The position numbers and the translations under genes are program-made. This document shows, one piece after another, positions 1 to 64,000 of a DNA stretch of 64,000 nucleotides (the stretch's first letter is position 1; each line of letters opens with the position of its first letter). The notes beneath the pieces are model-generated. The model ran no database searches, was not told the origin of the DNA, and saw only the letters and a list, made by a program, of their open reading frames with translations. Source of the stretch: Ichthyenterobacterium magnum (GTDB lineage: Bacteria; Bacteroidota; Bacteroidia; Flavobacteriales; Flavobacteriaceae); contig NZ_RAQJ01000003.1 of the NCBI RefSeq assembly GCF_003610635.1, positions 310,001 through 374,000 of the forward strand, written 5' to 3'.

Positions 1-1
1 G

Positions 2-3000
2 TTTGGTGTCTCACAAAATGGTGGGTCACATACTTATGATAACGTAGGGATTATAAATGCACGACATAATAACAATACTACAGCAACGACTCAAGAATTA
101 CATTATAATGCAAACAACATAGTAAACAACACGTCTGATATTGGTGCTTTTGGAACTATTTCTGACGAAAAATATTGGATAGGCCGTAGTGAAGGTTGGC
201 GAGGTAGTACTGATGCTCGAATAGCAGAAATTATAACTTACTCGGCAAGAAAAGACGACGCCAATTTAACACAAGAACGCAATAGAATTCAATCGTATTT
301 AGCTATTAAATATGGTATTACACTAGGCACAAATGGAACCTCTCAAGATTATGTAAATAGTGATGGTACGGTTATTTGGGATGTAAATACGGGTACACCT
401 GCTGAAGATGTTTTTAATCATGATATTGCCGGTATTGGGCGTGATGATGCTTCAGATTTACTACAAAAACAATCACGTAGTGTTAACAATGCTATAGATG
501 TTAGTGAAGGCACTAGAGGGCAAGGTGTACTTACTATGGGAATATCTAGTATTTATGACACCAATAATTTAAATCCTAGTACTGCTTTAGAAGATAAAGA
601 ATTTTTAATATGGGGAAATGATGGTGTAGACTTAGATAACGCTCCTATAAATGTTGAGATTAATATGAGCGCAAACATTACACCAGCAATACCAACAAGG
701 TTGGGAAGCCATACAGATGGATCTTGGGTCGAGTTTAACGGTATACCAAGAACATGGAAGGTTGTCGAAAACGTTAAAAACCCTTTAACAGACGATATTC
801 CTACAGTTGAAGTCGCTATATTAGAAAACGCCGTAAGAACAGCTGCTCCACCTAACGGAGTGTATTTAATGTTCATTTCTGACACGCCAAATTTTGATCC
901 TACAGCTGACTATAGAATTATGACCACAGACACCAATGAATTAGGTGAAGCTATAGTAAAAACAGATTACGATTTTGATGGTACAAAATACATAACATTT
1001 GGATGGGCTCCAGAAAGAGAGTATAAACGATCTATATATTTTAGTGGTGCTCCAATTTTACCAGCTACAACTTCAGATTATATTGATATGGAGGATGCCT
1101 TAGACTTAAACCCATCAGAGTTTACTGTATCTGCCTGGATTAAAAGAGAATCTGGTTCAGAAAACACATCCATTTTATCAAAAAGAAATACTATATACAC
1201 AACAGGATATGATTTAAAAGTTAACCTTACAGGCCATATAGAAATGCATTGGAATGGTGGTTCAGACCTCATTACCTCTAAAACACCAATACCTGTAGAT
1301 CAATGGCATCAAGTAGCTATTATTTATAGTGGTGGTACTGCTCGATTATATATTGATGGTGTTTTTGATGAAGAAGAAACATCTATGTCTAATCCAACTG
1401 CAACTAACGAATCCTTTTACATAGGAGCAGCTGGTAAAGGTAATCCTACGGCTTATTTTAAAGGTAATATTGACGAAGTACGTGTTTGGGATCGTGCACT
1501 TAGTGTAGACCAATTACGTTTAATAATGAATCAAGAAATTGAACAAAACTCTGAAACAATACCAAAAGTAAGAGGTACAGTTTTACCAAACTCAATTACT
1601 AAAAATCATATAAACTCCATTCCTTGGGATGATTTAATTGGTTATTATCCAATGTCTACATACACATATACAAATACTAAAGATGAGTCAGGTAAAGGAA
1701 ACCAAGGCGCTTTAAGAAACTTAAGAACTGTAGATAGACAAACTGCCCCATTACCATATCAAACTACACAAAATGGAACTAGCTGGGACACAGCAGCTAC
1801 ATGGAAAAATGGATCTGAACAAACTATTCCTGGCTCTGCCTCTATAGTAGATACAGACATTACTGTAGACTGGAATATTATTAACATTGGTCATGATATA
1901 AACATGAGTAATAGCACATTACCAATTGCGAATGCTGAAAACAGAACAGTCTTAGGCTTATTAATTCAAGATACATCATCATATACAGATGCAGTAGACC
2001 CAGAAAAAGATGAGCCTGCATATAGTGGCACACTAACAGTTGATGGTGTTACAGACAGAACGACAAGTACATTTACAGGAAATGGATTAACAGTAACGCA
2101 CTACTTAGATTTAGATGGTGATATTGATTTAGAAGGAGAATCTCAATTAATTCAAACTATTGGTAGTGATTTAGATGTTAACAGTTCTGGTACCCTGGAG
2201 AGAGATCAACAAGGCACAGCAGACACATATACCTATAATTATTGGGCGTCACCTGTAGGTATTTCTAACACATTATCAAACAACAATAGTTATACCTTAG
2301 CAAACGTTATAACAAATTTAAGTTACAATACATCTGGGTATAATGGTACTGCTGCTCCTTTAACAGTTGCAGATTATTGGATTTGGAAATTTGCAAATCA
2401 ACCAAATGGCGAGTATTCAGCATGGCAACATGTACGTAGTACAGGATCTTTATATCCTGGTCAAGGATATACAATGAAAGGACCAGGCTCAGGATCTATA
2501 CTAACTGATCAAAACTATGTTTTTAATGGAAAACCAAATAATGGAAATATTGGTACTAATGGTGATATAAAAGATTTAGACTTAGGCCCTAATAGTGATT
2601 ATTTAGTCGGTAACCCATATCCTTCAGCTATTGATGCAGTACAGTTTATTTTAGATAATGGACCTATAATTAACTATGATGATCCTGATCACCCAGAAAC
2701 AAACCCAATAACCGACGGAACACTCTACTTCTGGGAACATTGGGGTGGCGGAAGTCATATCTATGGAGAGTACCAAGGTGGTTATGCAACTTACAACTTA
2801 TCTGGAGGTGCACCAGCTGCTCATCAAGGAACAACACATCCTGATGTTGCAACAGGTGGAGCGCCTTCTAAAACTCCAGGCAGATATATTCCTGTAGGAC
2901 AAGGATTCTTTGTTGTTGGTGAAGGAACTGGAGGAAAAATTAATTTTAATAACGGACAACGTGTATTCCAAAAAGAGGCAGCTTCATTAAGTGGTTCTTC

Positions 3001-3736
3001 TGTTTTCCTTAGAAGCGGAAGCGGAAATAACTCAAATCAATCTGCAACTAACTCAGACAATAGACCAAAAATTAGAATCGGTTTTAACTCTGTTAATACT
3101 TTAAGAAGGCAATTATTATTAACCATAGATAATAATGCCACAACAGACATAGATTGGGGTTATGATGGTAAACTAAACGAAGAACAAACTGATGATTTAT
3201 ATTGGCTAATTAATGGTGAAAAACATATTATTCAAGGTAGTAATGAAATTGGAGGACAAACCGTATATCCTTTAGGTATTAAGACCAATACAAGTGGATT
3301 AAATACAATTACTATAGATGCCTTAGAAAATGTGCCAAATAATTTAAAAATTCTTGTACATGATATTGAGAATAACACATATCACAATTTAAGAACTAGT
3401 GATTTTGAATTCTCATTACCAGCTGGTGAATATTTAGATAAGTTTGAAATAACATTTTTTGAAGACGACGCTTTAAGCCTTGAAGAAAACGAACTAAACA
3501 ACTTAGAGATATACTACTCTAATGAAATAGAAAGCATTGTTTTATTAAACCCAACAAATAAAGACATAAAATATTTAGAGTTGTTTAATATAGCAGGACA
3601 ATCTATTGCAACTATTGACGATATTTCAGAACTGGACTATTCTGAATATAAAGTTAAGAACTTAAGCACAGGAACTTATATTATTAAAATACATACTGTA
3701 AGCGGTTCAGTATCTAAAAAAGTATTAGTGAAATAA
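2..3736 (+). CDS. Large secreted LamG-domain protein with T9SS sorting domain (5' partial)
   Basis: The frame is open from the left edge, so this is the last 1,244 residues of a longer protein; the ATG at 536 is internal. Near residues 96-175 is a block containing SYLAIKYGITLG followed by a GIGRDD segment, a pattern I associate with the DUF8202-type domain of giant flavobacterial surface proteins. A LamG/concanavalin A-like domain spans about 343-505 (from SIYFSG to VRVWDRALS). A long beta-rich part follows with the phrase VGNPYPSAIDA, common in T9SS cargo. The last 75 or so residues form a type A T9SS C-terminal domain ending in KKVLVK. It is probably exported across the outer membrane and kept on the surface or released; binding to glycans is an inference from LamG. 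A terminator follows directly. Confidence 0.85.
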   Translation, partial: FGVSQNGGSHTYDNVGIINARHNNNTTATTQELHYNANNIVNNTSDIGAFGTISDEKYWIGRSEGWRGSTDARIAEIITYSARKDDANLTQERNRIQSYLAIKYGITLGTNGTSQDYVNSDGTVIWDVNTGTPAEDVFNHDIAGIGRDDASDLLQKQSRSVNNAIDVSEGTRGQGVLTMGISSIYDTNNLNPSTALEDKEFLIWGNDGVDLDNAPINVEINMSANITPAIPTRLGSHTDGSWVEFNGIPRTWKVVENVKNPLTDDIPTVEVAILENAVRTAAPPNGVYLMFISDTPNFDPTADYRIMTTDTNELGEAIVKTDYDFDGTKYITFGWAPEREYKRSIYFSGAPILPATTSDYIDMEDALDLNPSEFTVSAWIKRESGSENTSILSKRNTIYTTGYDLKVNLTGHIEMHWNGGSDLITSKTPIPVDQWHQVAIIYSGGTARLYIDGVFDEEETSMSNPTATNESFYIGAAGKGNPTAYFKGNIDEVRVWDRALSVDQLRLIMNQEIEQNSETIPKVRGTVLPNSITKNHINSIPWDDLIGYYPMSTYTYTNTKDESGKGNQGALRNLRTVDRQTAPLPYQTTQNGTSWDTAATWKNGSEQTIPGSASIVDTDITVDWNIINIGHDINMSNSTLPIANAENRTVLGLLIQDTSSYTDAVDPEKDEPAYSGTLTVDGVTDRTTSTFTGNGLTVTHYLDLDGDIDLEGESQLIQTIGSDLDVNSSGTLERDQQGTADTYTYNYWASPVGISNTLSNNNSYTLANVITNLSYNTSGYNGTAAPLTVADYWIWKFANQPNGEYSAWQHVRSTGSLYPGQGYTMKGPGSGSILTDQNYVFNGKPNNGNIGTNGDIKDLDLGPNSDYLVGNPYPSAIDAVQFILDNGPIINYDDPDHPETNPITDGTLYFWEHWGGGSHIYGEYQGGYATYNLSGGAPAAHQGTTHPDVATGGAPSKTPGRYIPVGQGFFVVGEGTGGKINFNNGQRVFQKEAASLSGSSVFLRSGSGNNSNQSATNSDNRPKIRIGFNSVNTLRRQLLLTIDNNATTDIDWGYDGKLNEEQTDDLYWLINGEKHIIQGSNEIGGQTVYPLGIKTNTSGLNTITIDALENVPNNLKILVHDIENNTYHNLRTSDFEFSLPAGEYLDKFEITFFEDDALSLEENELNNLEIYYSNEIESIVLLNPTNKDIKYLELFNIAGQSIATIDDISELDYSEYKVKNLSTGTYIIKIHTVSGSVSKKVLVK

Positions 3737-3757
3737 CTTATCTTAACTCTTAACTAT

Positions 3758-3792
3758 AAAAGTCCCGAATTTGATTTGGGACTTTTTATTTT
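3758..3792 (+). terminator. Rho-independent terminator after the LamG gene
   Basis: AAAAGTCCC (3758-3766) pairs perfectly with GGGACTTTT (3778-3786) across an 11-base loop and is followed by a T-rich tract. It lies 22 bases past the stop codon. Confidence 0.85.
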
Positions 3793-3871
3793 TTAACTGT
3801 TCATAATAAGTTATAAACTTATGTCAACCTTAACTCATTTCAAGTTCTCATTACAAATGCTTAATTTATTG

Positions 3872-3905
3872 AATGATGAGATTCCGAAATAAATTCGGAA
3901 TGACG
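3872..3905. repeat. Dispersed palindromic repeat (GAGATTCCG...CGGAATGACG type)
   Basis: An imperfect palindrome with arms ATTCCGAA and TTCGGAAT, edged by GATGAG and GACG. A near-identical unit with T for C in the arms is at about 5570-5600, so the two flank hisS. Units of this kind are common in Bacteroidota intergenic DNA; their function is unknown. Confidence 0.65.
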
Positions 3906-3943
3906 CTCAGATTATACGTCTGGAAAAAAAGTATCTGTGCATT

Positions 3944-5326
3944 TTATTTTAATGCAGCTATAAGCTGTTCTAATGATAGGCTTTGCTGCTCACCAGAAGT
4001 CATGTTTTTTAATGTATATGTGTTTAAATTCACTTCAGACTCACCAACTAATATCACAAAAGGAATATGACGCTTATTTGCGTAATTCATTTGCTTTTTC
4101 ATTTTTGCACTATTAGGATATAGCTCTGCACTTACATTATTATTTCTAAGAGCTTTAACCGCTTTTAAACAAAAAAGTGCTTCAGTATCACCAAAATTAA
4201 TAAAAAGAGCCTCAACAGTATTTGTTATGGTTTTAGGAAACAAATCAAGTTCTTCAAGAACCAAATAGATGCGATCCAAACCAAAACTTATGCCAACACC
4301 ACTTACATCTTTAAGTCCAAAAATACCCGTAAGGTCATCATAACGACCGCCGCCACCAATGGAGCCCATTTTTACGTTTTTTGGAGCAGCAACTTCATAA
4401 ATTGCTCCTGTGTAATAGTTTAATCCTCTTGCAAGGGTAACATCTAATTCTAATTTGGCGGTTTGCAAAGCTAATTCTGAAATGCCTTTATCTATAAACT
4501 CTAATTCTTCAATTCCTTTTTTACCTTCTTCAGATGAAGACAAAATTGTTTTTAAACTTTCTATTTGAGACTCAAAAGATCCTGAAAGGTTAAACAAAGG
4601 CTGTAATTTTTCAATTTCAGATTGTGAAATACCTATGTCAAGCATTTCTTCTTTTACCTTCTCCTCGCCTATTTTATCTAATTTATCTAATGCAACTGTA
4701 AAATCTATGAGTTTGTCTTGTGCACCAATAACTTCTGCTATACCAGATAAAATTTTTCTGTTGTTAATTTTTATAGTAACACCTTCTAACTTTAAAGCCG
4801 AAAAAACAGCATCATACAATTGTACAAACTCTACTTCTTGCCAAAGCGACCTACTTCCTACAACATCTGCATCACACTGATAAAATTCTCTAAAACGTCC
4901 TTTTTGCGGTCTATCTGCTCTCCAAACGGGTTGAATTTGATAACGTTTAAACGGGAATTCTATCTCGTTTTGGTGTTGCACAACGTAACGTGCAAACGGT
5001 ACAGTTAAATCGTAACGCAATGCTTTTTCTGATATAAATTTAGATAATTTTTTACTATCTCTATCACCATAATCTGCATCACTTATAGCTCCTTTATTAG
5101 GGTTTAAATAATCACCAGAATTCAATATTTTAAAAATTAAACGATCGCCTTCATCTCCATACTTTCCCATCAAGGTTTCAGAGTTTTCAAAACTAGGTGT
5201 TTCAATAGGTTGAAATCCAAAACGTTCAAATTGCCCTCTAATCGTATTAAAAATATAATTACGTTTAGCAACTTGTTCTGGATTAAAATCTCTGGTTCCT
5301 TTTGGTATGCTTGGTTTTTGTGCCAT
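3944..5326 (-). CDS. hisS: Histidyl-tRNA synthetase
   Basis: Class II aminoacyl-tRNA synthetase that charges tRNA-His in the cytoplasm. In this 460-residue protein I see [12 protein letters not shown] (104-115), motif 2 [15 protein letters not shown] (143-157), the histidine-specific [10 protein letters not shown] (298-307), GGGGRYDDL (324-332) and motif 3 [11 protein letters not shown] (343-353). A C-terminal anticodon-binding domain follows. The start is the ATG at 5326 (MAQKPSIP); the frame can be extended upstream only to a TTG five codons earlier, which is less likely. A short insertion at about residues 78-100 separates motif 1 from the RYDLTVPF block. It is monocistronic, with repeat-bearing spacers on both sides. 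Confidence 0.97.
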
Positions 5327-5341
5327 AGTTGTTATCCACAA

Positions 5342-5663
5342 CAGTGGAAATCAAATTTAGTTATTACTAATTTAGAATTAATGAGTTTCTTAAAAAAACA
5401 CTTCTACTGCGCTCAGTGTGACATTTTTAAGAATTGTAAAAATATTATAATTTTTACTGGCAATTACATCTTATTAAAAAATAATTTGACTGTCTTTTTC
5501 TGTCATATTTACAATTTGTCACCCTGAATTTATTTCAGGACCACACCTTATAATGTTGGTTTTCAACCTTATGAGATTCTGAATCAAGTTCAGAATGACG
5601 TATTTTTTTTGCTTTATTACACTTTATGAATACTCATAAAAACCAAATAACTCAATAAAGTTA
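5342..5663. repeat. Gene-free spacer with several dispersed palindromic repeat fragments
   Basis: This 320-base spacer between two minus-strand genes holds no credible gene. At about 5400-5425 is a unit TTCTACTGCGCTCAGTGTGAC, related to the CGA-type intergenic repeats seen elsewhere in the window. At 5517-5545 is a GTCACCCTGAA...TTCAGG palindrome. At 5570-5600 is a GAGATTCTGAA...TTCAGAATGACG palindrome. Three related units in one spacer look like successive insertions, or expansion of a non-autonomous repeat family. Confidence 0.6.
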
Positions 5664-6137
5664 TTATTTACTCACTAAGGTCTCGAAGTATTTATATAAA
5701 TCACCTTTAGTAATCACGCCACCTTGTTGAATAAGTTTAAACTTATCTAATGCTTTATCGTCTGAATATTCTTTTTTAGATGTATAAAACTCTACCTCAT
5801 CAGACAACAAATTAGTTCTAAACCATTCAAAACCTTCTTTTGTGGTTAAATCTATAGCAGTATTAGTTATTTTTAAAGCAATTAACCGCATTGATTGCTC
5901 TGTTAAATGAAATAAATGCATTTGCTGTGACGATATATGCTCGATATAATTAACCTTTGTTAAAACACCTTCCCAAACCAAATCGCTAAACACATCTAGT
6001 TCTTGCTCTGCTACTTCTGGTTTATCTTCTTTAATAGCCTTCCATTCTTCTGCTGTGATAGATTGCGTAGCCAAAAAATTAATAAATTCTTGGTGTAACT
6101 CTTCAAACTGTTCCTTTGTAAGTCTAGTATATTTCAT
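5664..6137 (-). CDS. DUF6495 family protein
   Basis: A 157-residue cytoplasmic protein with no signal peptide or membrane segment, rich in charged residues and predicted mostly helical. The N-terminus KYTRLTKEQFEELHQEF and the SITAEEW phrase match what I recall of DUF6495, a small conserved family of Flavobacteriia. No catalytic motif is evident and the function is unknown. The next upstream gene on the strand (the Oar receptor, ending at 6205) is 67 bases away, so co-transcription is possible. Confidence 0.75.
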   Translation of the reverse strand: MKYTRLTKEQFEELHQEFINFLATQSITAEEWKAIKEDKPEVAEQELDVFSDLVWEGVLTKVNYIEHISSQQMHLFHLTEQSMRLIALKITNTAIDLTTKEGFEWFRTNLLSDEVEFYTSKKEYSDDKALDKFKLIQQGGVITKGDLYKYFETLVSK

Positions 6138-6204
6138 ATTATAATAATAAAAAATGCGCTCTTAAAATTAAGAGCGCAAATTTACTTATTATAAGTTAAT
6201 TTTC

Positions 6205-9200
6205 TTAGAAAATATAACGTAATCCAAATTGTGCTTGCCAACGTGATGCAAGACTTGTATCATAATTAAATGTTTCTATTAAGTCTGGATTAAATGTATA
6301 TGTTGGTACATTGTTAGCATCTATACTATCTATACCAATTGGTTGTACACTATTTGGTTGTTGTACAACACCCCAATCACTATTAAGTAAGTTACCTAAG
6401 TTAAGAATATCTACACTAAACTGAATGGTGTTGTATTTATCTTCACCTACTTTAATTTTATAATCTTGTAGTAGCTTAACATCCCAACGACTTCTCCATG
6501 GTGCTTTTGCACCATAACGTTCAGCATAGCTTCCTCTGTTATCACTTAAATAATCATCTTGTTGTATATAAGCTTCAAAAGCTTCAGCTTGTCCTGGTGC
6601 AGCAAAATTCATTTGTTGTACTTCACTAGTTGTAGGAATATATAATAAGTCGTTAATACCAGAACCATCACCATTAATATCTCCACCATAAGTATAATTA
6701 AAACGTCCACCTTGAGCATATTCAAAAAAGCCTGAAATAGTGGTTGACCACTTATCATTACCATAGACCCATCTTTTGCTAGCAACACCAACAACTCTAT
6801 GTGTATCACCATACTTAGAGTATGATAACACGTCATCATTTACATTACCAGAAATTGGATTACCCGCAAAAGCATCACTAGTAATTTCTGCCTCAATAGA
6901 GTTTACATCTTTTGAGTTTAAATAACTATATGCTAAACTCGTAAATAACCCATTATCAAAGTTCTTTTGCGCTTTAATAACGGCGTTAATAGTTCGTCCT
7001 TTATCAGAATTTGTAAATACGTAAGCATTATTAATAAGGTCACTTGCTAAATAAATTGGTCTATTATCAACTCCACCTAAAGTTCCTGAAGGTTCTGTTA
7101 ATCCCCAATTTTGTACGTGAGCACCATTAATATCTTTAGTATACGCTAAATCACCTGTTAAAATAACACCATTTTCAAGTTTATAATCTACACCTAAATT
7201 AGTTCGCCATACTTGAGGAAACTTATAATCAGGATCTACTGCTTGTAAGAAAAATACATCTGGATTAGCAATTTGGTTTCCTAACCAAACAAAAGGGAAA
7301 CGCCCTGTAAATAACCCAGAACCTCCTCGAAGTTGAAATGTTTTGTCACCTCTTACATCATAATTAAATCCTACTCTAGGAGATATTAACCAATCATTAC
7401 TTGGCATATTTGTATTATCTATTAATACTGTTTCTCCAGTATTAGGATTTACATAAGGAATATCTGGTACAACTACGCCTCTATCAATAACTTCTTGAGC
7501 TTTCTCTGCAGAATCGAAAAATAAAGGTTTATCAAAACGCAAACCATAGGTTAACTTAAACTTTTCGTTTACGTTCCATTCATCCTGAATGTAAAATGAT
7601 AACTGACCTACATTAGTTTCGGCTAATGTCCAACCGCCTGGAGTTCCAGGAGGAACTGCATTATTAGCATTAAATACATTTTGTGCGTTAGCAAATGTGC
7701 CTACATAATCATTAGCATTAAAATCAGCGATATCTACACCACCAAAAAGGTCAAAACCATAAGCTGTTAAATTAAAAGAGTTATCAAATTGAAATTTTTC
7801 AAATGAAAAGCCAACAGTATAGGTATGATTTCCTTGATAGAAGTTTAAATTATCTGAAAATTGCAATACTTTCTGGTCTAACTTATTATGCACAGAAAAA
7901 GGTTCATGACCAGCTATGATATAATTTGACCCATCTTTAGTAATATTAATTGATGGTCCAGGCGTTGAAAACGGATTTCTAAAATCATCAAAATGTGTAT
8001 ATCCAATTTGTAATTTATTTGATGCTGTATTAGATAAGGTTGAGTTTAATTCTATCTGAACAGATTTTAGCTTATTATTAATTTCGTAACCAGAATTTTC
8101 AAACTGTAATGTATTCGCATTTGGACCTCTAAATCCTATAGCTGTTGGATGTGCAGGTTTTTCTTTTGATGCGTCTAACCAGTTATAAATTACAGCTAGC
8201 CTGTTATTATCATTAATATTCCAATCTAGTTTTATAATCCCTTTTGTAGATTCTGAGCCAAATGTAAAATCTTTATATGCTCCTGGATTATATCCTATAT
8301 CTAAAAGCGCTTGTTGTACAGCCATTAAATCTGTTTCTAATACTCTAGATTCATTTATTGCACCACTTCCTGTATTAGGCACCCAACCATTACTTCCTAA
8401 ATCTGTTCGTTCATCTTTTTCAAAATTAGCAAAAAAGAATAATTTGTTTTTTATAATTGGCCCTCCAATACTAACTCCATATTGATTTTGTTCTAGCTTA
8501 GGTTTAACAACATCTTCACCTCTAATTTTTCCTCCTGTAAAGCTTTCATTTCTTGTAAAACCATAAACAGTACCATGAAACTCATTTGTTCCACTTTTGG
8601 TTACTGCATTTACAGATGCTCCAGTAAAACCAGATTGTGTAACATCGTAAGGTGCTGTTGTTACAGTAATTTGATCAATTGCATCTATAGATATAGGTGA
8701 AGAATCTGTTTGTCCGCCAGGCTGTGCAGCATCTAAACCAAATGGGTTATTAAAAATTGCTCCATCTAATGAGAAATTATTGAACTGATCATTTCTACCT
8801 CCAAACGAACCACCACTAGCTGTTGGTTCTAATCTTGTAAAATCGTTTGTTGACCTAGATATTGTGGGAAGTCTAGTTAACTCTCGTCTGCCAACTGCTG
8901 TCTCAGCTCCTGTTCTATCATTACTAAAAGTACTTGTGCCAGAAGTTGCTGTAATAATTACAGCATCTAGTTGCTCACTATCAGTAACCATAGAAACATT
9001 TATATTTTCGGTTTCGCCTAAAGTAAGGTATACATCACTAAATGTTTGGTCTTTGTAACCTACATAACTTATAGTTATTGTATATGGACCACCAACTCTT
9101 AAATTGAGTAAATTGTATCTACCATCAAAATTTGTAGCGGCACCAAACTTAGTTCCTGTTGGCGTATGAACTGCCAACACGTTAGCTCCAGGTAAAGGAT

Positions 9201-9306
9201 CGGAGTTTTCATCTAAAACTAGACCTTTAATATTTGATGTAGTGACCTGTGAAAATCCCGCAATTGCAAAAAGCAAAAACAGAATTGATAGAAAAGATTT
9301 TTTCAT
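6205..9306 (-). CDS. Oar-type TonB-dependent outer-membrane receptor
   Basis: A 1,033-residue outer-membrane protein. It has a signal peptide (MKKSFLSILFLLFAIAGFSQ), a CarboxypepD regulatory-like beta domain (about 24-105, beginning IKGLVLDENSDPLPGA), and a plug domain with a VYGF transition into the barrel. The barrel ends in the typical aromatic C-terminus FGLRYIF. Domain order and length match the Oar/OmpA-related TonB receptors of Bacteroidota rather than SusC; no SusD partner lies next to it. The substrate is unknown; some Oar proteins take part in protein or peptide handling. A terminator (9348-9384) separates it from the upstream ribosomal operon, so it is likely transcribed from its own promoter. 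Confidence 0.9.
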   Translation of the reverse strand: MKKSFLSILFLLFAIAGFSQVTTSNIKGLVLDENSDPLPGANVLAVHTPTGTKFGAATNFDGRYNLLNLRVGGPYTITISYVGYKDQTFSDVYLTLGETENINVSMVTDSEQLDAVIITATSGTSTFSNDRTGAETAVGRRELTRLPTISRSTNDFTRLEPTASGGSFGGRNDQFNNFSLDGAIFNNPFGLDAAQPGGQTDSSPISIDAIDQITVTTAPYDVTQSGFTGASVNAVTKSGTNEFHGTVYGFTRNESFTGGKIRGEDVVKPKLEQNQYGVSIGGPIIKNKLFFFANFEKDERTDLGSNGWVPNTGSGAINESRVLETDLMAVQQALLDIGYNPGAYKDFTFGSESTKGIIKLDWNINDNNRLAVIYNWLDASKEKPAHPTAIGFRGPNANTLQFENSGYEINNKLKSVQIELNSTLSNTASNKLQIGYTHFDDFRNPFSTPGPSINITKDGSNYIIAGHEPFSVHNKLDQKVLQFSDNLNFYQGNHTYTVGFSFEKFQFDNSFNLTAYGFDLFGGVDIADFNANDYVGTFANAQNVFNANNAVPPGTPGGWTLAETNVGQLSFYIQDEWNVNEKFKLTYGLRFDKPLFFDSAEKAQEVIDRGVVVPDIPYVNPNTGETVLIDNTNMPSNDWLISPRVGFNYDVRGDKTFQLRGGSGLFTGRFPFVWLGNQIANPDVFFLQAVDPDYKFPQVWRTNLGVDYKLENGVILTGDLAYTKDINGAHVQNWGLTEPSGTLGGVDNRPIYLASDLINNAYVFTNSDKGRTINAVIKAQKNFDNGLFTSLAYSYLNSKDVNSIEAEITSDAFAGNPISGNVNDDVLSYSKYGDTHRVVGVASKRWVYGNDKWSTTISGFFEYAQGGRFNYTYGGDINGDGSGINDLLYIPTTSEVQQMNFAAPGQAEAFEAYIQQDDYLSDNRGSYAERYGAKAPWRSRWDVKLLQDYKIKVGEDKYNTIQFSVDILNLGNLLNSDWGVVQQPNSVQPIGIDSIDANNVPTYTFNPDLIETFNYDTSLASRWQAQFGLRYIF

Positions 9307-9347
9307 TGGTTATATTTAGATTAATTAATTAGTTCTATAAATATAGA

Positions 9348-9384
9348 TAAAAAAAAAAAGACTGTTCTTTCGAACAGTCTTTTT
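9348..9384 (-). terminator. Terminator of the rpsF-rpsR-rplI operon
   Basis: AGACTGTTC (9359-9367) pairs with GAACAGTCT (9372-9380) around a 4-base loop. On the minus strand the hairpin is followed by 11 consecutive T. It lies 23 bases past the rplI stop codon. Confidence 0.9.
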
Positions 9385-9406
9385 CTATAAATCTAAGATG
9401 TGAGTT

Positions 9407-9856
9407 TTAAGCTTCTGCTACAACCTCAAAAGGTAAATCAACAGTAACTTCTCTATGAAGTCTAATTACTGCATCATACTTTCCTAAACGTTTTACAGTT
9501 CCTCCAGTTACTGCAATAAACTTTTTGTCAATCTCATGACCTTCTTTTTGCAAAGCGTTTGCTAAATCTATATTGTTTACTGAACCAAATAATTTATCTC
9601 CAGTTCCAACTTTAGATGCAATCTTAATTTCTAATGTTTTAAGAGCCTCAGCAATTTTAGTTGCTTCATCGACAACTTTCTTTTCTTTAAAAGCTCTTTG
9701 CTTTAAAGTTTCTGCTAATACTTTTTTAGCAGAAATTGTAGCCATTACAGCTTGTCCTTGAGGAATTAAAAAATTTCTACCATAACCGTTCTTTACTGTT
9801 ACAATATCGTCTTTAAATCCTAAGTTTTCAACGTCTTGTTTTAATATAAGTTCCAT
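9407..9856 (-). CDS. rplI: 50S ribosomal protein L9
   Basis: 149 residues, normal for bL9. The N-terminal RNA-binding domain shows MELILKQDVENLGFKDD and the glycine/asparagine-rich loop VKNGYGRNFLIPQG, followed by a long connecting helix and a C-terminal domain. It binds 23S rRNA near the L1 stalk and helps maintain reading frame. It is the last gene of the rpsF-rpsR-rplI operon, 13 bases after rpsR, and is followed by a strong terminator. Confidence 0.98.
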   Translation of the reverse strand: MELILKQDVENLGFKDDIVTVKNGYGRNFLIPQGQAVMATISAKKVLAETLKQRAFKEKKVVDEATKIAEALKTLEIKIASKVGTGDKLFGSVNNIDLANALQKEGHEIDKKFIAVTGGTVKRLGKYDAVIRLHREVTVDLPFEVVAEA

Positions 9857-9869
9857 AGTTATTGGTATT

Positions 9870-10166
9870 TTATTTTAATAAATCTGCAACATACGGCATC
9901 AAAGCTAAATGACGCGCTCTTTTTACTGCTACAGATACCTTTCTTTGATATTTTAATGATGTTCCTGTTAAACGTCTTGGTAAGATTTTACCTTGTTCGT
10001 TTACAAAACCTAATAACCAATCTGCATCTTTATAATCAACATACTTGATGCCAGATTTTTTAAAACGACAATATTTTTTTGTTTTGCTAGTGTCTATATT
10101 TAATGGAGTAAGATATCTAATCTCTCCATCCTTCTTTCCTTTTGCTTGTTGTTCTATTGAAGACAT
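9870..10166 (-). CDS. rpsR: 30S ribosomal protein S18
   Basis: 98 residues; bS18 is usually 75-90, the surplus being an N-terminal extension ([18 protein letters not shown]). Conserved core: [16 protein letters not shown], the [16 protein letters not shown] segment and the C-terminal [11 protein letters not shown]. It binds the central domain of 16S rRNA as a heterodimer with S6, encoded 2 bases upstream. Confidence 0.97.
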
Positions 10167-10168
10167 AA

Positions 10169-10507
10169 TTACGCTTTTTGTTTTAGTTTAGCTCTTCTTC
10201 GTTCTGCCCAAGAAATAGCATGTTTATCTAATTTTACAGTTAAGTAACGCATAAAACGCTCATCACGTCTAAACTCTACTTCTAATGGAGTAATTACTTC
10301 TCCATCTACTGTGTACTCAAATAAGTGATAAAAACCACTCTTTTTGTTTTGAATTGGGTAAGCTAATTTTTTTAAGCCCCAATCTTCTTTGGCTACCATC
10401 TTTGCTCCTTTAGAAACAAGAAAATCTTCGTATTTCTTTACTGTTTCCTTTATCTGATCTTCAGATAAAACGGGATTTAAGATGAAAACAGTTTCATAAT
10501 GATTCAT
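10169..10507 (-). CDS. rpsF: 30S ribosomal protein S6
   Basis: 112 residues, a single ferredoxin-like bS6 domain starting [12 protein letters not shown], with the [20 protein letters not shown] strand and [13 protein letters not shown] near the end. First gene of the operon with rpsR and rplI. Unlike many Proteobacteria, no ssb or priB is inserted. A Bacteroidota-type promoter lies just upstream, diverging from the LytTR regulator gene. Confidence 0.97.
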
Positions 10508-10539
10508 AAAAATCTATTTTATTGTGTTAAAAATGAGTG

Positions 10540-10571
10540 CAAAAATAACTATTATTTATATTTCTGACAAC
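10540..10571 (-). promoter_or_regulatory. Predicted rpsF operon promoter
   Basis: On the minus strand a -7 element TATTTTTG (10540-10547) fits TAnnTTTG. GTTG (10568-10571), 20 bases upstream, fits the -33 TTTG at three of four positions. The leader would be about 28 bases. Confidence 0.5.
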
Positions 10572-10611
10572 ATTTTTGCATGTAAAATTCAAGGTTTTTA
10601 AAAATGTTAAA

Positions 10612-10628
10612 GTTTTGTTAAACAAAAC
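10612..10628. promoter_or_regulatory. Perfect inverted repeat between rpsF and the LytTR gene
   Basis: GTTTTGTT (10612-10619) and AACAAAAC (10621-10628) are perfect inverted repeats around one base. They lie upstream of both divergent promoters, a plausible operator position. The binding protein is unknown. Confidence 0.4.
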
Positions 10629-10643
10629 ACTTTACCGATGTTT

Positions 10644-10675
10644 TTTGGTTTTTATCCGAATTTTTTGTAGTATTG
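10644..10675 (+). promoter_or_regulatory. Predicted promoter of the LytTR regulator gene
   Basis: TTTG (10644-10647), a 20-base spacer and TAGTATTG (10668-10675), one mismatch from TAnnTTTG. The leader to the ATG at 10707 is about 25-30 bases. Confidence 0.5.
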
Positions 10676-10706
10676 TCGATATCTTAACCTAAAATATGAT
10701 AATGTT

Positions 10707-11402
10707 ATGACTTTAAACTGTGTAGTAGTTGATGATTCTGCAATCCAACGCTTATCGATTGTAAAGTTAATTGAGAATCATACCTCACTTAACCTTATTG
10801 CAGAATACAGCAGTGCACTTGAAACTAAAAACGGACTTAATACTCATAAAGTAGATTTAATCTTCTTAGATATTGAGATGCCTGTTTTAAACGGTTTTGA
10901 ACTGCTCGACGTACTCAACAACAAACCCCAAATTATTTTTGTTACTGGTAAAACCGAATATGCATTCAAAGCATTTAATTATGATGCGACTGACTATTTA
11001 CAAAAACCAATTACGAGAGAACGCTTTAATACGTCTGTAGAAAAAGCATTAGAACAACATAAACTCAAATTAGATTTTAATGAAACAGATGGTGAACATA
11101 TTTTTGTTAAAAGTAATTTAAAGAAACGTAAGGTTTACATTAAAGATATTAAATGGATTGAAGCACTTGGTGATTATGTAAAATTAGTAACCGAAGAAAA
11201 CAGCTTGGTCGTTTTATCTACAATGAAAGCTTTTGAACACGAACTACCTGAAGGTAAGTTTTTAAGAATTCATAAATCGTATATCGTAAATCTTGACAAA
11301 GTAGATCGATTTAATAGTAAGAATGTTGAAGTTGGTGCTTATGAAATTCCTTTAAGTAGAAATAAGAAAACCCAACTTGTAGATGCATTAAATAATATTT
11401 AA
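10707..11402 (+). CDS. LytTR-family response regulator (orphan)
   Basis: 231 residues with two domains: a CheY-like receiver (1-120) with acidic pocket D9/D10, phosphoacceptor D55 in LIFLDIEMP, and K at YLQKP; then a LytTR DNA-binding domain (about 135-231, including IEALGDYVKLVT and FLRIHKSYIVNL). No histidine kinase gene adjoins it, so its partner is elsewhere; the LytS-type kinase at 16013 has its own LytTR regulator next to it. Its end lies one base from the convergent priA stop. Confidence 0.9.
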   Translation: MTLNCVVVDDSAIQRLSIVKLIENHTSLNLIAEYSSALETKNGLNTHKVDLIFLDIEMPVLNGFELLDVLNNKPQIIFVTGKTEYAFKAFNYDATDYLQKPITRERFNTSVEKALEQHKLKLDFNETDGEHIFVKSNLKKRKVYIKDIKWIEALGDYVKLVTEENSLVVLSTMKAFEHELPEGKFLRIHKSYIVNLDKVDRFNSKNVEVGAYEIPLSRNKKTQLVDALNNI

Positions 11403-11403
11403 A

Positions 11404-13857
11404 TTAATAATTATCGACATTTAATATTACTCTTACTGCCCTAAAATCTTTTATACTAAAGAAGCTGTTATTTATTTTAATAATAGCTTCTTTTGTTTTT
11501 GACAACGATTGTTTTTGAGGAATCTTTATCAAAATATTTTTTAAATACTGATTACGTATTCTAGACACAGGAGGAAACTCTGGGCCTAAAACATGTTGTT
11601 TAAAAACAGTTCGCAGTGATTTTGCATACCATTCTGCACCAACATCTACTTTTTGATAATCTTTATGTTTTAAAGTAATTTTTATAAGCCTATAAATTGG
11701 AGGATATTTATAATCATGGCGTTCATTTAATTGCTCATTAAACATTTGCTCATAATCATTTGTAGATACTTGCTGTAATATTTTATGATATGGATTATAC
11801 GTTTGTATTAATACTTTACCTCTTTTATCTGTTCGTCCTGCTCTACCAGAAACCTGAGTCATTAATTGATAACTCCGCTCATGCGCTCTAAAATCTGGAA
11901 AATTAAGCATGTTATCAGCATTCATAATACCAACAAGCTTTACGTTTCTAAAATCTAAACCTTTAGTAAGCATTTGTGTGCCAACAAGAATATCTATTTC
12001 TCCTTGCTCTAAAGCAGTAATAATTTTTTCATAACCATATTTGCCTCGCGTAGTATCTAAATCCATTCGTGCTACATTATGGTCTGGAAACAACAACTTC
12101 ACTTCCTCTTCTACTTGCTCTGTACCAAACCCTTTATTATCTAGCTCAACACTTCCGCAAGCCTCACAGGTTTTAGGCATTACAGTATTATAACCACAAT
12201 AATGACAGCGTAATTGATTTTTATACTGATGAAACGTGAGACTCACATCACAATTTGGACACTGAGGTGAATGCCCACATGTGTTACATTCTATAATAGG
12301 CGAAAAACCTCTTCTATTTTGAAATAAAATGATTTGATAACCATCTTTTAAGGTTTCAGTCATTTCTTCAATCAAACGGTCACTAAAATGACCATTCATT
12401 CGTTTACGCTTGTGCTTATCTTTAATATCTACCAGTTCTATATCTGGCATTAAAACATTATTGAAGCGATGTTTTAACTCTACAAAACCATATTTACCTT
12501 GTTTAGCATTATAATAGCTCTCTAAACTAGGCGTTGCAGATCCTAAAAGTGTTTTGGCTTTAAATATACTAGCCAGAACAATTGCAGCATCTCTTGCATG
12601 ATACCTTGGCGCAGGATCAAATTGCTTAAAAGACGATTCATGCTCTTCGTCAACAATCACCAATCCTAAATTTTGAAACGGCAATAACATACTCGAACGC
12701 GCTCCTAATATAATTTGTGCTTTTAGAGAATTACGTAACATATTATTCCAAACCTCAACACGTTCATGAGACGAATATTTAGAATGAAACACAGCCACTT
12801 TTTCTCCAAAATAGTTTTGAAGCCTAGATACTAATTGTGTCGTTAATGCAATTTCTGGCAGCAAGTACAAGACTTGTTTTTTTGCTTTGAGTTGTTCCTC
12901 AATAAGCTTAACATAAATTTCAGTTTTTCCTGAAGATGTCACGCCATGGATAAGCGTGATATTTTGATTTTTAAATGATTGATTTATCTCATCTAAAGCT
13001 TTAGCCTGATATTCATTTAATTGTTTTGAATGCTCATTGTCTTTACCTGAAAACTCAACCCTATCATGTTGAATATGGTATGCTTCAAAAACACCTTTAT
13101 CAATTAATGTCTTTATAACTGTTGAGGAAGCATCACCATCTTTAATTAAATCTGAAACTTTTACAGGCTTTTTTGTAGTGGCAGAAATAGAAAATAAGGT
13201 CATTACAACATGACGTTGTTTTGGTGCTCTACTTAATTCATTTAATAAATCTTGAAGCTTGCTTTCTGATGTATATTGACTATGTAATTTAACATAGCGA
13301 ACTAATTTAGGCTTATACTTTTGGTAAACGGTTTCTTCTACTGAAATGGCATTTTTATCTAATAAGCGATTAATAACAGGAAGCACATTTTTTTTATCAA
13401 GAATGCTCATTAGATCCTGAATCTTTAATGATGATTGATGATGTAAAGCTTCATAAATTAAAAACTCATCATCTTTCAGGTCTTCATCATTAATAACAAT
13501 CTCATTATTTTTACTAATAACGGTTTCGCTTTCTAAAATAAATCCGCTTGGTAATGCTGCTCGCATCACCTCACCTATAGTACATAAATAGTACTTAGCA
13601 ATCCATTGCCAATGCTGCAGTTGTTCTTGTGTAACTATTGGCGAATCATCTAATATTTGATGAATTTGTTTGGCGTCATAAACCAAAGGTGCTTCGTTAT
13701 GTACATTAAAAACAATGGCTGTATATATTTTACTTTTTCCAAAAGGAACAGACACTCGCATACCAGGTTTTAGAAACTCGGCTTCTGCTTGTGTTATAGC
13801 ATAGGTAAAGCTTTTTTCTAAGGGAATTGGCAGTATGACATTTATGAAGCAATCCAT
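11404..13857 (-). CDS. priA: Primosomal protein N' (replication restart helicase)
   Basis: 817 residues, somewhat longer than the E. coli protein (732). N-terminal 3'-OH-binding domain (FINVILPIPLEKSFTY), helicase core with Walker A GVTSSGKTEIY, DEEH box (VIVDEEHESSFKQ), GSATPS, and paired zinc-binding cysteines (CNTCGHSPQCPNC and CHYCG...CEACG). Late motifs GTQMLTKGLDF and QVSGRAGR. It recognises stalled forks and reloads the replisome. It is preceded by the terminator of the upstream TPR gene, so it has its own promoter. Confidence 0.97.
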   Translation of the reverse strand: MDCFINVILPIPLEKSFTYAITQAEAEFLKPGMRVSVPFGKSKIYTAIVFNVHNEAPLVYDAKQIHQILDDSPIVTQEQLQHWQWIAKYYLCTIGEVMRAALPSGFILESETVISKNNEIVINDEDLKDDEFLIYEALHHQSSLKIQDLMSILDKKNVLPVINRLLDKNAISVEETVYQKYKPKLVRYVKLHSQYTSESKLQDLLNELSRAPKQRHVVMTLFSISATTKKPVKVSDLIKDGDASSTVIKTLIDKGVFEAYHIQHDRVEFSGKDNEHSKQLNEYQAKALDEINQSFKNQNITLIHGVTSSGKTEIYVKLIEEQLKAKKQVLYLLPEIALTTQLVSRLQNYFGEKVAVFHSKYSSHERVEVWNNMLRNSLKAQIILGARSSMLLPFQNLGLVIVDEEHESSFKQFDPAPRYHARDAAIVLASIFKAKTLLGSATPSLESYYNAKQGKYGFVELKHRFNNVLMPDIELVDIKDKHKRKRMNGHFSDRLIEEMTETLKDGYQIILFQNRRGFSPIIECNTCGHSPQCPNCDVSLTFHQYKNQLRCHYCGYNTVMPKTCEACGSVELDNKGFGTEQVEEEVKLLFPDHNVARMDLDTTRGKYGYEKIITALEQGEIDILVGTQMLTKGLDFRNVKLVGIMNADNMLNFPDFRAHERSYQLMTQVSGRAGRTDKRGKVLIQTYNPYHKILQQVSTNDYEQMFNEQLNERHDYKYPPIYRLIKITLKHKDYQKVDVGAEWYAKSLRTVFKQHVLGPEFPPVSRIRNQYLKNILIKIPQKQSLSKTKEAIIKINNSFFSIKDFRAVRVILNVDNY

Positions 13858-13881
13858 TGCTCAAAGGTAATAGGTTTGAAT

Positions 13882-13912
13882 AAAAAAACCATCGCTATTA
13901 GCAATGGTTTTT
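13882..13912 (-). terminator. Terminator downstream of the TPR protein gene
   Basis: AAAACCAT...GC (13885-13895) pairs with GC...ATGGTTTT (13901-13912), with one internal mismatch. On the minus strand it is followed by a T tract, between the TPR gene stop (13930) and the priA start (13857). Confidence 0.75.
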
Positions 13913-13929
13913 ATGGCTAGAGCAAAAAA

Positions 13930-14811
13930 TTAATTATCAATTTTAAACAATTTTTTGAGTGAGGAAGTATCAGACTTTTTTATAGACTGTTTCTTTTGGT
14001 TATTTGTTTTCTTCTTTGCCGTTTTGGTTGTCGTTTTACTTCTAGTTGTTAATCGTCTTCTGCTCTTATTATTAAGGTCTTTTGGCTTAAGATTTTCGTC
14101 TTCAAATTTTGGAATATTAGCAATCGTACCTCCATTATTTTTGTCTGCAATAGCTCTTAAAATAGCTACAGTAGAATCAAAAACTCCAAAATAAGCTAAA
14201 TCATATAAGGAGATTGCTTGTGCATAATCTTTATTTTCTTCATGTATTAGTGCCATTAAAAGCAATTCATGTCTTCTAGATTTTATATTATCTTTATTGG
14301 GGTTAACCTCTGCACATTTCTTTAAATCTGCCTCAGCCTCTTTAAAATTACCTAAATTATAATGCAATTGTGCTCTACTAAAATAAGAATATGTATTTGG
14401 AGCCATTGCCACAAGTTGATCTTGAGCTTCCAAGTCGCTTTCTTTTGCTTGCTCTCTTGCTATGAGTTTTTTACTTAATTTCTCGCTTTCTAAATGGTCA
14501 AAATAAGCTGTACATGTGTAAACTAATTCTGATTGCATAACAACAATTAAATCTCTTCTTGCCAATTGACCCAGCAAGTATTTTTTATTGACGTCTTCTT
14601 CTTCTATTTCTGCATCAATTTGAGTTGCATATTTAGGTAAGATTTCTCGAAAACAGGCTTTATAAGCATTTTCTGTAAGGTTTCGTTTTTGACTTTCTAG
14701 CGTGAGACAATCACACATATCAGCTCTAAAGGCTAACTTATATGATTGACTAGATGCTGTGTTTCCGAAGAAAATAATACTCAATATAATTATAGTGTTC
14801 TTGATTTTCAT
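13930..14811 (-). CDS. Exported protein with TPR-like repeats
   Basis: 293 residues. An N-terminal signal peptide (IIILSIIFFGNTASSQ) is followed by a helical region with four cysteines (CDC, C at about 54 and 101). A tetratricopeptide-like part (about 139-215) has the phrases NTYSYFSRAQLHYNLGNFKEA and NKDYAQAISLYDLAYFG. The last 60 residues are very basic, rich in K, T, R and S (KKKTNNQKKQSIKK), probably disordered. No specific function is recognised. It is co-directional with 14830-15270, 18 bases upstream, and probably in one operon. Confidence 0.7.
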   Translation of the reverse strand: MKIKNTIIILSIIFFGNTASSQSYKLAFRADMCDCLTLESQKRNLTENAYKACFREILPKYATQIDAEIEEEDVNKKYLLGQLARRDLIVVMQSELVYTCTAYFDHLESEKLSKKLIAREQAKESDLEAQDQLVAMAPNTYSYFSRAQLHYNLGNFKEAEADLKKCAEVNPNKDNIKSRRHELLLMALIHEENKDYAQAISLYDLAYFGVFDSTVAILRAIADKNNGGTIANIPKFEDENLKPKDLNNKSRRRLTTRSKTTTKTAKKKTNNQKKQSIKKSDTSSLKKLFKIDN

Positions 14812-14829
14812 TTAATAATTGCTTTATTT

Positions 14830-15270
14830 TTAATCGTCATCTTCGTCTTCATTAGTCCCAATAAAGTAAACCTTCATTGTTTTCATGCAATACTTTAATG
14901 CTCTCTTAGACTTATTAAGATTAATGGTTGCTTTGCCTTTAATCATGATGTTAGCATCACCACTTGTCATATCGTCCAAAATGGTTGGTAACACTTGCCA
15001 TAAGCTATCAATATCTTGTTCTGCACGCTCTAATAACTGATTTTCAATTTCAGCAGGCACTTCAACACCTGCTTTAGTTAAACTATCATATACAAATACT
15101 TTATGATACAACTCAAATGAATGGCTTACAAACTGATCTACACTTTCAATTTTAGAAACTCGTTTTGGTGGTTTTAATCGTTTTTTTTGCGAAAAACCAT
15201 TCTGTGGAATTAAAAATAGAATGACTATTACTACGGAAATGTATTTTTTTAAATTATCAATTGCTTTCAT
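14830..15270 (-). CDS. Small exported protein of unknown function
   Basis: 146 residues: an N-terminal hydrophobic signal (ISVVIVILFLIPQNGFSQ), a basic patch (KKRLKPPKRVSK), a helical core, and an acidic tail NEDEDDD. No family recognised. It lies 18 bases before the TPR protein gene and may work with it in the envelope. Confidence 0.6.
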   Translation of the reverse strand: MKAIDNLKKYISVVIVILFLIPQNGFSQKKRLKPPKRVSKIESVDQFVSHSFELYHKVFVYDSLTKAGVEVPAEIENQLLERAEQDIDSLWQVLPTILDDMTSGDANIMIKGKATINLNKSKRALKYCMKTMKVYFIGTNEDEDDD

Positions 15271-15317
15271 GAGGGTTTGAATTATAAGGTTATTTATTTT
15301 TAAGAAACTCTTGACAT

Positions 15318-15851
15318 TTAATAATTAATGGTGCCATTCATTGTTAATATTGCACCAGAATCTGTGTTAATTACTGTAGTATCATCAAACACTATAGTCT
15401 TTGAAACTTTATCTACGCTAAAACCTGTTCCGCAATCTGTATTATCTGCAGAACTTGATGGTGGTGTTGAACATACATAGCTAAACTCTTCTCCATCTTT
15501 AGCAATAAGCATAGAAATAGCTTTATTAAAAGTTGTATTATCACCAATTGTAAATTGAGCAGCTACAATAACGAAAGCATTTAAAAAATCTGTCGACACT
15601 ACTTCACCGTTTTCTATAGTTGTGTTTTTATCTAATAGTGTTACAGAACTATTAGTCCCGGTGGTATCCAATCCATCTGGATCAATATTGCCAACAACCA
15701 ATGTGCTACCAACAATTGCTGTATCTAGCCCTGATAATTGAATCGTACCAAATGTAGTATTGCCAATAGAATTAGAATCATCATCACCAGAACAACCAAT
15801 GATAAGAAATGTAATGATTATAGCTTTTAATAAATTGAATGTTGTTTTCAT
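15318..15851 (-). CDS. Predicted surface lipoprotein, possible LytTR target
   Basis: 177 residues. A signal peptide ends in lipobox IIGC (Cys20) followed by SGDDDS, an acidic stretch resembling the lipoprotein export signal of Bacteroidota, so the mature protein may face outside. The rest is Thr/Ser/Asn/Asp-rich and beta-like, with two cysteines (CSTPP, DCGTG) that could form a disulfide. No family recognised. It diverges from the LytS-type kinase gene; the shared region carries a 21-bp-spaced direct repeat next to this gene's predicted -7 element. Confidence 0.65.
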   Translation of the reverse strand: MKTTFNLLKAIIITFLIIGCSGDDDSNSIGNTTFGTIQLSGLDTAIVGSTLVVGNIDPDGLDTTGTNSSVTLLDKNTTIENGEVVSTDFLNAFVIVAAQFTIGDNTTFNKAISMLIAKDGEEFSYVCSTPPSSSADNTDCGTGFSVDKVSKTIVFDDTTVINTDSGAILTMNGTINY

Positions 15852-15907
15852 GGTTGTATATTTTTAGAATATTTAAATAACCTTCTTTTCTTTTCAAAAA
15901 ACCACAA

Positions 15908-15915
15908 CAAAATTA
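15908..15915 (-). promoter_or_regulatory. Predicted -7 element for the lipoprotein gene
   Basis: Read on the minus strand it is TAATTTTG, a full match to TAnnTTTG, 57 bases upstream of the start codon. No TTTG-like -33 is seen at 19-21 bases; the direct repeats at 15915-15951 occupy that place, as in an activator-dependent promoter. Confidence 0.45.
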
Positions 15916-15951
15916 TTATCGTTGACTTTGAACATATTATCGTTAGCCTTG
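15915..15951. promoter_or_regulatory. Direct repeat spaced 21 bp: candidate LytTR binding site
   Basis: ATTATCGTTGACTTTG (15915-15930) and ATTATCGTTAGCCTTG (15936-15951) share 13 of 16 bases with starts exactly 21 bp apart. LytTR regulators (AgrA, VirR, LytR types) bind 9-10 bp direct repeats about two helical turns apart. The site lies between the kinase/LytTR operon and the divergent lipoprotein gene. Confidence 0.5.
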
Positions 15952-16012
15952 TAGCTTATTTATGACAATTATTTGCTATTTTTAAGCAGCTATTAATTAT
16001 ATAAAATTCTTT

Positions 16013-17794
16013 ATGAAAAGATTATTATTAACCATCTTTTTCATGACATCATTATTTTGTTTATCCCAAAACAAACTCATTGATTCTCTTGAGAACGTAA
16101 TTAACAACTACAAAGTAGAAGACACTACTTATGTGAATTTAAGAACAAAATTCACTGCTAGAAAAATGTTTTTAACACCTACAGATTCTAGTTGGATGAC
16201 TTATAACCTTAAAACTCTAGAGATCTCTAAGAAACTTAATTATGATAAAGGAATGGCTCTTAGCTATAATAGTATAGGGATTATTGAACATTATTTTAAG
16301 TCTGATCCACTAAAAGCTCTAGATTATTATCAAAATGCTTATGCAATTATAGAAAACAATTCAAAATTTGAAAAATATGTAGTTGGAGTGCTTACAAATA
16401 TTGGTCTTATTCATTACGAGCAACAAGATTATGACAAAGCATTGAAGAGCTATAAAACACTATTAAAATACCCACAATACAAAACAAACACTCTTTTTAA
16501 TATTGGTAACATCTATGGGCATCAAAAAAAAGCCGATTCTTCTATTTATTTTTACAAAGAAGCTATTACTGTAGCTGACCCAGTCAAACATATCATGCAC
16601 ATAGCCAATATAAAAAGTAATTTAGGTTTGGTTCAAACCAATGCTGGATATTTAAGTGATGGGTTGACAAATACCAATGAGAGTTTAAGCCTTGTTGAAA
16701 AACACAATTTTGAATTACTAAAAGTGTCTGCGTATGTGAATGCTGCAGAAGTCTATTTAAAGAATAATAATATTGAAAAAGCAGAATATTATGCCACACA
16801 AAGTTTAAATCAAAAAGATGCTCCAAACAGCTTAGCAACCCAAAGTAGTGCTTTAGAGACACTTACAAATGTTTATGAAAAAAAAGAAGATTACAAAAAG
16901 GCCTTTATTAATTATAAAAAACACATTATATTAAATGATAGTCTAATTAATGCAGATCGAAAACTTGAGATATCAAGAAAGGAAATCCAATATGAAGCCG
17001 ATAAAAATAATGCTATTGCACAAGTTGAAATAGAACGTCAAAGATCAATTAAAAATGCTTCTATTATTGGTGGCAGCGGACTCATATTAGCTTCATTAAT
17101 TGGTTTTATTTTATACCGAAGAAAGCAAGAAGCAGTTACTAAAACTAAAGAAGCAGAATTTAACGCTAAGGTATCTGATACTGAACTTAAAGCCCTACGA
17201 TCCCAAATGAATCCTCATTTTATTTTTAACTCTCTAAACTCAATTGGAGATTATATTTTAAAAAATGATACACAATCTGCAAGTGATTATTTAGGGAAAT
17301 TTGCTAAATTAATGCGTATGACTTTGGAAAACTCAGAAAAGAGTGAAATTCTCTTATCTGAAGATATTTCACTTTTAAAAACATATTTAGAAATTGAACG
17401 TAAGAGGTTTGAATACAAGTTTGATTATACTATTGAAGTAGACAAAACTTTAGATCCAGAAAATATAATGATTCCACCAATGCTTCTTCAACCATTTCTT
17501 GAAAACAGTATCATTCATGGACTATCACAAAAGATTAAGAGAGGCAATATAGTAATTGCTTTTAAAGATAACCATGATATGATTATTTGCAGTGTTGACG
17601 ATAATGGTATTGGTCGTCATAATTCATCTTCAAATAAAACACCTTCAAATCAAAAATCTATGGGAATGACAATAACAAAAAGTAGAATTGATATTATTAA
17701 TAAGGTCAAAAAAACTAAAGGTAGTGTTAGAATTATTGACAAATCACAAGGTACTCGTATTGAAGTAACACTACCAATCCAACTCGTATACTAA
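16013..17794 (+). CDS. LytS-type sensor histidine kinase with extracytoplasmic TPR domain
   Basis: 593 residues. Signal peptide (MKRLLLTIFFMTSLFCLSQ), then a series of tetratricopeptide repeats over about 25-330 (for example GMALSYNSIGIIEHYF and NIGLIHYEQQDYDKALKSYKT). One transmembrane helix (about 346-366, IIGGSGLILASLIGFILY), a short coiled coil, then a His_kinase domain (PF06580 type) with the phosphoacceptor His near residue 401 in QMNPHFIFNSLN. An HATPase domain has DNGIGR as N/G box. The layout matches flavobacterial TPR kinases that pair with LytTR regulators. The stop codon abuts the start of the regulator at 17795, so they form one operon. Confidence 0.92.
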   Translation: MKRLLLTIFFMTSLFCLSQNKLIDSLENVINNYKVEDTTYVNLRTKFTARKMFLTPTDSSWMTYNLKTLEISKKLNYDKGMALSYNSIGIIEHYFKSDPLKALDYYQNAYAIIENNSKFEKYVVGVLTNIGLIHYEQQDYDKALKSYKTLLKYPQYKTNTLFNIGNIYGHQKKADSSIYFYKEAITVADPVKHIMHIANIKSNLGLVQTNAGYLSDGLTNTNESLSLVEKHNFELLKVSAYVNAAEVYLKNNNIEKAEYYATQSLNQKDAPNSLATQSSALETLTNVYEKKEDYKKAFINYKKHIILNDSLINADRKLEISRKEIQYEADKNNAIAQVEIERQRSIKNASIIGGSGLILASLIGFILYRRKQEAVTKTKEAEFNAKVSDTELKALRSQMNPHFIFNSLNSIGDYILKNDTQSASDYLGKFAKLMRMTLENSEKSEILLSEDISLLKTYLEIERKRFEYKFDYTIEVDKTLDPENIMIPPMLLQPFLENSIIHGLSQKIKRGNIVIAFKDNHDMIICSVDDNGIGRHNSSSNKTPSNQKSMGMTITKSRIDIINKVKKTKGSVRIIDKSQGTRIEVTLPIQLVY

Positions 17795-18529
17795 ATGATA
17801 AAAACTATACTTATTGATGACGAACAACATTGCATCACACGTTTACAAAATTTAATCGAGAGACATCCAAACACCTTTAATATCGTTGCAACATGTTATA
17901 CAGTTGAAGAAGCACTTGACCTTGTTCCTAAATTACAACCTGATTTAGTGTTTTTGGATATAAAAATCCATGAGAAAACAGGTTTTGATTTTTTAAAAGA
18001 GATTGATACTATAAATTTCAAAATCATATTCACTACCGCTTTTGACAATTTTGCAATTAAAGCTTTTAAATTTAGTGCTTTTGATTATTTATTAAAGCCA
18101 ATTGATAATGATGATTTTAGTGACTCAATAATACGATTAAAAAGTGAACTATCACATCAATCAATTGAAAATCAAATTCAGAGTCTTTTCAATAATTTAA
18201 AGCCTAATCAAAATAAAATAATTAGCCTTCCTTCATTAACTGGTTTTGAAACACTTAAAGTAGAAGATATTATTCATTTAGAAGCAGACACTAATATCAC
18301 ACATATATTTACAAAGGATAAGAAAATGGTAGTTTCTAAACCTATAAAATTCTATGAAGACTTATTAGATGATACCATTTTTTTTAAAACCCACAAATCA
18401 TATTTAATAAATATTAATCACGTTAAAAAATATTATAAAGGGAAGCAAGGCTACGTGATAATGTCAAACAATGCTCAAGTTCCTGTTTCTGTTAGGAAAA
18501 AAGATGAGTTTTTGAGGCGGTTTGATTAA
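17795..18529 (+). CDS. LytTR-family response regulator, cognate of the upstream kinase
   Basis: 244 residues: a receiver domain with D8/D9, phosphoacceptor D55 (LVFLDIKIHEKTGF) and K at LLKP, then a LytTR domain (about 140-244; LEADTNITHIFTKD, FFKTHKSYLININHV). Its ATG directly follows the kinase stop codon. Likely targets are the divergent lipoprotein gene and its own operon, through the repeats at 15915-15951 (inference). Its 3' end overlaps the convergent DUF2147 gene by 4 bases. Confidence 0.92.
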   Translation: MIKTILIDDEQHCITRLQNLIERHPNTFNIVATCYTVEEALDLVPKLQPDLVFLDIKIHEKTGFDFLKEIDTINFKIIFTTAFDNFAIKAFKFSAFDYLLKPIDNDDFSDSIIRLKSELSHQSIENQIQSLFNNLKPNQNKIISLPSLTGFETLKVEDIIHLEADTNITHIFTKDKKMVVSKPIKFYEDLLDDTIFFKTHKSYLININHVKKYYKGKQGYVIMSNNAQVPVSVRKKDEFLRRFD

Positions 18530-18945
18530 TTTTCTCTAACCCAATATTGTGTTGCATACAAAAAAGAAACATAACCTCTTACTTGAAGTACATTAGGATC
18601 TTCATCTAAGGCTAAACGACATTTGTAGGTCTTACCATCTTGAGGATCAAAAATGGTTCCTTTTTTATAGTACTTACCATCTTTAATCATATTTTTAATA
18701 ATTACTAAACCTAAAACTGGTGTATCCTTTTCAGCTCCTTCACACTTATTACATAAAGCATCACGATCGTTAGGATTTAAAACCTCAACGATTTTCCCAA
18801 ACGTCTTTCCGTTTTCTTCATAAATATCAACAATAGATTTAGCTTCACCTGTTTGGTCATCTATAGTTTTCCATTGTCCGTAAATATCTTGTGATAAAAC
18901 AGAGCATGTTATCAAACAACAAAATAATATGATAATATTTTTCAT
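18526..18945 (-). CDS. DUF2147 family exported protein
   Basis: 139 residues from the ATG at 18945, which follows the yihY stop codon by two bases; an ATG at 18954 overlapping yihY is possible but adds only MLI. Signal peptide (NIIILFCCLITCSVLSQ), then a small beta-barrel-like domain with DIYGQWKTIDDQTGEAKS, a CNKC pair and the closing YWVREN. This is the DUF2147 pattern (IYG.W.....G...S.V.I....G...GKIV). The family is periplasmic or secreted and of unknown role. Confidence 0.85.
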   Translation of the reverse strand: MKNIIILFCCLITCSVLSQDIYGQWKTIDDQTGEAKSIVDIYEENGKTFGKIVEVLNPNDRDALCNKCEGAEKDTPVLGLVIIKNMIKDGKYYKKGTIFDPQDGKTYKCRLALDEDPNVLQVRGYVSFLYATQYWVREN

Positions 18946-18947
18946 AA

Positions 18948-19880
18948 TTAACATCGCTTTCTAAGCTTTTTTAATGACACATTAAGTTCAAAACCCAATA
19001 GTAATATATTTGCATTTAGCCACAAATAAAACATAAGTATTAATAACGCTCCTATTGAGCCATATAGTTTATTATACTGTGCAAAGTTTTCAATATAAAT
19101 ACCAAACAAATATGATGTTAGCATAAATAGTAATGTAGTAAACAAAGCACCTATTGAAAAAAATCGTGTAGTTCTTCCTTCTTTAGTACCAAAATAATAC
19201 AAGGTTGCAGTAGCTATATAAACCATGAATACAAAAAACAGATACTTTGATAGTAAGAGCCAAAATACATCTGAGCCAGATTTTGCTAAACCACTGTCTT
19301 TTAGGCTTTCATACAAAGGTTCAATAATATAGATTTGAAACATACCTAAACCTGCAACCGTTAAAATAAGTAGTAATGCTAATATAATTGCAATACCCAA
19401 AGCATATAAATATTGTCTTACAACATTACGTGTTATTTGTTCATGATATGAGTTTTCAAAACCAGAAAAAACAGCGTTTACGCCATTTGCCATTAATAAA
19501 ATAGACACTAAAAATACTGAAGAAATCAAACCACCACCTTTTATGTTTTCAAAAATGTTTTCTGAAAAAAACTCAGTTGTTGTAGGTGGCAAAAACGACT
19601 CAAGGAAATCTAAAAATTCAACCTGAAAATTATCTATCGGAATATAAGGAATAACAATAATTATAAACAGCAAAAACGGAAACAATGCCATAAAAAAACT
19701 ATAAGCAATAGCACTTGCTCTAGTACTTACTGCGCCTTTTACAATACCAATGACATAAAGCTCTAATAAATGGTAAAGCGATAAACCTTCTAAACCAGGA
19801 AGCTTTATCTTACCCAATAACTTTACAAGTATATTGAGTATAGGGATTTTTTCTAATTTTTCTCTCGTGGCATTTGGCAT
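18948..19880 (-). CDS. YihY/BrkB-family inner-membrane protein
   Basis: 310 residues with six predicted membrane helices, including YSFFMALFPFLLFIIIVIPY, GLISSVFLVSILLMANGVNA and a final LLILMFYLWLNANILLLGFE. The ASAIAYSFF.ALFP signature and the late YGS.GA.L.L..W......L.G.E pattern define the YihY/virulence factor BrkB family. Once called RNase BN, the family is of unsettled function. It follows nadC by one base and precedes DUF2147, forming a three-gene operon. Confidence 0.92.
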   Translation of the reverse strand: MPNATREKLEKIPILNILVKLLGKIKLPGLEGLSLYHLLELYVIGIVKGAVSTRASAIAYSFFMALFPFLLFIIIVIPYIPIDNFQVEFLDFLESFLPPTTTEFFSENIFENIKGGGLISSVFLVSILLMANGVNAVFSGFENSYHEQITRNVVRQYLYALGIAIILALLLILTVAGLGMFQIYIIEPLYESLKDSGLAKSGSDVFWLLLSKYLFFVFMVYIATATLYYFGTKEGRTTRFFSIGALFTTLLFMLTSYLFGIYIENFAQYNKLYGSIGALLILMFYLWLNANILLLGFELNVSLKKLRKRC

Positions 19881-19881
19881 G

Positions 19882-20739
19882 CTAGACTGCTTTTAAGCTC
19901 AGGTCCATATTATAAACCGAGTGCGTTAAAGCTCCAGACGATATATAATCTACACCACAAAGTGCATAATCTCTAACTGTGTTTTCATTTATTCCTCCAG
20001 ACGATTCTGTTAAACACTGACTACCAATTAGTTTTACAGCTTCTCGGGTATCTTCATAATTAAAGTTGTCGATTAAAATTCTGTAAACGCCTTCATTTTT
20101 TAAAATCTCTTTTATTTCTCCTAAATCTCTTGCTTCCACAATAATTTTTAAATCACGATTAGTATCTTTTAAATACTGTTTTGTTTTATTTATCGCCTTA
20201 GTTAAACCACCTGCAAAATCTATATGATTATCTTTTAACATTATCATATCGTACAAAGCGAATCTATGATTTTCTCCACCACCAATTTTTACAGCCCATT
20301 TTTCGAGTGCACGAATGCCTGGTGTTGTTTTGCGGGTGTCTAATATTTTTGTTCCTGTACCTTCAAGTAAATCTACAAACTGTCTTGTTTTTGTTGCAAT
20401 AGCGCTCATGCGTTGCATGGCATTTAATACTAAACGTTCGGCTTTTAATATAGATTGTGATGCGCCTTTTACGTAAAATACAATATCTCCATATTTTACT
20501 TGACTTCCATCTTCAATAAGTGTTTCTACTTTCATGTTGTCATCAACATAAGCAAACACCTGTTTAGCAAACTCAACACCTGCAATAATGCCTTCATCTT
20601 TAACTAAAAGCTTAGCTTTTCCTTGAGCTGAAGCTGGTATACAAGCCAAAGAACTATGATCACCATCGCCTACATCTTCACGTATTGCATTAGTAATTAT
20701 TAATTCTATTTCTTTATTAAATTGTTCTTCTGAAATCAT
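19882..20739 (-). CDS. nadC: Nicotinate-nucleotide pyrophosphorylase (carboxylating)
   Basis: 285 residues. Quinolinate phosphoribosyltransferase, making nicotinate mononucleotide from quinolinate and PRPP in de novo NAD synthesis. Key features: EDVGDGDHSS near the N-terminus, LVKDEGIIAG, LNAMQRMSAIATKT, RKTTPGIRALEKWAVKIGGG with conserved basic PRPP/quinolinate ligands, HRFALYDMIMLKDNH, and SSGGI near the C-terminus. First gene of the nadC-yihY-DUF2147 run and divergent from rlmH. nadA and nadB are not in the window. Confidence 0.97.
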   Translation of the reverse strand: MISEEQFNKEIELIITNAIREDVGDGDHSSLACIPASAQGKAKLLVKDEGIIAGVEFAKQVFAYVDDNMKVETLIEDGSQVKYGDIVFYVKGASQSILKAERLVLNAMQRMSAIATKTRQFVDLLEGTGTKILDTRKTTPGIRALEKWAVKIGGGENHRFALYDMIMLKDNHIDFAGGLTKAINKTKQYLKDTNRDLKIIVEARDLGEIKEILKNEGVYRILIDNFNYEDTREAVKLIGSQCLTESSGGINENTVRDYALCGVDYISSGALTHSVYNMDLSLKAV

Positions 20740-20796
20740 AGATAAGATATTTGATGTAAAAATAGTAATTGCATATTAATAAACTTTAAAAAAATA

Positions 20797-20804
20797 TATC
20801 TTTG
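20797..20804 (+). promoter_or_regulatory. -7 element directly before rlmH (possible leaderless start)
   Basis: TATCTTTG matches TAnnTTTG exactly and ends only four bases before the rlmH ATG at 20809. If this is the promoter, the transcript would begin at or within a base or two of the start codon. No good -33 TTTG is seen at the usual spacing. Confidence 0.4.
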
Positions 20805-20808
20805 AAAT

Positions 20809-21282
20809 ATGACAATTAAACTTCTCGCCATTGGCAAAACAGACAATAAGCAACTACAAGCTTTAATTGACGACTATCAAAAGCGATTAAGTCATTATAT
20901 AAAGTTTGAATTTGATATTATTCCAGATATAAAAAACGTTAAGAACCTATCTGAAGCTCAACAAAAACAAAAAGAAGGCGAGCTTATTTTGTCTAAAATT
21001 TCAAATACTGATGCTTTACTTCTTTTAGATGAAAATGGAAAACAATTTGATTCTGTTGAGTTCTCAAATTATTTACAAAAGCGCATGAATTCTGGCATTA
21101 AACGTTTAGTATTTGTAATTGGCGGTCCTTATGGTTTTTCTGAAGACGTTTACAAAAAAATGCAAAGCAAACTATCATTATCCAGAATGACCTTTTCTCA
21201 TCAAATGATTCGCTTATTTGTAATTGAACAATTATATCGTGGTTTCACAATTTTAAAGAATGAACCTTATCATCACAGATAA
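20809..21282 (+). CDS. rlmH: 23S rRNA (pseudouridine1915-N3)-methyltransferase
   Basis: 157 residues, the normal size. SPOUT-fold methyltransferase that N3-methylates pseudouridine 1915 in helix 69 of 23S rRNA on the assembled 70S ribosome. Seen: MTIKLLAIGKTDNKQLQ at the start, LLLDENGKQFDSVEFS, the knot glycines FVIGGPYGFSEDVY, and the C-terminal LSRMTFSHQMIRLFVIEQLYR with NEPYHH. Divergent from nadC and convergent with the hydrolase gene. Confidence 0.97.
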   Translation: MTIKLLAIGKTDNKQLQALIDDYQKRLSHYIKFEFDIIPDIKNVKNLSEAQQKQKEGELILSKISNTDALLLLDENGKQFDSVEFSNYLQKRMNSGIKRLVFVIGGPYGFSEDVYKKMQSKLSLSRMTFSHQMIRLFVIEQLYRGFTILKNEPYHHR

Positions 21283-21307
21283 CTACTAGTAGATATCACT
21301 CATTTTA

Positions 21308-22150
21308 TCACGTTGTCATGAATTTCAAAAGATGCTCCTCAACTTCAGCCTTAATTTCATCGTATTTAGTTTGAATGAGCCAATGACCTGTATCTAACTC
21401 AACAAATTTATAGTAGCCTTTCATGTATTGATGTGATTGGGCTACACTTACTGCTCCAACAGCTAAATCCTTTTTCCCCCAAATAAACAAGGTTGGTGTT
21501 TCAATGACCCCAACATTAGTTTGTTTAAATAGCTTATGATTAGCACGATAATAATTTAAAGCAGCTGTTAATGCATTTTTATTTCTAAAAATCGATAAAT
21601 AATCATCTACTTCTTCTGCACTACTATGTTTCCATAATTTTCTAAACAATTTAAAATCATTTTTTCTGATGCCCATTTCTGGTAAAAACGGGATTTGAAA
21701 ATTCTTGATATACCTGCTTTTCTTTTGCTGTTCGGCATCATTAGTAATAGCGTAAGCAAAAGCTTTAATATGAGGTATAGATAATGACGTAAAACTTAAA
21801 ATTTTGCCTGAATGATTACCTAATGCTTGCCATCCTACTACTGCGCCCCAATCATGCGTAACCAGATGAAATTTTTCTTTACCAATCGCTTTTGCTAAAT
21901 CAAGAACGTCCTGAACTAATTTATCTATAGTGTAATGCTTTTTCCCTTTTGGTCTTGCAGCTTCACTATAACCTCTCATATTTGGAGCCACACAGTAAAA
22001 ACCTAAAGCCGAAATATCTTGCATTAGGTTAATCCACATAAAGGAACTTTCTGGAAAGCCATGAAGAAATATCACCAATTCATTATCAGAATTTCCAGAA
22101 GTTCTACAATCGAAAATGAAATCGTTAACCTTAATATCTATTCTCTCCAT
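21308..22150 (-). CDS. Alpha/beta hydrolase, epoxide hydrolase-like
   Basis: 280 residues. The oxyanion-hole HGFPESSFMW (30-39), nucleophile elbow THDWGAVVGW with Asp100 as nucleophile, and late DTGHW with the catalytic His fit the epoxide hydrolase/haloalkane dehalogenase branch, in which Asp replaces Ser. Cytoplasmic, no signal peptide. It starts two bases after the acyl-CoA ligase stop, so the two are probably one transcript. The substrate is unknown. Confidence 0.85.
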   Translation of the reverse strand: MERIDIKVNDFIFDCRTSGNSDNELVIFLHGFPESSFMWINLMQDISALGFYCVAPNMRGYSEAARPKGKKHYTIDKLVQDVLDLAKAIGKEKFHLVTHDWGAVVGWQALGNHSGKILSFTSLSIPHIKAFAYAITNDAEQQKKSRYIKNFQIPFLPEMGIRKNDFKLFRKLWKHSSAEEVDDYLSIFRNKNALTAALNYYRANHKLFKQTNVGVIETPTLFIWGKKDLAVGAVSVAQSHQYMKGYYKFVELDTGHWLIQTKYDEIKAEVEEHLLKFMTT

Positions 22151-22152
22151 AA

Positions 22153-23796
22153 TTATTCAAAAATTACAGTTTCATCCATTTTAAACCAGTCTTTATAATA
22201 TGGCTGATGAATTTTTTCAATACTGCTTCGTTTAACTTTTAATGTAGGTGTAGTTAAGCCGTTATCAACCGTCCAGTCTTCTTTCATTATAATCACTTTT
22301 TCGACTTTCTCGTGCTTTTTTAGATTTGGATTAGTACTCATTAAAGTTTCAGCTAAACTTTTAGAAAGGCCTTCTTTAGATTTTACTCTACCTAATTCGG
22401 ACAACGTGATTAACGCTATAGGCTGCGGTATTCCCATACCAACAACACAAATCTGTTCAATATCTGTATTTTTAGTCAACTGTAATTCTATTGGTGCTGG
22501 TGAAACGTATTTACCCTTATCGGTTTTAAATTCGTCCTTAGCACGACCCGTAATTGTTAAATAGCCATCGTGATCGTATTCGCCTTTATCTCCTGTTTTA
22601 AAATAACCATCTTCTGTAAAAACAGATGCTGTAATATCTGGTGCTTTATAATAGCCTTTCATTAAGCAATTGTTCTTAATACAAATTTCGTCTTCTGGAG
22701 TTAGCTTAATTTTTACATTACTAAAAGCCTTTCCCACAGTTCCTATTTTATTTTGTCCATAAAAATTAGCATGAGAAATAATACAATCTTCAGTCATACC
22801 ATATCCTTGAAAAATAGTAACACCTATTTTATTAAACCATTCCATTAAGTTTACTGATAAAGGTGCTGCTCCAGAAAGAATAAACAGAGCATTTTTAAGC
22901 CCTAATTTTTGTTTTAATTTATTTTTTATTATTCCGTTTATAAGTGGGATTTTCAACAAAATATTTAATTTTTTTTGTGGAAGTTTCTCTAATATTTTTT
23001 CTTGAAACTTAGACCATATTCTAGGAACAGCAAAGAATAGATGTGGTTGACATTTTTCAAGATCTGAAGCAAATGTCTCTAAAGATTCTGGAAACGAAAT
23101 CGCTGCACCTATAACCAATCCGTGAGTTGCAATACCAACACGTTCTGCAACGTGAGCTAATGGCAAATACGAAAACAATCTTGGTTGTTTTGGTAAACTA
23201 GTAATTGTTGTAATCTTGTTTACACTAACAATAAAATTACCAACAGTATGCATTACTCCTTTTGGTGTTCCTGTAGTTCCAGATGTGTAAATAATAGTAT
23301 GTAAGTCATCTGGGTTGGGTTTCGGCAATTCTTTAATAGGTGTTTTATTTAAAGTAATATCTTCCCATAATTCGCCTTCAGTTTGGCCATATAACCCAAT
23401 ACTTATTTTGGGGATATCTGGAATACCAGGTTTTTGAGATTCAAAATCATCAAGCTTTCCTATAATAATAGCTTTAGATCCACTATGTTCTAAAATCTGG
23501 TTTACAGACGCTGCATTTAACGTAGGATAAATTGGTGTCGACACGTGACCAGACATCATAATAGCTAAATCACTCATAATCCAATGTGCGCAATTTTTTG
23601 ACAATAATGCTATATGGCTTTTTTCAGGTAGCTTATAGTTTTTTAGTGCAGATGCAATTTTTCGAGCTTCTTCTCCAGCTTCTTTAAATGTATAGGTTAT
23701 AGTTTTTCCATCAATAGGCTGTTTTAAAAAAATGCGGTTTGGAGTTTCGATTTCCCAATATAAAAAGGCATCAAGTGGTGAATTAAATTTTTCCAT
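22153..23796 (-). CDS. Long-chain acyl-CoA synthetase (AMP-binding)
   Basis: 547 residues from the ATG at 23796; the frame extends to a TTG six codons earlier, which I reject. ANL superfamily: P-loop IIYTSGTTGTPKGVMHT, QGYGMTED, and YFKTGDKGEYDHDGYLTITGR, with the C-terminal subdomain lysine region DEFKTDKGKYVSP. It activates fatty acids to acyl-AMP and then acyl-CoA. The FadD15-like length and a G-x-F-x-T-G-D motif support long-chain specificity. Paired with the alpha/beta hydrolase immediately downstream; a short-chain fatty acid permease lies upstream on the same strand beyond a terminator. Confidence 0.9.
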   Translation of the reverse strand: MEKFNSPLDAFLYWEIETPNRIFLKQPIDGKTITYTFKEAGEEARKIASALKNYKLPEKSHIALLSKNCAHWIMSDLAIMMSGHVSTPIYPTLNAASVNQILEHSGSKAIIIGKLDDFESQKPGIPDIPKISIGLYGQTEGELWEDITLNKTPIKELPKPNPDDLHTIIYTSGTTGTPKGVMHTVGNFIVSVNKITTITSLPKQPRLFSYLPLAHVAERVGIATHGLVIGAAISFPESLETFASDLEKCQPHLFFAVPRIWSKFQEKILEKLPQKKLNILLKIPLINGIIKNKLKQKLGLKNALFILSGAAPLSVNLMEWFNKIGVTIFQGYGMTEDCIISHANFYGQNKIGTVGKAFSNVKIKLTPEDEICIKNNCLMKGYYKAPDITASVFTEDGYFKTGDKGEYDHDGYLTITGRAKDEFKTDKGKYVSPAPIELQLTKNTDIEQICVVGMGIPQPIALITLSELGRVKSKEGLSKSLAETLMSTNPNLKKHEKVEKVIIMKEDWTVDNGLTTPTLKVKRSSIEKIHQPYYKDWFKMDETVIFE

Positions 23797-23849
23797 AATA
23801 AAAGTTTTCTTCAAGTTTACACTTAAAAGTGAATTAAAAATTACTACAA

Positions 23850-23882
23850 TAAAAATGACTTAGGACGAAGTCGTCATTTTCT
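23850..23882 (-). terminator. Terminator after the short-chain fatty acid transporter gene
   Basis: AAAATGAC (23852-23859) pairs with GTCATTTT (23873-23880), with an inner ACTT/AAGT pairing. On the minus strand it ends in a T-rich run. It separates the transporter operon from the acyl-CoA ligase. Confidence 0.65.
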
Positions 23883-23973
23883 TTCCCCAAAAGTTCTTAG
23901 ACTTTATCAAACCACTCAATCATCGTTAAATATTTCATCTATTTGAGCAGTTTCTATCTCATAATTTAACAAT

Positions 23974-25371
23974 CTATAGAGGTATATAAAGTACCATTAA
24001 AGATTGAATAATAAAAAAGATGATAAATGGCAGTACTAAATATCCCATAATATCTCTCGATTGTAGTTTAACGCCAGCTCCCATTACAGGTAATACTAAC
24101 AAGATGAAAAAAGGCTGAAGCATATTGCTTAAACTTTCGCCATAAGCCACAGATAAGGATGCTCTTGATACCATTGCTGTAACTTGTTCTTGAGGTAATC
24201 CTGCACCAATGTTTTTAACCGCTTCAATAATGCTTGGTCCTACAACTGCAAACTCGCCTCCAGCTGACGGAATTGCAAAATTCACAACACCACCTGTTAA
24301 ATATGCAAAAAACGGGTAAGTATCAATAGTCATTATAGATACCAAAGCATCAGCTAATTTCTCTCCAACTCCTGTATAAAGCATGATTCCCATTATACCT
24401 GCATAAAAAGGGTATTGAAATAAAATACCAGAAATATTACTACTTGCACGCTTCATTGCAATACTATAACGCATTGGTGTTTTATGTAAAAACAAACCTA
24501 TCATCAAGAATATAAAAATCATGATATTAAAATTGAGGTCAAATCCGTTAGTATAAAAATGATAAACGATATAAGTAAAACCCATTGCAGCAATAATTAA
24601 AGGCAAAACAAATGTATTATTAAGCGTATCTGAAACAGCTTTAACTGGTAATTTAAAACTCTCCGCTTCGTCTTTAATAGTAGCTTCTTTAGGTTGATTT
24701 CCTGATTTTAATAAATCTTTTAGTTCTTTACCTTTTGTTTGTTTAGGAATAAAAACCAGAAATAATAGTGGTGCTATAATCACAAACAACACAATCATTG
24801 CTATATTTAAAACTGAACCTAAAGTATATGCTGTTGGAATTTTAGAGGATAAAATCTCCGCTTCAATCAAAAAATTATTTTCAGTATTTAACAATAACGG
24901 TATTGAGCTTGACAAACCACTAACCCATCCACCAAACGAAAAATAAGCGCAAGCAATTAAAAAAGGATAATTAACACCTTTAACTCGCATAGCCAATTCT
25001 CTTGCCAAAACACATGTAATGACAATCCAACCAAAACTAACTAGAGACAAAAGCGACCCAATGAGTATAACAAAAAAGTATACTTGTTTTGGTGTTTTAA
25101 TGTAAACTGCTAATCTATCAATACCTTTATTAATTGTAGATGATAAAGCAATGCTAAATCCTGTAATTATGATAAGTACTATTTGCATTCCAAAACTCAA
25201 CAAATCAAAAAAACCATCATACCATGCCGAAATGATTTGTATAGGCGAAGCTTCCATCCACATAAATGCACTAAGTACAGCTATAATTGTTAATAGTAAT
25301 GCAAAAACAAAAGCACTTGGCATGTATTTTTGAAATACGTCTGTAAACTTTTCTCCTAATTTAGTTAGCAT
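23974..25371 (-). CDS. Short-chain fatty acid transporter, AtoE family
   Basis: 465 residues, about 12 membrane helices. It begins LTKLGEKFTDVFQKYMPSAF and has WYDGFFDLLSFGMQIVLIII, SFGWIVITCVLARELA, SFGGWVSGLSSSIPLLLNTE and PSAGGEFAVVGPSI. These match the AtoE/TIGR00366 family, which moves butyrate, acetoacetate and related acids across the inner membrane. The metallophosphoesterase gene lies 14 bases upstream, suggesting co-transcription. Confidence 0.9.
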   Translation of the reverse strand: MLTKLGEKFTDVFQKYMPSAFVFALLLTIIAVLSAFMWMEASPIQIISAWYDGFFDLLSFGMQIVLIIITGFSIALSSTINKGIDRLAVYIKTPKQVYFFVILIGSLLSLVSFGWIVITCVLARELAMRVKGVNYPFLIACAYFSFGGWVSGLSSSIPLLLNTENNFLIEAEILSSKIPTAYTLGSVLNIAMIVLFVIIAPLLFLVFIPKQTKGKELKDLLKSGNQPKEATIKDEAESFKLPVKAVSDTLNNTFVLPLIIAAMGFTYIVYHFYTNGFDLNFNIMIFIFLMIGLFLHKTPMRYSIAMKRASSNISGILFQYPFYAGIMGIMLYTGVGEKLADALVSIMTIDTYPFFAYLTGGVVNFAIPSAGGEFAVVGPSIIEAVKNIGAGLPQEQVTAMVSRASLSVAYGESLSNMLQPFFILLVLPVMGAGVKLQSRDIMGYLVLPFIIFFIIQSLMVLYIPL

Positions 25372-25385
25372 ACTATTATGTTTGA

Positions 25386-26459
25386 TTAATCTAATTTAAT
25401 TTGTTCTCCAGTCTTTTTACCTCGAGAATATGCATTTAAATTTATAAAAAGCACTTCGCCATAAACTCCATTTTTAATACTTGAATCTACTGCAAAAATC
25501 TTCTTGTTATACAATTGCAAAACCTGTTCTTGAGAGCAATGTCCCACAACAAAATGATTAGCATCGACTTTTGCTAATACATCGTCAATAACAGACTCTT
25601 CTAAATTATCATTAAAATACCCACGATACCAAATAGGTCCAGTTTTACCATAATAACGTTTATAAAATGGTCCAGCTTTCATTTCTTTTTTGTCGCGATC
25701 TAGTGATTCACGCATCACTTGATTGGTGTTGTCAATATTAAACGTTTCAGATAAAAAGTCTGGAGACACTCCACCATGAACAAACATATTATCATTAATT
25801 TTTATAAGTGTTGCTTTAGATCGTAACCAACGTCCTAAAACAGTTTCGTTATTAAAAAGTTCATTGTAAGGTGTTTTTAATAACTGTGAAGCTTTAGCAT
25901 ATTTATCATGTATATATCTTAAATCATTATGAATAACCATATACTCATGATTACCTAACAGAAAGTGCACTTTACCTCCACTTTTTTCTGCTTGCTTTTC
26001 AAGATTATAAATAAACCATAGTGTTTCGGTAACCTTAGGTCCGCGATCAAAAACATCACCAACAATTACAAAATGCCCTTTACCAAAAGACCAGTTTAGA
26101 TTGTTATCTATAACCTTATTATTCTTTAATATTTCAATTGCCAAATCAAATTGTCCATGAATATCACTTAAAGCAACAATATGTTCTACATCTTTATATA
26201 CTGAAGCTTCAGCTTTAAATTTAATATCGTAAGCAGTTAAAGGCATAAACTTCTTTGTTACTTTACCACTAACTATACTTTTTTCAATCAAAACTTCATT
26301 TTTAATAAACACATAAGGACCATCATTTATCTTTAAACTATCAGGAATTTCTAAATCATTAGTATTCTTTTTTGTAATTCCTTTGTTCTTAACATTTGAG
26401 CAAGAAACCAATGCAATTCCTATTAAGCATAAAATAAAAATAAATTTTGTTTTAGTCAT
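25386..26459 (-). CDS. Lipoprotein metallophosphoesterase (PPP-like)
   Basis: 357 residues. Lipobox ALVSC (Cys20) predicts membrane anchoring outside the cytoplasm. Metal-site motifs are in order: ALSDIHGQFD (DIHG 99-102), GDVFDRG (134-140), LGNHEYM (GNHE 169-172), HGGVSPDF and VVGHCSQE. The GDxxDRG and GNHE pattern is that of bacterial PPP-type phosphatases of the calcineurin-like superfamily. A lipid-anchored, periplasm- or surface-facing PPP enzyme would act on an exported phosphoprotein or small phosphoester; the substrate is unknown. Confidence 0.88.
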   Translation of the reverse strand: MTKTKFIFILCLIGIALVSCSNVKNKGITKKNTNDLEIPDSLKINDGPYVFIKNEVLIEKSIVSGKVTKKFMPLTAYDIKFKAEASVYKDVEHIVALSDIHGQFDLAIEILKNNKVIDNNLNWSFGKGHFVIVGDVFDRGPKVTETLWFIYNLEKQAEKSGGKVHFLLGNHEYMVIHNDLRYIHDKYAKASQLLKTPYNELFNNETVLGRWLRSKATLIKINDNMFVHGGVSPDFLSETFNIDNTNQVMRESLDRDKKEMKAGPFYKRYYGKTGPIWYRGYFNDNLEESVIDDVLAKVDANHFVVGHCSQEQVLQLYNKKIFAVDSSIKNGVYGEVLFINLNAYSRGKKTGEQIKLD

Positions 26460-26545
26460 CTCGTAAAAGTTTTCACAAACGAAAATAATCTATTTTTTGA
26501 TTCCTATAATATTCCTAATTTTGAAACTTACTTTATCACATACTT

Positions 26546-27121
26546 ATGCAACTTGTTTTCGCTACAAACAATCTTAATAAACTAAAGGAAGTACAATCTT
26601 TAATTCCAGAACACGTACAACTACTAAGTTTAAAAGATATTGGGTGTTTTGAAGATGTACCAGAAACGCAAAACACCATTGAGGGTAATGCCATTCAAAA
26701 AGTAGAATACATCAAAGAACATTATGGTTTTGATTGTTTTGCAGATGATACCGGTTTAGAGGTTGAAGCCTTAAATGGCGAACCTGGTGTATTTTCGGCG
26801 CGTTATGCTGGCGAGCAACGTAATGCTGATGATAATATGAATAAATTACTCCGCAACCTTAAAGATAAGCCTAATAGAGATGCACAATTTAAAACCGTTA
26901 TTGCGCTTTACTTAAATAACAAGCTAGAAACTTTTACTGGTATTTGTGAAGGAAAAATAACAACAACTAAACATGGCGAGCAAGGTTTTGGATATGACCC
27001 CATTTTTAAGCCAAACCATCATGAACAAACTTTTGCCGAAATGGACTTAGGCTTGAAAAATGATATTGGTCACAGAGGGAAAGCTGTTAAGCAATTGGTG
27101 TTTTTTTTAAATTCTATTTAA
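26546..27121 (+). CDS. rdgB: RdgB/HAM1 non-canonical purine NTP pyrophosphatase
   Basis: 191 residues. It begins MQLVFATNNLNKLKEVQSL, has DDTGLEVEALNGEPGVFSARYAG, and ends with GFGYDPIF, the AEM segment and HRGKA. It hydrolyses dITP, XTP and dHAPTP to monophosphates to keep deaminated purines out of DNA. Monocistronic, divergent from the metallophosphoesterase. Confidence 0.96.
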   Translation: MQLVFATNNLNKLKEVQSLIPEHVQLLSLKDIGCFEDVPETQNTIEGNAIQKVEYIKEHYGFDCFADDTGLEVEALNGEPGVFSARYAGEQRNADDNMNKLLRNLKDKPNRDAQFKTVIALYLNNKLETFTGICEGKITTTKHGEQGFGYDPIFKPNHHEQTFAEMDLGLKNDIGHRGKAVKQLVFFLNSI

Positions 27122-27306
27122 GATTTCTCAAAACAAACTATCTTCACTTATCGTCAGATATAAATCATAAAATGATTTATTATCTAGTTACTTACCTACA
27201 AGTCAAAAAAACATTGAACCAAAATTGCGATTTTTTGGACTAAAAGCATAATTGATTGATTATAAACTATTTTAGTTTTGAAACATTAATAATTAAAACC
27301 TTTATA

Positions 27307-27684
27307 ATGAAAACAATCAAATTAGTTTTAGCCCTAATTGTGTTTACTCTCAATTATACACAAGCACAAAAAAAAGAAAATCAACCAACACTTAAAAACA
27401 ATGACACTATGAAAACCTATGTAATTGAACGTAATATTCCAGGAGCAGGAGACTTAACAGCAGAACAACTTAAAGGAATCTCTCAAACATCATGTTCAGT
27501 CTTAAAAGAAATGGGACCAAAAATTGAGTGGCAACACAGCTATGTTACTGGAGATAAAGTGTACTGCGTTTATAAAGCAGAGACTAAAGCATTAATTGAA
27601 GAACATGCTAGTAAAGGTGGTTTTCCAGCAAACTCGGTAAGTGAAGTCACAACAGTAATTAGTCCAGCAACAGCAGAACAATAA
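27307..27684 (+). CDS. Exported DUF4242 domain protein
   Basis: 125 residues from the ATG at 27307; the frame runs up to a TTG at 27256, but only the ATG gives a clean signal peptide (MKTIKLVLALIVFTLNYTQAQ). One DUF4242 domain follows (MKTYVIERNIPGAGDL...VTGDKVYCVYKAETKALIEEHA). DUF4242 is a ferredoxin-like fold annotated as nickel-binding in some databases; the two cysteines and histidines here could bind metal. It precedes the fusion regulator 27761-28849, whose N-terminus is also DUF4242, so the two may share a ligand. A strong terminator lies between them. Confidence 0.8.
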   Translation: MKTIKLVLALIVFTLNYTQAQKKENQPTLKNNDTMKTYVIERNIPGAGDLTAEQLKGISQTSCSVLKEMGPKIEWQHSYVTGDKVYCVYKAETKALIEEHASKGGFPANSVSEVTTVISPATAEQ

Positions 27685-27691
27685 GAAGTAT

Positions 27692-27730
27692 GAAGCTGTC
27701 TATAATAAATAGTCAGCTTCTTATTTTTTT
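27692..27730 (+). terminator. Terminator after the DUF4242 gene
   Basis: GAAGCTGTCTAT (27692-27703) pairs with ATAGTCAGCTTC (27709-27720), 11 of 12 positions, followed by TTATTTTTTT. It isolates the regulator gene at 27761. Confidence 0.9.
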
Positions 27731-27760
27731 AAATTAGTATCTTACCTAAAAAACTAGAGC

Positions 27761-28849
27761 ATGCCAATATATATGGACTTTCATGATTTGCCAGATGGTG
27801 TTACGGCAGCGCATGTTGCTGAAATGCATCAAGCAGATTTAAAAATTGAACACAAATACAACTGTCGTGGTTTAACCTATTGGTGTGATGAACGACGACA
27901 AACAGCCTTTTGTTTAATAGAAGCTCCTAATAAAGAAGCCATTAAAGAACTTCATGAAAAATCTCATGGTGCAGTGCCTCAACGTATAATAGAAGTGAAT
28001 GACACTTTAGTTGAATCGTTTTTAGGTCGTATAGAAGATCCTGAAAAATCACAGAATACGGAACTCAATATTATTAATGATTCGGCTTTTAGAACCTTAA
28101 TGGTTGTTAAATTAAATAAGAATACATTAAGAACTAAAAATATTGAAACCTTACAGGCTGCCATTCGTGGCTATAGCAAATCGATTATCAATATTGTAAA
28201 TAAGGAAAAAGGACGTGTTGTTAAACAAGAATTCAATTCATTTTTAATGTCTTTTTCTTGTGTTACTAGTGCTGTAGAAAGTGCTATTAAAATTCAAGAA
28301 TTACATAATTGTGTTATTACACCAGATTTAGATTTTAAAATTGGCATAAGTGCAGGAATACCTGTCACTAACAAAGAACGCATATTTGAAGATACCATTA
28401 ATAAAGCCGAGTACTTGACTTATGTTACTAAAGGGAATATCATATTAACACCAGAAGTTAAAGATCTATACGAAAGTGAAAACCAAAATAACCCAATTAA
28501 TATTAAAGGTGTTAAACCATTAAATAGCACTGAAATGGAATTTGTAATTCGCTTATTTGACTATACTGAAAGTGTATGGACAAACTCAAATATAAGTGCC
28601 ACAAATTATAATGAGAATTTAGGTTTTAGTAAATCAAAACTATACAGAACTATGATGCCAATTATAGGAAAGTCACCAAACAGTTTTATAAAGGATTTTA
28701 GATTGAATAAAGCGCTCGAATTATTAGATAAACAAGCGTCAAACATCTCTGAGATTGCTTATCAAACTGGGTTTAGTAGTCCTTCTTATTTTTCTAAATG
28801 TTTTCAGGAAGCCTACGGGATTTTACCATCTAAATATATTAAGTTGTAA
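27761..28849 (+). CDS. Fusion regulator: DUF4242, inactive nucleotide-cyclase-like domain, AraC HTH
   Basis: 362 residues in three parts. 1-92: a DUF4242 domain with several His and Cys (H23, H31, C35, C42). About 108-240: a segment with the order of a class III adenylate/guanylate cyclase domain, including KGRVVKQEFNSFLMSF, SAVESAIKIQELHN, DFKIGISAGIPV and TINKAEYLTYVTKGNIILT. Both metal-binding aspartates appear lost: the first strand reads LMVVKLNKNTL and the usual G-D-G-F is F-N-S-F (158-161). About 265-362: an AraC-type HTH pair (SEIAYQTGFSSPSYFSKCFQ). It is most simply a cytoplasmic one-component regulator sensing a metal or small molecule through DUF4242, with the pseudo-cyclase as a second sensor or dimeriser. 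Confidence 0.8.
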   Translation: MPIYMDFHDLPDGVTAAHVAEMHQADLKIEHKYNCRGLTYWCDERRQTAFCLIEAPNKEAIKELHEKSHGAVPQRIIEVNDTLVESFLGRIEDPEKSQNTELNIINDSAFRTLMVVKLNKNTLRTKNIETLQAAIRGYSKSIINIVNKEKGRVVKQEFNSFLMSFSCVTSAVESAIKIQELHNCVITPDLDFKIGISAGIPVTNKERIFEDTINKAEYLTYVTKGNIILTPEVKDLYESENQNNPINIKGVKPLNSTEMEFVIRLFDYTESVWTNSNISATNYNENLGFSKSKLYRTMMPIIGKSPNSFIKDFRLNKALELLDKQASNISEIAYQTGFSSPSYFSKCFQEAYGILPSKYIKL

Positions 28850-29019
28850 TTGGCGTAAACAAAATACGCTAGCAGACAAAAGTACTGAGTTAATATCAAG
28901 TAATTTTAAGCTAATCTTGAAACAAATTTTTCTTCATCTCCCAAATTTAGCAATAATGTAACGAAATCATACACACAATCGATATGTAGCACTATAATAA
29001 CACATTTCAAAAAAAAGAC

Positions 29020-29027
29020 TATCTTTG
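29020..29027 (+). promoter_or_regulatory. -7 element of the DEAD-box helicase gene
   Basis: TATCTTTG fits TAnnTTTG exactly and continues as GCCGC, a common flavobacterial context. The -33 region is weak. Transcription from here gives a leader of about 125 bases. Confidence 0.55.
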
Positions 29028-29037
29028 CCGCTTGAAA

Positions 29038-29073
29038 CTCAAAAGATTGAGTTGTAATTTCCTCAGAGTGAGG
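29038..29073 (+). promoter_or_regulatory. Two hairpins in the helicase mRNA leader
   Basis: CTCAA/TTGAG (29038-29042 with 29047-29051) and CCTCA/TGAGG (29061-29065 with 29069-29073) are perfect short stems with 4- and 3-base loops near the predicted 5' end. Long structured leaders are typical of cold-induced helicase mRNAs; regulation here is inferred. Confidence 0.4.
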
Positions 29074-29159
29074 ATGTGTTAGTAGAAGTTTAGGTTTAAG
29101 TATGTCGATTCGCTTCTTTTATAACACGAACATAATATAATCGAATACTTATACTCGAA

Positions 29160-31037
29160 ATGAACACATTCCAAGATTTAGGTCTTAATGAAGACCTTTT
29201 GCATGCCATTACAGATTTAGGCTTTGAAAAGCCAAGTGATGTCCAAGACAAAGCCATTCCAATTCTTTTAAAAGAAGATTCAGATTTAGTAGCATTAGCT
29301 CAAACCGGAACTGGTAAAACAGCAGCCTTTGGTTTTCCAATGCTTCAAAAAATTAATGTAGATAGTAGAACAACACAAGGTTTAATTCTATCTCCAACAC
29401 GTGAACTTTGTTTACAAATCACAAACGAGCTAAAGCAATATGGTAAATATTGCAAAGGGCTTAACGTTGTTGCTATTTATGGTGGCGCAAGTATTACAGA
29501 TCAAGCAAGAGCCGTAAAACGTGGTGCCCAGATTATTGTTGCAACACCTGGCCGTATGAAAGATATGATTAGCCGTAACATGGTTGATATTTCTAAAATT
29601 GAATATTCAGTTTTAGACGAAGCAGACGAAATGCTAAACATGGGCTTTTATGAAGATATTACCGATATCTTATCACATACACCAGAAGATAAAAACACAT
29701 GGTTATTTTCTGCAACAATGCCAAAAGAAGTGGCAACTATTGCAAAAAAATTCATGCATAAGCCTATTGAAATAACAGTAGGAAACAAAAATGAAAGTAC
29801 AAGTCAAGTATCTCATGAGTACTATTTAGTAAACTCTAGAGATCGTTATCAAGCCTTAAAACGTTTGTCTGATGCAAATCCAGATATATTTTCGGTTATC
29901 TTTTGTCGTACAAAACGTGATACTCAAAAAGTAGCAGAAAACTTAATTGAAGACGGTTATAGCGCTGGCGCTTTGCATGGTGATTTAAGTCAGAATCAAC
30001 GTGATTTGGTAATGAAATCATTTAGAAACAAACAAATACAAATGCTTGTTGCTACAGATGTTGCAGCTCGTGGTATTGATGTAGATGATATTACACACGT
30101 TATAAATTATCAATTGCCTGACGAAATAGAAACCTACACACATAGATCTGGTCGTACTGGGCGTGCTGGAAAAACAGGTGTTTCTATGGTTATAGTTTCT
30201 AAAAGTGAAACTAGAAAAATAAAGAGCATCGAGCGTATCATTAAAAAGCAATTTGAGAAAAAGGAAATTCCTGACGGAATGGAAATTTGCGAAGTGCAAT
30301 TAATGTCGTTGGCTAATAAAATTCAAAATACTGAAGTAAATCACGAAATTGATAAATACTTAAGTAGCATTAATGAATTATTTGAAGATACTACCAAAGA
30401 CGAATTAATTAAAAAATTCTTCTCTGTTGAGTTTACACGCTTCTTTAATTACTACCAAAAAACTAAAAACCTAAATGTTTCAGAGTCTGGTTCTGATCGT
30501 GATGGCGGACGTGGTTATACAAGCAATTCTAATGATGCAAGGTACTTTATAAATGTTGGTCGTAAAGATGGATTTGACTGGATGAAATTGAAAGATTTCT
30601 TAAAAGAAGTTCTTGAATTAGGTCGTGACGACGTCTTTAAAGTAGACGTAAAAGAAAGCTTCTCTTTCTTTAATACTGAAAAAGAATTACAAGAAAAAGT
30701 TTTAGCATTCTTTACAGATTTTAAACATGAAGGTCGTTTTGTAAATGTAGAAGTTAGTGAAGATAGAGGTCGCGGCACAAGTAGAAACAAGAGGCGTCGT
30801 GATGGTGGAGGCAACAGAAGTGATAGACGTTCAGGAGGCGATAGGCGTTCTGGTGATTTTAAACCAAGAGGCGATAGACGTTCTAGCTCAAGAGGTGATT
30901 CTGGAAACAGAAGTGATAGACGCTCAGGTAATAAAAGCGACAGACGTGGCTCAGAAGGCAAGTCTAACTCAAGAAGTGATAGAGACAAATCTGAGTTTAA
31001 AACAACGCATTCTAGACCAAGACGATCTAGACGTTAA
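29160..31037 (+). CDS. DEAD-box ATP-dependent RNA helicase with Arg/Ser-rich tail
   Basis: 625 residues. Helicase core: Walker A AQTGTGKTAAFGFP, PTRELCLQ, DEAD in VLDEADEMLNMGF, FSATMPKE, ATDVAARGID and HRSGRTGRAG. After the core is a DbpA/CsdA-type RNA-binding domain (about 460-540; FINVGRKDGFDWMKLKDF). The last 85 or so residues are a low-complexity tail of repeated SDRRSG and GDRRS units, likely disordered and RNA-binding. Probable roles are ribosome assembly and unwinding of structured mRNA in the cold. The leader is long and structured; the snap-back repeat at 31049-31188 probably terminates the transcript. Confidence 0.93.
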   Translation: MNTFQDLGLNEDLLHAITDLGFEKPSDVQDKAIPILLKEDSDLVALAQTGTGKTAAFGFPMLQKINVDSRTTQGLILSPTRELCLQITNELKQYGKYCKGLNVVAIYGGASITDQARAVKRGAQIIVATPGRMKDMISRNMVDISKIEYSVLDEADEMLNMGFYEDITDILSHTPEDKNTWLFSATMPKEVATIAKKFMHKPIEITVGNKNESTSQVSHEYYLVNSRDRYQALKRLSDANPDIFSVIFCRTKRDTQKVAENLIEDGYSAGALHGDLSQNQRDLVMKSFRNKQIQMLVATDVAARGIDVDDITHVINYQLPDEIETYTHRSGRTGRAGKTGVSMVIVSKSETRKIKSIERIIKKQFEKKEIPDGMEICEVQLMSLANKIQNTEVNHEIDKYLSSINELFEDTTKDELIKKFFSVEFTRFFNYYQKTKNLNVSESGSDRDGGRGYTSNSNDARYFINVGRKDGFDWMKLKDFLKEVLELGRDDVFKVDVKESFSFFNTEKELQEKVLAFFTDFKHEGRFVNVEVSEDRGRGTSRNKRRRDGGGNRSDRRSGGDRRSGDFKPRGDRRSSSRGDSGNRSDRRSGNKSDRRGSEGKSNSRSDRDKSEFKTTHSRPRRSRR

Positions 31038-31048
31038 TACTAAAATTT

Positions 31049-31188
31049 AAGAGGTAGTCTAAAAAAGTGTCATTCTGAATGTAATTGAAGAATCTCTATG
31101 AAATTAAATTTTCGATTTGCAGATTATTAAGATTTTTCGACTGTGCTCAAAATGACAACTAAAACACTTTTTAGGTTGCCTCTTTTTT
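31049..31188. repeat. Snap-back intergenic repeat element serving as terminator (copy 1)
   Basis: A 140-base element. Outer arms AAGAGG and CTAAAAAAGTGT (31049-31070) pair with ACACTTTTTAG and CCTCTT (31164-31184), followed by TTTT. Inside are two inverted copies of a CATTCTGA...GAAGAATCT unit: forward at about 31069-31096 and a diverged reverse copy at about 31127-31156 (AGATTTTTCGACTGTGCTC). Copies 2 and 3 are at 44862 and 59653. Confidence 0.7.
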
Positions 31189-31277
31189 AAACCTTCTTGT
31201 TAATATTTAGTCAAATTTGAGACTATTAATATATTAACTGTATTTTGTTTAGTACTTTTATGTCGTAATTTTAACTT

Positions 31278-32060
31278 ATGAGGCACCTACTTTTATTTAT
31301 TTTCATATTAGGGTTTACCAGTTTTGGTTTTGCTCAAGAAGAAGAAGATACTACCGTTAAAGGAACTGTAATTGATACCAGTACAGATTTACCGTTAGAA
31401 AGCGTAAATATTGTTAATCTAAATCAGGTTATAGGTACCTCAACTACAGATAAAGGTGTTTTTGAAATTAAAGCCAAAGTAAACGATACACTTCATTTTT
31501 CGTATTTAGGCTACAAATCAATAAAGATTAGAGTAACCAACGACTGGTTAAGGTTTGGAGATACAGAAATTGGAATGACAGAATTGGCATTAGCTCTTGA
31601 AGAAGTGGTTGTTAAGCAATTAAAATTAACAGGTTATTTAGAAGTTGATATCAAGCAAGTACCAATAAAAACAAACTACAGATATAGTATTTCTGGTTTA
31701 TCTAATAAAGGCTACGAAGCTGGTAATAGATCGCCAAGTGCTGTGAGTAAAGTATTAGGCGCAATTTTTAATCCTGCAGATTTTTTGCATAATATGTTTG
31801 GAAAAAAACCTAGAGAATTACGCAAGTTAAAACAAATGAAAAAAGATGACGAGATTAGAAGTTTACTTGCTTCTCGTTTTGACAGAGAAATGCTTATGGT
31901 TTTACTTGAAGTAGATCGTGTGGATCTTGATGAAATTGTAAACCAATGTAATTACTCTAAAGACTTTATACAAACAGCAAACGATCTTCAAGTACTTGAT
32001 GCTATTAGCGAATGCTATGAAGAGTATAAGGTTTTAAGCCGAAGTAAACGAAAAATATAG
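31278..32060 (+). CDS. Exported protein with CarboxypepD regulatory-like domain
   Basis: 260 residues. Signal peptide (HLLLFIFILGFTSFGFAQ), then a CarboxypepD_reg-like beta-sandwich (about 27-105: VKGTVIDTSTDLPLESVNIV, DTLHFSYLGYKSIKI), followed by a mainly helical, charged C-terminal half with no family I can name. Such proteins in Bacteroidota carry the N-terminal domain of SusC/TonB receptors without a barrel and sit in the periplasm or outer membrane. It stands alone between the helicase and the VOC cluster. Confidence 0.8.
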   Translation: MRHLLLFIFILGFTSFGFAQEEEDTTVKGTVIDTSTDLPLESVNIVNLNQVIGTSTTDKGVFEIKAKVNDTLHFSYLGYKSIKIRVTNDWLRFGDTEIGMTELALALEEVVVKQLKLTGYLEVDIKQVPIKTNYRYSISGLSNKGYEAGNRSPSAVSKVLGAIFNPADFLHNMFGKKPRELRKLKQMKKDDEIRSLLASRFDREMLMVLLEVDRVDLDEIVNQCNYSKDFIQTANDLQVLDAISECYEEYKVLSRSKRKI

Positions 32061-32070
32061 TCTGTTAGTA

Positions 32071-32445
32071 TTAACGTGAATGCAGTGCGATCCTGTTGCC
32101 TTCACTATCAATAAAAATTCCCATATAACCAACTTCTGGAGAAATTTGAGTTTTTGGCTGTACCACGTTTCCGCCAGCAGCTTCTACTCTACTTAATTCG
32201 TTAGCAACATCTACTGAAGAAAAATAAATTAATACACCTTTTCTATCACTTGGTGAATAGGCTTCTTGTTGTATTAATGAACCTGAAGCGCCTTCTTTTC
32301 CTTCAGCATAAGGAAACCATCCCATTAACGTGCCAGCAAACTCCTGTACTTGAATTTCAATATTAAATACAGTATTATAAAATGTTTTTGCTCGTTCCAT
32401 ATTGGTTACAGGAATCTCAAACCAACCTACCATATTATGTTTCAT
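32071..32445 (-). CDS. VOC-family (glyoxalase-like) protein
   Basis: 124 residues: MVGWFEIPVTNMERAKTFYNTVF at the start, a repeat of the beta-alpha-beta-beta-beta module and IFIDSEGNRIALHS at the end. This is the vicinal oxygen chelate fold; substrate unknown. Downstream member of a minus-strand set with the SRPBCC gene (11 bases upstream) and the PhnB-like gene. Confidence 0.87.
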   Translation of the reverse strand: MKHNMVGWFEIPVTNMERAKTFYNTVFNIEIQVQEFAGTLMGWFPYAEGKEGASGSLIQQEAYSPSDRKGVLIYFSSVDVANELSRVEAAGGNVVQPKTQISPEVGYMGIFIDSEGNRIALHSR

Positions 32446-32456
32446 AATTTTACTTA

Positions 32457-32984
32457 TTAATTTTCTAAAATCTCTTTTAAACTCGCTAAGCCTTCTTCAA
32501 AATCTTTTCCTACATGCTTATCTACATTATAAAGCATCATAAAAATATTTGCCGGCACTTTATTTTTTCCTAAAAAACCCCAAGTTACTTTAGTCTGATT
32601 ATTATCAACAGCTTCAACGCTGGTTACAGCATCAGACTCTGATTTCCAAGGTTTAAAAAACCGAAGTCGTGCTTCTACTCTATCATTTTCAACAATTTTA
32701 ATAATCTCTTGTTCACCTAAACCAACCTCTTTATTGCCATCCCATTTTGCTATAAAACCAACTTCGCCATCGGTACCAACAAATTCTTGTTTCATATTTG
32801 GATCTCTCTTTTTCCATGGCGACCAATAATCTTGATTCTTAATATGCTTTAAGTAACTAAAAACTTCAGGTAATGGTTTATTGATAACTATACTTCTATT
32901 AACCTCATAGGTTTTAGGTGCAAATAATGCTAGAGCAACTAAAATTACTAGTAGTGCAATAACTATATACAGAATATATATCAT
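32457..32984 (-). CDS. Membrane-anchored SRPBCC (START-like) protein
   Basis: 175 residues. An N-terminal membrane anchor (IYILYIVIALLVILVALALF) is followed by a polyketide cyclase/START-like domain beginning VNRSIVINKPLPEVFSYLK, with YWSPWKKRDPNMK and the closing long helix VGKDFEEGLASLKEIL. The family binds hydrophobic ligands; the ligand here is unknown. It lies between two VOC-family genes on the same strand. Confidence 0.85.
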   Translation of the reverse strand: MIYILYIVIALLVILVALALFAPKTYEVNRSIVINKPLPEVFSYLKHIKNQDYWSPWKKRDPNMKQEFVGTDGEVGFIAKWDGNKEVGLGEQEIIKIVENDRVEARLRFFKPWKSESDAVTSVEAVDNNQTKVTWGFLGKNKVPANIFMMLYNVDKHVGKDFEEGLASLKEILEN

Positions 32985-33003
32985 AATTTATTTTTTTTAA
33001 AGT

Positions 33004-33420
33004 TTATGCATTTGTATCATGAGGTGTACTCACCATCCATTGTACACCAAACTTATCTATTGTACTACCAAACTTTCCGCCCCAAAACACATTATTAAAT
33101 GGCATGGTTACTTGACCTTCATGAGCTAAGCCACTAAAAATAGCTTGTCCTTGGTCTTCATCTTCTGCCATAACACTTACATGATATCCATTTCCTTTAT
33201 TAATAGATATATCCATTCTGTCTGATGCTTTAAGCTCACAACCATTACCAAATGTCATGGTAACATGCATAATTTTATTTTCAATTTCTGGGTTTGAATA
33301 CTCTGGAGGTCCATCAGAATAACGCATCATTACTTGAATTTCGCCATCAAAAACATCTTGGTAATATGTCATGGCTTCTTCACAATTGCCATCAAAGGTT
33401 AGGTATACATCGCATTTCAT
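33004..33420 (-). CDS. PhnB-like VOC protein
   Basis: 138 residues. It opens KCDVYLTFDGNCEEAMTYYQ and contains VFWGGKFGSTIDKFGVQWMV, the 3-demethylubiquinone-9 3-methyltransferase-like/PhnB pattern of the VOC superfamily. No methyltransferase motif is present; the name of the family is historical. First gene of the VOC-SRPBCC-VOC set (gaps of 19 and 11 bases). Confidence 0.88.
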   Translation of the reverse strand: MKCDVYLTFDGNCEEAMTYYQDVFDGEIQVMMRYSDGPPEYSNPEIENKIMHVTMTFGNGCELKASDRMDISINKGNGYHVSVMAEDEDQGQAIFSGLAHEGQVTMPFNNVFWGGKFGSTIDKFGVQWMVSTPHDTNA

Positions 33421-33465
33421 AATTTAAAGTTTTAAAAAAAGTTAGTCCTTTAAATTACAAAATTA

Positions 33466-34119
33466 TCAGCTTTTATAAAAACGTTCTATAATCTCTTCGT
33501 GGCTTTTAATTGTTTTTTTACACCAATCAAATCGTTTTTCTAATTGCTCCTCTAATGTTAATTGCCAGCTTATATCTGTTTGTTTTAATTTTGTAGTTAC
33601 ATGTTGCAAAATGATGGCGGCAGAAACCGATATATTTAAACTTTCTGTAAAGCCTACCATTGGAATTTTTAAAAAGCAATCTGCTTCGTCTAATACGTCT
33701 TGTGATAAGCCTTCGGTTTCTCTTCCGAAGAAAAAACAAGATTTTTTAGTGACATCAAATTCATGTAACACTGCATCATTCTCATGAGGTGTTGTAGCAA
33801 CTATTTGATACCCTTTTTGTTTTAAATCTTTTAAAGCATCTTTAACCGAATGATAACGATTTAAATCTACCCATTTTTGTGCTCCCATGGCAATTTCTCT
33901 ATCTATACGCTTAGAGTTTCTCTCTTCAATTATGTTAACTTCTTGTATACCAAACACATCACAGCTTCTAATAACTGCACTTGTATTATGAAGTTGATAC
34001 ACATCTTCTGTTGCCACTGTAAAATGTTTAGTGCGCTGTGGTAAAACTGTATTAAAACGTTCTTTTCTATGTTCGGTGAGATATGTTTCTAAATGTTCTA
34101 AGAGTTTAATGTCTATCAT
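33466..34119 (-). CDS. trmH: tRNA (guanosine-2'-O-)-methyltransferase, TrmH family
   Basis: 217 residues. SPOUT methyltransferase with VYQLHNTSAVIRSCDVFGIQ at the start of the fold, CFFFGRETEGLS (motif 2) and IPMVGFTESLNISVSAAIIL (motif 3). It probably methylates G18 in the tRNA D-loop. The N-terminal helical segment and short length favour TrmH over RlmB. Divergent from the sirtuin gene. Confidence 0.9.
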   Translation of the reverse strand: MIDIKLLEHLETYLTEHRKERFNTVLPQRTKHFTVATEDVYQLHNTSAVIRSCDVFGIQEVNIIEERNSKRIDREIAMGAQKWVDLNRYHSVKDALKDLKQKGYQIVATTPHENDAVLHEFDVTKKSCFFFGRETEGLSQDVLDEADCFLKIPMVGFTESLNISVSAAIILQHVTTKLKQTDISWQLTLEEQLEKRFDWCKKTIKSHEEIIERFYKS

Positions 34120-34176
34120 AATTCAAAATTAGTAATTTTATAATATTAAAACCTATAATGAAAATTTAGTGAATTA

Positions 34177-34863
34177 ATGAAAAAACATATTGTTGTATTA
34201 TCTGGTGCTGGAATAAGTGCTGAAAGCGGAATTAAAACCTTTAGAGACGCTGATGGTTTATGGGAAGGTCATGATGTAATGGAAGTTGCAACACCTGAAG
34301 GATTTGCCGCTAATCCAGAACTTGTTTTAGAATTTTATAACCAAAGACGCCAACAACTACATACTGTTAAACCCAATACAGCTCATACGGATTTAGCAAA
34401 ACTAGAAGATGATTACAAAGTTACTATCATTACTCAAAATGTAGACGATTTACATGAACGTGCTGGTAGTACAAACGTTATTCATTTGCATGGCGAACTC
34501 TTAAAAGCTAGAAGTTCTTTTGATGCTAGTGATATTTATAATTGGAGTTCAGATTTAGTGCTTGGTGATTATTGCTCAAAAGGTCATCAGTTAAGACCAC
34601 ACATCGTTTGGTTTGGAGAAGATGTTCCTATGATTCCTAAAGCAATCGACATTTGTGAAACTGCAGATATACTATTAATTATTGGCACATCAATGCAAGT
34701 CTATCCTGCAGCTAGTTTAATACATTATGTGAAGTCAAAAACTCCTATTTACTATATAGATCCAAAACCTGCCATTGATAGTAAAGAAAACTTGACTGTT
34801 ATTAGTGACAAGGCTACTATTGGCATGAAGCAGTTTATAAGTCTTTTACAAGAAAATTTATAA
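34177..34863 (+). CDS. cobB: NAD-dependent protein deacylase (class III sirtuin)
   Basis: 228 residues. NAD-binding LSGAGISAESGIKTFRD, ITQNVDDLHERAG, catalytic His in HLHGEL, and PHIVWFGEDVP. FYNQRRQ carries the Tyr-xx-Arg pair typical of desuccinylase/demalonylase sirtuins. The usual structural zinc CxxC pairs are absent: the region from SSFDASDIYNW to DYCSKGHQLRP keeps one cysteine. The enzyme thus looks zinc-free but otherwise intact. Cytoplasmic, single gene. Confidence 0.92.
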   Translation: MKKHIVVLSGAGISAESGIKTFRDADGLWEGHDVMEVATPEGFAANPELVLEFYNQRRQQLHTVKPNTAHTDLAKLEDDYKVTIITQNVDDLHERAGSTNVIHLHGELLKARSSFDASDIYNWSSDLVLGDYCSKGHQLRPHIVWFGEDVPMIPKAIDICETADILLIIGTSMQVYPAASLIHYVKSKTPIYYIDPKPAIDSKENLTVISDKATIGMKQFISLLQENL

Positions 34864-34944
34864 TTTGTAAGATTATTTTTTAGAAGACTTACTATCAATA
34901 CCTAGCCTTGAAACTCTTTTTATTTCTACTTCAAAATTGAACAA

Positions 34945-35808
34945 CTAGTTCATTACAAATCTATAGCCAACACCTCTAACATTAATAATTTTTAAACTGG
35001 AATCTGCCTCTAATTTTTTACGCAATTTTGATATAAATACATCTAGAGTTCTACCAACATAATCACCTTCATCTCCCCAAACAATATTTAAAATATATTC
35101 TCTTTCAAGGGTTTTATTTTCATTAGAAAACAGCAAAAACAGCAAATCTGATTCTTTACTTGACAAGCCTATTGATTGTGCTTTTAATGTTAGAATCATT
35201 CCTTTTTTATCAAACTGATATTGACCAATGTTAATTAAATCTGGGTTTAATTTTGCACTTCTATTTCTTATGCTGCGATAGAAAATCACACAAATAACTA
35301 TTATTAAAGCAATAATAACATATATATAATTTAAGCCAGAACTTTTAATACGCTCTTCTGCATATGTGTTTTTATTATTTTCAATCAATGTAAAGTAAAA
35401 CACATAGCAACTTTTTGGTAATGCTCTCTGGCTACATGCAATCATATTACCATCTATATTTAAACTTGCTTCAAAGCTATGTACCAATTCTTTTGTTTCG
35501 CATGTTTCAACTTCAACAATATAACTTTCTATAATTTTTCTTTCTTCTAAAACTTTAAAAACGGCAAAAAGAAGTAAGTCTGGTTCAAAAGAAAACTCTC
35601 TTTTAAATCTAACAGCATATCTTCCATCAATCTTTTCAACTGGTAATACACGCGAAGTGCTGTCGTTTATTTGTAATAAAAACTCATGACCTATATTACG
35701 AAGAGCAACTTTTATGTGTTGATCTTTAGTTTCTGCTTTAACATTTGGAATTACCAAAACAGTTAATAATAAAACTAATATGTGTCTATTTAATAGATTA
35801 AATATCAT
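34945..35808 (-). CDS. Membrane-anchored OmpR-type winged-helix regulator (ToxR-like, reversed topology)
   Basis: 287 residues: an N-terminal signal (LVLLLTVLVIPNVKA), an extracytoplasmic domain of about 130 residues with two cysteines (C104 and C126 region), one transmembrane helix (YIYVIIALIIVICVIFY, about 162-178), then an OmpR/PhoB-type winged helix (about 190-287) with LSSKESDLLFLLFSNENKTL and VRGVGYRFV. ToxR and CadC have the winged helix at the N-terminus; here it follows the membrane helix. The gene diverges from the lipoprotein at 35949, and three TTACA direct repeats lie between them, so that gene is the likely target. Confidence 0.85.
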   Translation of the reverse strand: MIFNLLNRHILVLLLTVLVIPNVKAETKDQHIKVALRNIGHEFLLQINDSTSRVLPVEKIDGRYAVRFKREFSFEPDLLLFAVFKVLEERKIIESYIVEVETCETKELVHSFEASLNIDGNMIACSQRALPKSCYVFYFTLIENNKNTYAEERIKSSGLNYIYVIIALIIVICVIFYRSIRNRSAKLNPDLINIGQYQFDKKGMILTLKAQSIGLSSKESDLLFLLFSNENKTLEREYILNIVWGDEGDYVGRTLDVFISKLRKKLEADSSLKIINVRGVGYRFVMN

Positions 35809-35856
35809 TTAACAAACTTATTTAAATAAACTCTGAGTAGAAATTGTTTTGAATTA

Positions 35857-35885
35857 AATTACACAAGATTTACATTAATTTACAC
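35857..35885. promoter_or_regulatory. Three in-phase TTACA direct repeats: candidate winged-helix operator
   Basis: AATTACA (35857-35863), ATTTACA (35868-35874) and ATTTACA (35878-35884) are spaced 11 and 10 bp, the helical-turn spacing of OmpR/PhoB boxes. They lie upstream of a weak -7 (TACTTTTA, 35916-35923) for the lipoprotein gene that lacks a -33. The region is AT-rich, so chance cannot be excluded. Confidence 0.4.
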
Positions 35886-35948
35886 TTTTTAAATCTATTT
35901 TTTATCGTCTCAATATACTTTTATGGGAGAAATCAAAAAACTCAAACC

Positions 35949-36872
35949 ATGAAAAACCGAACATTTAAAATTCTAATTGTCTTATGCTTAACATCATTTA
36001 TATCTTGTTCACAAGACAACAATACAGCTAAAAGTAAAGACATTAAAGTATCTAATCAAAAAAAGGAAGTCCAAAAAAATAAAACCATTAAAAGTGAATC
36101 TCATAGATATGGTGGTTGGTATTGTCCTGATAATTTAAATGGTTTTCCAGCGGTAGATATAAGTAATTGGAAAGATGTGCCAGTTGTAAATGGAAGAATG
36201 CCCACAAAAGAAGAAACTCAAAATGGTACATCATTAATTTTTGTAGACAAAAAAAAATACCCAAATGCAAAAATACTAGACATAACTATGCCAAAACTAG
36301 CTAGTTTTTACAATAAATATTCAAAAAGAAATGACCTTATAATTGTTATACAAGCCATTAATGTAGATAATGATTCTATCGTTGGCTTTAGATATTTAAA
36401 TGGCGGTAATGGTAGTGCTAGATTAAAAGACGTTAAGTTTCTTTATGATAACGAAATTAATATGATTCCTAAATCACGATTTGTTACACATAATATAAAA
36501 ATAAAAGCCAATCAAGATGTGATTTGGGATGTACTTACAAAACCAGAAAATGCAAAAACTCTTCAGCCAATTTTTGATAAAAATAATACATTAACTAGCA
36601 ATTGGAGAGCAACATCAAATGTAAACTACCATTATCCATATACAGGAGTTTTAACGTCTTCTTATGATGGCAAATTGTTTGGAAATTTTTACATACAAAA
36701 TGACTATGCTAATTTACATTACAACGAAAAATTTCTTCTTTTAGAAAATAAAGAAACACAGATTACAGAACTAAAAATTGTTTGTGGTCCATATGGTGAT
36801 GATTTTGAAAGTCAAAAATTAATACTAAATAACTGGGCTAAAAAAGTGAAAGCGTTAAGCGAAAAAGAATAA
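35949..36872 (+). CDS. Lipoprotein with START-like C-terminal domain
   Basis: 307 residues. Lipobox FISC (Cys20), a Lys/Ser-rich linker, a central segment with YGGWYCPDNLNGFPAVDI, and a C-terminal part (about 175-305) opening RFVTHNIKIKANQDVIWDVL, which looks like an AHSA1/SRPBCC (START-like) fold. No family is assigned with certainty. It stands opposite the membrane winged-helix regulator and is probably controlled by it; a lipoprotein binding a hydrophobic ligand outside the membrane could report to the regulator. Confidence 0.65.
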   Translation: MKNRTFKILIVLCLTSFISCSQDNNTAKSKDIKVSNQKKEVQKNKTIKSESHRYGGWYCPDNLNGFPAVDISNWKDVPVVNGRMPTKEETQNGTSLIFVDKKKYPNAKILDITMPKLASFYNKYSKRNDLIIVIQAINVDNDSIVGFRYLNGGNGSARLKDVKFLYDNEINMIPKSRFVTHNIKIKANQDVIWDVLTKPENAKTLQPIFDKNNTLTSNWRATSNVNYHYPYTGVLTSSYDGKLFGNFYIQNDYANLHYNEKFLLLENKETQITELKIVCGPYGDDFESQKLILNNWAKKVKALSEKE

Positions 36873-36946
36873 CAGTTTTTCACCGCTAAATAATAAATTA
36901 GTAATTACTTTAATATGTTTAAGTATTGGTAATATGCGTACAAGAA

Positions 36947-38182
36947 TCATTTTCTATTCTTCGCCTCAATCCATTTACTCATAAACTTTGTGCTTTGTAA
37001 CAAGTGGTGTTGTAATAATTGTCCAGTAAAATTATTAAGGCGATGCTCTTTAAGCATTGTCTTAATATTTGATATACTGTTAATAAAGTCATTTTGATGC
37101 AACGCTTTATTAAATCGCTCGTTAATTACTGAAAATCCATTTTTTTGTTTCTCTTTCCAAAGTGATTCATTAATAAACAATGTAACAGCTTTATCTGCAA
37201 ACTCTTCTGAGGAATCAACAATAAAACCGTTAGGATTAAGATTTCCAAACATACCTTCGGCTGCTATTGTAGACATTATGCATGGAGTGCCATTTTGCAT
37301 TGCATCTACGAGCTTTCCTTTAAGTCCAGCACCAAATCTAATAGGTGCTACACATACTTTTGCTGCTTTCATTATTTCATTTACATCTTTTGCAAAACCT
37401 TTAATTATAAAACCTTCTTTTTGGTTATGCAACTGATTTACTTTTTGAGACGCATATGCTCCATAAACATGCAATTCAGCTTCTGGTAATTGCTTACGAA
37501 TTAAAGGCCAAATATGCTGTTTTAAAAACAATACGGCATCATAATTTGGTTGATGTAAAAAATTACCTATCGTTACAAAATGTTGTCGCTTTTCAAATTT
37601 TGGAAATTTAGCTGTAATCTCAGAAGAAACCTTATCTAAAAGAAAAGGCAAATAGTACAATAATGAATTATCTACCTTAAAATCATTTTTTAATATTTCT
37701 ATTTCGGCTTCAGAAATTATTAAGCTAAAATCACATCTATAAATACTTGCAATTTCACGCTTTGCTATATCATTAAATAAATAGCTTTTATTAAAACCTG
37801 AATTCTCTTTTAAAGCTTGATGCCTACCTTTACGCAAGCAATGCAAATCTTCTGTATCGAGAATTCGCATTGCTTCTGGGCAATGTTCTGCAACACGCCA
37901 ACCAAATTGCTCTTCGGTTATAAACCGATCAAATAAAACAATATCTGGATTTAATGTTTTTATAAAAACATCAAAACCAGAGTCATTAAGTTCTATTGAA
38001 GTTTGTTTAACACCAATAGTTGTTAAATCAAATGCATTGTCTGTTTTTGCACAAGCACTTGCAAAAGTAATATTGTAATCTTGAGATTTAAATGTTTGAA
38101 TGAGTTGCATCATCCGGCTTCCGGCTGCAGAGCTTTTAGGTTCTGGCCAAACAAAACCAATGATTAACAGTTTTTTATTCAT
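36947..38182 (-). CDS. Glycosyltransferase, GT4-like (GT-B fold)
   Basis: 411 residues. Starts LLIIGFVWPEPKSSAAGSRM (N-terminal Rossmann with AAG loop) and has a C-terminal half FVTIGNFLHQPNYDAV, VAPIRFGAGLKGKLVDAMQN and GTPCIMSTIAAEGM, the GT-B pattern with a sugar-nucleotide loop. The sugar and acceptor are unknown. It is separated by five bases from the haem-binding protein gene upstream, probably a chance pairing in one transcript. No other glycan genes are near. Confidence 0.85.
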   Translation of the reverse strand: MNKKLLIIGFVWPEPKSSAAGSRMMQLIQTFKSQDYNITFASACAKTDNAFDLTTIGVKQTSIELNDSGFDVFIKTLNPDIVLFDRFITEEQFGWRVAEHCPEAMRILDTEDLHCLRKGRHQALKENSGFNKSYLFNDIAKREIASIYRCDFSLIISEAEIEILKNDFKVDNSLLYYLPFLLDKVSSEITAKFPKFEKRQHFVTIGNFLHQPNYDAVLFLKQHIWPLIRKQLPEAELHVYGAYASQKVNQLHNQKEGFIIKGFAKDVNEIMKAAKVCVAPIRFGAGLKGKLVDAMQNGTPCIMSTIAAEGMFGNLNPNGFIVDSSEEFADKAVTLFINESLWKEKQKNGFSVINERFNKALHQNDFINSISNIKTMLKEHRLNNFTGQLLQHHLLQSTKFMSKWIEAKNRK

Positions 38183-38187
38183 AGAAA

Positions 38188-38655
38188 TTAATGTGCTTCT
38201 AAGTTATACTCAGAACGCACTTGTTTTGCCCAATCTAGTACAGATTTAATTTGAGCATCAGTAAGATTAGCTTCTTTATGTGTCCATGTGTATGATGCTA
38301 AGGGCATCTCTTTAGTTTCAACCATTTCAATAAGTTCTTCGAGCTTATGGTCTTTCTTTTTTATAGAATATTCATTCCATTTAGAGACATTAAAATGCCC
38401 TTTACCGTGTTTTATATGATCTGCTAACCAATAATTTACTGGTGTTATTTTATTATACCAAGGGTAGCGTGTAACACTGCTATGGCAATCAAAACAACTC
38501 TCTTTTAATATTTGCTTTACATCTTCTGGAGGATTTGTCTCTGCTAAAAAAGTGCCGATAGAAGCTATATCGCCTTCATTGCTTTCTGGTTCAAAAAACT
38601 GAGCAATTAAGAATAGAACAAGCAAGACTAAAAGTATTTTTTTTATGATTTTCAT
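38188..38655 (-). CDS. Haem-binding domain protein (single CxxCH)
   Basis: 155 residues. One N-terminal membrane anchor (ILLVLLVLFLIAQF), then CFDCH (54-58) for covalent haem c and RYPWYNKITPVNYWLADH, the signature of the Haem_bd (DUF1924-like, cytochrome P460-associated) domain found in Bacteroidota. It faces the periplasm; the partner is unknown. Confidence 0.85.
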   Translation of the reverse strand: MKIIKKILLVLLVLFLIAQFFEPESNEGDIASIGTFLAETNPPEDVKQILKESCFDCHSSVTRYPWYNKITPVNYWLADHIKHGKGHFNVSKWNEYSIKKKDHKLEELIEMVETKEMPLASYTWTHKEANLTDAQIKSVLDWAKQVRSEYNLEAH

Positions 38656-38782
38656 GAGTAAATATTTATTTTTTTTATTAAATCACATAGAACATCAAAT
38701 CAACTTTATAGTATAATTATGTAAAATTATACACAGATGTTTCATTTTGATTAATTTTAGAACTTAAAAATAATAAAACCTT

Positions 38783-39346
38783 TTGACTACAGACCAACTC
38801 TATAAAGAATTAAATTACGTTAATCATTCTCGAGAAAAAAGATTACACTACGCAAATCTTGTTATCGACAACCCTAACTTGATTCCTAAACTATTAGATA
38901 TTCTTTTTATGGTAGATGATAAAATTTCGCCTCGTGCTGCTTGGGTATTTGAGTTTATGTGTGGAAAAAACATAGAAGCTGCAATCCCGTATTTAGATAC
39001 ATTTACTAAAAATATGCATCGTGTACATTTAGATTCTGCTGTAAGACCTGTTGCAAAAGTTTGCGAATATTTAGTAACGGCTTACTACGCAAAAACTGAT
39101 AATAAGATAAAATACGCTTTAACCAAAGCGCATCAAGAAAAAATTGTAGAATCATGCTTTGACTGGATGATAAATGACGAAAAAATTGCACCTAAGGCCT
39201 ATGCAATGAATTCTTTATATCTTCTCGGCAAAGATTATGATTGGATTCACCCAGAATTAGTCATGATTTTAGAGCGTGACTATCAAATGCAAAGCTCTGG
39301 CTTTAAAGCTAGAGCAAGACATATTTTAAAAAAGGTTAAAAGTTAG
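38783..39346 (+). CDS. HEAT-like protein next to purB, TTG start
   Basis: 187 residues, all-helical, with no signal peptide. Repeating helix pairs (IPKLLDILFMVDDKISPRAAWVFEF; KIAPKAYAMNSLYLLGK) suggest HEAT-type repeats. In public annotations of related genomes I recall proteins like this named adenylosuccinate lyase, probably carried over from the adjacent purB; nothing in it resembles that enzyme. The only fitting start is TTG at 38783: an in-frame TAA lies three codons upstream and the next ATG would remove 42 residues of conserved-looking sequence. It ends 115 bases before purB. Confidence 0.7.
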   Translation: MTTDQLYKELNYVNHSREKRLHYANLVIDNPNLIPKLLDILFMVDDKISPRAAWVFEFMCGKNIEAAIPYLDTFTKNMHRVHLDSAVRPVAKVCEYLVTAYYAKTDNKIKYALTKAHQEKIVESCFDWMINDEKIAPKAYAMNSLYLLGKDYDWIHPELVMILERDYQMQSSGFKARARHILKKVKS

Positions 39347-39427
39347 TTTTCAGTCTCAGTAAAAAGTGAGCTGTTAAATTTCAAAAAAAATCATAAATCA
39401 AAAATCGAAAATCGTAAACCAAAACTG

Positions 39428-39435
39428 TATCTTTG
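39428..39435 (+). promoter_or_regulatory. -7 element of purB
   Basis: TATCTTTG, an exact TAnnTTTG, continuing as GCACC. It is 27 bases before the purB ATG. The -33 is not distinct. Confidence 0.55.
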
Positions 39436-39461
39436 CACCTTTAAAAACAACAACACAACAC

Positions 39462-40805
39462 ATGTCATTATCACCATTAAATGCTATTTCTCCTATTGAC
39501 GGAAGATACAGAGGCAAAGTAAAAACATTAGCACCATATTTTTCTGAAGAAGCACTCATAAAATATCGCGTACAAGTAGAAATTGAATATTTTATTGCCT
39601 TATGCGAGCTTCCATTACCTCAACTTAGTGATTTTAATGTTTCACTTTTTGAAGATTTAAGACATATTTATTCTGAATTTTCTTCTGAAGATGCTCTAAA
39701 AATTAAAGCTATTGAAAGTGTAACTAATCATGATGTTAAAGCTGTTGAATATTTTATTAAAGAGCAGTTTGATGCTTTAAATATTTCAAAATATAAAGAG
39801 TTTATTCATTTTGGATTAACCTCTCAAGACATTAATAATACAGCAATACCATTAAGTATTAAGGAAGCTATGAACGATGTTTATGTTCCTGAATACTTTA
39901 TAATTCTTGAAAAGCTAAAAGCTTTATCTAAAGATTGGGCAAATATACCAATGCTAGCAAGAACACATGGTCAGCCAGCTTCTCCTACACGATTAGGAAA
40001 AGAAATTGAAGTATTTGCAGTTAGACTTGAAGAACAATTTAATTTATTAAACGATATCCCAAGTGCTGCAAAATTTGGTGGAGCTACTGGTAATTTTAAT
40101 GCCCATAAAGTTGCCTATCCGTCTGTTGATTGGAAAGCTTTTGGAAGCCAATTTGTACAAGAGAAATTAGGTTTACAACATTCGTTTCCAACAACCCAAA
40201 TTGAACATTACGATCATATGGCTGCACTGTTTGATTGTTTAAAACGTATTAATACTATTATTATAGATTTAAACAGAGATATTTGGACCTACGTCTCAAT
40301 GGATTATTTTAAGCAAAAAATTAAGGCTGGAGAAGTTGGAAGTAGTGCAATGCCGCATAAAGTAAATCCGATAGATTTTGAAAATTCTGAAGGGAATTTA
40401 GGTATTGCTAATGCTATTTTTGAACATTTATCTGCTAAACTTCCTATCTCTAGATTACAACGTGACTTAACAGATAGTACTGTACTACGTAATGTCGGTG
40501 TTCCTTTTGGGCATACACTAATTGGTTTTAAATCTACTTTAAAAGGTTTAAATAAATTACTTTTAAACGAAAGTAAATTTGCTGAAGACTTAGAAAACAA
40601 TTGGGCTGTAGTTGCAGAAGCCATACAAACGATACTACGTCGTGAAGCTTACCCAAATCCTTATGAAGCTCTAAAGGGGTTAACAAGAACTAATGAAAAA
40701 ATAAATCAAAAATCTATTTCAGATTTTATTGATACCTTAGATGTTTCAGAATCTATAAAAACTGAATTAAAAGCAATAAGCCCAAGTAATTATACAGGTA
40801 TCTAA
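39462..40805 (+). CDS. purB: Adenylosuccinate lyase
   Basis: 447 residues. Opens with PLNAISPIDGRYRGKV and has ARTHGQPASPTRLGKE and the fumarase-superfamily signature GSSAMPHKVNPIDFEN (about 291-306) with the flexible loop serine. It splits SAICAR and adenylosuccinate to release fumarate in purine synthesis. It has its own promoter just upstream and a downstream small membrane-protein gene 15 bases away. Confidence 0.97.
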   Translation: MSLSPLNAISPIDGRYRGKVKTLAPYFSEEALIKYRVQVEIEYFIALCELPLPQLSDFNVSLFEDLRHIYSEFSSEDALKIKAIESVTNHDVKAVEYFIKEQFDALNISKYKEFIHFGLTSQDINNTAIPLSIKEAMNDVYVPEYFIILEKLKALSKDWANIPMLARTHGQPASPTRLGKEIEVFAVRLEEQFNLLNDIPSAAKFGGATGNFNAHKVAYPSVDWKAFGSQFVQEKLGLQHSFPTTQIEHYDHMAALFDCLKRINTIIIDLNRDIWTYVSMDYFKQKIKAGEVGSSAMPHKVNPIDFENSEGNLGIANAIFEHLSAKLPISRLQRDLTDSTVLRNVGVPFGHTLIGFKSTLKGLNKLLLNESKFAEDLENNWAVVAEAIQTILRREAYPNPYEALKGLTRTNEKINQKSISDFIDTLDVSESIKTELKAISPSNYTGI

Positions 40806-40820
40806 AAACTACTTAACCTC

Positions 40821-41018
40821 ATGGCAACAATAAGTAAAAATACTTTAGGTCTTATTTATACAGGAATTATTACGGTTGGTTTTCTAACAGCTGGTATTCT
40901 TGATGTACTTGATTACTTTATTGTTAAAGTGCTTTTGTTTACTGGCTTTGCTTTTTTTGGCATATATATGCTTATGATAATTTTAAAAAATACTGAAAAC
41001 AAAAATCACTCAAAGTAA
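40821..41018 (+). CDS. Small membrane protein downstream of purB
   Basis: 65 residues with two probable membrane helices (LGLIYTGIITVGFLTAGIL and VLLFTGFAFFGIYMLMIIL) and a charged tail KNTENKNHSK. It starts 15 bases after purB and is likely co-transcribed. No family recognised. The stop codon lies within the downstream terminator stem. Confidence 0.65.
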   Translation: MATISKNTLGLIYTGIITVGFLTAGILDVLDYFIVKVLLFTGFAFFGIYMLMIILKNTENKNHSK

Positions 41019-41036
41019 CCTTTAAGTGATTTTCTA
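41001..41036. terminator. Bidirectional-type terminator between convergent genes
   Basis: AATCACT and AAAG (41004-41014) pair with CTTT and AGTGATT (41020-41032) with one mismatch, flanked by A on the left and TTTT on the right. It lies between purB/small gene and the DUF4252 operon end. Confidence 0.7.
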
Positions 41037-41060
41037 TTAACAATTTAAATAAGTGTCAGT

Positions 41061-41606
41061 TTATTTAAAAAAATCTGTAAATTGATTTAATTGCGAATTA
41101 TCCAAATCTAAGTTTTGAAGCACAGATGATAATTTCATTATTTTATTAACATTCATATCATCACCTAAAACTCTTACTATAACAAAACCACGATTTGCTG
41201 CATTACCAAAAAGAATTAACTCATCAATACTATCTTCTTCGCCAATAAATTTAATTACAAACTTACCATCTGTAGCATTGCCTCCTCGCATTAACTCTTG
41301 ATATTTAGGTGCTTTTAAAATGGTTTTAATTTTAGCTAACTCTACCTTATACTCTGCTTTATTATCTTCTCCAATAACAAAGCCTAGCATGTTTAATTTA
41401 TCTATAGAATTATAAGCTTCTTTTTGCTCGTCTGTTAATCCTGCTTCGTCTATGTTTAAAAAACTAGTAGGTACATCTAACGATGTAAAACCTGGTAGCA
41501 ATTCATTATCTACATAATATGTTTGTAATGTTGGACCTTGGTTGCAACTGTGTAGAGTTGCAACCAAAATCAACAACATGATTATTTTATTGATTGATGA
41601 TGTCAT
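41061..41606 (-). CDS. DUF4252 lipoprotein
   Basis: 181 residues from the ATG at 41606; the frame extends upstream into the preceding gene, but this start gives a signal peptide with lipobox LHSC (about Cys21). The mature part contains repeated beta-alpha units, with NMLGFVIGEDNKAEYK and DSIDELILFGNAANRGFVIV typical of DUF4252. Last gene of the sigma/anti-sigma/DUF4252/DUF4252 operon. Function unknown; the pairing with an ECF sigma factor suggests an envelope-stress output. Confidence 0.85.
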   Translation of the reverse strand: MTSSINKIIMLLILVATLHSCNQGPTLQTYYVDNELLPGFTSLDVPTSFLNIDEAGLTDEQKEAYNSIDKLNMLGFVIGEDNKAEYKVELAKIKTILKAPKYQELMRGGNATDGKFVIKFIGEEDSIDELILFGNAANRGFVIVRVLGDDMNVNKIMKLSSVLQNLDLDNSQLNQFTDFFK

Positions 41607-41613
41607 TACACTA

Positions 41614-42234
41614 TTAGTTTTTTGATCCTGCTTTCTCAAGGTGCTTCCCACCTGGAACATTCATTTTATTTGTGATTTTAGATACCTGACGCAAATCTAT
41701 ATCACCTGTAAGCGATAATAAAACGGTTTCAAATTCTCTTTTCTTGCCATTAATAGTAATATCTTGTCCTTTGGTCATTTCTCCTAAACCATTTACTAAC
41801 ATTAATAACTCTTTTACATGATTTTCGTCTTTACCTTCTTTCACATAAAACTTAACTGTTTGTGAGCCATCTTTAAAACGCATTAACTCTTCAAGAGCAG
41901 AACTGTTTAAATACTTTGTAACAGTCCCATTCATTTCTTTAGAAATTTTAGCATCTCCAGTTGTAAATACTTTAAGTCCTGTAATTTTTTTAGCCATTTC
42001 TAAAAATTCTTGCTCTTCTGGATCGTCAAGATTAATATCAATGCTTGCAAGCATATTAAACATTTTTTGATTCATTACAAAAGATGATACGTCTTCATAA
42101 TCTTCAAACTTATCAAAAATACTTTGACTAAATGATAACATTGGAGTTATAACTATTGCAACTATTAAAATTAATTTTTTACTCACGAGACTTTTATTGA
42201 TTAAGTGTTTGTGAAAATTTCTTGAATTTTTCAT
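41614..42234 (-). CDS. DUF4252 exported protein
   Basis: 206 residues. Signal peptide (KKLILIVAIVITPMLSFSQ), then DUF4252 with FEDYEDVSSFVMNQKMFNML, KKITGLKVFTTGD and KELLMLVNGLGEM. Unlike its neighbour it lacks a lipobox. The two are paralogues, 7 bases apart. Confidence 0.85.
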   Translation of the reverse strand: MKNSRNFHKHLINKSLVSKKLILIVAIVITPMLSFSQSIFDKFEDYEDVSSFVMNQKMFNMLASIDINLDDPEEQEFLEMAKKITGLKVFTTGDAKISKEMNGTVTKYLNSSALEELMRFKDGSQTVKFYVKEGKDENHVKELLMLVNGLGEMTKGQDITINGKKREFETVLLSLTGDIDLRQVSKITNKMNVPGGKHLEKAGSKN

Positions 42235-42250
42235 GATTTTACTATTTAAT

Positions 42251-42742
42251 TTACTTGTTTTTTAAAATTTTGTTTGTTGTTTTTCCGAATTCACCTACGT
42301 AATTCATTTGTTCTGCACCTTTATCAAAACTTGATGCTGCAAATTTTAAAGCATTTAAACCAGATGTACCTTCGTTAAAATTTGAAGACAACATTGCCAA
42401 AGCTTCTTTGGTTTGAGAATACGCTTCTAATTGTTCTGGAGTTAACTCAGCTAAACTATTTATTTGCGAATCTCTAGGAATAAATATACCTAACATTAGA
42501 ACTGCTACTGCTGCGACAGAAATCCATTTATACAGATTGTTTCTCTTAGGTTTTAATGGAACGTCTTTAGTATATAGTTCTTGTTTTGTTGTGTTAAAGT
42601 ATTGAAACATCATTTTATAAGACTCTAAATGAGGCGCTACATCATCTTGTGCAAAATAATCTTTAAGTTTTTGCTCCTCTTTAAGCGATGTTTCACCATT
42701 GTCGTATTTTTCTAATAATTTTTCTATACTATTTAATACCAT
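42251..42742 (-). CDS. Anti-sigma-factor-like membrane protein
   Basis: 163 residues: a cytoplasmic N-terminal helical domain (IEKLLEKYDNGETSLKEEQK, like the N-terminus of FecR and ZAS-less anti-sigma factors), one membrane helix (WISVAAVAVLMLGIFI, about 69-84) and a periplasmic tail. It overlaps the sigma gene by 14 bases, the usual translational coupling. Its binding to the sigma factor is inferred from position and topology. Confidence 0.75.
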   Translation of the reverse strand: MVLNSIEKLLEKYDNGETSLKEEQKLKDYFAQDDVAPHLESYKMMFQYFNTTKQELYTKDVPLKPKRNNLYKWISVAAVAVLMLGIFIPRDSQINSLAELTPEQLEAYSQTKEALAMLSSNFNEGTSGLNALKFAASSFDKGAEQMNYVGEFGKTTNKILKNK

Positions 42743-43238
42743 AACGATGTGTATTAGTTAATTTTTCTCTTATTGTTTTTCTTGCTCTAGATAATGCTAC
42801 TCTAATGGCTGTAGGATTCATATCTACTACTTTTGCTATCTCGTCAAAATCATACTCTTCAATATCTCTGAGCTGTAATATTATTTTTTGTTGTTCTGGT
42901 AGCTCCTCAATTATTTTTGAAACCCAATCTACACTATCTTTATTTTCTACTTCTTTTTGTAACGATGTATTATTGTCTTGATAATTACTATGAACAATTT
43001 TTAAATTTTGTGCTTGTTTAGATTTTAATCTGTCTAAACAAAAATTCTTTGTCATTGTCATTGAAAACGCTTCTACATTTTTGTATTCGGCAATTTTCTG
43101 TTTATTATTCCACAACTTCAATAAAATCTCTTGCGTCGCATCTTCTGCTTCTTCTCTAGAAACTAAAAGTCTTTTTGCTAAACGAAAGACTTTATCCTTA
43201 AAAGGCAATACCAATTTTGTAAAATCAGTTTGTGTCAT
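42729..43238 (-). CDS. ECF RNA polymerase sigma factor
   Basis: 169 residues. Sigma region 2 (FRLAKRLLVSREEAEDATQE, KNFCLDRLKSKQ) and region 4 (LPEQQKIILQLRDIEEYDFDE, VALSRARKTIREKL). First gene of an operon with an anti-sigma-like protein and two DUF4252 proteins. It diverges from the S41 protease gene. Confidence 0.93.
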   Translation of the reverse strand: MTQTDFTKLVLPFKDKVFRLAKRLLVSREEAEDATQEILLKLWNNKQKIAEYKNVEAFSMTMTKNFCLDRLKSKQAQNLKIVHSNYQDNNTSLQKEVENKDSVDWVSKIIEELPEQQKIILQLRDIEEYDFDEIAKVVDMNPTAIRVALSRARKTIREKLTNTHRYGIK

Positions 43239-43409
43239 TGTGGTTTGTTAGTTTAAAACAGATGATTATTCTGCTTCATATTATTACGACGATACACTTT
43301 TAAATTTGTTACATAAAATTTTTATTTTACAATAATGTAAGTAAATTTATAGTTTACTAGAACAAAGTACTATTGGTTTTGTACATTGAAAAAGAAAAAA
43401 ACAATTCCC

Positions 43410-44855
43410 ATGAGAATATTAAAGATAAGTCTTTTAGCAATTATTATTTTTAGTTTAACAAGTTGTTTTGAAGATAATGATGATAATACAATATCAGCCG
43501 TTGAAATAAGTGATTTTGTTTGGAAAGGTATGAACTCAGTCTATTTATACAAAGCTGATGTTCCAGATTTATTTAATGACAGATTTACTACAAATGATGA
43601 CTATAATGATTATTTAAATGGTTTTTCTGGACCAGAAGATTTATTTGAAAGCCTTATTTATGAACCTGAAACTGTTGATAGATTTAGTGTTTTAGTACCA
43701 GATTATATTGCTTTAGAAAATTTTCTTACTGGCTCTACCAAAACTAATGGTTTACATTTAGAGTTTTATTTTTCTCCAGAAAGCCAAAATAATGTTTTTG
43801 GCATTGTGCGTATGGTTTTAAATGGTAGTCCTGCAGACGATTTAGGACTAGAACGCGGACAAGTTTTTGATGCTGTTAATGGTGTAAGCTTAACTAATGA
43901 CAATTTAAATTCTCTCTTAAATCAAGACACATACACATTAAACCTAGCCAACTACAACAATAATGGAACACCACAAATTGATGATGACACAATAGAATCT
44001 TCAGACACAGAAATTACATTAACAAAAGTCCTTTTTACAGAAAACCCTGTGCATAGAACCAAAATCATAGATGTTGATGGTGAAAATGTAGGCTATTTAA
44101 TGTATAATCGATTTTTATCAGATTTTGATACGCAGCTCAATAATGCTTTTGGTGAGTTTGTTGCTAGTAACATACAACATCTTGTGTTAGATTTAAGATA
44201 TAATGGTGGAGGTTCTGTAAACACTGCTTCCCTTTTAGGAAGTATGATTGCTGGACAAGAAAACGGCAATGTATTTTCTAAATTAGTTTATAATGAAGAT
44301 CAACAAGCAAGTAATAGAAACTTTAATTTCACTAACACGTTTAATAACATTGCAATTAATAGTCTTAATAATTTAGAAAAAATTTATGTACTAACATCTG
44401 CAAGATCAGCATCTGCAAGTGAACTTATTATTAATAGCTTAAGACCATATATAGAAGTCATACAAATAGGTGACACTACTGTTGGTAAAACTCAAGCATC
44501 TATTACAATTTATGATTCTCCTGATTTTGGTCGCGCTAATGCAAACCCAAATCATACGTATGCTTTACAACCCTTAGTTGCTAATTCTATTAATGTTGAT
44601 GATCTTGAAGTACCACCTACAGGTTTGGTACCAAACATTCAAATTATAGAATCACCATTAAACTATGGCACATTTGGAGATATTAATGAGCCTTTACTTG
44701 CTGCGGCAATATTAGATATAATGGGTGCTGGCAGAATGCCATATTATCAAAACTCTAGTTTAATGCCAATAAACTCAAAAATAGATACTAATGGTTTTGA
44801 AAACGAAATGTATATTGAAAATGACGAGGAACATCCCTTTTTAAAATTCAATTAA
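43410..44855 (+). CDS. S41-family (C-terminal processing) peptidase lipoprotein
   Basis: 481 residues from the ATG at 43410; a TTG eight codons earlier is rejected. Lipobox LTSC (Cys19) followed by FEDNDDN, an acidic export-signal-like stretch, so probably on the cell surface. A PDZ-like part (about 110-175, NGSPADDLGLERGQVFDAVN) and the protease core (LVLDLRYNGGGSVNTASLLG; SARSASASELIINSLRP with Ser335 as probable nucleophile; IGDTTVGKTQAS with Lys). It degrades or trims exported proteins; the target is unknown. Confidence 0.88.
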   Translation: MRILKISLLAIIIFSLTSCFEDNDDNTISAVEISDFVWKGMNSVYLYKADVPDLFNDRFTTNDDYNDYLNGFSGPEDLFESLIYEPETVDRFSVLVPDYIALENFLTGSTKTNGLHLEFYFSPESQNNVFGIVRMVLNGSPADDLGLERGQVFDAVNGVSLTNDNLNSLLNQDTYTLNLANYNNNGTPQIDDDTIESSDTEITLTKVLFTENPVHRTKIIDVDGENVGYLMYNRFLSDFDTQLNNAFGEFVASNIQHLVLDLRYNGGGSVNTASLLGSMIAGQENGNVFSKLVYNEDQQASNRNFNFTNTFNNIAINSLNNLEKIYVLTSARSASASELIINSLRPYIEVIQIGDTTVGKTQASITIYDSPDFGRANANPNHTYALQPLVANSINVDDLEVPPTGLVPNIQIIESPLNYGTFGDINEPLLAAAILDIMGAGRMPYYQNSSLMPINSKIDTNGFENEMYIENDEEHPFLKFN

Positions 44856-44861
44856 ACAATT

Positions 44862-44944
44862 AAAAAAGCCGCTGTTTAAAAAGTGATTTTATTGAGATTC
44901 TTCATTTTCATTCAGAATAACACTTTTTTAAACAACGGCTTTTA
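44862..44944. repeat. Snap-back repeat element as bidirectional terminator (copy 2)
   Basis: Arms AAAAGCCG and TGTTTAAAAAGTG (44864-44885) pair with CACTTTTTTAAACA and CGGCTTTT (44921-44943), with A on one side and T on the other. The inside has only the reverse unit GAGATTCTTCATTTTC...CAGAATAAC. It lies exactly between the convergent stops at 44855 and 44948. Confidence 0.75.
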
Positions 44945-44947
44945 GTT

Positions 44948-46879
44948 TTATAGATTTAAATTAAATCCAATATTTACATTTCGACCTTTACTAGTATAAC
45001 CAAATAGTTCTTGGTAATCTTCATTTAAGATATTAGATACACTTGCAAAAAGTGTCATTTTATTTTGCAGTACTTTATGACTAAAATACAGATCTAAAAG
45101 GCTATAACTTTTTAAAGTAACATCATCATTCATAAAGGTTAAATTATTAAAAACAACATCTCTTCTATCGTCATTAAATTGATACGATAAACTCATAAAT
45201 GTTTTTAGATTAAACTGGTATTCTAATTGCGCATTTACTTTAAGCTCAGGTATACGCAAGTTTAAATCATCTTCTACTTTAGTATAAGTTGCATTAGCTT
45301 TCAATTTTAAGCTTTTCGTAAACTTATAATTTGTAGAAAACTCTATTCCGCTAGCTGTAAACGATTCATCTATATTTTTATACTTAAATACAAAACTACC
45401 CGTATCAACAAAATCAATAAAATTAGTCTCATCTCTATTAAAATAGACAACACTAAATGTTGCTTTATCTTTTATATTTACCTCTGCTCCTATCTCTATA
45501 GTTGTGTTTTCTTCTGGTTTTAAATCTGCGTTTCCGTAAGTAGGTTCAAACAATTGATACAATGAAGGTGTAATATAAGCGGTACTATAACTCGCTAACC
45601 CTTTAATATAACCAAAGTTTACATCTTTTTTAAATGATGGATTTAAGCTATATACTAAATGTGAACCATACTCACTGTGATTATTTAAACGTAATCCAGC
45701 ATTTACATTAAGTCCAAAATCTGAAACAAAAACTGCATTAGCATAAGGATCAACTATTGTAAATTTTGCATCATCTGGATTTATACTTTGCTCTAATGAA
45801 GTACTACCAAAAGGAATTGCAAAACTTTCCATGTCTTGTTCTTGGGCGTTTACACCTAAAACTGTATAAAACGTATCATTAAAATTATAACGATTAAAAA
45901 TATCTCCAATCATACTCTTAGCTTTAAATTCGCTTGGAAAACTAGACATAATCTTACGTTCTGTATCATTATATGCAGTATTAAGTGTTAGGCTTCCATT
46001 TTTATATGCATACTCAGATGTAACACCTATTCTATATTGATTTGTTTTAGAAACATTATCTGCATCAACAAAACCAAAACTATCATCAAAATCAGCTTTA
46101 AATTTATCAAAACTTCCGTAAGCATTAACTTTAAAAGCTTTTGAAAATTGATATCCTAATTTTGCAGTTCCATTAATTGAGTTAAATGCATCTTTTTCTA
46201 TTCCGTTAGAAACTGCAGAAAACCCATTAGTATATTGATTTCCAAAACTTGCTAAATAATTAAACTTGTTAAGAGTTCCATTTACAGAAACACTATTATT
46301 AAAGTTTTCAATTGCATAGCTATTATCTTCCTGCGATTGATTAGTCCCAAGTACACTTCTCAAACTTGCAGAAACAACATTCTTTGATGCATGTTTTAAT
46401 TTTATATTAATTACAGCAGTTGCTGCTCCAGAGCCATACAAAGTACTTGAAGCTCCCTTTAAAATCTCAATGCTTTCAACTTGATTTGCATTTAGTAAAC
46501 GTAAATCATAATCATTTGCAATTTGCGAAGCATCTGTTAGCGCAATACCATCAATAAGGACCAAAACTTGCCTATTTCTTCCACCTCTAATAAAATAACT
46601 TAGATTTTGGCCTGCATTACTTTTTGTACCATTAACCTCAATTCCTGCCTCAGTATTAATAATTTCTGCAATCGTTTTTCCTTGAAGGTTTTGCAGTTCT
46701 TTTTGCGTAATTTTAGTAATGACTTTACCAGAATTTTCGCGTTTTAATTTAAATTTAGAATCTGTTACAACAACTTCATCTAATTGCTGCACTTGTGTTG
46801 AATCTTTAACTTGCTGAGCAAATCCAAATAATGATATACCAAAACATAGCATACCAAAAACTTGTGTTTTTGTGTTCAT
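44948..46879 (-). CDS. btuB: TonB-dependent cobalamin receptor
   Basis: 643 residues. Signal peptide (TQVFGMLCFGISLFGFAQQ), TonB-box-like VQQLDEVVVTDSKF, plug domain (SYFIRGGRNRQVLVLIDGI; LKGASSTLYGSGAATAVINI) and a 22-strand-type barrel ending in GRNVNIGFNLNL. Size and motifs match BtuB-like receptors. A cobalamin riboswitch lies directly upstream, and btuFCD diverge from it, giving strong context for vitamin B12 uptake. Confidence 0.92.
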   Translation of the reverse strand: MNTKTQVFGMLCFGISLFGFAQQVKDSTQVQQLDEVVVTDSKFKLKRENSGKVITKITQKELQNLQGKTIAEIINTEAGIEVNGTKSNAGQNLSYFIRGGRNRQVLVLIDGIALTDASQIANDYDLRLLNANQVESIEILKGASSTLYGSGAATAVINIKLKHASKNVVSASLRSVLGTNQSQEDNSYAIENFNNSVSVNGTLNKFNYLASFGNQYTNGFSAVSNGIEKDAFNSINGTAKLGYQFSKAFKVNAYGSFDKFKADFDDSFGFVDADNVSKTNQYRIGVTSEYAYKNGSLTLNTAYNDTERKIMSSFPSEFKAKSMIGDIFNRYNFNDTFYTVLGVNAQEQDMESFAIPFGSTSLEQSINPDDAKFTIVDPYANAVFVSDFGLNVNAGLRLNNHSEYGSHLVYSLNPSFKKDVNFGYIKGLASYSTAYITPSLYQLFEPTYGNADLKPEENTTIEIGAEVNIKDKATFSVVYFNRDETNFIDFVDTGSFVFKYKNIDESFTASGIEFSTNYKFTKSLKLKANATYTKVEDDLNLRIPELKVNAQLEYQFNLKTFMSLSYQFNDDRRDVVFNNLTFMNDDVTLKSYSLLDLYFSHKVLQNKMTLFASVSNILNEDYQELFGYTSKGRNVNIGFNLNL

Positions 46880-46961
46880 TTTTAATGTAATTAATCGAGA
46901 ATCGCATGGATTATCATACGTAAACTTTTATCCCGAAAGTTTGACTTATTTTTTTTTGAAT

Positions 46962-47098
46962 ATGGCAGGTCTCCTGACTTGCGTCTTCATGTTGGTCTTC
47001 CCAAAGATTTACTCTTCAGTGACGTGAAGTTTAACATGAAGCTTTATAGCTTACAGTTGCGGGAACAGTTCTGGATTTTAACCAGATTCCCTTTTAAT
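46962..47098 (-). ncRNA. Cobalamin riboswitch upstream of btuB
   Basis: Read on the minus strand it has the ordered class hallmarks: GGGAATCTGGT...AATCC at the 5' side, CCCGCAACTGTAA (complement of 47051-47063), and the B12 box AGTCAGGAGACCTGCC (complement of 46964-46979) near the 3' end, 83 bases before the btuB start. It should repress btuB when adenosylcobalamin or a related form binds. Confidence 0.9.
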
Positions 47099-47183
47099 CC
47101 ATTTAAATAAATTAAATAGAACCAAAATTCGCTGCGAAATTAAACATTTTGTTTAATCTTCTAAGCAAAACATTAAATAATAT

Positions 47184-47191
47184 TACTTTTG
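47184..47191 (+). promoter_or_regulatory. Possible -7 element of btuFCD
   Basis: TACTTTTG fits TAnnTTTG, 19 bases before the TTG start of btuF. No -33 at the usual spacing; an inverted repeat TTAAAC...GTTTAA lies at 47141-47156. Confidence 0.4.
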
Positions 47192-47210
47192 ATGCATAAA
47201 AGAAATAATT

Positions 47211-48356
47211 TTGAAAAATTATATAACCTTACTTTTATTAATCTTAATCTTCTCCTGTAAAGAAGACAAAGGCTTAAAAAGATTACTACCACCTAAATCA
47301 ATCGAACATGTTAATTTATCTCATGCAACTGGTTTTTCAATAAGCAAAAACGAAAATTTTTCTATTCTAGAAATTAAAAATCCTTGGCCAAAAGCTGAAA
47401 AGACATATCGCTATGCATTAATTACTAAAGAGAAAGCTTCAATAACGTCTTTTCTAAAAGATGATTATGATGGCATTATTACCTTACCTATAGAAAATAT
47501 TGTTGTAACATCTACAACTCACATTCCTGCTTTAGAGCTTTTAGGTGTCGAACAAACTCTTGTAGGTTTTCCTGGATGTGATTATGTATCATCAGAAAAA
47601 ACACGCATCAGAATAGATAATGGAAAAGTTAGAGAACTTGGCAAAAATGAAGGCTTAAATACCGAAGTGCTTCTTGAACTCAATCCAGATTTGGTAGTGG
47701 GTTTTGGTGTTGATGGCACTAGTAAATCTTTAAATACCATTAAAACATCTGGAATTCCAGTAATTTATAATGGTGATTGGGTTGAGTCTTCACCTTTAGC
47801 AAAAGCAGAATGGATTAAGTTTTTTGGCGCACTTTTTAATAAAGAAAAAGAAGCGGATTCTATTTTTAATCACATTGAAAAAGACTATTTAGAAGCAAAA
47901 CAACTCGCATTAAAAGTAAAAAAACAACCTACTATTTTAAGTGGTGCCATGCATAAAGACATTTGGTATTTGCCAAAAGGAACAAGCTCGGAAGCTCAAA
48001 TTTTAAAAGATGCCAATACAAATTATCTTTGGAGTACAACCACAGGAAGTGGTAGTTTAGCTTTAAGTTTTGAAACTGTCTTTGATAAAGCCAAGCAAGC
48101 AGACTTGTGGTTAAGTCCATCTTATTACCCAAGTTTTGAAGCTTTAGAAAAGGCCAACGCTCATTACACTAAATTTGATGCTTTTAAAAACAAAAACATC
48201 TATACGTTTTCTAACACCACAGGAAAAACTGGAGGTGTTTTATATTACGAATTAGGTATAGCAAGACCAGATTTAGTGCTCAAAGATATTATAAAAGTTT
48301 GTCACCCAGAATTACTAAAAAATTATCAACCTTACTTTTTTAAACCTTTACAATAG
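47211..48356 (+). CDS. btuF: Cobalamin ABC transporter substrate-binding lipoprotein
   Basis: 381 residues. Lipobox IFSC (Cys16) followed by KEDKG. TroA/BtuF-like periplasmic binding fold: ENIVVTSTTHIPALELLG, FPGCDYVSS, LLELNPDLVVGFGVDG, GTSSEAQILKDANTNYLW. The start is TTG; no in-frame ATG precedes it, and the nearby ATG at 47192 is out of frame. The gene is followed at zero distance by btuC and then btuD. Cobalamin rather than haem or siderophore specificity is inferred from the riboswitch and btuB opposite. Confidence 0.88.
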   Translation: MKNYITLLLLILIFSCKEDKGLKRLLPPKSIEHVNLSHATGFSISKNENFSILEIKNPWPKAEKTYRYALITKEKASITSFLKDDYDGIITLPIENIVVTSTTHIPALELLGVEQTLVGFPGCDYVSSEKTRIRIDNGKVRELGKNEGLNTEVLLELNPDLVVGFGVDGTSKSLNTIKTSGIPVIYNGDWVESSPLAKAEWIKFFGALFNKEKEADSIFNHIEKDYLEAKQLALKVKKQPTILSGAMHKDIWYLPKGTSSEAQILKDANTNYLWSTTTGSGSLALSFETVFDKAKQADLWLSPSYYPSFEALEKANAHYTKFDAFKNKNIYTFSNTTGKTGGVLYYELGIARPDLVLKDIIKVCHPELLKNYQPYFFKPLQ

Positions 48357-49373
48357 TTGACAAACACAAAAACATATAGAAACTCGTTTATAGCATTAAT
48401 CATTATTTTGATTGTCTGTTTTATAGGTAATATTAGTTTAGGCTCTGTTTCTATTTCTACAAAAGAAATTTTTAATAGCTTATTTGGTACTGCAGATAAC
48501 TATATTATTCTAAACTATAGATTACCAAAAGCTGTTACAGCAATTTTAGTTGGCTCAGGTTTAGGTATATCTGGATTATTAATGCAAACCTTATTTAGAA
48601 ATCCATTAGCTGGTCCATTTGTTTTGGGTATTAGTTCTGGAGCAAGTTTAGGAGTTGCCTTAATTATTTTAGGTTCAGGTCTGTTTGGAGGTGCAATGGC
48701 CAGTTTATTTATGTTTAAATGGAGCATAGTTATTGCTGCAAGTTTAGGTAGTTTTTTAGTACTATTAGCTGTAATGCTAGTCTCATCAAAAGTTAGAGAT
48801 ACTATGGCTATTCTAATTATTGGGTTGATGTTTGGGAGCATTACAGCCGCAATTGTAAGTGTGCTCTCCTATTTTAGTTCTGCTGAGCAACTACAACAAT
48901 ACATTTTTTGGGGATTTGGAAGCCTAGGAAACCTATCTTGGAATGAGCTTTTTATTTTCTTTATCATTTATTGTATAGGAATACTAATGACTATAGCATC
49001 AATTAAAGCATTAAATACGTTTTTACTTGGTGAAAACTATGCAAAAAGCTTAGGTTTAAATATTAAACAAAGTCGCTTAATTATAATTCTTGCAACTAGT
49101 TTACTTGCAGGAACCATTACCGCTTTTGCTGGACCAATAGCCTTTATAGGTTTGGCTATTCCGCATATGACACGTCAAATTTTCAACACCTCAAATCATA
49201 AAATATTGCTACCAGCTGTTTTTCTATTTGGTGCAATTATTATGCTTATTTGCGATAGTATTGCGCAATTACCAACTAGTGATTATACGCTTCCAATTAA
49301 TGCCATTACATCTTTAATTGGAGCTCCAGTAGTTATTTGGCTATTAATTAGAAAACGAAAAATGATGTTTTAA
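48357..49373 (+). CDS. btuC: Cobalamin ABC transporter permease (FecCD family)
   Basis: 338 residues, about ten membrane helices. NYRLPKAVTAILVGSGLGIS, MQTLFRNPLAGPFVLGISSG and AGPIAFIGLAIPHMTRQI are FecCD family signatures. The start is TTG directly after the btuF stop. It overlaps btuD by one base (TAATG). Confidence 0.93.
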   Translation: MTNTKTYRNSFIALIIILIVCFIGNISLGSVSISTKEIFNSLFGTADNYIILNYRLPKAVTAILVGSGLGISGLLMQTLFRNPLAGPFVLGISSGASLGVALIILGSGLFGGAMASLFMFKWSIVIAASLGSFLVLLAVMLVSSKVRDTMAILIIGLMFGSITAAIVSVLSYFSSAEQLQQYIFWGFGSLGNLSWNELFIFFIIYCIGILMTIASIKALNTFLLGENYAKSLGLNIKQSRLIIILATSLLAGTITAFAGPIAFIGLAIPHMTRQIFNTSNHKILLPAVFLFGAIIMLICDSIAQLPTSDYTLPINAITSLIGAPVVIWLLIRKRKMMF

Positions 49374-50170
49374 TGACTAATAAATCTAATCAACATATCA
49401 TTTTAAAAACAGATAAACTTTCAATTGGCTATAAAACCAAGAAGAAAGAAACAGTTATTAGTTCAAATATAACTATTGAATTACATAAAGGTGAGCTTAT
49501 TGGTTTAGTTGGTGCAAATGGTATTGGAAAGTCTACTTTATTAAAAACTATAACCAATGTACAACAAGCTCTAAATGGTGATATCTTTATTAATAAAAAA
49601 ACTTTAGAAACATACTACGCAAATGAATTAGCTAAAGCCATGAGCTTGGTATTAACAGAGCCTATAGCTTCTAAAAACTTATCAGTGTTTGAAGTCGTGG
49701 CTTTAGGGCGACAGCCTTACACAAATTGGGTTGGTAACCTAAGTGAAAACGATTTCTTAATTATAAACCAAGCGTTGCAACAAACTAATATTGACGATTT
49801 AAAACATAAAAAGTGTTTCGAACTCAGCGATGGTCAATTACAAAAAGTGATGATCGCTCGCGCTTTAGCCCAAGATACAGATTTGATAATTCTTGATGAG
49901 CCAACAACGCATCTAGATATGTATCATAAAGCTTATATCCTAAAGTTGCTACAACGTTTAACAAAAGAAACTGGTAAAACCATTTTGTTTTCCTCACATG
50001 AAATAGATTTAGCCATTCAATTATGTGATTCAATGATAGTAATGACTGAAGACGCAGTAGTTTCAAACTCACCAAACAAACTAATAAGCCAAGGTGTTTT
50101 TGAAAATCTTTTCCCTGATGATTTAATCTCTTTCGACAAGAATTCTGAAAGCTTTAAGGTTAATAAATGA
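49373..50170 (+). CDS. btuD: Cobalamin ABC transporter ATPase
   Basis: 265 residues. Walker A GLVGANGIGKSTLL, Q-loop region LVLTEPIASK, signature ELSDGQLQKVMIARAL (SDGQ instead of SGGQ), Walker B LIILDEPTTHLD and switch SSHEID. It energises BtuC. Last gene of btuFCD. Confidence 0.93.
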   Translation: MTNKSNQHIILKTDKLSIGYKTKKKETVISSNITIELHKGELIGLVGANGIGKSTLLKTITNVQQALNGDIFINKKTLETYYANELAKAMSLVLTEPIASKNLSVFEVVALGRQPYTNWVGNLSENDFLIINQALQQTNIDDLKHKKCFELSDGQLQKVMIARALAQDTDLIILDEPTTHLDMYHKAYILKLLQRLTKETGKTILFSSHEIDLAIQLCDSMIVMTEDAVVSNSPNKLISQGVFENLFPDDLISFDKNSESFKVNK

Positions 50171-50236
50171 GAGTTAGAATTTCTTTTTTTCTGTTAAAAC
50201 TTCTAAGTTTTAGCTTCAGGCTTCAACTAAAAAAAT

Positions 50237-50244
50237 TATCTTTG
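50237..50244 (+). promoter_or_regulatory. -7 element of rmuC
   Basis: TATCTTTG, exact TAnnTTTG, 19 bases before the rmuC ATG. The -33 is not clear. Confidence 0.5.
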
Positions 50245-50262
50245 GTTAAACTTCAATTTTAA

Positions 50263-51582
50263 ATGAACGACAACCTTATTCTCATACTTTCTATATTAAT
50301 TTCTGCAGCAATTGGTGCTTATTTAGGAATGCTTTTTACTAAACTAAAAAGTAAAAGTGAACAGAGTACACTTCAAGAACGTCAGAATCAAATGGCTTCT
50401 AATATTGAATTGCTAAAAGAAAATCTTAATAAAATTGAAAATGAACGCGAAGATATTAGACGAGAAAAGGAGTTTTTAAATGCTGAATTAACTCGGAAAA
50501 ATACTGAGTATGAAAACCTTCAGCAACAAAATTTAAAACGTGATGAAGAGTTAGAAGTTAGACAAGAGCAACTACGCAAAGACTTTGAGTTATTAGCCAC
50601 AAAAATCTTAGATGAAAAATCAGAAAAATTCACACTTCAGAATAAAGAAAATATAAAGCAGATTTTAAATCCTTTACAAGAAAAAATTCAAGGTTTTGAG
50701 AAAAAGGTTGAAGATTCTCAAAAAGAAAGTATTAGTATGCATTCTGCTTTAAAAGAGCAGCTACTTGGCTTAAAAGACCTCAATCAGCAAATGACCAAAG
50801 AAGCTACCAATTTAACTAAAGCCTTAAAAGGCGATAGTAAAATGCAAGGAAATTGGGGTGAATTGGTACTTGAGCGTGTTCTTGAAAAATCTGGATTAGA
50901 AAAAGACAGAGAATATTTTGTACAACAGAGTTTTACTTTAGATGATGGTTCTCGTGTGCTTCCAGATGTGGTTTTACATCTTCCAGATAACAAAAAAATG
51001 ATTATTGACAGTAAAGTGTCATTAACTGATTACGAACGCCTTGTAAATGCCGAAGATGACGATAAACCTACATTTTTAAAAGCACATGTTAATTCTATTA
51101 AAAAACATGTTGATCAATTGTCTGATAAAAACTATCAAGATTTATATGATATAGAATCACCAGATTTTGTTTTAATGTTTATCCCAATAGAACCTGCATT
51201 TGCTGTTGCTATTAATGATGATAACTCGCTATATAATAAAGCATTCGAGAAAAACATTGTAATTGTTACACCTTCTACGCTTTTAGCAACATTACGCACA
51301 ATTGATACGATGTGGAATAATGAAAAACAACAGCGTAATGCTATAGAAATAGCACGTCAAGCTGGTGCTTTATATGATAAGTTTCATAATTTAATGAGTG
51401 ACTTAACTAGTGTAGGAAATGATATGGATAGAGCCAAAAAGAATTATTCTCTAGCAATGAATAAACTCTTTGAAGGCAGAGGAAATCTTATCACAAGTGT
51501 TGAGAAGCTTAAAAAAATGGGAGCCAAAGCTAAAAAGGCATTACCTGAAGCTATTGTAAAACGTGCAGAAGACGATGAGTAA
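50263..51582 (+). CDS. rmuC: DNA recombination protein RmuC
   Basis: 439 residues. N-terminal membrane helix (ILILSILISAAIGAYLGMLF), a coiled coil (about 30-130), then the RmuC domain with KGDSKMQGNWGELVLERVLE, DVVLHLPDNKKMIIDSKVSL, ALYDKFHNL and a final KAKKALPE. The family limits inversion at short inverted repeats and contains a nuclease-like fold. Its stop codon overlaps the first codons of a decayed thioesterase gene. Confidence 0.93.
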   Translation: MNDNLILILSILISAAIGAYLGMLFTKLKSKSEQSTLQERQNQMASNIELLKENLNKIENEREDIRREKEFLNAELTRKNTEYENLQQQNLKRDEELEVRQEQLRKDFELLATKILDEKSEKFTLQNKENIKQILNPLQEKIQGFEKKVEDSQKESISMHSALKEQLLGLKDLNQQMTKEATNLTKALKGDSKMQGNWGELVLERVLEKSGLEKDREYFVQQSFTLDDGSRVLPDVVLHLPDNKKMIIDSKVSLTDYERLVNAEDDDKPTFLKAHVNSIKKHVDQLSDKNYQDLYDIESPDFVLMFIPIEPAFAVAINDDNSLYNKAFEKNIVIVTPSTLLATLRTIDTMWNNEKQQRNAIEIARQAGALYDKFHNLMSDLTSVGNDMDRAKKNYSLAMNKLFEGRGNLITSVEKLKKMGAKAKKALPEAIVKRAEDDE

Positions 51583-51973
51583 TTATAAAAATATACGATT
51601 CAACACGTATTAGCATATCACAACTTATGCAACCTATACATTCAAATTTTGAGGTAAAAATTCATGGTAGTTATATTTTAAGCATAATGGATGAAATTGC
51701 TTTTGCTTGTGCTTCAAAACACTCTGGCACTTATTGTGTTACTGCTTCTGCAAATACAGTATGGCTTTTTAAGCCTTATTAAGGTTGGCAAGCGTAACTA
51801 TGAAAGCTTCAATAAATTATGTTGATAGCACCTCAATACTCTTTGGTATTCGTGTTGAGATATAAAATACTAAAATAAAAGTGATTAAGCACTGTAATTT
51901 TTCTTATGTTCACTACTTAGAAGACTTAAAAAACTATTGTGCAAAAATTTACCTCCTAAAAGATTATAGCTAA
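51575..51973 (+). pseudogene. Decayed acyl-CoA thioesterase (hot-dog) gene
   Basis: Pieces of one hot-dog thioesterase occur in order across different frames: MSNYKNI in the frame of the ATG at 51575 (overlapping the rmuC stop); then SISQLMQPIHSNFEVKIHG, YILSIMDEIAFACASKHSG and TYCVTASANTV; then, after a TAA, MKASINYVDSTSILFGIRVE in another frame; and a last remnant VIKHCNFSY with LLKDYS. At least two frameshifts and internal stops prevent translation. The intact family is a cytoplasmic acyl-CoA thioesterase of about 130-170 residues. Confidence 0.85.
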
Positions 51974-52032
51974 TTACACTCTACCTGTTCAATATTTCTT
52001 AAGTAAGGAACACGTATACATTCCGTTTTAAA

Positions 52033-52084
52033 GGCATGTATTTGTTTATTCCATAATTATGGCATATATTTGTTTATTCCATAA
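52033..52084 (+). repeat. Tandem 24-bp direct repeat in the satD promoter
   Basis: Two copies (52033-52056 and 52061-52084), 28 bp apart, differ at one base. Each contains ATTTGTTTATTCCATAA. The TTTG of copy 1 and the TATATTTG of copy 2 are the -33 and -7 elements. Confidence 0.8.
52041..52072 (+). promoter_or_regulatory. Predicted satD-DUF3307 promoter
   Basis: TTTG (52041-52044), a 20-base spacer and TATATTTG (52065-52072): both elements perfect. Expected start near 52078, giving a leader of about 18 bases. Confidence 0.7.
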
Positions 52085-52096
52085 ATAAGGAATAAA
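52073..52096. promoter_or_regulatory. Inverted repeat at the satD start codon: candidate SatD operator
   Basis: TTTATTCC (52073-52080) and GGAATAAA (52089-52096) form a perfect inverted repeat around 8 bases; the last A is the first base of the ATG. A third TTTATTCC is in repeat copy 1 (52045-52052), and GGAA...TTCC at about 52007-52024 is similar. Suits autorepression by the HTH of SatD (inference). Confidence 0.55.
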
Positions 52097-52731
52097 TGAC
52101 AAGCGTAATAACTGGAGACATAATTAGGTCTGGGAAATTTACCAACCCAGAAACATGGTTAATGCCTTTAAAAGAAGCATTAACAAAAACTGGTATAGAT
52201 AAAAAATATTGGGAAATATATCGTGGTGATAGCTTTCAAATTGAAGTTAAAAATAACCAACAAGTCTTTTATATAGTAACATATATTAAAGCATGTATAA
52301 AAACAGTAAAAGGATTAGATGTGCGTATGGCAATTGGTGTTGGTGATAAAACTTTTGAAGGAAGTATAGTCACAGAATCTAATGGTGAAGCTTTTCAATT
52401 TTCAGGGGAAACTTTAGAGCAGTTGAAAGGAGAAAAAACTAATTTAAAAATAAAGACAAGATATTTAAACTTAAACAAAGAGCTTAATTTATATTTTAGA
52501 CTAGCTCTTATATCGATGGATAATTGGACTGTCAACTCTTCTGAAGTTATTAAATTATACTTAGAAAACTATGGCGTTTCGCAGTCAGAAATGGCTGAAG
52601 CAATAGGCATTAGTCAGGATGCAATTAGTAAACGTTTTAAACGAGCTAATTTTAATGATATAATGGATTTAAATAGATTATACAATGAGAAAATAACTCT
52701 ATTAGAATTAAATTTAATTAAAGAAAAATGA
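52096..52731 (+). CDS. SatD family protein with C-terminal helix-turn-helix
   Basis: 211 residues. The N-terminal part (TSVITGDIIRSGKF, VRMAIGVGDKTFEGSI, NGEAFQFSGETLE) matches the SatD family as I recall it. The C-terminus carries an HTH (about 165-200, GVSQSEMAEAIGISQDAISK). It overlaps the DUF3307 gene by four bases (ATGA), a pair often found together in Bacteroidota. The first part has a GD/G pattern reminiscent of nucleotide-cyclase folds, but no activity is known. Probably cytoplasmic and self-regulating through the repeats upstream. Confidence 0.8.
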   Translation: MTSVITGDIIRSGKFTNPETWLMPLKEALTKTGIDKKYWEIYRGDSFQIEVKNNQQVFYIVTYIKACIKTVKGLDVRMAIGVGDKTFEGSIVTESNGEAFQFSGETLEQLKGEKTNLKIKTRYLNLNKELNLYFRLALISMDNWTVNSSEVIKLYLENYGVSQSEMAEAIGISQDAISKRFKRANFNDIMDLNRLYNEKITLLELNLIKEK

Positions 52732-53435
52732 TTTTACTTATAAAACTATTTTTAACACATATAATTGGAGATTTCTTTTTACAACCAGAAAAATGGGTTA
52801 AAGAAAAGGAAGTCAAGAAACTTAAATCGCCAAAATTGTATTTGCATATTGCCATTCATGTGGCCCTTTTATTTATTATGCTTTGGGATATTACATTATG
52901 GCCAGTAATAGTTATTATTGGTGTGTCACATTTCATTATTGATGCTACAAAACTTTTAATCCAGAAAGAGGAAACAAAAAAAATGTTCTTCTTTATAGAC
53001 CAGTTGCTACATATATTTATTATCGTCTTGGTCTATTTCTTATTTACAGAACAAACATTTTCTCTCAACGGTTTAATAACAGAACACAATCTTTTACTCC
53101 TGAGTTGTGTTTTATTTTTAACAATTCCCGTATCTATTATTATGAAAGCTATTTTTTTAAAATGGGATATTTCAAAACTAACTGAAAATAACGAATCTCT
53201 AAAAGACGCTGGCAAATATATTGGTATATTAGAACGAATTCTCGTTTTTACATTTATTATTGCCGACCATTGGGAAGCTGTTGGGTTTTTAATTACTGCC
53301 AAATCTGTTTTTAGATTTGGAGATTTAAAAGAATCTAAACATAGAAAATTAACCGAATATATTTTAATAGGAACACTTATAAGTTTTGGTATTGCTATTG
53401 CTATTGGCTTATTATATTTATATGCTAAAAATTAA
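52728..53435 (+). CDS. DUF3307 membrane protein, partner of SatD
   Basis: 235 residues with about six membrane helices. Opening LFLTHIIGDFFLQPEKWVKEK is the DUF3307 hallmark; IIGVSHFIIDATKLLIQ and DQLLHIFIIVLVYFLF add a His/Asp pattern within the membrane (H.IGDF, SHFIIDA, DQLLH). Such polar residues within helices could bind a metal or act catalytically. Overlaps satD by 4 bases. Its 3' end overlaps the convergent TonB receptor gene by 11 bases. Confidence 0.88.
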   Translation: MILLIKLFLTHIIGDFFLQPEKWVKEKEVKKLKSPKLYLHIAIHVALLFIMLWDITLWPVIVIIGVSHFIIDATKLLIQKEETKKMFFFIDQLLHIFIIVLVYFLFTEQTFSLNGLITEHNLLLLSCVLFLTIPVSIIMKAIFLKWDISKLTENNESLKDAGKYIGILERILVFTFIIADHWEAVGFLITAKSVFRFGDLKESKHRKLTEYILIGTLISFGIAIAIGLLYLYAKN

Positions 53436-55725
53436 CTCTAAAAAAAGCATTGGGTGTTATGCCTAAAGAACTCTGTCTAACTTCATTAATTGCATCATCA
53501 TTAATTCTAAAAAAATTATTAACCTCATTACTTCTATCTAATACATTCCAGATTGAAATCCCCAAATTTGCATTCGCTTTTTTACCTAATTTAAAATTAT
53601 AAAGTGCAGACACATCTAATCTTAAATAGCTTTTTAATTTACTTGTATTAGTTGCTTCAAAATTAATCTCATTATCTACTATCTCATGACCATTACTTGG
53701 ATTTGTTGTTGGTTTCCCCGAATGCCAATTTAATCCGCTAGAAACTTTAAATCTACTAGAAACATAAGCCGTACCAAAGGTTATTGCGTGCGTAATATCA
53801 TAATTACTAGGAAACGAATTTTCTGGAAGTGAATTAAATGTGTAATCGTTATTCATATAAGAATAACTTAACCATGCGTTAAAATTTTTAATATGTTTCC
53901 TTAATAAAACATCTAAACCAAAAACATCATAACTGCCGCTTGTTCTAATAAATTCGTATTGATTTTGGAATCCTTGACTTTGCGTTGTGATACCATCTAT
54001 AGTCTTAAAATAGCTTTCGGTACTTACTAGCCATCCTTTGCTAGTATAATTAATACCTACAGATATTTGTTTACTCAGTAAAACAGGTATATCATTATCA
54101 TTAGAGAGTTGCCATCTACGTTTTTCAATGCCTAAAAAATCATTTTGGAAATTAATAATTTGTGAAGTATTTTGATGCTTCATTTCTCCTAAAGCTTCAA
54201 ATGTAAATGCATCAGAAATCTTATAATTAAAACTAAGCCTTGGTTCTAAAAGATGCTTTCTAAATTTATCTATATAGTTATATCTTAATCCAAAATTAAA
54301 GTTAGTTTTCCTATTTAATGATTTAAACTTTAATTGAGAGAAAAGTGCGTGGGTTCTAACAACTTCTGATACTAACTGTCTAAAAACAGGAACATCTACA
54401 TCATTTAAATTTGTGACTTTTGTTTCAACAAAATGATAACCATTACGTAGTTGCAGCTTATTGTTTAATTTATAATTTGCTTTTAATTTTAGGCTTGTTT
54501 CTGAAACAACATTTTCTTGCAAAAACCTTTGATTATCAATTATATTGGCATTAATAGCTTTTAACTTATAATCTGTTTCATAAATCTCGAGTGAAGATTG
54601 CCATTTATTATTCCAAATTCTATTATAATTTATGCCTCCTGCAATACTATTTTGAGTTAGATTACTCTGCCTAGATTCTTCAACAGAATTTACCATAGCG
54701 TTTTCGTTAAACATAAGCTCATTGTCAACATTAATGAAATTGAGTTGTAGTTTATCTTTATCATTTATTTTATAAATCCATCTTAAAGACACATCATAAA
54801 AATCGAATGTTTTATCAGAATTGATGATACTGTTTACATTGGTTTCAACTTCTGTATCTTGCGAAATTCTATCAAACAAATTACTATATGTAGGTGTTTC
54901 TAATACATCACTAATTGATTTTCTTGCTGCAAATTGAAGCGAAGAGTTTTCGTTTACAGGAACATCTACAAACCCATTTACATCTATAAAGTTAGCTCCA
55001 AAACTGCCTTTAAACTCTTTATTAATTTTTTGCTCTGTTTTCATTGAAATGGTTCCAGAAACGCCATCGGTAAAACTGGTTTCTGTTCCATTTTTTATTA
55101 AACTTACTTCTTGCGTTATTTGCGGATTGTACATAGAAATAAGCCCAAAAAAATGTCCAGACTGGTACATTTTAATATCATCCCAAAGTATTAAATTTTG
55201 ATCATGTGTTCCTCCTCTAATATTTATATTTGAAACCGTTTCATTACTACTTAAAATACCAGGAAATGCTTGAATTGTTTGCAATACATCTGTATCTATA
55301 AGGCCTGGAAGAATATCAAAATTTGAAAAATCGACTTGAAAAGACCCATCATTTAATTTATTTATTCCTTTAACCAAATAACTAGATATGACTACTTCTG
55401 GAAGTGATTGAAGTTTAAAAAACAACGTTTTATTATTGGCATTAACCAGAATAAAATTATCACTAACGATGAAAAAAGACAAACCTGTTAATTCTTCAAT
55501 ATATTCTAACGCTTTTTTTAAAGATAACTCTAAAGATGGTGGTTTGATTAGTATACCTTCAACACGATCCTCAGCATAGTTAAACTGAACACTATATTGC
55601 TGTTCTAAAACCTTAAAAATTTCTACAAGAGGTTTTGCACCAACTTCTTCTTGAGCATTTAAGCTAAAAGAAAAGGCGATAAAAAGTGTCAATACTAATA
55701 AAAGCAGCCTACTTTTTATTCCCAT
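53425..55725 (-). CDS. STN-domain TonB-dependent receptor (FecA-like transducer)
   Basis: 766 residues from the ATG at 55725; the frame reaches a TTG three codons earlier. Signal peptide (LLLLVLTLFIAFSFSLNAQ), then an STN/secretin-like signalling domain (about 25-105: PLVEIFKVLEQQYSVQFNYA, ALEYIEELTGLSFFIV), a plug (DTDVLQTIQAFPGIL; VSNINIRGGTHDQNLILWD) and the barrel ending NAFFRVNF. The STN domain allows signalling to FecR, encoded upstream with 17 bases of overlap. The ligand is not a known siderophore by context and is unassigned. Confidence 0.92.
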   Translation of the reverse strand: MGIKSRLLLLVLTLFIAFSFSLNAQEEVGAKPLVEIFKVLEQQYSVQFNYAEDRVEGILIKPPSLELSLKKALEYIEELTGLSFFIVSDNFILVNANNKTLFFKLQSLPEVVISSYLVKGINKLNDGSFQVDFSNFDILPGLIDTDVLQTIQAFPGILSSNETVSNINIRGGTHDQNLILWDDIKMYQSGHFFGLISMYNPQITQEVSLIKNGTETSFTDGVSGTISMKTEQKINKEFKGSFGANFIDVNGFVDVPVNENSSLQFAARKSISDVLETPTYSNLFDRISQDTEVETNVNSIINSDKTFDFYDVSLRWIYKINDKDKLQLNFINVDNELMFNENAMVNSVEESRQSNLTQNSIAGGINYNRIWNNKWQSSLEIYETDYKLKAINANIIDNQRFLQENVVSETSLKLKANYKLNNKLQLRNGYHFVETKVTNLNDVDVPVFRQLVSEVVRTHALFSQLKFKSLNRKTNFNFGLRYNYIDKFRKHLLEPRLSFNYKISDAFTFEALGEMKHQNTSQIINFQNDFLGIEKRRWQLSNDNDIPVLLSKQISVGINYTSKGWLVSTESYFKTIDGITTQSQGFQNQYEFIRTSGSYDVFGLDVLLRKHIKNFNAWLSYSYMNNDYTFNSLPENSFPSNYDITHAITFGTAYVSSRFKVSSGLNWHSGKPTTNPSNGHEIVDNEINFEATNTSKLKSYLRLDVSALYNFKLGKKANANLGISIWNVLDRSNEVNNFFRINDDAINEVRQSSLGITPNAFFRVNF

Positions 55726-56617
55726 TAATGACAACTTGATTGGGTGTACTTATTTTATAGTTTAAGTCCATTGGCTCTGTAATAGACATAAGGGCATTTT
55801 CAATATTATTATGAGTAAATCCGCCAGAAAACAAACGTTTTTCATCTGTATTATTAACCTTTACATGAACACCATACTGACGCTCAAATTCTAAAATCAC
55901 TCTAGAAAAAGGAACCGCTTTAAATGTGCTCACATTTTTTGTCCATTGCGGAACTGTATATGTTATTTTATCTTGAGTAAAAATAGTATTTAAAACACGA
56001 TACGTATCTCCAGCTAACAACTGTCTTGTAATAGTATCTGAAGTTACGCGCACAATACCTTCAAAGCACTTAACTTCAAAATAATCATTGCGCTGTTTTA
56101 CATTAAACTCTGTTCCTACTACAGTAACAATCCCATTACTAGTAACAACATCAAAGGTTTTACCTTTTGCTACTTTAAAATATGCTTCGCCATCCAATTC
56201 GAGCGTTCGTTTATTTTCCCAATTGCTTTTATTATAAACAAGCTTAGAATCTGCATTTAACGTTACTTGAGAATTATCTGGTAATTGAATTGTTGATTTC
56301 TGATTAACTAGGGTTTCTATTTGCGTCAGGTTATTATAAAAGAAAGAAAAATAAATAGCAAAGCCAATAACTAAAACACTTGCCATACGAAGCATTGGCT
56401 TAAACCAATCTATTTTTTTTATAGGTGTAGTATCTTGGTATGCCTCTTTAAATGTGTTAAAATCATCAACATCAGAAAAGTTTGATGCTTTAAAATGTTT
56501 TGCGTGGTCTAAAACATCAACATGTAATTGATAATCATTTAGCTTTTCAAATGCTTCTTTTTCTGCATCAGTCAACTCATTTTTTAACCACTTTTCTATT
56601 AAATAGTCTTTATCCAT
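55709..56617 (-). CDS. FecR-type anti-sigma regulator
   Basis: 302 residues: a cytoplasmic N-terminus (YLIEKWLKNELTDAEKEAFE), a membrane helix (about 80-97, MASVLVIGFAIYFSFFY), a FecR beta domain (STIQLPDNSQVTLNADSKLVY, TLELDGEAYFKVAKGKTFDV, VVGTEFNVKQ) and a C-terminal STN-like domain (FSRVILEFERQYGVHVKVNN). It relays receptor occupancy to the sigma factor. Between sigma gene and receptor. Confidence 0.94.
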   Translation of the reverse strand: MDKDYLIEKWLKNELTDAEKEAFEKLNDYQLHVDVLDHAKHFKASNFSDVDDFNTFKEAYQDTTPIKKIDWFKPMLRMASVLVIGFAIYFSFFYNNLTQIETLVNQKSTIQLPDNSQVTLNADSKLVYNKSNWENKRTLELDGEAYFKVAKGKTFDVVTSNGIVTVVGTEFNVKQRNDYFEVKCFEGIVRVTSDTITRQLLAGDTYRVLNTIFTQDKITYTVPQWTKNVSTFKAVPFSRVILEFERQYGVHVKVNNTDEKRLFSGGFTHNNIENALMSITEPMDLNYKISTPNQVVINGNKK

Positions 56618-56664
56618 AAACGGCTTTATTACTTATATAACAACTAAAACATTATTTCTCCTTA

Positions 56665-57189
56665 TTATTTTAATTTAAATCCTTCTAGTTCAGTTTTTAA
56701 AATTTTAAAAGCGCTATATATTCTATACTCAACAACTTTTTTTGTTACACCCAAGAGTTCTGCAATTTCACTATGCTTTTTTCCTTCAGCTTTACTTAAT
56801 AAAAATGCAACGCGCTGATCCTCACTTAAACTAGAAAGTACTTTTTTATATTTTTCGAGAAACTGTTCTTGTTCTAAAATAAACTCAGGCGTCTCTTTTG
56901 TATAATGCTTTGGTTTATTTTGCTTGTACTTTAAAACTACCTTTTGATGCTTAATTTCATTAAGCGTTAAGTTATTTGCAACTGTAAACAAAAACGACTT
57001 TGCGTTATCTAAACTCACTTGTTTACAATTGTCCCAAAGCTTAATAAATGCTTCTTGCACTTTGTCTTTTGGATTAAATTGAGCACCATATTTATAGTAC
57101 AAAAAATCGTGTAAATCTTTTGAATGTTGTTTATAAACACGCTCAAAAACTGGTGTTTCGCATACATTGTTAGTGCAATTCTCAGGCAA
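56665..57189 (-). CDS. FecI-like ECF sigma factor (TTG start)
   Basis: 174 residues. Region 2 (FERVYKQHSKDLHDFLYYKY, PKDKVQEAFIKLWDNC) and region 4 (LSEDQRVAFLLSKAEGKKHSE, VEYRIYSAFKILKTEL). The start appears to be TTG at 57189; no in-frame ATG lies upstream before the preceding gene and no Met is near the N-terminus. Heads the sigma/FecR/TonB-receptor trio and diverges from the exported-protein cluster at 57300. Confidence 0.9.
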   Translation of the reverse strand: MPENCTNNVCETPVFERVYKQHSKDLHDFLYYKYGAQFNPKDKVQEAFIKLWDNCKQVSLDNAKSFLFTVANNLTLNEIKHQKVVLKYKQNKPKHYTKETPEFILEQEQFLEKYKKVLSSLSEDQRVAFLLSKAEGKKHSEIAELLGVTKKVVEYRIYSAFKILKTELEGFKLK

Positions 57190-57299
57190 TGGTCTAATAG
57201 TTTTGCTTAAAGGTAGATAAATATTTTTTTAATAAAAGTTCAGGAGTTTTAAAAGCCAAGTTGTTATATTATAAATGCGAACACGTTAATAAACGCATT

Positions 57300-58376
57300 A
57301 TGACATCTAAACTAAATAAAACTACATATTTAATCATTATAGCTTTCTTGATGTTTTCATCTTGTAGAAAGGAAGAAATGGAGCTCATTCAAGCTCCAGA
57401 TGAAGATACAGTTGAAGCAAACTCTAACATAGCATCTTTGTTGCAAAGAACAGCTTTAAATGATGGTTCTGAAGACAATATAATAGATTCTGCAAATTGT
57501 CTAAACGTAAAACTTCCAACAACTGTAACCGCTAATAATGAAGAACTTATTATAAACTCTAGTAGCGACTATTATAGTATTGAATATATTTTTGATGAAA
57601 CTGATGACGATGTAGACGTATTAGATATTCAATTTCCTATAACAATAATTCAAGCAGATTTCACTGAAATTGTTATTAATAGTATTACTGCGTTACATAA
57701 TTATGCTAGTAACTGTAATGGTGAAAACGAAATTGATGATGATATAGAATGTATAGATTTTCAATACCCATTTTCTGCTTCAGTTTTTGATATCAATACA
57801 GAATTATTTTCAACTGAAACATTTACAAATGACAATCAGCTATACACTTTTATTACAACTATTAATGATAGTAATATTGTAACTCTAAACTTTCCTATTA
57901 CGCTTATACATTCAGACCAATCTCAAGTAATTGTAAATACTCTAAATGAGTTAGAAAGCTCTATAGAAAATGCTCAAAACAATTGCAATGAAGATGACGA
58001 TTATGATTATAATGACGATGATTGTAATACTTGTACACCATCACAAATTGAAGCCATATTAATTAATTGCCCAAATTGGCATGTAGATAAGTTAAAAAGA
58101 AATGATACTAATTATGACTCTGCTTATGAGGGTTATGACTTCAACTTTTTTAATGATGGAACACTATCTGTTTTTTGGTCAAGTATTACTGTTTATGGAA
58201 CATGGATAATTAGCGGAACTGGAAATAACATTACCGTAATAATAGATATACCCAGCTTACCGCTTTGCAACAATAATTGGAGATTACAAGAAGCTGGAGA
58301 AAACAATGATGAATCAAGAATAAATTTTGTTGTAGGAGATAATGATAGACTGAGATACAGAAACAATTGTAACTAA
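57300..58376 (+). CDS. Acidic repeat lipoprotein, first gene of the exported cluster
   Basis: 358 residues from the ATG at 57300 (earlier frame positions give no signal peptide). Lipobox FSSC (Cys22) followed by RKEEMELI. Two tandem modules of about 80 residues start at CLNVKLPTTVTANNEELI (from about 67) and CIDFQYPFSASVFDINTELF (from about 148). Each ends with a FPITxI...D..VIVN.. block and an Asp-rich linker containing Cys-Asn (SNCNGEN, NNCNEDDD). The C-terminal third has YDFNFFNDGTLSVFWSS and TWIISGTGNNITV, like a lipocalin-like domain. No family is assigned. Acidic Asp stretches could bind calcium. A perfect-stem terminator follows. Confidence 0.7.
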   Translation: MTSKLNKTTYLIIIAFLMFSSCRKEEMELIQAPDEDTVEANSNIASLLQRTALNDGSEDNIIDSANCLNVKLPTTVTANNEELIINSSSDYYSIEYIFDETDDDVDVLDIQFPITIIQADFTEIVINSITALHNYASNCNGENEIDDDIECIDFQYPFSASVFDINTELFSTETFTNDNQLYTFITTINDSNIVTLNFPITLIHSDQSQVIVNTLNELESSIENAQNNCNEDDDYDYNDDDCNTCTPSQIEAILINCPNWHVDKLKRNDTNYDSAYEGYDFNFFNDGTLSVFWSSITVYGTWIISGTGNNITVIIDIPSLPLCNNNWRLQEAGENNDESRINFVVGDNDRLRYRNNCN

Positions 58377-58432
58377 ATAATGGCTAAAATGAAAAAGAAA
58401 AATTTAGCATATCTGTTAAATGCTTTAGCCAA

Positions 58433-58470
58433 AAAACTGCTTCAGTTAAAGTTCTGAAGCAGTTTTAAAA
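58433..58470 (+). terminator. Strong terminator after the repeat lipoprotein gene
   Basis: AAAACTGCTTCAG (58433-58445) pairs perfectly with CTGAAGCAGTTTT (58454-58466), 13 bp. A further inverted repeat TGGCTAAA (58381-58388) and TTTAGCCA (58424-58431) lies just before it, so the spacer holds two stem-loops. Confidence 0.85.
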
Positions 58471-58480
58471 AAATATAATT

Positions 58481-58858
58481 ATGAAAAAATATATTGCTCT
58501 TATTGCTTTAATATTAATTATCATAATTGGTTATAACTATATCTATAAAGACCATAGAGATATACATAAAGAACAACCCAAATTTACCATAAGCTCAAAT
58601 AATATAAATGCAGAATTTATAAATAATCCTGTATTATCTCAGGAAAAATACTTGAACAAAACTATTGAAATCTCTGGTCAAGTAACAGAAGTAAACTCTA
58701 ATAATATCACTTTAGATAATAAGGTGTTTTGTTTGTTTACTAACCAAATAATTAAAACAATAAAAAAAGGTGAAAAAGTAAAAATTAAAGGTCGTGTTAT
58801 AGGATACGACGATTTGCTAGAGCAAATAAAGTTAGATCAATGTTCAATAATCAATTAA
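58481..58858 (+). CDS. Exported OB-fold (tRNA_anti-like) protein
   Basis: 125 residues. N-terminal membrane anchor (KKYIALIALILIIIIGYNYIY), then an OB-fold of the tRNA_anti-like type: INAEFINNPVLSQEKYLNKT, IEISGQVTEVNSNNITLDN, VFCLFTNQ, VKIKGRVIGYDDLLEQIKLD, ending CSI. The family in Bacteroidota is periplasmic, not tRNA-binding. It precedes the T9SS protein by 11 bases and is likely co-transcribed. Confidence 0.85.
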   Translation: MKKYIALIALILIIIIGYNYIYKDHRDIHKEQPKFTISSNNINAEFINNPVLSQEKYLNKTIEISGQVTEVNSNNITLDNKVFCLFTNQIIKTIKKGEKVKIKGRVIGYDDLLEQIKLDQCSIIN

Positions 58859-58869
58859 AATTAAATACT

Positions 58870-59637
58870 ATGAAAAAAAATTACACAATTAAAGGAATTT
58901 TAGCACTAATGCTTATCACATTTATAAGCAATACTACTAATGCGCAAATTAGAATAGTTGAAGTAGATCCAGCAGCAGAAACAGTAAAGATTCATAATTA
59001 TGGTGGATCAACAGTAAATATTGCAAACTATAGGCTTTGCTCTTTAATAGCTTACAGAACATTAAGCTCGCAAACTACAGTACAAAGCGGATCATTAAAC
59101 TTAGGACCAAATCAAGATGTTGTTGTATCTATTAATGGCGGTGGTTATTTAAATGATACTGCAGCAGATTTAGGCTTATATCTTGCTACAGGAAGTTTTG
59201 GTGATGCAACAAGAATGGTAGACTTTATGCAATGGGGAAGCGGAGGAAATGGAAGAGAAAGTGTAGCTGTAACAAAAGGTATTTGGACAGCTGGTACATT
59301 TGTAAATGTTTCGCCACCATATGAGTATACCGGAAATGGAGGTCAAAACGGAGCATCATTTTGGGATACGTTATTAGGCATAGATGATTTCGAGAATTCA
59401 TCTAGTTTTTCAGTGTACCCAAATCCAACAGATTCTATGCTGAATATTCAATTAAAAAGCGGGATTTCAAATGGAAATCTAGAGGTTTTTGATATACTAG
59501 GAAAGCTCGTTTTAAGCCAAGGTTTAAACTCAGAAAACCTATCAGAAATTAATGTTGCTCATCTTAATAGTGGTTTATATTTAATTAAAATTTCTGCTGA
59601 AGACAAATCTGAAACACAACGATTTATAAAAAATTAA
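58870..59637 (+). CDS. Lamin-tail-like T9SS cargo protein
   Basis: 255 residues from the ATG at 58870. Signal peptide (GILALMLITFISNTTNAQ), a small beta domain (about 31-125: IVEVDPAAETVKIHNYGG, INIANYRLC-like) resembling the lamin tail/LTD fold, then a T9SS type A sorting domain at the C-terminus (FSVYPNPTDSMLNIQL, GLYLIKI, ETQRFIKN). Secreted; probably surface or matrix. Co-transcribed with the OB-fold gene and ended by the snap-back element at 59653. Confidence 0.82.
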   Translation: MKKNYTIKGILALMLITFISNTTNAQIRIVEVDPAAETVKIHNYGGSTVNIANYRLCSLIAYRTLSSQTTVQSGSLNLGPNQDVVVSINGGGYLNDTAADLGLYLATGSFGDATRMVDFMQWGSGGNGRESVAVTKGIWTAGTFVNVSPPYEYTGNGGQNGASFWDTLLGIDDFENSSSFSVYPNPTDSMLNIQLKSGISNGNLEVFDILGKLVLSQGLNSENLSEINVAHLNSGLYLIKISAEDKSETQRFIKN

Positions 59638-59652
59638 CATATACTAAATAGA

Positions 59653-59783
59653 GACTGTTTGAAAAGTGATTTTATTGTCATCTTGAGCTAAGTCTAAAAA
59701 TCTCAACCATCTATAAATTAGAACTTTGATTTTTTAGAGATTCTTCATTTTCATTCAGAATGACACTTTTCAAACAGCCTTTT
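59653..59783. repeat. Snap-back repeat element as terminator (copy 3)
   Basis: CTGTTTGAAAAGTG (59655-59668) pairs perfectly with CACTTTTCAAACAG (59764-59777). Inside is a forward unit GTCATCTTGAGC...AAATCTC (59678-59704) and a reverse unit GAGATTCTTC...CAGAATGAC (59737-59763). It lies between the T9SS gene and the DUF5777 gene. Confidence 0.75.
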
Positions 59784-59798
59784 AAATTCAATATACTA

Positions 59799-60650
59799 AT
59801 GAAAGTTTTACTACTGTTTCTATTTACTTTTTTTACTATTTCTGTAATAGCACAAAATGATTTGCTTAGTGAGATAGATACAGATTCAACACAAAATGAT
59901 TATGTATCTGCAGCATTTAAGGGATTAAAAATCGTGAATTTTGAATCTACAAAACTTGTTGCGAAAAAAGAACTCACTTTTATTGTATCGCACAGATTTG
60001 GTAGTATTGAGAATGGATTAGATAATTTTTTTGGTCTAGATGATGCAGTTACAAGACTAAATTTTGTTTATGGAGTTACTGATGGGTTTAATATTGGTGT
60101 TTCGAGAAGTTCATTTCAAAAAGTGTATGATATAGCATTAAAATATCGTCTTTGTAGACAAAAGAAAATTGGTTCTCCTTTTACTATTGTAGGTTTTAAT
60201 TCTATTACAATAAATACTGGTCTTGAAAAAGAAAACTTACCAAAATTGGAGTTTAAGCATCGCTTAAGCTATGTTATGCAATTACTAATTTCAAGAAAAC
60301 TTAATACAAATTTTTCAGTAGAAATTGCGCCAACTTTCTTTCATGATAACTATGTGTTTTATAATCCACAAGATAATTCTCAATTTGCTCTTGGTATTGG
60401 AGGTAGACATAAACTAGGAAAACGTTGGTCAATAAATATGGATTATGGATGGCATTTAAATAGAGCTAGTAATTCTCCATTCAAAAACCCATTATCTATA
60501 GGTTTTGATTTAGAAACCGGAGGACACGTCTTTCAAATGCATTTTTCTAACGCTCAAGCCATGAACACAAACAGTTTTTTAGGCCAAGGAACAGGGAATT
60601 GGAGTGATGGTAACATCTATTTTGGATTTAATTTAAGTCGTGTATTTTAA
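59799..60650 (+). CDS. DUF5777 outer-membrane beta-barrel protein
   Basis: 283 residues from the ATG at 59799; an earlier ATG at 59760 lies inside the repeat element and gives no signal peptide. Signal peptide (KVLLLFLFTFFTISVIAQ), then a strand-rich barrel with AFKGLKIVNFESTKLVAKKEL, FIVSHRFGSIENGLDNFFGL and IGVSRSSFQKVYDIALKYRL, typical of DUF5777, ending in FGFNLSRVF. Ligand unknown. First gene of the set with the cytochrome-like lipoprotein and YceI genes, 10-12 bases apart. Confidence 0.88.
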   Translation: MKVLLLFLFTFFTISVIAQNDLLSEIDTDSTQNDYVSAAFKGLKIVNFESTKLVAKKELTFIVSHRFGSIENGLDNFFGLDDAVTRLNFVYGVTDGFNIGVSRSSFQKVYDIALKYRLCRQKKIGSPFTIVGFNSITINTGLEKENLPKLEFKHRLSYVMQLLISRKLNTNFSVEIAPTFFHDNYVFYNPQDNSQFALGIGGRHKLGKRWSINMDYGWHLNRASNSPFKNPLSIGFDLETGGHVFQMHFSNAQAMNTNSFLGQGTGNWSDGNIYFGFNLSRVF

Positions 60651-60660
60651 ACTATAAATC

Positions 60661-61020
60661 ATGAAAAACAGTATTGCAACATTATTAATTTCTAGCTTAA
60701 TACTATTTAATTGTACTAACGCTAGTGAAAATGATTTGATAGAGACTATACCATTGCCTACAGTTGTAACCTACACTTCTAATATAAAAACGATAATAGA
60801 TAACAATTGTATAGAGTGTCATAACAATCCTCCAATAAACGATGCACCAATGCCATTATTAACTTATGAAAATGTTAAAGATGCAATTGAAAATAGAGGT
60901 TTAATAAATAGAATCTCTTCTGATGATTTAGCATTTTCTATGCCTTTTGGTGGTCCAAAATTACCTCAAAACTTGATAGACCTCGTTATACAATGGGAAG
61001 CAGATGGTTTAATAGAATAA
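60661..61020 (+). CDS. Small lipoprotein with a c-type haem motif
   Basis: 119 residues. Lipobox LFNC (Cys18) followed by TNASEND. CIECH (about 55-59) is a CxxCH haem c attachment site after IKTIIDNN; MPFGGPKLP could supply the distal Met, and LVIQWEADGLIE closes the domain. Looks like the short cytochrome-like module found next to DUF5777 and YceI genes in Bacteroidota. Probably an electron carrier in the periplasm or outer membrane. Confidence 0.82.
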   Translation: MKNSIATLLISSLILFNCTNASENDLIETIPLPTVVTYTSNIKTIIDNNCIECHNNPPINDAPMPLLTYENVKDAIENRGLINRISSDDLAFSMPFGGPKLPQNLIDLVIQWEADGLIE

Positions 61021-61032
61021 CACATAACCTAA

Positions 61033-61578
61033 ATGAAACATTTAATTTATATACTCTTACTTATTTCTATTTCTAGCTTTTCTCAAAGCAAATACTATAC
61101 AAAAGTTGGATTGGTAGCATTTGAAGCTTCTGTTCCTTCTTTTGAAGAAGTGAAAGCAAAGAACACTTCAACAACGGCTATTTTAAATACTGAAAATGGT
61201 GAATTTGCAGCTCTACTTCTAGTTAAAGGATTTCGTTTTAAAAATGCTTTAATGGAAGAACATTTTAATGAGAACTATGCTGAATCTGACACGTATCCTA
61301 AAGCAATATTTAAAGGTAAAATTGTTGGCTTTTCATCTGAAGAATTAAATCAAAACTCTAAACATTTGAGTTTTAATGGTGAACTGACATTTCACGGTAT
61401 TTCAAAAAAACTAGAATCAATTAGTATTGATGTTAAAAGAATTGGTAACATAATTTATATCAAAGGACATTTTGAAGCTAATGCATCAGACTATGAAATA
61501 AAAATCCCGAAAATTGTAAGAAATAAAGTATCAGAAGCTATTAAAGTGTCTTTTGAATTTGAACTTAATCAGAAATAA
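61033..61578 (+). CDS. YceI-family exported protein
   Basis: 181 residues. Signal peptide (KHLIYILLLISISSFSQ), then a lipocalin-like YceI domain (VGLVAFEASVPSFEEVKAKN; HFNENYAESDTYPKAIFKGK; GELTFHGISKKLESISIDVK). YceI proteins bind amphiphiles such as polyisoprenoids. Last of the DUF5777-cytochrome-YceI set; followed by a terminator. Confidence 0.92.
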   Translation: MKHLIYILLLISISSFSQSKYYTKVGLVAFEASVPSFEEVKAKNTSTTAILNTENGEFAALLLVKGFRFKNALMEEHFNENYAESDTYPKAIFKGKIVGFSSEELNQNSKHLSFNGELTFHGISKKLESISIDVKRIGNIIYIKGHFEANASDYEIKIPKIVRNKVSEAIKVSFEFELNQK

Positions 61579-61606
61579 AAAACCATCAGCAAAACTGATG
61601 GTTTAA
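61577..61606. terminator. Terminator between the YceI gene and the convergent DOMON gene
   Basis: AACCATCAG (61581-61589) pairs with CTGATGGTT (61595-61603) around a 5-base loop, flanked by A on the left and TTTAAT on the right; it can serve both strands. Confidence 0.8.
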
Positions 61607-61630
61607 TAGTATCTTTATAATTGTAATTTG

Positions 61631-62455
61631 TTATTGTTTCACAAAACGTTTAGTAAGTGTTACATTATCATTAAATACTCTAACTAGATATATCCCACTA
61701 TTCCATTTAGACACATCTATAGATGATGATAACGTACTAATTTCTCCTCTGTAAACTCTTTTCCCTAATACATCAAACACTGAAACATAAGCATTTTCTA
61801 TACTTTGTGTTAAATGCAAATTAAGTCTTGAATGTGCTGGATTAGGTGAAATATAAAATTTATTAGGTGTAGCTTCAACACTATCTGTACTTAGAGTAAA
61901 TGACTGCATAGTTATACCTCTATTCCCGCCATGATAAGCTATAGTATAAGTAAATCCAAACGACCATACTAAATCTAATGAAGCAGCTCCAGCAGAAAAT
62001 ACATAATCGCCATCATGACCTGTATCTGGTAATCTAGTTGCAACAATCTCTCTATTACCTGTTTCTCCATCTATAGTATTAGATACAATTGTCCAATCTT
62101 GATTATCATCTACACTAGGCTCAATACCTTGCGCATTGGTTCCTGGCGTCATCCCTTCAAGACCAAAATAACGATCAGATAAGTTGGTACCATCATAAAT
62201 AACAACATCATTGCCCACTATCATACCTCTTGGTGTTCCACCTAAATCATTAGGATTTCCAAAACCTAAAGCCAAATATTTGCCATCAGGACCACTCAAA
62301 GTTAATGTCACAAGTGTAGAAGTAACGTCAATTTTTGCAGAAAAATTATAATCTTCATCACTAAAGAGTTGCATAGACCCTGTAGTATAAGTTTGACTAA
62401 ATGCTATGTTAGAAAACCCGAACAAGCATAATATGATTAAAGTAATTTTTTTCAT
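61631..62455 (-). CDS. DOMON-like T9SS cargo protein
   Basis: 274 residues from the ATG at 62455. Signal peptide (ITLIILCLFGFSNIAFSQ), then a DOMON-type beta-sandwich (about 24-190: DGKYLALGFGNPNDLGG, GMIVGNDVVIYDG, DWTIVSNTIDGETG, REIVATRLPDTGHDGDY). Such domains bind haem or sugar. Then a T9SS type A sorting domain (FYISPNPAHSRLNLHL, GIYLVRVF, LTKRFVKQ). Secreted, co-directional and one base from the ankyrin protein. Confidence 0.8.
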   Translation of the reverse strand: MKKITLIILCLFGFSNIAFSQTYTTGSMQLFSDEDYNFSAKIDVTSTLVTLTLSGPDGKYLALGFGNPNDLGGTPRGMIVGNDVVIYDGTNLSDRYFGLEGMTPGTNAQGIEPSVDDNQDWTIVSNTIDGETGNREIVATRLPDTGHDGDYVFSAGAASLDLVWSFGFTYTIAYHGGNRGITMQSFTLSTDSVEATPNKFYISPNPAHSRLNLHLTQSIENAYVSVFDVLGKRVYRGEISTLSSSIDVSKWNSGIYLVRVFNDNVTLTKRFVKQ

Positions 62456-62462
62456 AGTCAAT

Positions 62463-62987
62463 TTATTTATTATTAATAAGTTTAAGTATCGCTTCGTTTT
62501 GTGTCATTTTCGCATAATCTAAAGCAGAATCTCCTCTTTTATCTTTTAAAGTAGGATTAGCTCCTGCATCAACTAAAAGTTTGATTAATGCTTCATTACG
62601 ATTAAAAACCGCATAATGTAAAGGGATTTTTCCATTAGCATCTACTTTATTTGGATCTGCTTTAAAGTCTAATAAAGCTTTAACAACTGCTTCTCTATTT
62701 TTATAAACAGCAGCCATTAAAGGTGTACCATATTTACTATTGCCATCTATATCCTTAACTTTACTAGCTAAAAAAACAGCTAACTCATCACTACCTTTAT
62801 AACACGCCAAAGTTAATGGTGAAAACCCATTAGCGTCAACTACATTTATAGTATCAGCATTTATAGACATTAATGCTTTAAGTTCATCTATTGTACCAGA
62901 ACGCGCCACATCAAATATATTCTTTTGCGAAAAAGAAAGTGTAGACATAAATAACAAAACAACTAAGTAAGCATGTTTAATCATCAT
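62463..62987 (-). CDS. Exported ankyrin-repeat protein
   Basis: 174 residues. Signal peptide (HAYLVVLLFMSTLSFSQ) and four ankyrin repeats (ANGFSPLTLACYKGSDELAV, GTPLMAAVYKNREAVVKALL, NGKIPLHYAVFNRNEALI, GDSALDYAKMTQNEAILKL). Periplasmic ankyrin proteins elsewhere support redox enzymes. Here it precedes the DOMON-T9SS gene by seven bases, so the two form an exported pair. Confidence 0.88.
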   Translation of the reverse strand: MMIKHAYLVVLLFMSTLSFSQKNIFDVARSGTIDELKALMSINADTINVVDANGFSPLTLACYKGSDELAVFLASKVKDIDGNSKYGTPLMAAVYKNREAVVKALLDFKADPNKVDANGKIPLHYAVFNRNEALIKLLVDAGANPTLKDKRGDSALDYAKMTQNEAILKLINNK

Positions 62988-63067
62988 TTAGATAAATTTT
63001 GAGACAATTTTCAGCTAAAATAATTATTAATAACCAATTACACTAGGTAGTTTATCGAAAATTATTG

Positions 63068-64000
63068 CTATTTACTCAAGTACATCTTACGTCTAGAGTA
63101 CAAATTATAAAATTCGTCCTCCTTTAAGCTATCAATAAATAGTATACTTTCACCAGTACTTTTCATTTCTGGTCCTAGCTTTTTATTTACGTTAGGAAAC
63201 TTATTAAATGAAAATACAGGTTGTTTTATAGCAAAACCTTCTAGTTTTGGATTAAAATTAAAATCTGTAACCTTTTTCTCTCCTAACATGACTTTGGTTG
63301 CGTAATTCACATAAGGTTCTCCATAAGCTTTAGCTATAAAAGGTACTGTACGAGAGGCTCTTGGGTTAGCTTCAATGATGTATACCTTATCATCTTTTAT
63401 AGCAAACTGAATGTTTATTAGGCCTACTGTGTTTAAGGCTAATGCTATTTTTTTAGTATGGTCTTTAATTTGTTGCATTACAAACTCTCCCAAATTAAAA
63501 GGTGGTAAAGTAGCGTTACTATCACCAGAATGGATTCCGCAAGGTTCAATATGTTCCATTATACCAATGATATACACATTTTCTCCATCACAAATCGCAT
63601 CTGCTTCAGCCTCTATGGCACCATCAAGATAATGATCTAATAACAGTTGATTATCAGGCATTTTACGAAGTAAATCTACGACATGCTCTTCTAGTTCTTG
63701 CTTGTTAATTACAATTTTCATGCCTTGACCTCCAAGTACATATGATGGTCTCACTAAAATTGGAAAATCTAATACATCTGCAATAGCAGAAGCTTCATCT
63801 GCTGTTGTAGCGATATCAAACTCTGGATAAGGAATATTATTCTCCTTTAAAAGATTAGAAAACAAGCCTCTATCTTCAGCTAAATCTAAAGATTGATATG
63901 TCGTTCCTAAAATTTTAATTCCGTAACGATCTAGTTTTTCAGCTAGTTTTAATGCTGTCTGTCCGCCTAATTGTACAATAACGCCTTCAGGTTTTTCATG
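63068..64000 (-). CDS. carB: Carbamoyl-phosphate synthase large subunit, C-terminal part (5' partial)
   Basis: The frame is open to the right edge: 310 residues of the second ATP-grasp half. Seen: EGVIVQLGGQTALKLAEKLD, RPSYVLGGQGM, EIEADAICDG-type region (GAIEAEADAICDGENVYIIG), IEHIEPCGIHSGDS, and IIEANPRASRTVPF. It ends at MKSTGE...YSRRKMYLSK, soon after the ATP-grasp domain, so the usual C-terminal MGS-like allosteric domain (about 130 residues) is absent. It makes carbamoyl phosphate for pyrimidines and arginine. Confidence 0.95.
   Translation of the reverse strand, partial: HEKPEGVIVQLGGQTALKLAEKLDRYGIKILGTTYQSLDLAEDRGLFSNLLKENNIPYPEFDIATTADEASAIADVLDFPILVRPSYVLGGQGMKIVINKQELEEHVVDLLRKMPDNQLLLDHYLDGAIEAEADAICDGENVYIIGIMEHIEPCGIHSGDSNATLPPFNLGEFVMQQIKDHTKKIALALNTVGLINIQFAIKDDKVYIIEANPRASRTVPFIAKAYGEPYVNYATKVMLGEKKVTDFNFNPKLEGFAIKQPVFSFNKFPNVNKKLGPEMKSTGESILFIDSLKEDEFYNLYSRRKMYLSK

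Follow-up and report, generated by a model that had tools for sequence, protein, structure and literature searches.

Ichthyenterobacterium magnum appears to carry two adjoining modules: an ancient Bacteroidota envelope redox module, and a sigma/FecR/TonB signalling cassette (a reading that we put slightly above even odds, at about 0.55). The genes are real and are arranged as two linked modules within the window, the whole 64,000-nucleotide stretch analysed (Table 1). The proposed redox module comprises an OB-fold protein, a T9SS-exported protein, a DUF5777 barrel, a haem-c lipoprotein, and a YceI lipocalin. The other is the ECF sigma-FecR-TonB trio facing one lipoprotein, termed LPrep. By analogy with the Burkholderia LcoA-BcnA pair, the redox module likely performs one-electron chemistry on a quinone or lipid bound by YceI.

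Layout of the locus

The initial annotation described six consecutive exported proteins on the plus strand and a cell-surface signalling trio on the minus strand. Both are borne out: the six ORFs span 57300-61578, each with an export signal at the N-terminus (judged by eye, with no predictor), and the trio spans 53425-57189, with Pfam matches to sigma70 regions 2 and 4, FecR, and TonB Plug. Plug exceeds its cut-off in the receptor; an N-terminal FecR_C/STN-like stretch reaches 20 bits, below the 24.4 cut-off. The six genes had also been taken as one group. Five of them are, but the lipoprotein travels with the trio instead. Nor does the cluster end at 61606, as drawn, for the convergent DOMON-like and ankyrin genes, directly downstream of the redox module in the window, belong to the set in other genomes.

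Table 1. Features of the locus (window positions)
Feature	Position	Strand	Evidence
TonB-dependent receptor of the trio	53425..55734	-	Plug E=1.6e-5 (Pfam); match at 55/80 loci
FecR-type anti-sigma	55709..56617	-	FecR PF04773 E=7.9e-20, 71.5 bits; FecR_C E=2.3e-9
ECF-type promoter element AGGAG-N12-AGTTGTTATA before fecR	56636..56662	-	one of two exact genome matches
ECF sigma factor	56665..57189	-	Sigma70_r4_2 PF08281 and r2 PF04542 above cut-off
ECF-type promoter element TTCAGGAGTTTT-...-AGTTGTTATA before lipoprotein	57238..57273	+	fixed spacing
Surface-type lipoprotein LPrep, trio partner	57300..58376	+	beta/alpha repeats, C-terminal lipocalin-like domain
Conserved covarying terminator-like hairpin between lipoprotein and OB genes	58433-58466	+	z -6.65
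Membrane-anchored OB-fold protein, PF12869 tRNA_anti-like	58481..58858	+	E=8e-11; 79/80 close loci, 22/80 distant
T9SS type A exported protein, lamin-tail-like domain (interchangeable cargo slot)	58870..59637	+	Por_Secre_tail E=8e-18
Dispersed repeat, 129 bp, 17-nt inverted ends	59652..59780		19 matches in genome, itself included
DUF5777 outer-membrane beta-barrel	59799..60650	+	PF19089 E=5e-92, 308 bits, cut-off 23.1
Mono-haem c-type lipoprotein, CIECH	60661..61020	+	M94 invariant
YceI lipocalin	61033..61578	+	PF04264 E=1e-10, 42.2 bits
Terminator-like hairpin at convergent end	61580-61604		z -7.21
T9SS type A exported DOMON-like protein, convergent	61631..62455	-	Por_Secre_tail 51 bits, cut-off 27
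Exported ankyrin-repeat protein	62463..62987	-	paired with DOMON protein: 10/10 close, 6/6 distant loci holding it

Three terminators had been proposed to divide the plus-strand genes into three transcription units. Two are terminator-like hairpins; the third, between the OB/T9SS pair and DUF5777, is a dispersed repeat. Of the unit boundaries, that between the lipoprotein and the rest alone is supported. The repeat is able to fold (z -4.1), but this is no evidence for a transcription unit. The ORF start at 59760 falls within the repeat; DUF5777 likely begins at 59799.

Several of the proteins have features beyond their family matches. The slot protein ends in a Por_Secre_tail domain (65 bits; cut-off 27), and its LTD match (28.6 bits) lies below the 34.3 threshold. 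DUF5777 is predicted as a 12-strand barrel in a structure model, and residues H65 and H243 are conserved in 79/80 distant members. The haem lipoprotein matches no Pfam cytochrome model above cut-off; nevertheless, its haem motif is retained in 80/80 orthologues (a single CxxCH in 79, two in one), and C50, C53, H54, and M94 are present in 81/81. The K/R/Q-acidic-acidic export signal is absent from all 79 of these lipoproteins scored. LPrep matches no Pfam or NCBIfam family in profile scans; its CRKEE motif is similar to the K-(D/E)2 export signal described in PMC5080379. The YceI gene is the sole one found in this genome. The DOMON-like protein does not match PF03351 in the Pfam scan; nine aligned relatives are 39-52 % identical to the window copy, and one histidine (H174, alignment numbering) is invariant in 10/10.

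Conservation and partner exchange

DUF5777 is present in 153/395 Bacteroidota genomes. The gene-neighbourhood comparison suggested by the initial annotation finds the whole set at 54/80 close-relative loci, and a co-directional DUF5777-cytochrome-YceI core at 77; the refutation that the annotation had named, a lack of co-occurrence in other genomes, thus fails. The T9SS protein is absent from 12 of the 80 close loci. At 23/80 loci (one of them, L038, incomplete) the module occurs with no trio in view.

More distant relationships were explored in 80 hand-picked DUF5777 loci from 59 diverse genomes. YceI lies within six genes of DUF5777 at 66 of these loci, against a chance expectation of 0.0175 per locus (14.7 kb). 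An electron carrier lies within four genes at 70: haem c (counted as CX2CH or CX4CH), 63; Rieske, 7; and cupredoxin, 3. By comparison, a haem-motif protein occurs at offsets 5-7 in only 7/80 loci (six gene positions, versus eight for the nearer interval). The remaining ten loci, including the incomplete L142 and L172, have no carrier within four genes. That cytochrome, Rieske, and cupredoxin partners stand in for one another strengthens the earlier suggestion of envelope redox or lipid/quinone handling. YceI itself was found in 80/80 genomes searched, including 20 that lack DUF5777, and therefore is not specific to the redox system.

The T9SS slot is similarly variable. Among 66 slot proteins, 25 match Copper-bind, 18 LTD, and 3 DOMON (PF03351). 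The cupredoxin seeds contain His-Cys-His-Met in 24/24; they were selected on His and Cys, so only the Met is independent of that selection. DUF5777 also turns up in a second context, alongside ethylbenzene-dehydrogenase-type haem proteins, NrfD, and Fe-S and multihaem proteins. DUF5777 was named in no paper found by literature search; these associations convert a domain of unknown function into a testable envelope redox hypothesis, with T9SS-exported blue-copper and DOMON proteins as its predicted surface partners.

Promoter-like elements and possible sigma control

This genome has exactly two copies of the fixed-spacing promoter element, one ahead of the lipoprotein gene and one ahead of fecR. 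The lipoprotein-side element is the sole PWM match within 64 kb; it is found at 49/55 loci, and in 47/52 intergenic regions (window included) at a single spacing. A looser form lies 9-27 nt before FecR at 36/54 loci (0.1 in shuffles). The LPrep gene diverges from the sigma gene at 54/54 loci, and at 19/19 further loci. The direct targets of the trio here are probably its own fecR-tonB genes and the facing surface lipoprotein. With a promoter sequence this precise, the uncharacterised sigma-FecR-TonB cassette gains a testable regulon.

Does the trio also set expression of the redox genes, as had been proposed? Across loci of the window's lineage, a sigma site precedes OB at 0/78 and DUF5777 at 0/79, and the window has neither. 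In the related genus g2, the OB-DUF5777 operon has a similar ECF-type site ahead of it in 8/8 genomes whose trio is linked to the operon, and 36/45 matches in g2 fall inside the cassette. In 11/55 close relatives, the lipoprotein-OB gap is at most 30 nt with no hairpin between. An ECF sigma gene lies upstream of the module at 20 loci and downstream at 4 (p=0.0015). Dma-like anti-sigma proteins occur at 15/80 distant loci, upstream at 14 of these; all 15 have a hydrophobic segment plus polar linker, and an OMP barrel model matches 9/10 scanned (3 above cut-off). These comparisons suggest that sigma control of the module recurs, and that a cassette of this kind probably drives the redox operon as well in some relatives. 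For the window's own redox genes, such control is a candidate with partial support.

It is possible, if somewhat unlikely, that trio and module adjoin only through inherited gene order in this lineage, the trio sensing something unrelated and controlling only its own lipoprotein and itself. Such an arrangement would account for the confinement of exact sites in this genome to LPrep and fecR; for the covarying hairpin 3' of LPrep, which splits it from OB; and for the loci with no trio in view. It also fits the second trio with LPrep that adjoins ffh/folD in this genome (similar stand-alone ones occur in others), and the four g2 genomes in which DUF5777 is unlinked (G057, G084, G257, and G289), none of which has a site near it. 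However, inherited order does not explain the sites before the linked g2 operons, the short lipoprotein-OB gaps, or the non-homologous Dma-like sigma/anti-sigma pairs that precede the module in other families.

Possible mechanism and comparison with known systems

In the working model for the redox module, YceI would hold an isoprenoid ligand, either menaquinone or an oxidised lipid, with which the haem lipoprotein would exchange single electrons in the periplasm. Through DUF5777, this ligand or else a small redox partner would get to the outer membrane or across it, and on the outer face a T9SS protein of blue-copper, DOMON, or lamin-tail type would act. Jointly, the parts may mop up radicals at the outer membrane or carry electrons there. 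The sequences themselves show the conservation, the linkage, the exchange of carriers, and the promoter-like elements, from which sigma dependence, ligands, electron flow, localisation, and physiological role are inferred. Against this model, the window's lamin-tail slot protein is not a known redox protein. A broader proposal is that DUF5777, YceI, an interchangeable one-electron carrier, and a T9SS cupredoxin or DOMON protein constitute an undescribed, phylum-wide Bacteroidota outer-membrane redox machine, which would move electrons or a redox lipid to surface copper or haem proteins under two unrelated outer-membrane-sensing sigma switches (FecR/TonB and Dma-like). In that full form it is unlikely.

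A little more doubtful still is a trans-outer-membrane conduit, in which electrons would pass from the periplasmic cytochrome via or past DUF5777 to a surface T9SS cupredoxin or DOMON haem protein, for extracellular electron transfer or surface metal/phenol redox. The blue-copper proteins with T9SS tails, the DOMON-like proteins that fill the slot or lie downstream, the phylum-wide carrier exchange, the NrfD/multihaem clusters that include DUF5777, and the two conserved barrel histidines are all consistent with a conduit. But strand order suggests that these histidines sit at opposite barrel ends; nearly all of the cytochromes have one haem; at 25/80 loci the slot is filled by a lamin-tail protein, a type without a known redox role; and a 12-strand barrel offers little room for a sheathed cytochrome wire like that of MtrCAB. 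Improbable, too, is a FadL/KdgM-like role for DUF5777 in hydrophobe or lipid import or export, the channel handing its substrate to YceI while the haem protein serves as an accessory, minor or enzymatic. The fold is nearest FapF, KdgM, COG4313, and NanC, and more weakly FadL/TbuX (Z 18.7 down to 12), and YceI lipocalins bind isoprenoids (PMC9113575); these barrel matches are generic, however (about 6-13 % identity), and a carrier accompanies DUF5777 more regularly than an accessory would require. Least probable is haem, iron, or copper acquisition, in which the TonB receptor would import a metal complex and the DOMON, cupredoxin, and cytochrome proteins would be metal-binding cargo. The architecture is of FecI/FecR/TonB type, and a Riemerella ankyrin gene, perhaps of a different ankyrin family, that neighbours a TonB receptor gene is up under iron limitation (PMC5429918). 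Yet neither YceI nor the Rieske partners serve in metal uptake; the FecR-type regulator excepted, no siderophore or haem-transport family occurs among the ten window proteins scanned; and 23/80 module loci have no trio in view.

The two-module reading shares elements with four known systems. As in porin-cytochrome conduits (MtrCAB), an outer-membrane barrel is encoded with a haem protein, although the window set has a mono-haem protein and a small barrel without a multihaem cytochrome. As in FecI/FecR/FecA signalling, the ECF sigma factor, FecR, and TonB receptor genes form one run, with a promoter-like element before fecR; the other apparent target in the window differs, being the facing lipoprotein with its lipocalin-like end and no named family. 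Other Bacteroidota families place a sigma factor and a protein with N-domain, TM, tether, and C-terminal barrel before the redox module, like Dma/Das of Bacteroides (PMC13088901), whereas the window has FecR in place of a Dma-type anti-sigma. Dma1 and Dma2 are tied to vesicles and glycan genes (PMC13088901).

The functional analogy drawn for the redox module is to LcoA-BcnA. In Burkholderia, the gene for the YceI lipocalin BcnA is linked to that for cytochrome b561 LcoA; the cytochrome is proposed to recycle the quinone-bound lipocalin in the periplasm, and the pair to quench lipid peroxyl radicals (PMC9113575, whose main text has no word starting with "bacteroid"). No cytochrome b561 family protein is present among the ten window proteins scanned, where the partner is the CxxCH lipoprotein. 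More generally, the DUF5777 module replaces the membrane b561 with a c-type lipoprotein, Rieske protein, or cupredoxin, and adds an outer-membrane barrel, an OB protein, and T9SS cargo.

The gene set in the window and its close relatives

Open reading frames and Pfam matches in the window bear out the initial annotation's list of six plus-strand genes facing a minus-strand trio (ECF sigma factor, FecR and TonB receptor), with three revised starts (table). The six encode a surface-type lipoprotein (LPrep), an OB-fold protein (OB), a T9SS protein occupying a "slot", the DUF5777 barrel, a haem c lipoprotein (the cytochrome), and YceI. The window spans G000:C3:310001-374000. The genome is 3.0 Mb in size, and the nearest named relatives of its DUF5777 protein are from Psychroserpens and Winogradskyella, which would place it in the Flavobacteriaceae.

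Positions of features in the window and, in the last two lines, at other loci
Feature	Position	Strand	Remark
LPrep	57300	plus	revised start
Hairpin between LPrep and OB	58433-58466		window copy
T9SS protein	58870	plus	revised start
Dispersed repeat	59652-59780		129 bp, inverted ends, 19 genome matches
Upstream in-frame ATG of DUF5777	59760	plus	overlapped by the repeat
DUF5777	59799	plus	revised start
End of the extended cluster	62987		
Second sigma-FecR-TonB cassette (L193)	G000:C6:33000-49000		same genome; faces a 698-aa LPrep paralogue
Duplicated cytochrome ORF (close locus L070)	7888-8540		two haem motifs

Conservation among near relatives was assessed at the best 80 of 316 loci from one DUF5777 scan; these close loci are 70-82 % identical, near kin and non-independent. 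TonB, FecR, sigma, lipoprotein, OB, DUF5777, cytochrome and YceI are all present at 54. Another 23, including L038, which is cut short upstream, hold only OB, DUF5777, cytochrome and YceI; partial sets occur at three, with L010 and L039 ending at a contig end. DUF5777, cytochrome and YceI are co-directional at 77 of the 80, the cytochrome-YceI pair lying on the opposite strand at the remaining three. Every cytochrome ORF (80/80) contains CxxCH; one is internally duplicated (table). A phmmer search of the PDB with the window's YceI gave a chance match only.

The slot between OB and DUF5777 holds 67 ORFs over the 79 close loci with an OB match, and none at 17 of these. Pfam, run on 66 of the 67 (all but the second fragment of L012), identified Por_Secre_tail in 62, plastocyanin/azurin in 25, LTD in 18, and DOMON and ankyrin repeats in three each. 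Custom HMMs label the slot content of the 80 loci as cupredoxin (26), lamin-tail (25), DOMON (3) or other (13), and found no T9SS protein at 12. His, Cys, His and Met are conserved in all 24 seeds of the cupredoxin type, although His and Cys were themselves selection criteria.

DOMON-like and ankyrin proteins co-occur at 10 of the 80 close loci, either inside the slot or, like the window's pair, downstream and convergent; these counts derive from sequence clustering (10 loci and the window), the HMM-based downstream DOMON label probably being inflated by the shared T9SS tail. The two also occur together at six of 80 distant loci from across Bacteroidota, five with the order DUF5777-cytochrome-YceI-ankyrin-DOMON. 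Because this pairing is found at both close and distant loci, the cluster as first drawn should be extended (table).

DUF5777 and neighbouring electron carriers across Bacteroidota

DUF5777 is present in 153 of 395 Bacteroidota genomes and 83 of 171 genera, and in none of 14 control genomes. The distant set comprises 80 hand-chosen regions from 59 genomes, with L134, L138, L142 and L172 short. Within six genes of DUF5777, these regions contain YceI (66), cytochrome (59), OB (22), ankyrin (6) and DOMON (6); sigma (14, by the window's sigma model), lipoprotein (3), FecR (3) and TonB (2). YceI averages 4.9 copies in 60 DUF5777 genomes, for an expectation of 0.0175 per 14.7 kb; it also is found in 20 of 20 genomes that lack a DUF5777 match (mean 4.25).

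Within four genes of DUF5777, 70 of the 80 distant loci hold a Rieske protein, a cupredoxin or a haem c motif of the CX2CH or CX4CH type. At offsets five to seven, the figure for haem-motif proteins is 7/80; this control covers six gene positions against eight in the test and scores the haem motif alone. Operon cytochromes carry CX4CH in place of CxxCH at L115, L131, L136, L152, L158, L165, L175, L183 and L187. Rieske-like proteins are found at L139, L144, L153, L154, L156, L180 and L185, often in operons without a cytochrome; five of these seven were scanned, and Pfam gives five Rieske matches among the scanned set. Among operon neighbours without a label, 107 of 194 were scanned, with families drawn from the 25 commonest.

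Repeat lipoproteins of the COG4315/Lipoprotein_15 type lie in or beside the same operon at L118 (Pfam match), L160, L182, L224 and L226 (clustering or eye); that of L224 comes with an ECF-type site of its own. DUF5777 also has a second context: ethylbenzene-dehydrogenase-type haem proteins, NrfD, 4Fe-4S and multihaem proteins. Paralogues within such NrfD, 4Fe-4S and haem protein clusters (L117, L122, L130, L146, L184) possibly represent a respiratory branch.

In the structural model, the DUF5777 protein forms a barrel of 12 strands (mean pLDDT 73). Its closest matches are FapF, KdgM, COG4313 and NanC (Z 16.6-18.7, rmsd 2.1-3.5 over 166-205 aligned residues), all of them generic outer-membrane barrels that point to no particular function. 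Of 80 distant DUF5777 proteins, 79 retain residues H65 and H243; a bis-histidine haem site at this pair was considered, but the strand order argues against it.

The trio, the facing lipoprotein and the limits of its possible control

LPrep is divergent from the sigma gene at all 54 close loci holding both, and at 19 of 19 further loci with both, one of them the second cassette of this genome (L193); the further loci were mostly found through a lipoprotein search, so they sample trios with LPrep (L231 and L232 hold neither). LPrep has no Pfam or NCBIfam match. Its AlphaFold model (mean pLDDT 80) shows beta-alpha repeats and, at the C-terminus, a lipocalin-like domain, the latter matched at fold level only (VIA-align Z 10.4, rmsd 3.0, 104 residues); Foldseek returned no match at E 0.001 or better. 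The CRKEE following its cysteine fits the K-(D/E)2 lipoprotein export signal described in the available text of PMC5080379. A K, R or Q with two acidic residues directly after it occurs at this place in 26 of 47 scored LPrep orthologues and 0 of 79 cytochromes, some rows being misplaced by automatic lipobox choice; these counts suggest that LPrep probably is surface-exposed and the cytochrome periplasmic.

The second cassette in this genome (table) adjoins ffh- and folD-like genes. The genes of about 443 and 294 aa that lie behind LPrep at other loci were considered as functional partners of this cassette and set aside as housekeeping neighbours, being Ffh/FolD-like by eye.

The initial annotation suggested that the trio could set expression of all six genes. 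In this genome, promoter elements point to a narrower target. Of 52 gaps between sigma and lipoprotein genes (window counted), 47 hold the pair TTCAGGAGTTTT...AGTTGTTATA at a single spacing, 15-40 nt ahead of the lipoprotein start with one exception at 105. Exact AGGAG-N12-AGTTGTTATA occurs twice in the window and nowhere else in the genome: before the lipoprotein and before fecR. Mismatch-tolerant counts are weak (three mismatches, four in the window versus 3.3 by chance; two mismatches, 20 in the genome versus seven for the reversed pattern), which leaves the two exact matches as the only ones to rely on. Among close loci, GGAG-N12-14-TTGTT precedes FecR at 36 of 54 (by 9-27 nt) and the lipoprotein at 32 of 55; ahead of the module genes it was found at OB 0/78, DUF5777 0/79, cytochrome 0/80 and YceI 1/80.

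In a related genus of the same family, probably Flavobacterium, the trio and the OB, DUF5777, cytochrome and YceI genes all run in one direction (L111 and L224-L230), with all gaps of the run from trio to YceI below 200 nt at L111. In 30 genomes, GTAGGGTA-N14-TGTYTY has 45 matches versus two for the reversed pattern. Of these 45, 14 lie by the lipoprotein and 13 on the side of fecR, with nine ahead of the OB operon and nine elsewhere. All eight genomes of this genus with the trio beside DUF5777 carry the site ahead of the OB operon; four others with DUF5777 (G057, G084, G257, G289) have no match near it. Some of these 30 genomes also served to define the pattern, so that its genome-wide specificity, and not its presence, is the independent part.

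The housekeeping promoter consensus of Bacteroidota is TTG-N17-21-TAnnTTTG. Matches ahead of DUF5777, cytochrome and YceI are not above shuffles; ahead of OB they number 2/79 versus 0.3 in shuffles, one of the two (L038) being an indexing artefact. A sigma-70 hexamer scan was uninformative (73 found, 67 expected). The present elements differ from the CGT-box given as the sigma-ECF motif of F. psychrophilum in the available text of PMC9723704.

Between lipoprotein and OB, a hairpin is present at 34 of 55 close loci, and a gap of at most 30 nt without a hairpin at 11. The hairpin is conserved in sequence and covaries (both partners differ in 8 of 13 pairs, and 93 % of cells are paired, with the structure drawn from the window); it could be a terminator or attenuator. 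Judged by hairpin and promoter sites together, the trio does not directly target the genes from OB to YceI in the window, unless transcription reads through. The initial annotation's third terminator was rejected: it is the dispersed repeat (table).

Other sigma systems adjoin the module. A one-cluster sigma factor lies within seven genes at 24 of the 80 distant loci, 20 upstream (three being the trio) and four downstream (p=0.0015, relatedness ignored). In 15 cases, of which 14 are upstream, sigma is followed by a protein built of a short N-terminal domain, then a hydrophobic segment and a polar linker of 154-286 residues, and finally a barrel-like C-terminus. The OMP barrel model matches nine of 10 scanned, three over cut-off. 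Dma proteins have matching architecture: N-terminal domain, hydrophobic segment, linker and C-terminal barrel (PMC13088901, available text).

A proposed one-electron chemistry and known systems

Comparison with LcoA-BcnA leads us to propose that the module may perform one-electron chemistry at the outer membrane, on YceI-bound quinone or oxidised lipid. The strongest support is that three unrelated one-electron carriers take each other's place next to one kind of barrel. In the open-access literature searched, we found no mention of DUF5777 and recognised no description of this gene set. The component parts are of known kinds; their combination would be a new variant. According to the available text of PMC9113575, YceI lipocalins bind isoprenoids, ubiquinone-8 among them, and LcoA-BcnA has been proposed as a quencher of lipid peroxyl radicals. 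The Bacteroidota set differs in having a c-type lipoprotein, Rieske protein or cupredoxin instead of a b561 cytochrome, and in adding an outer-membrane barrel and a surface protein.
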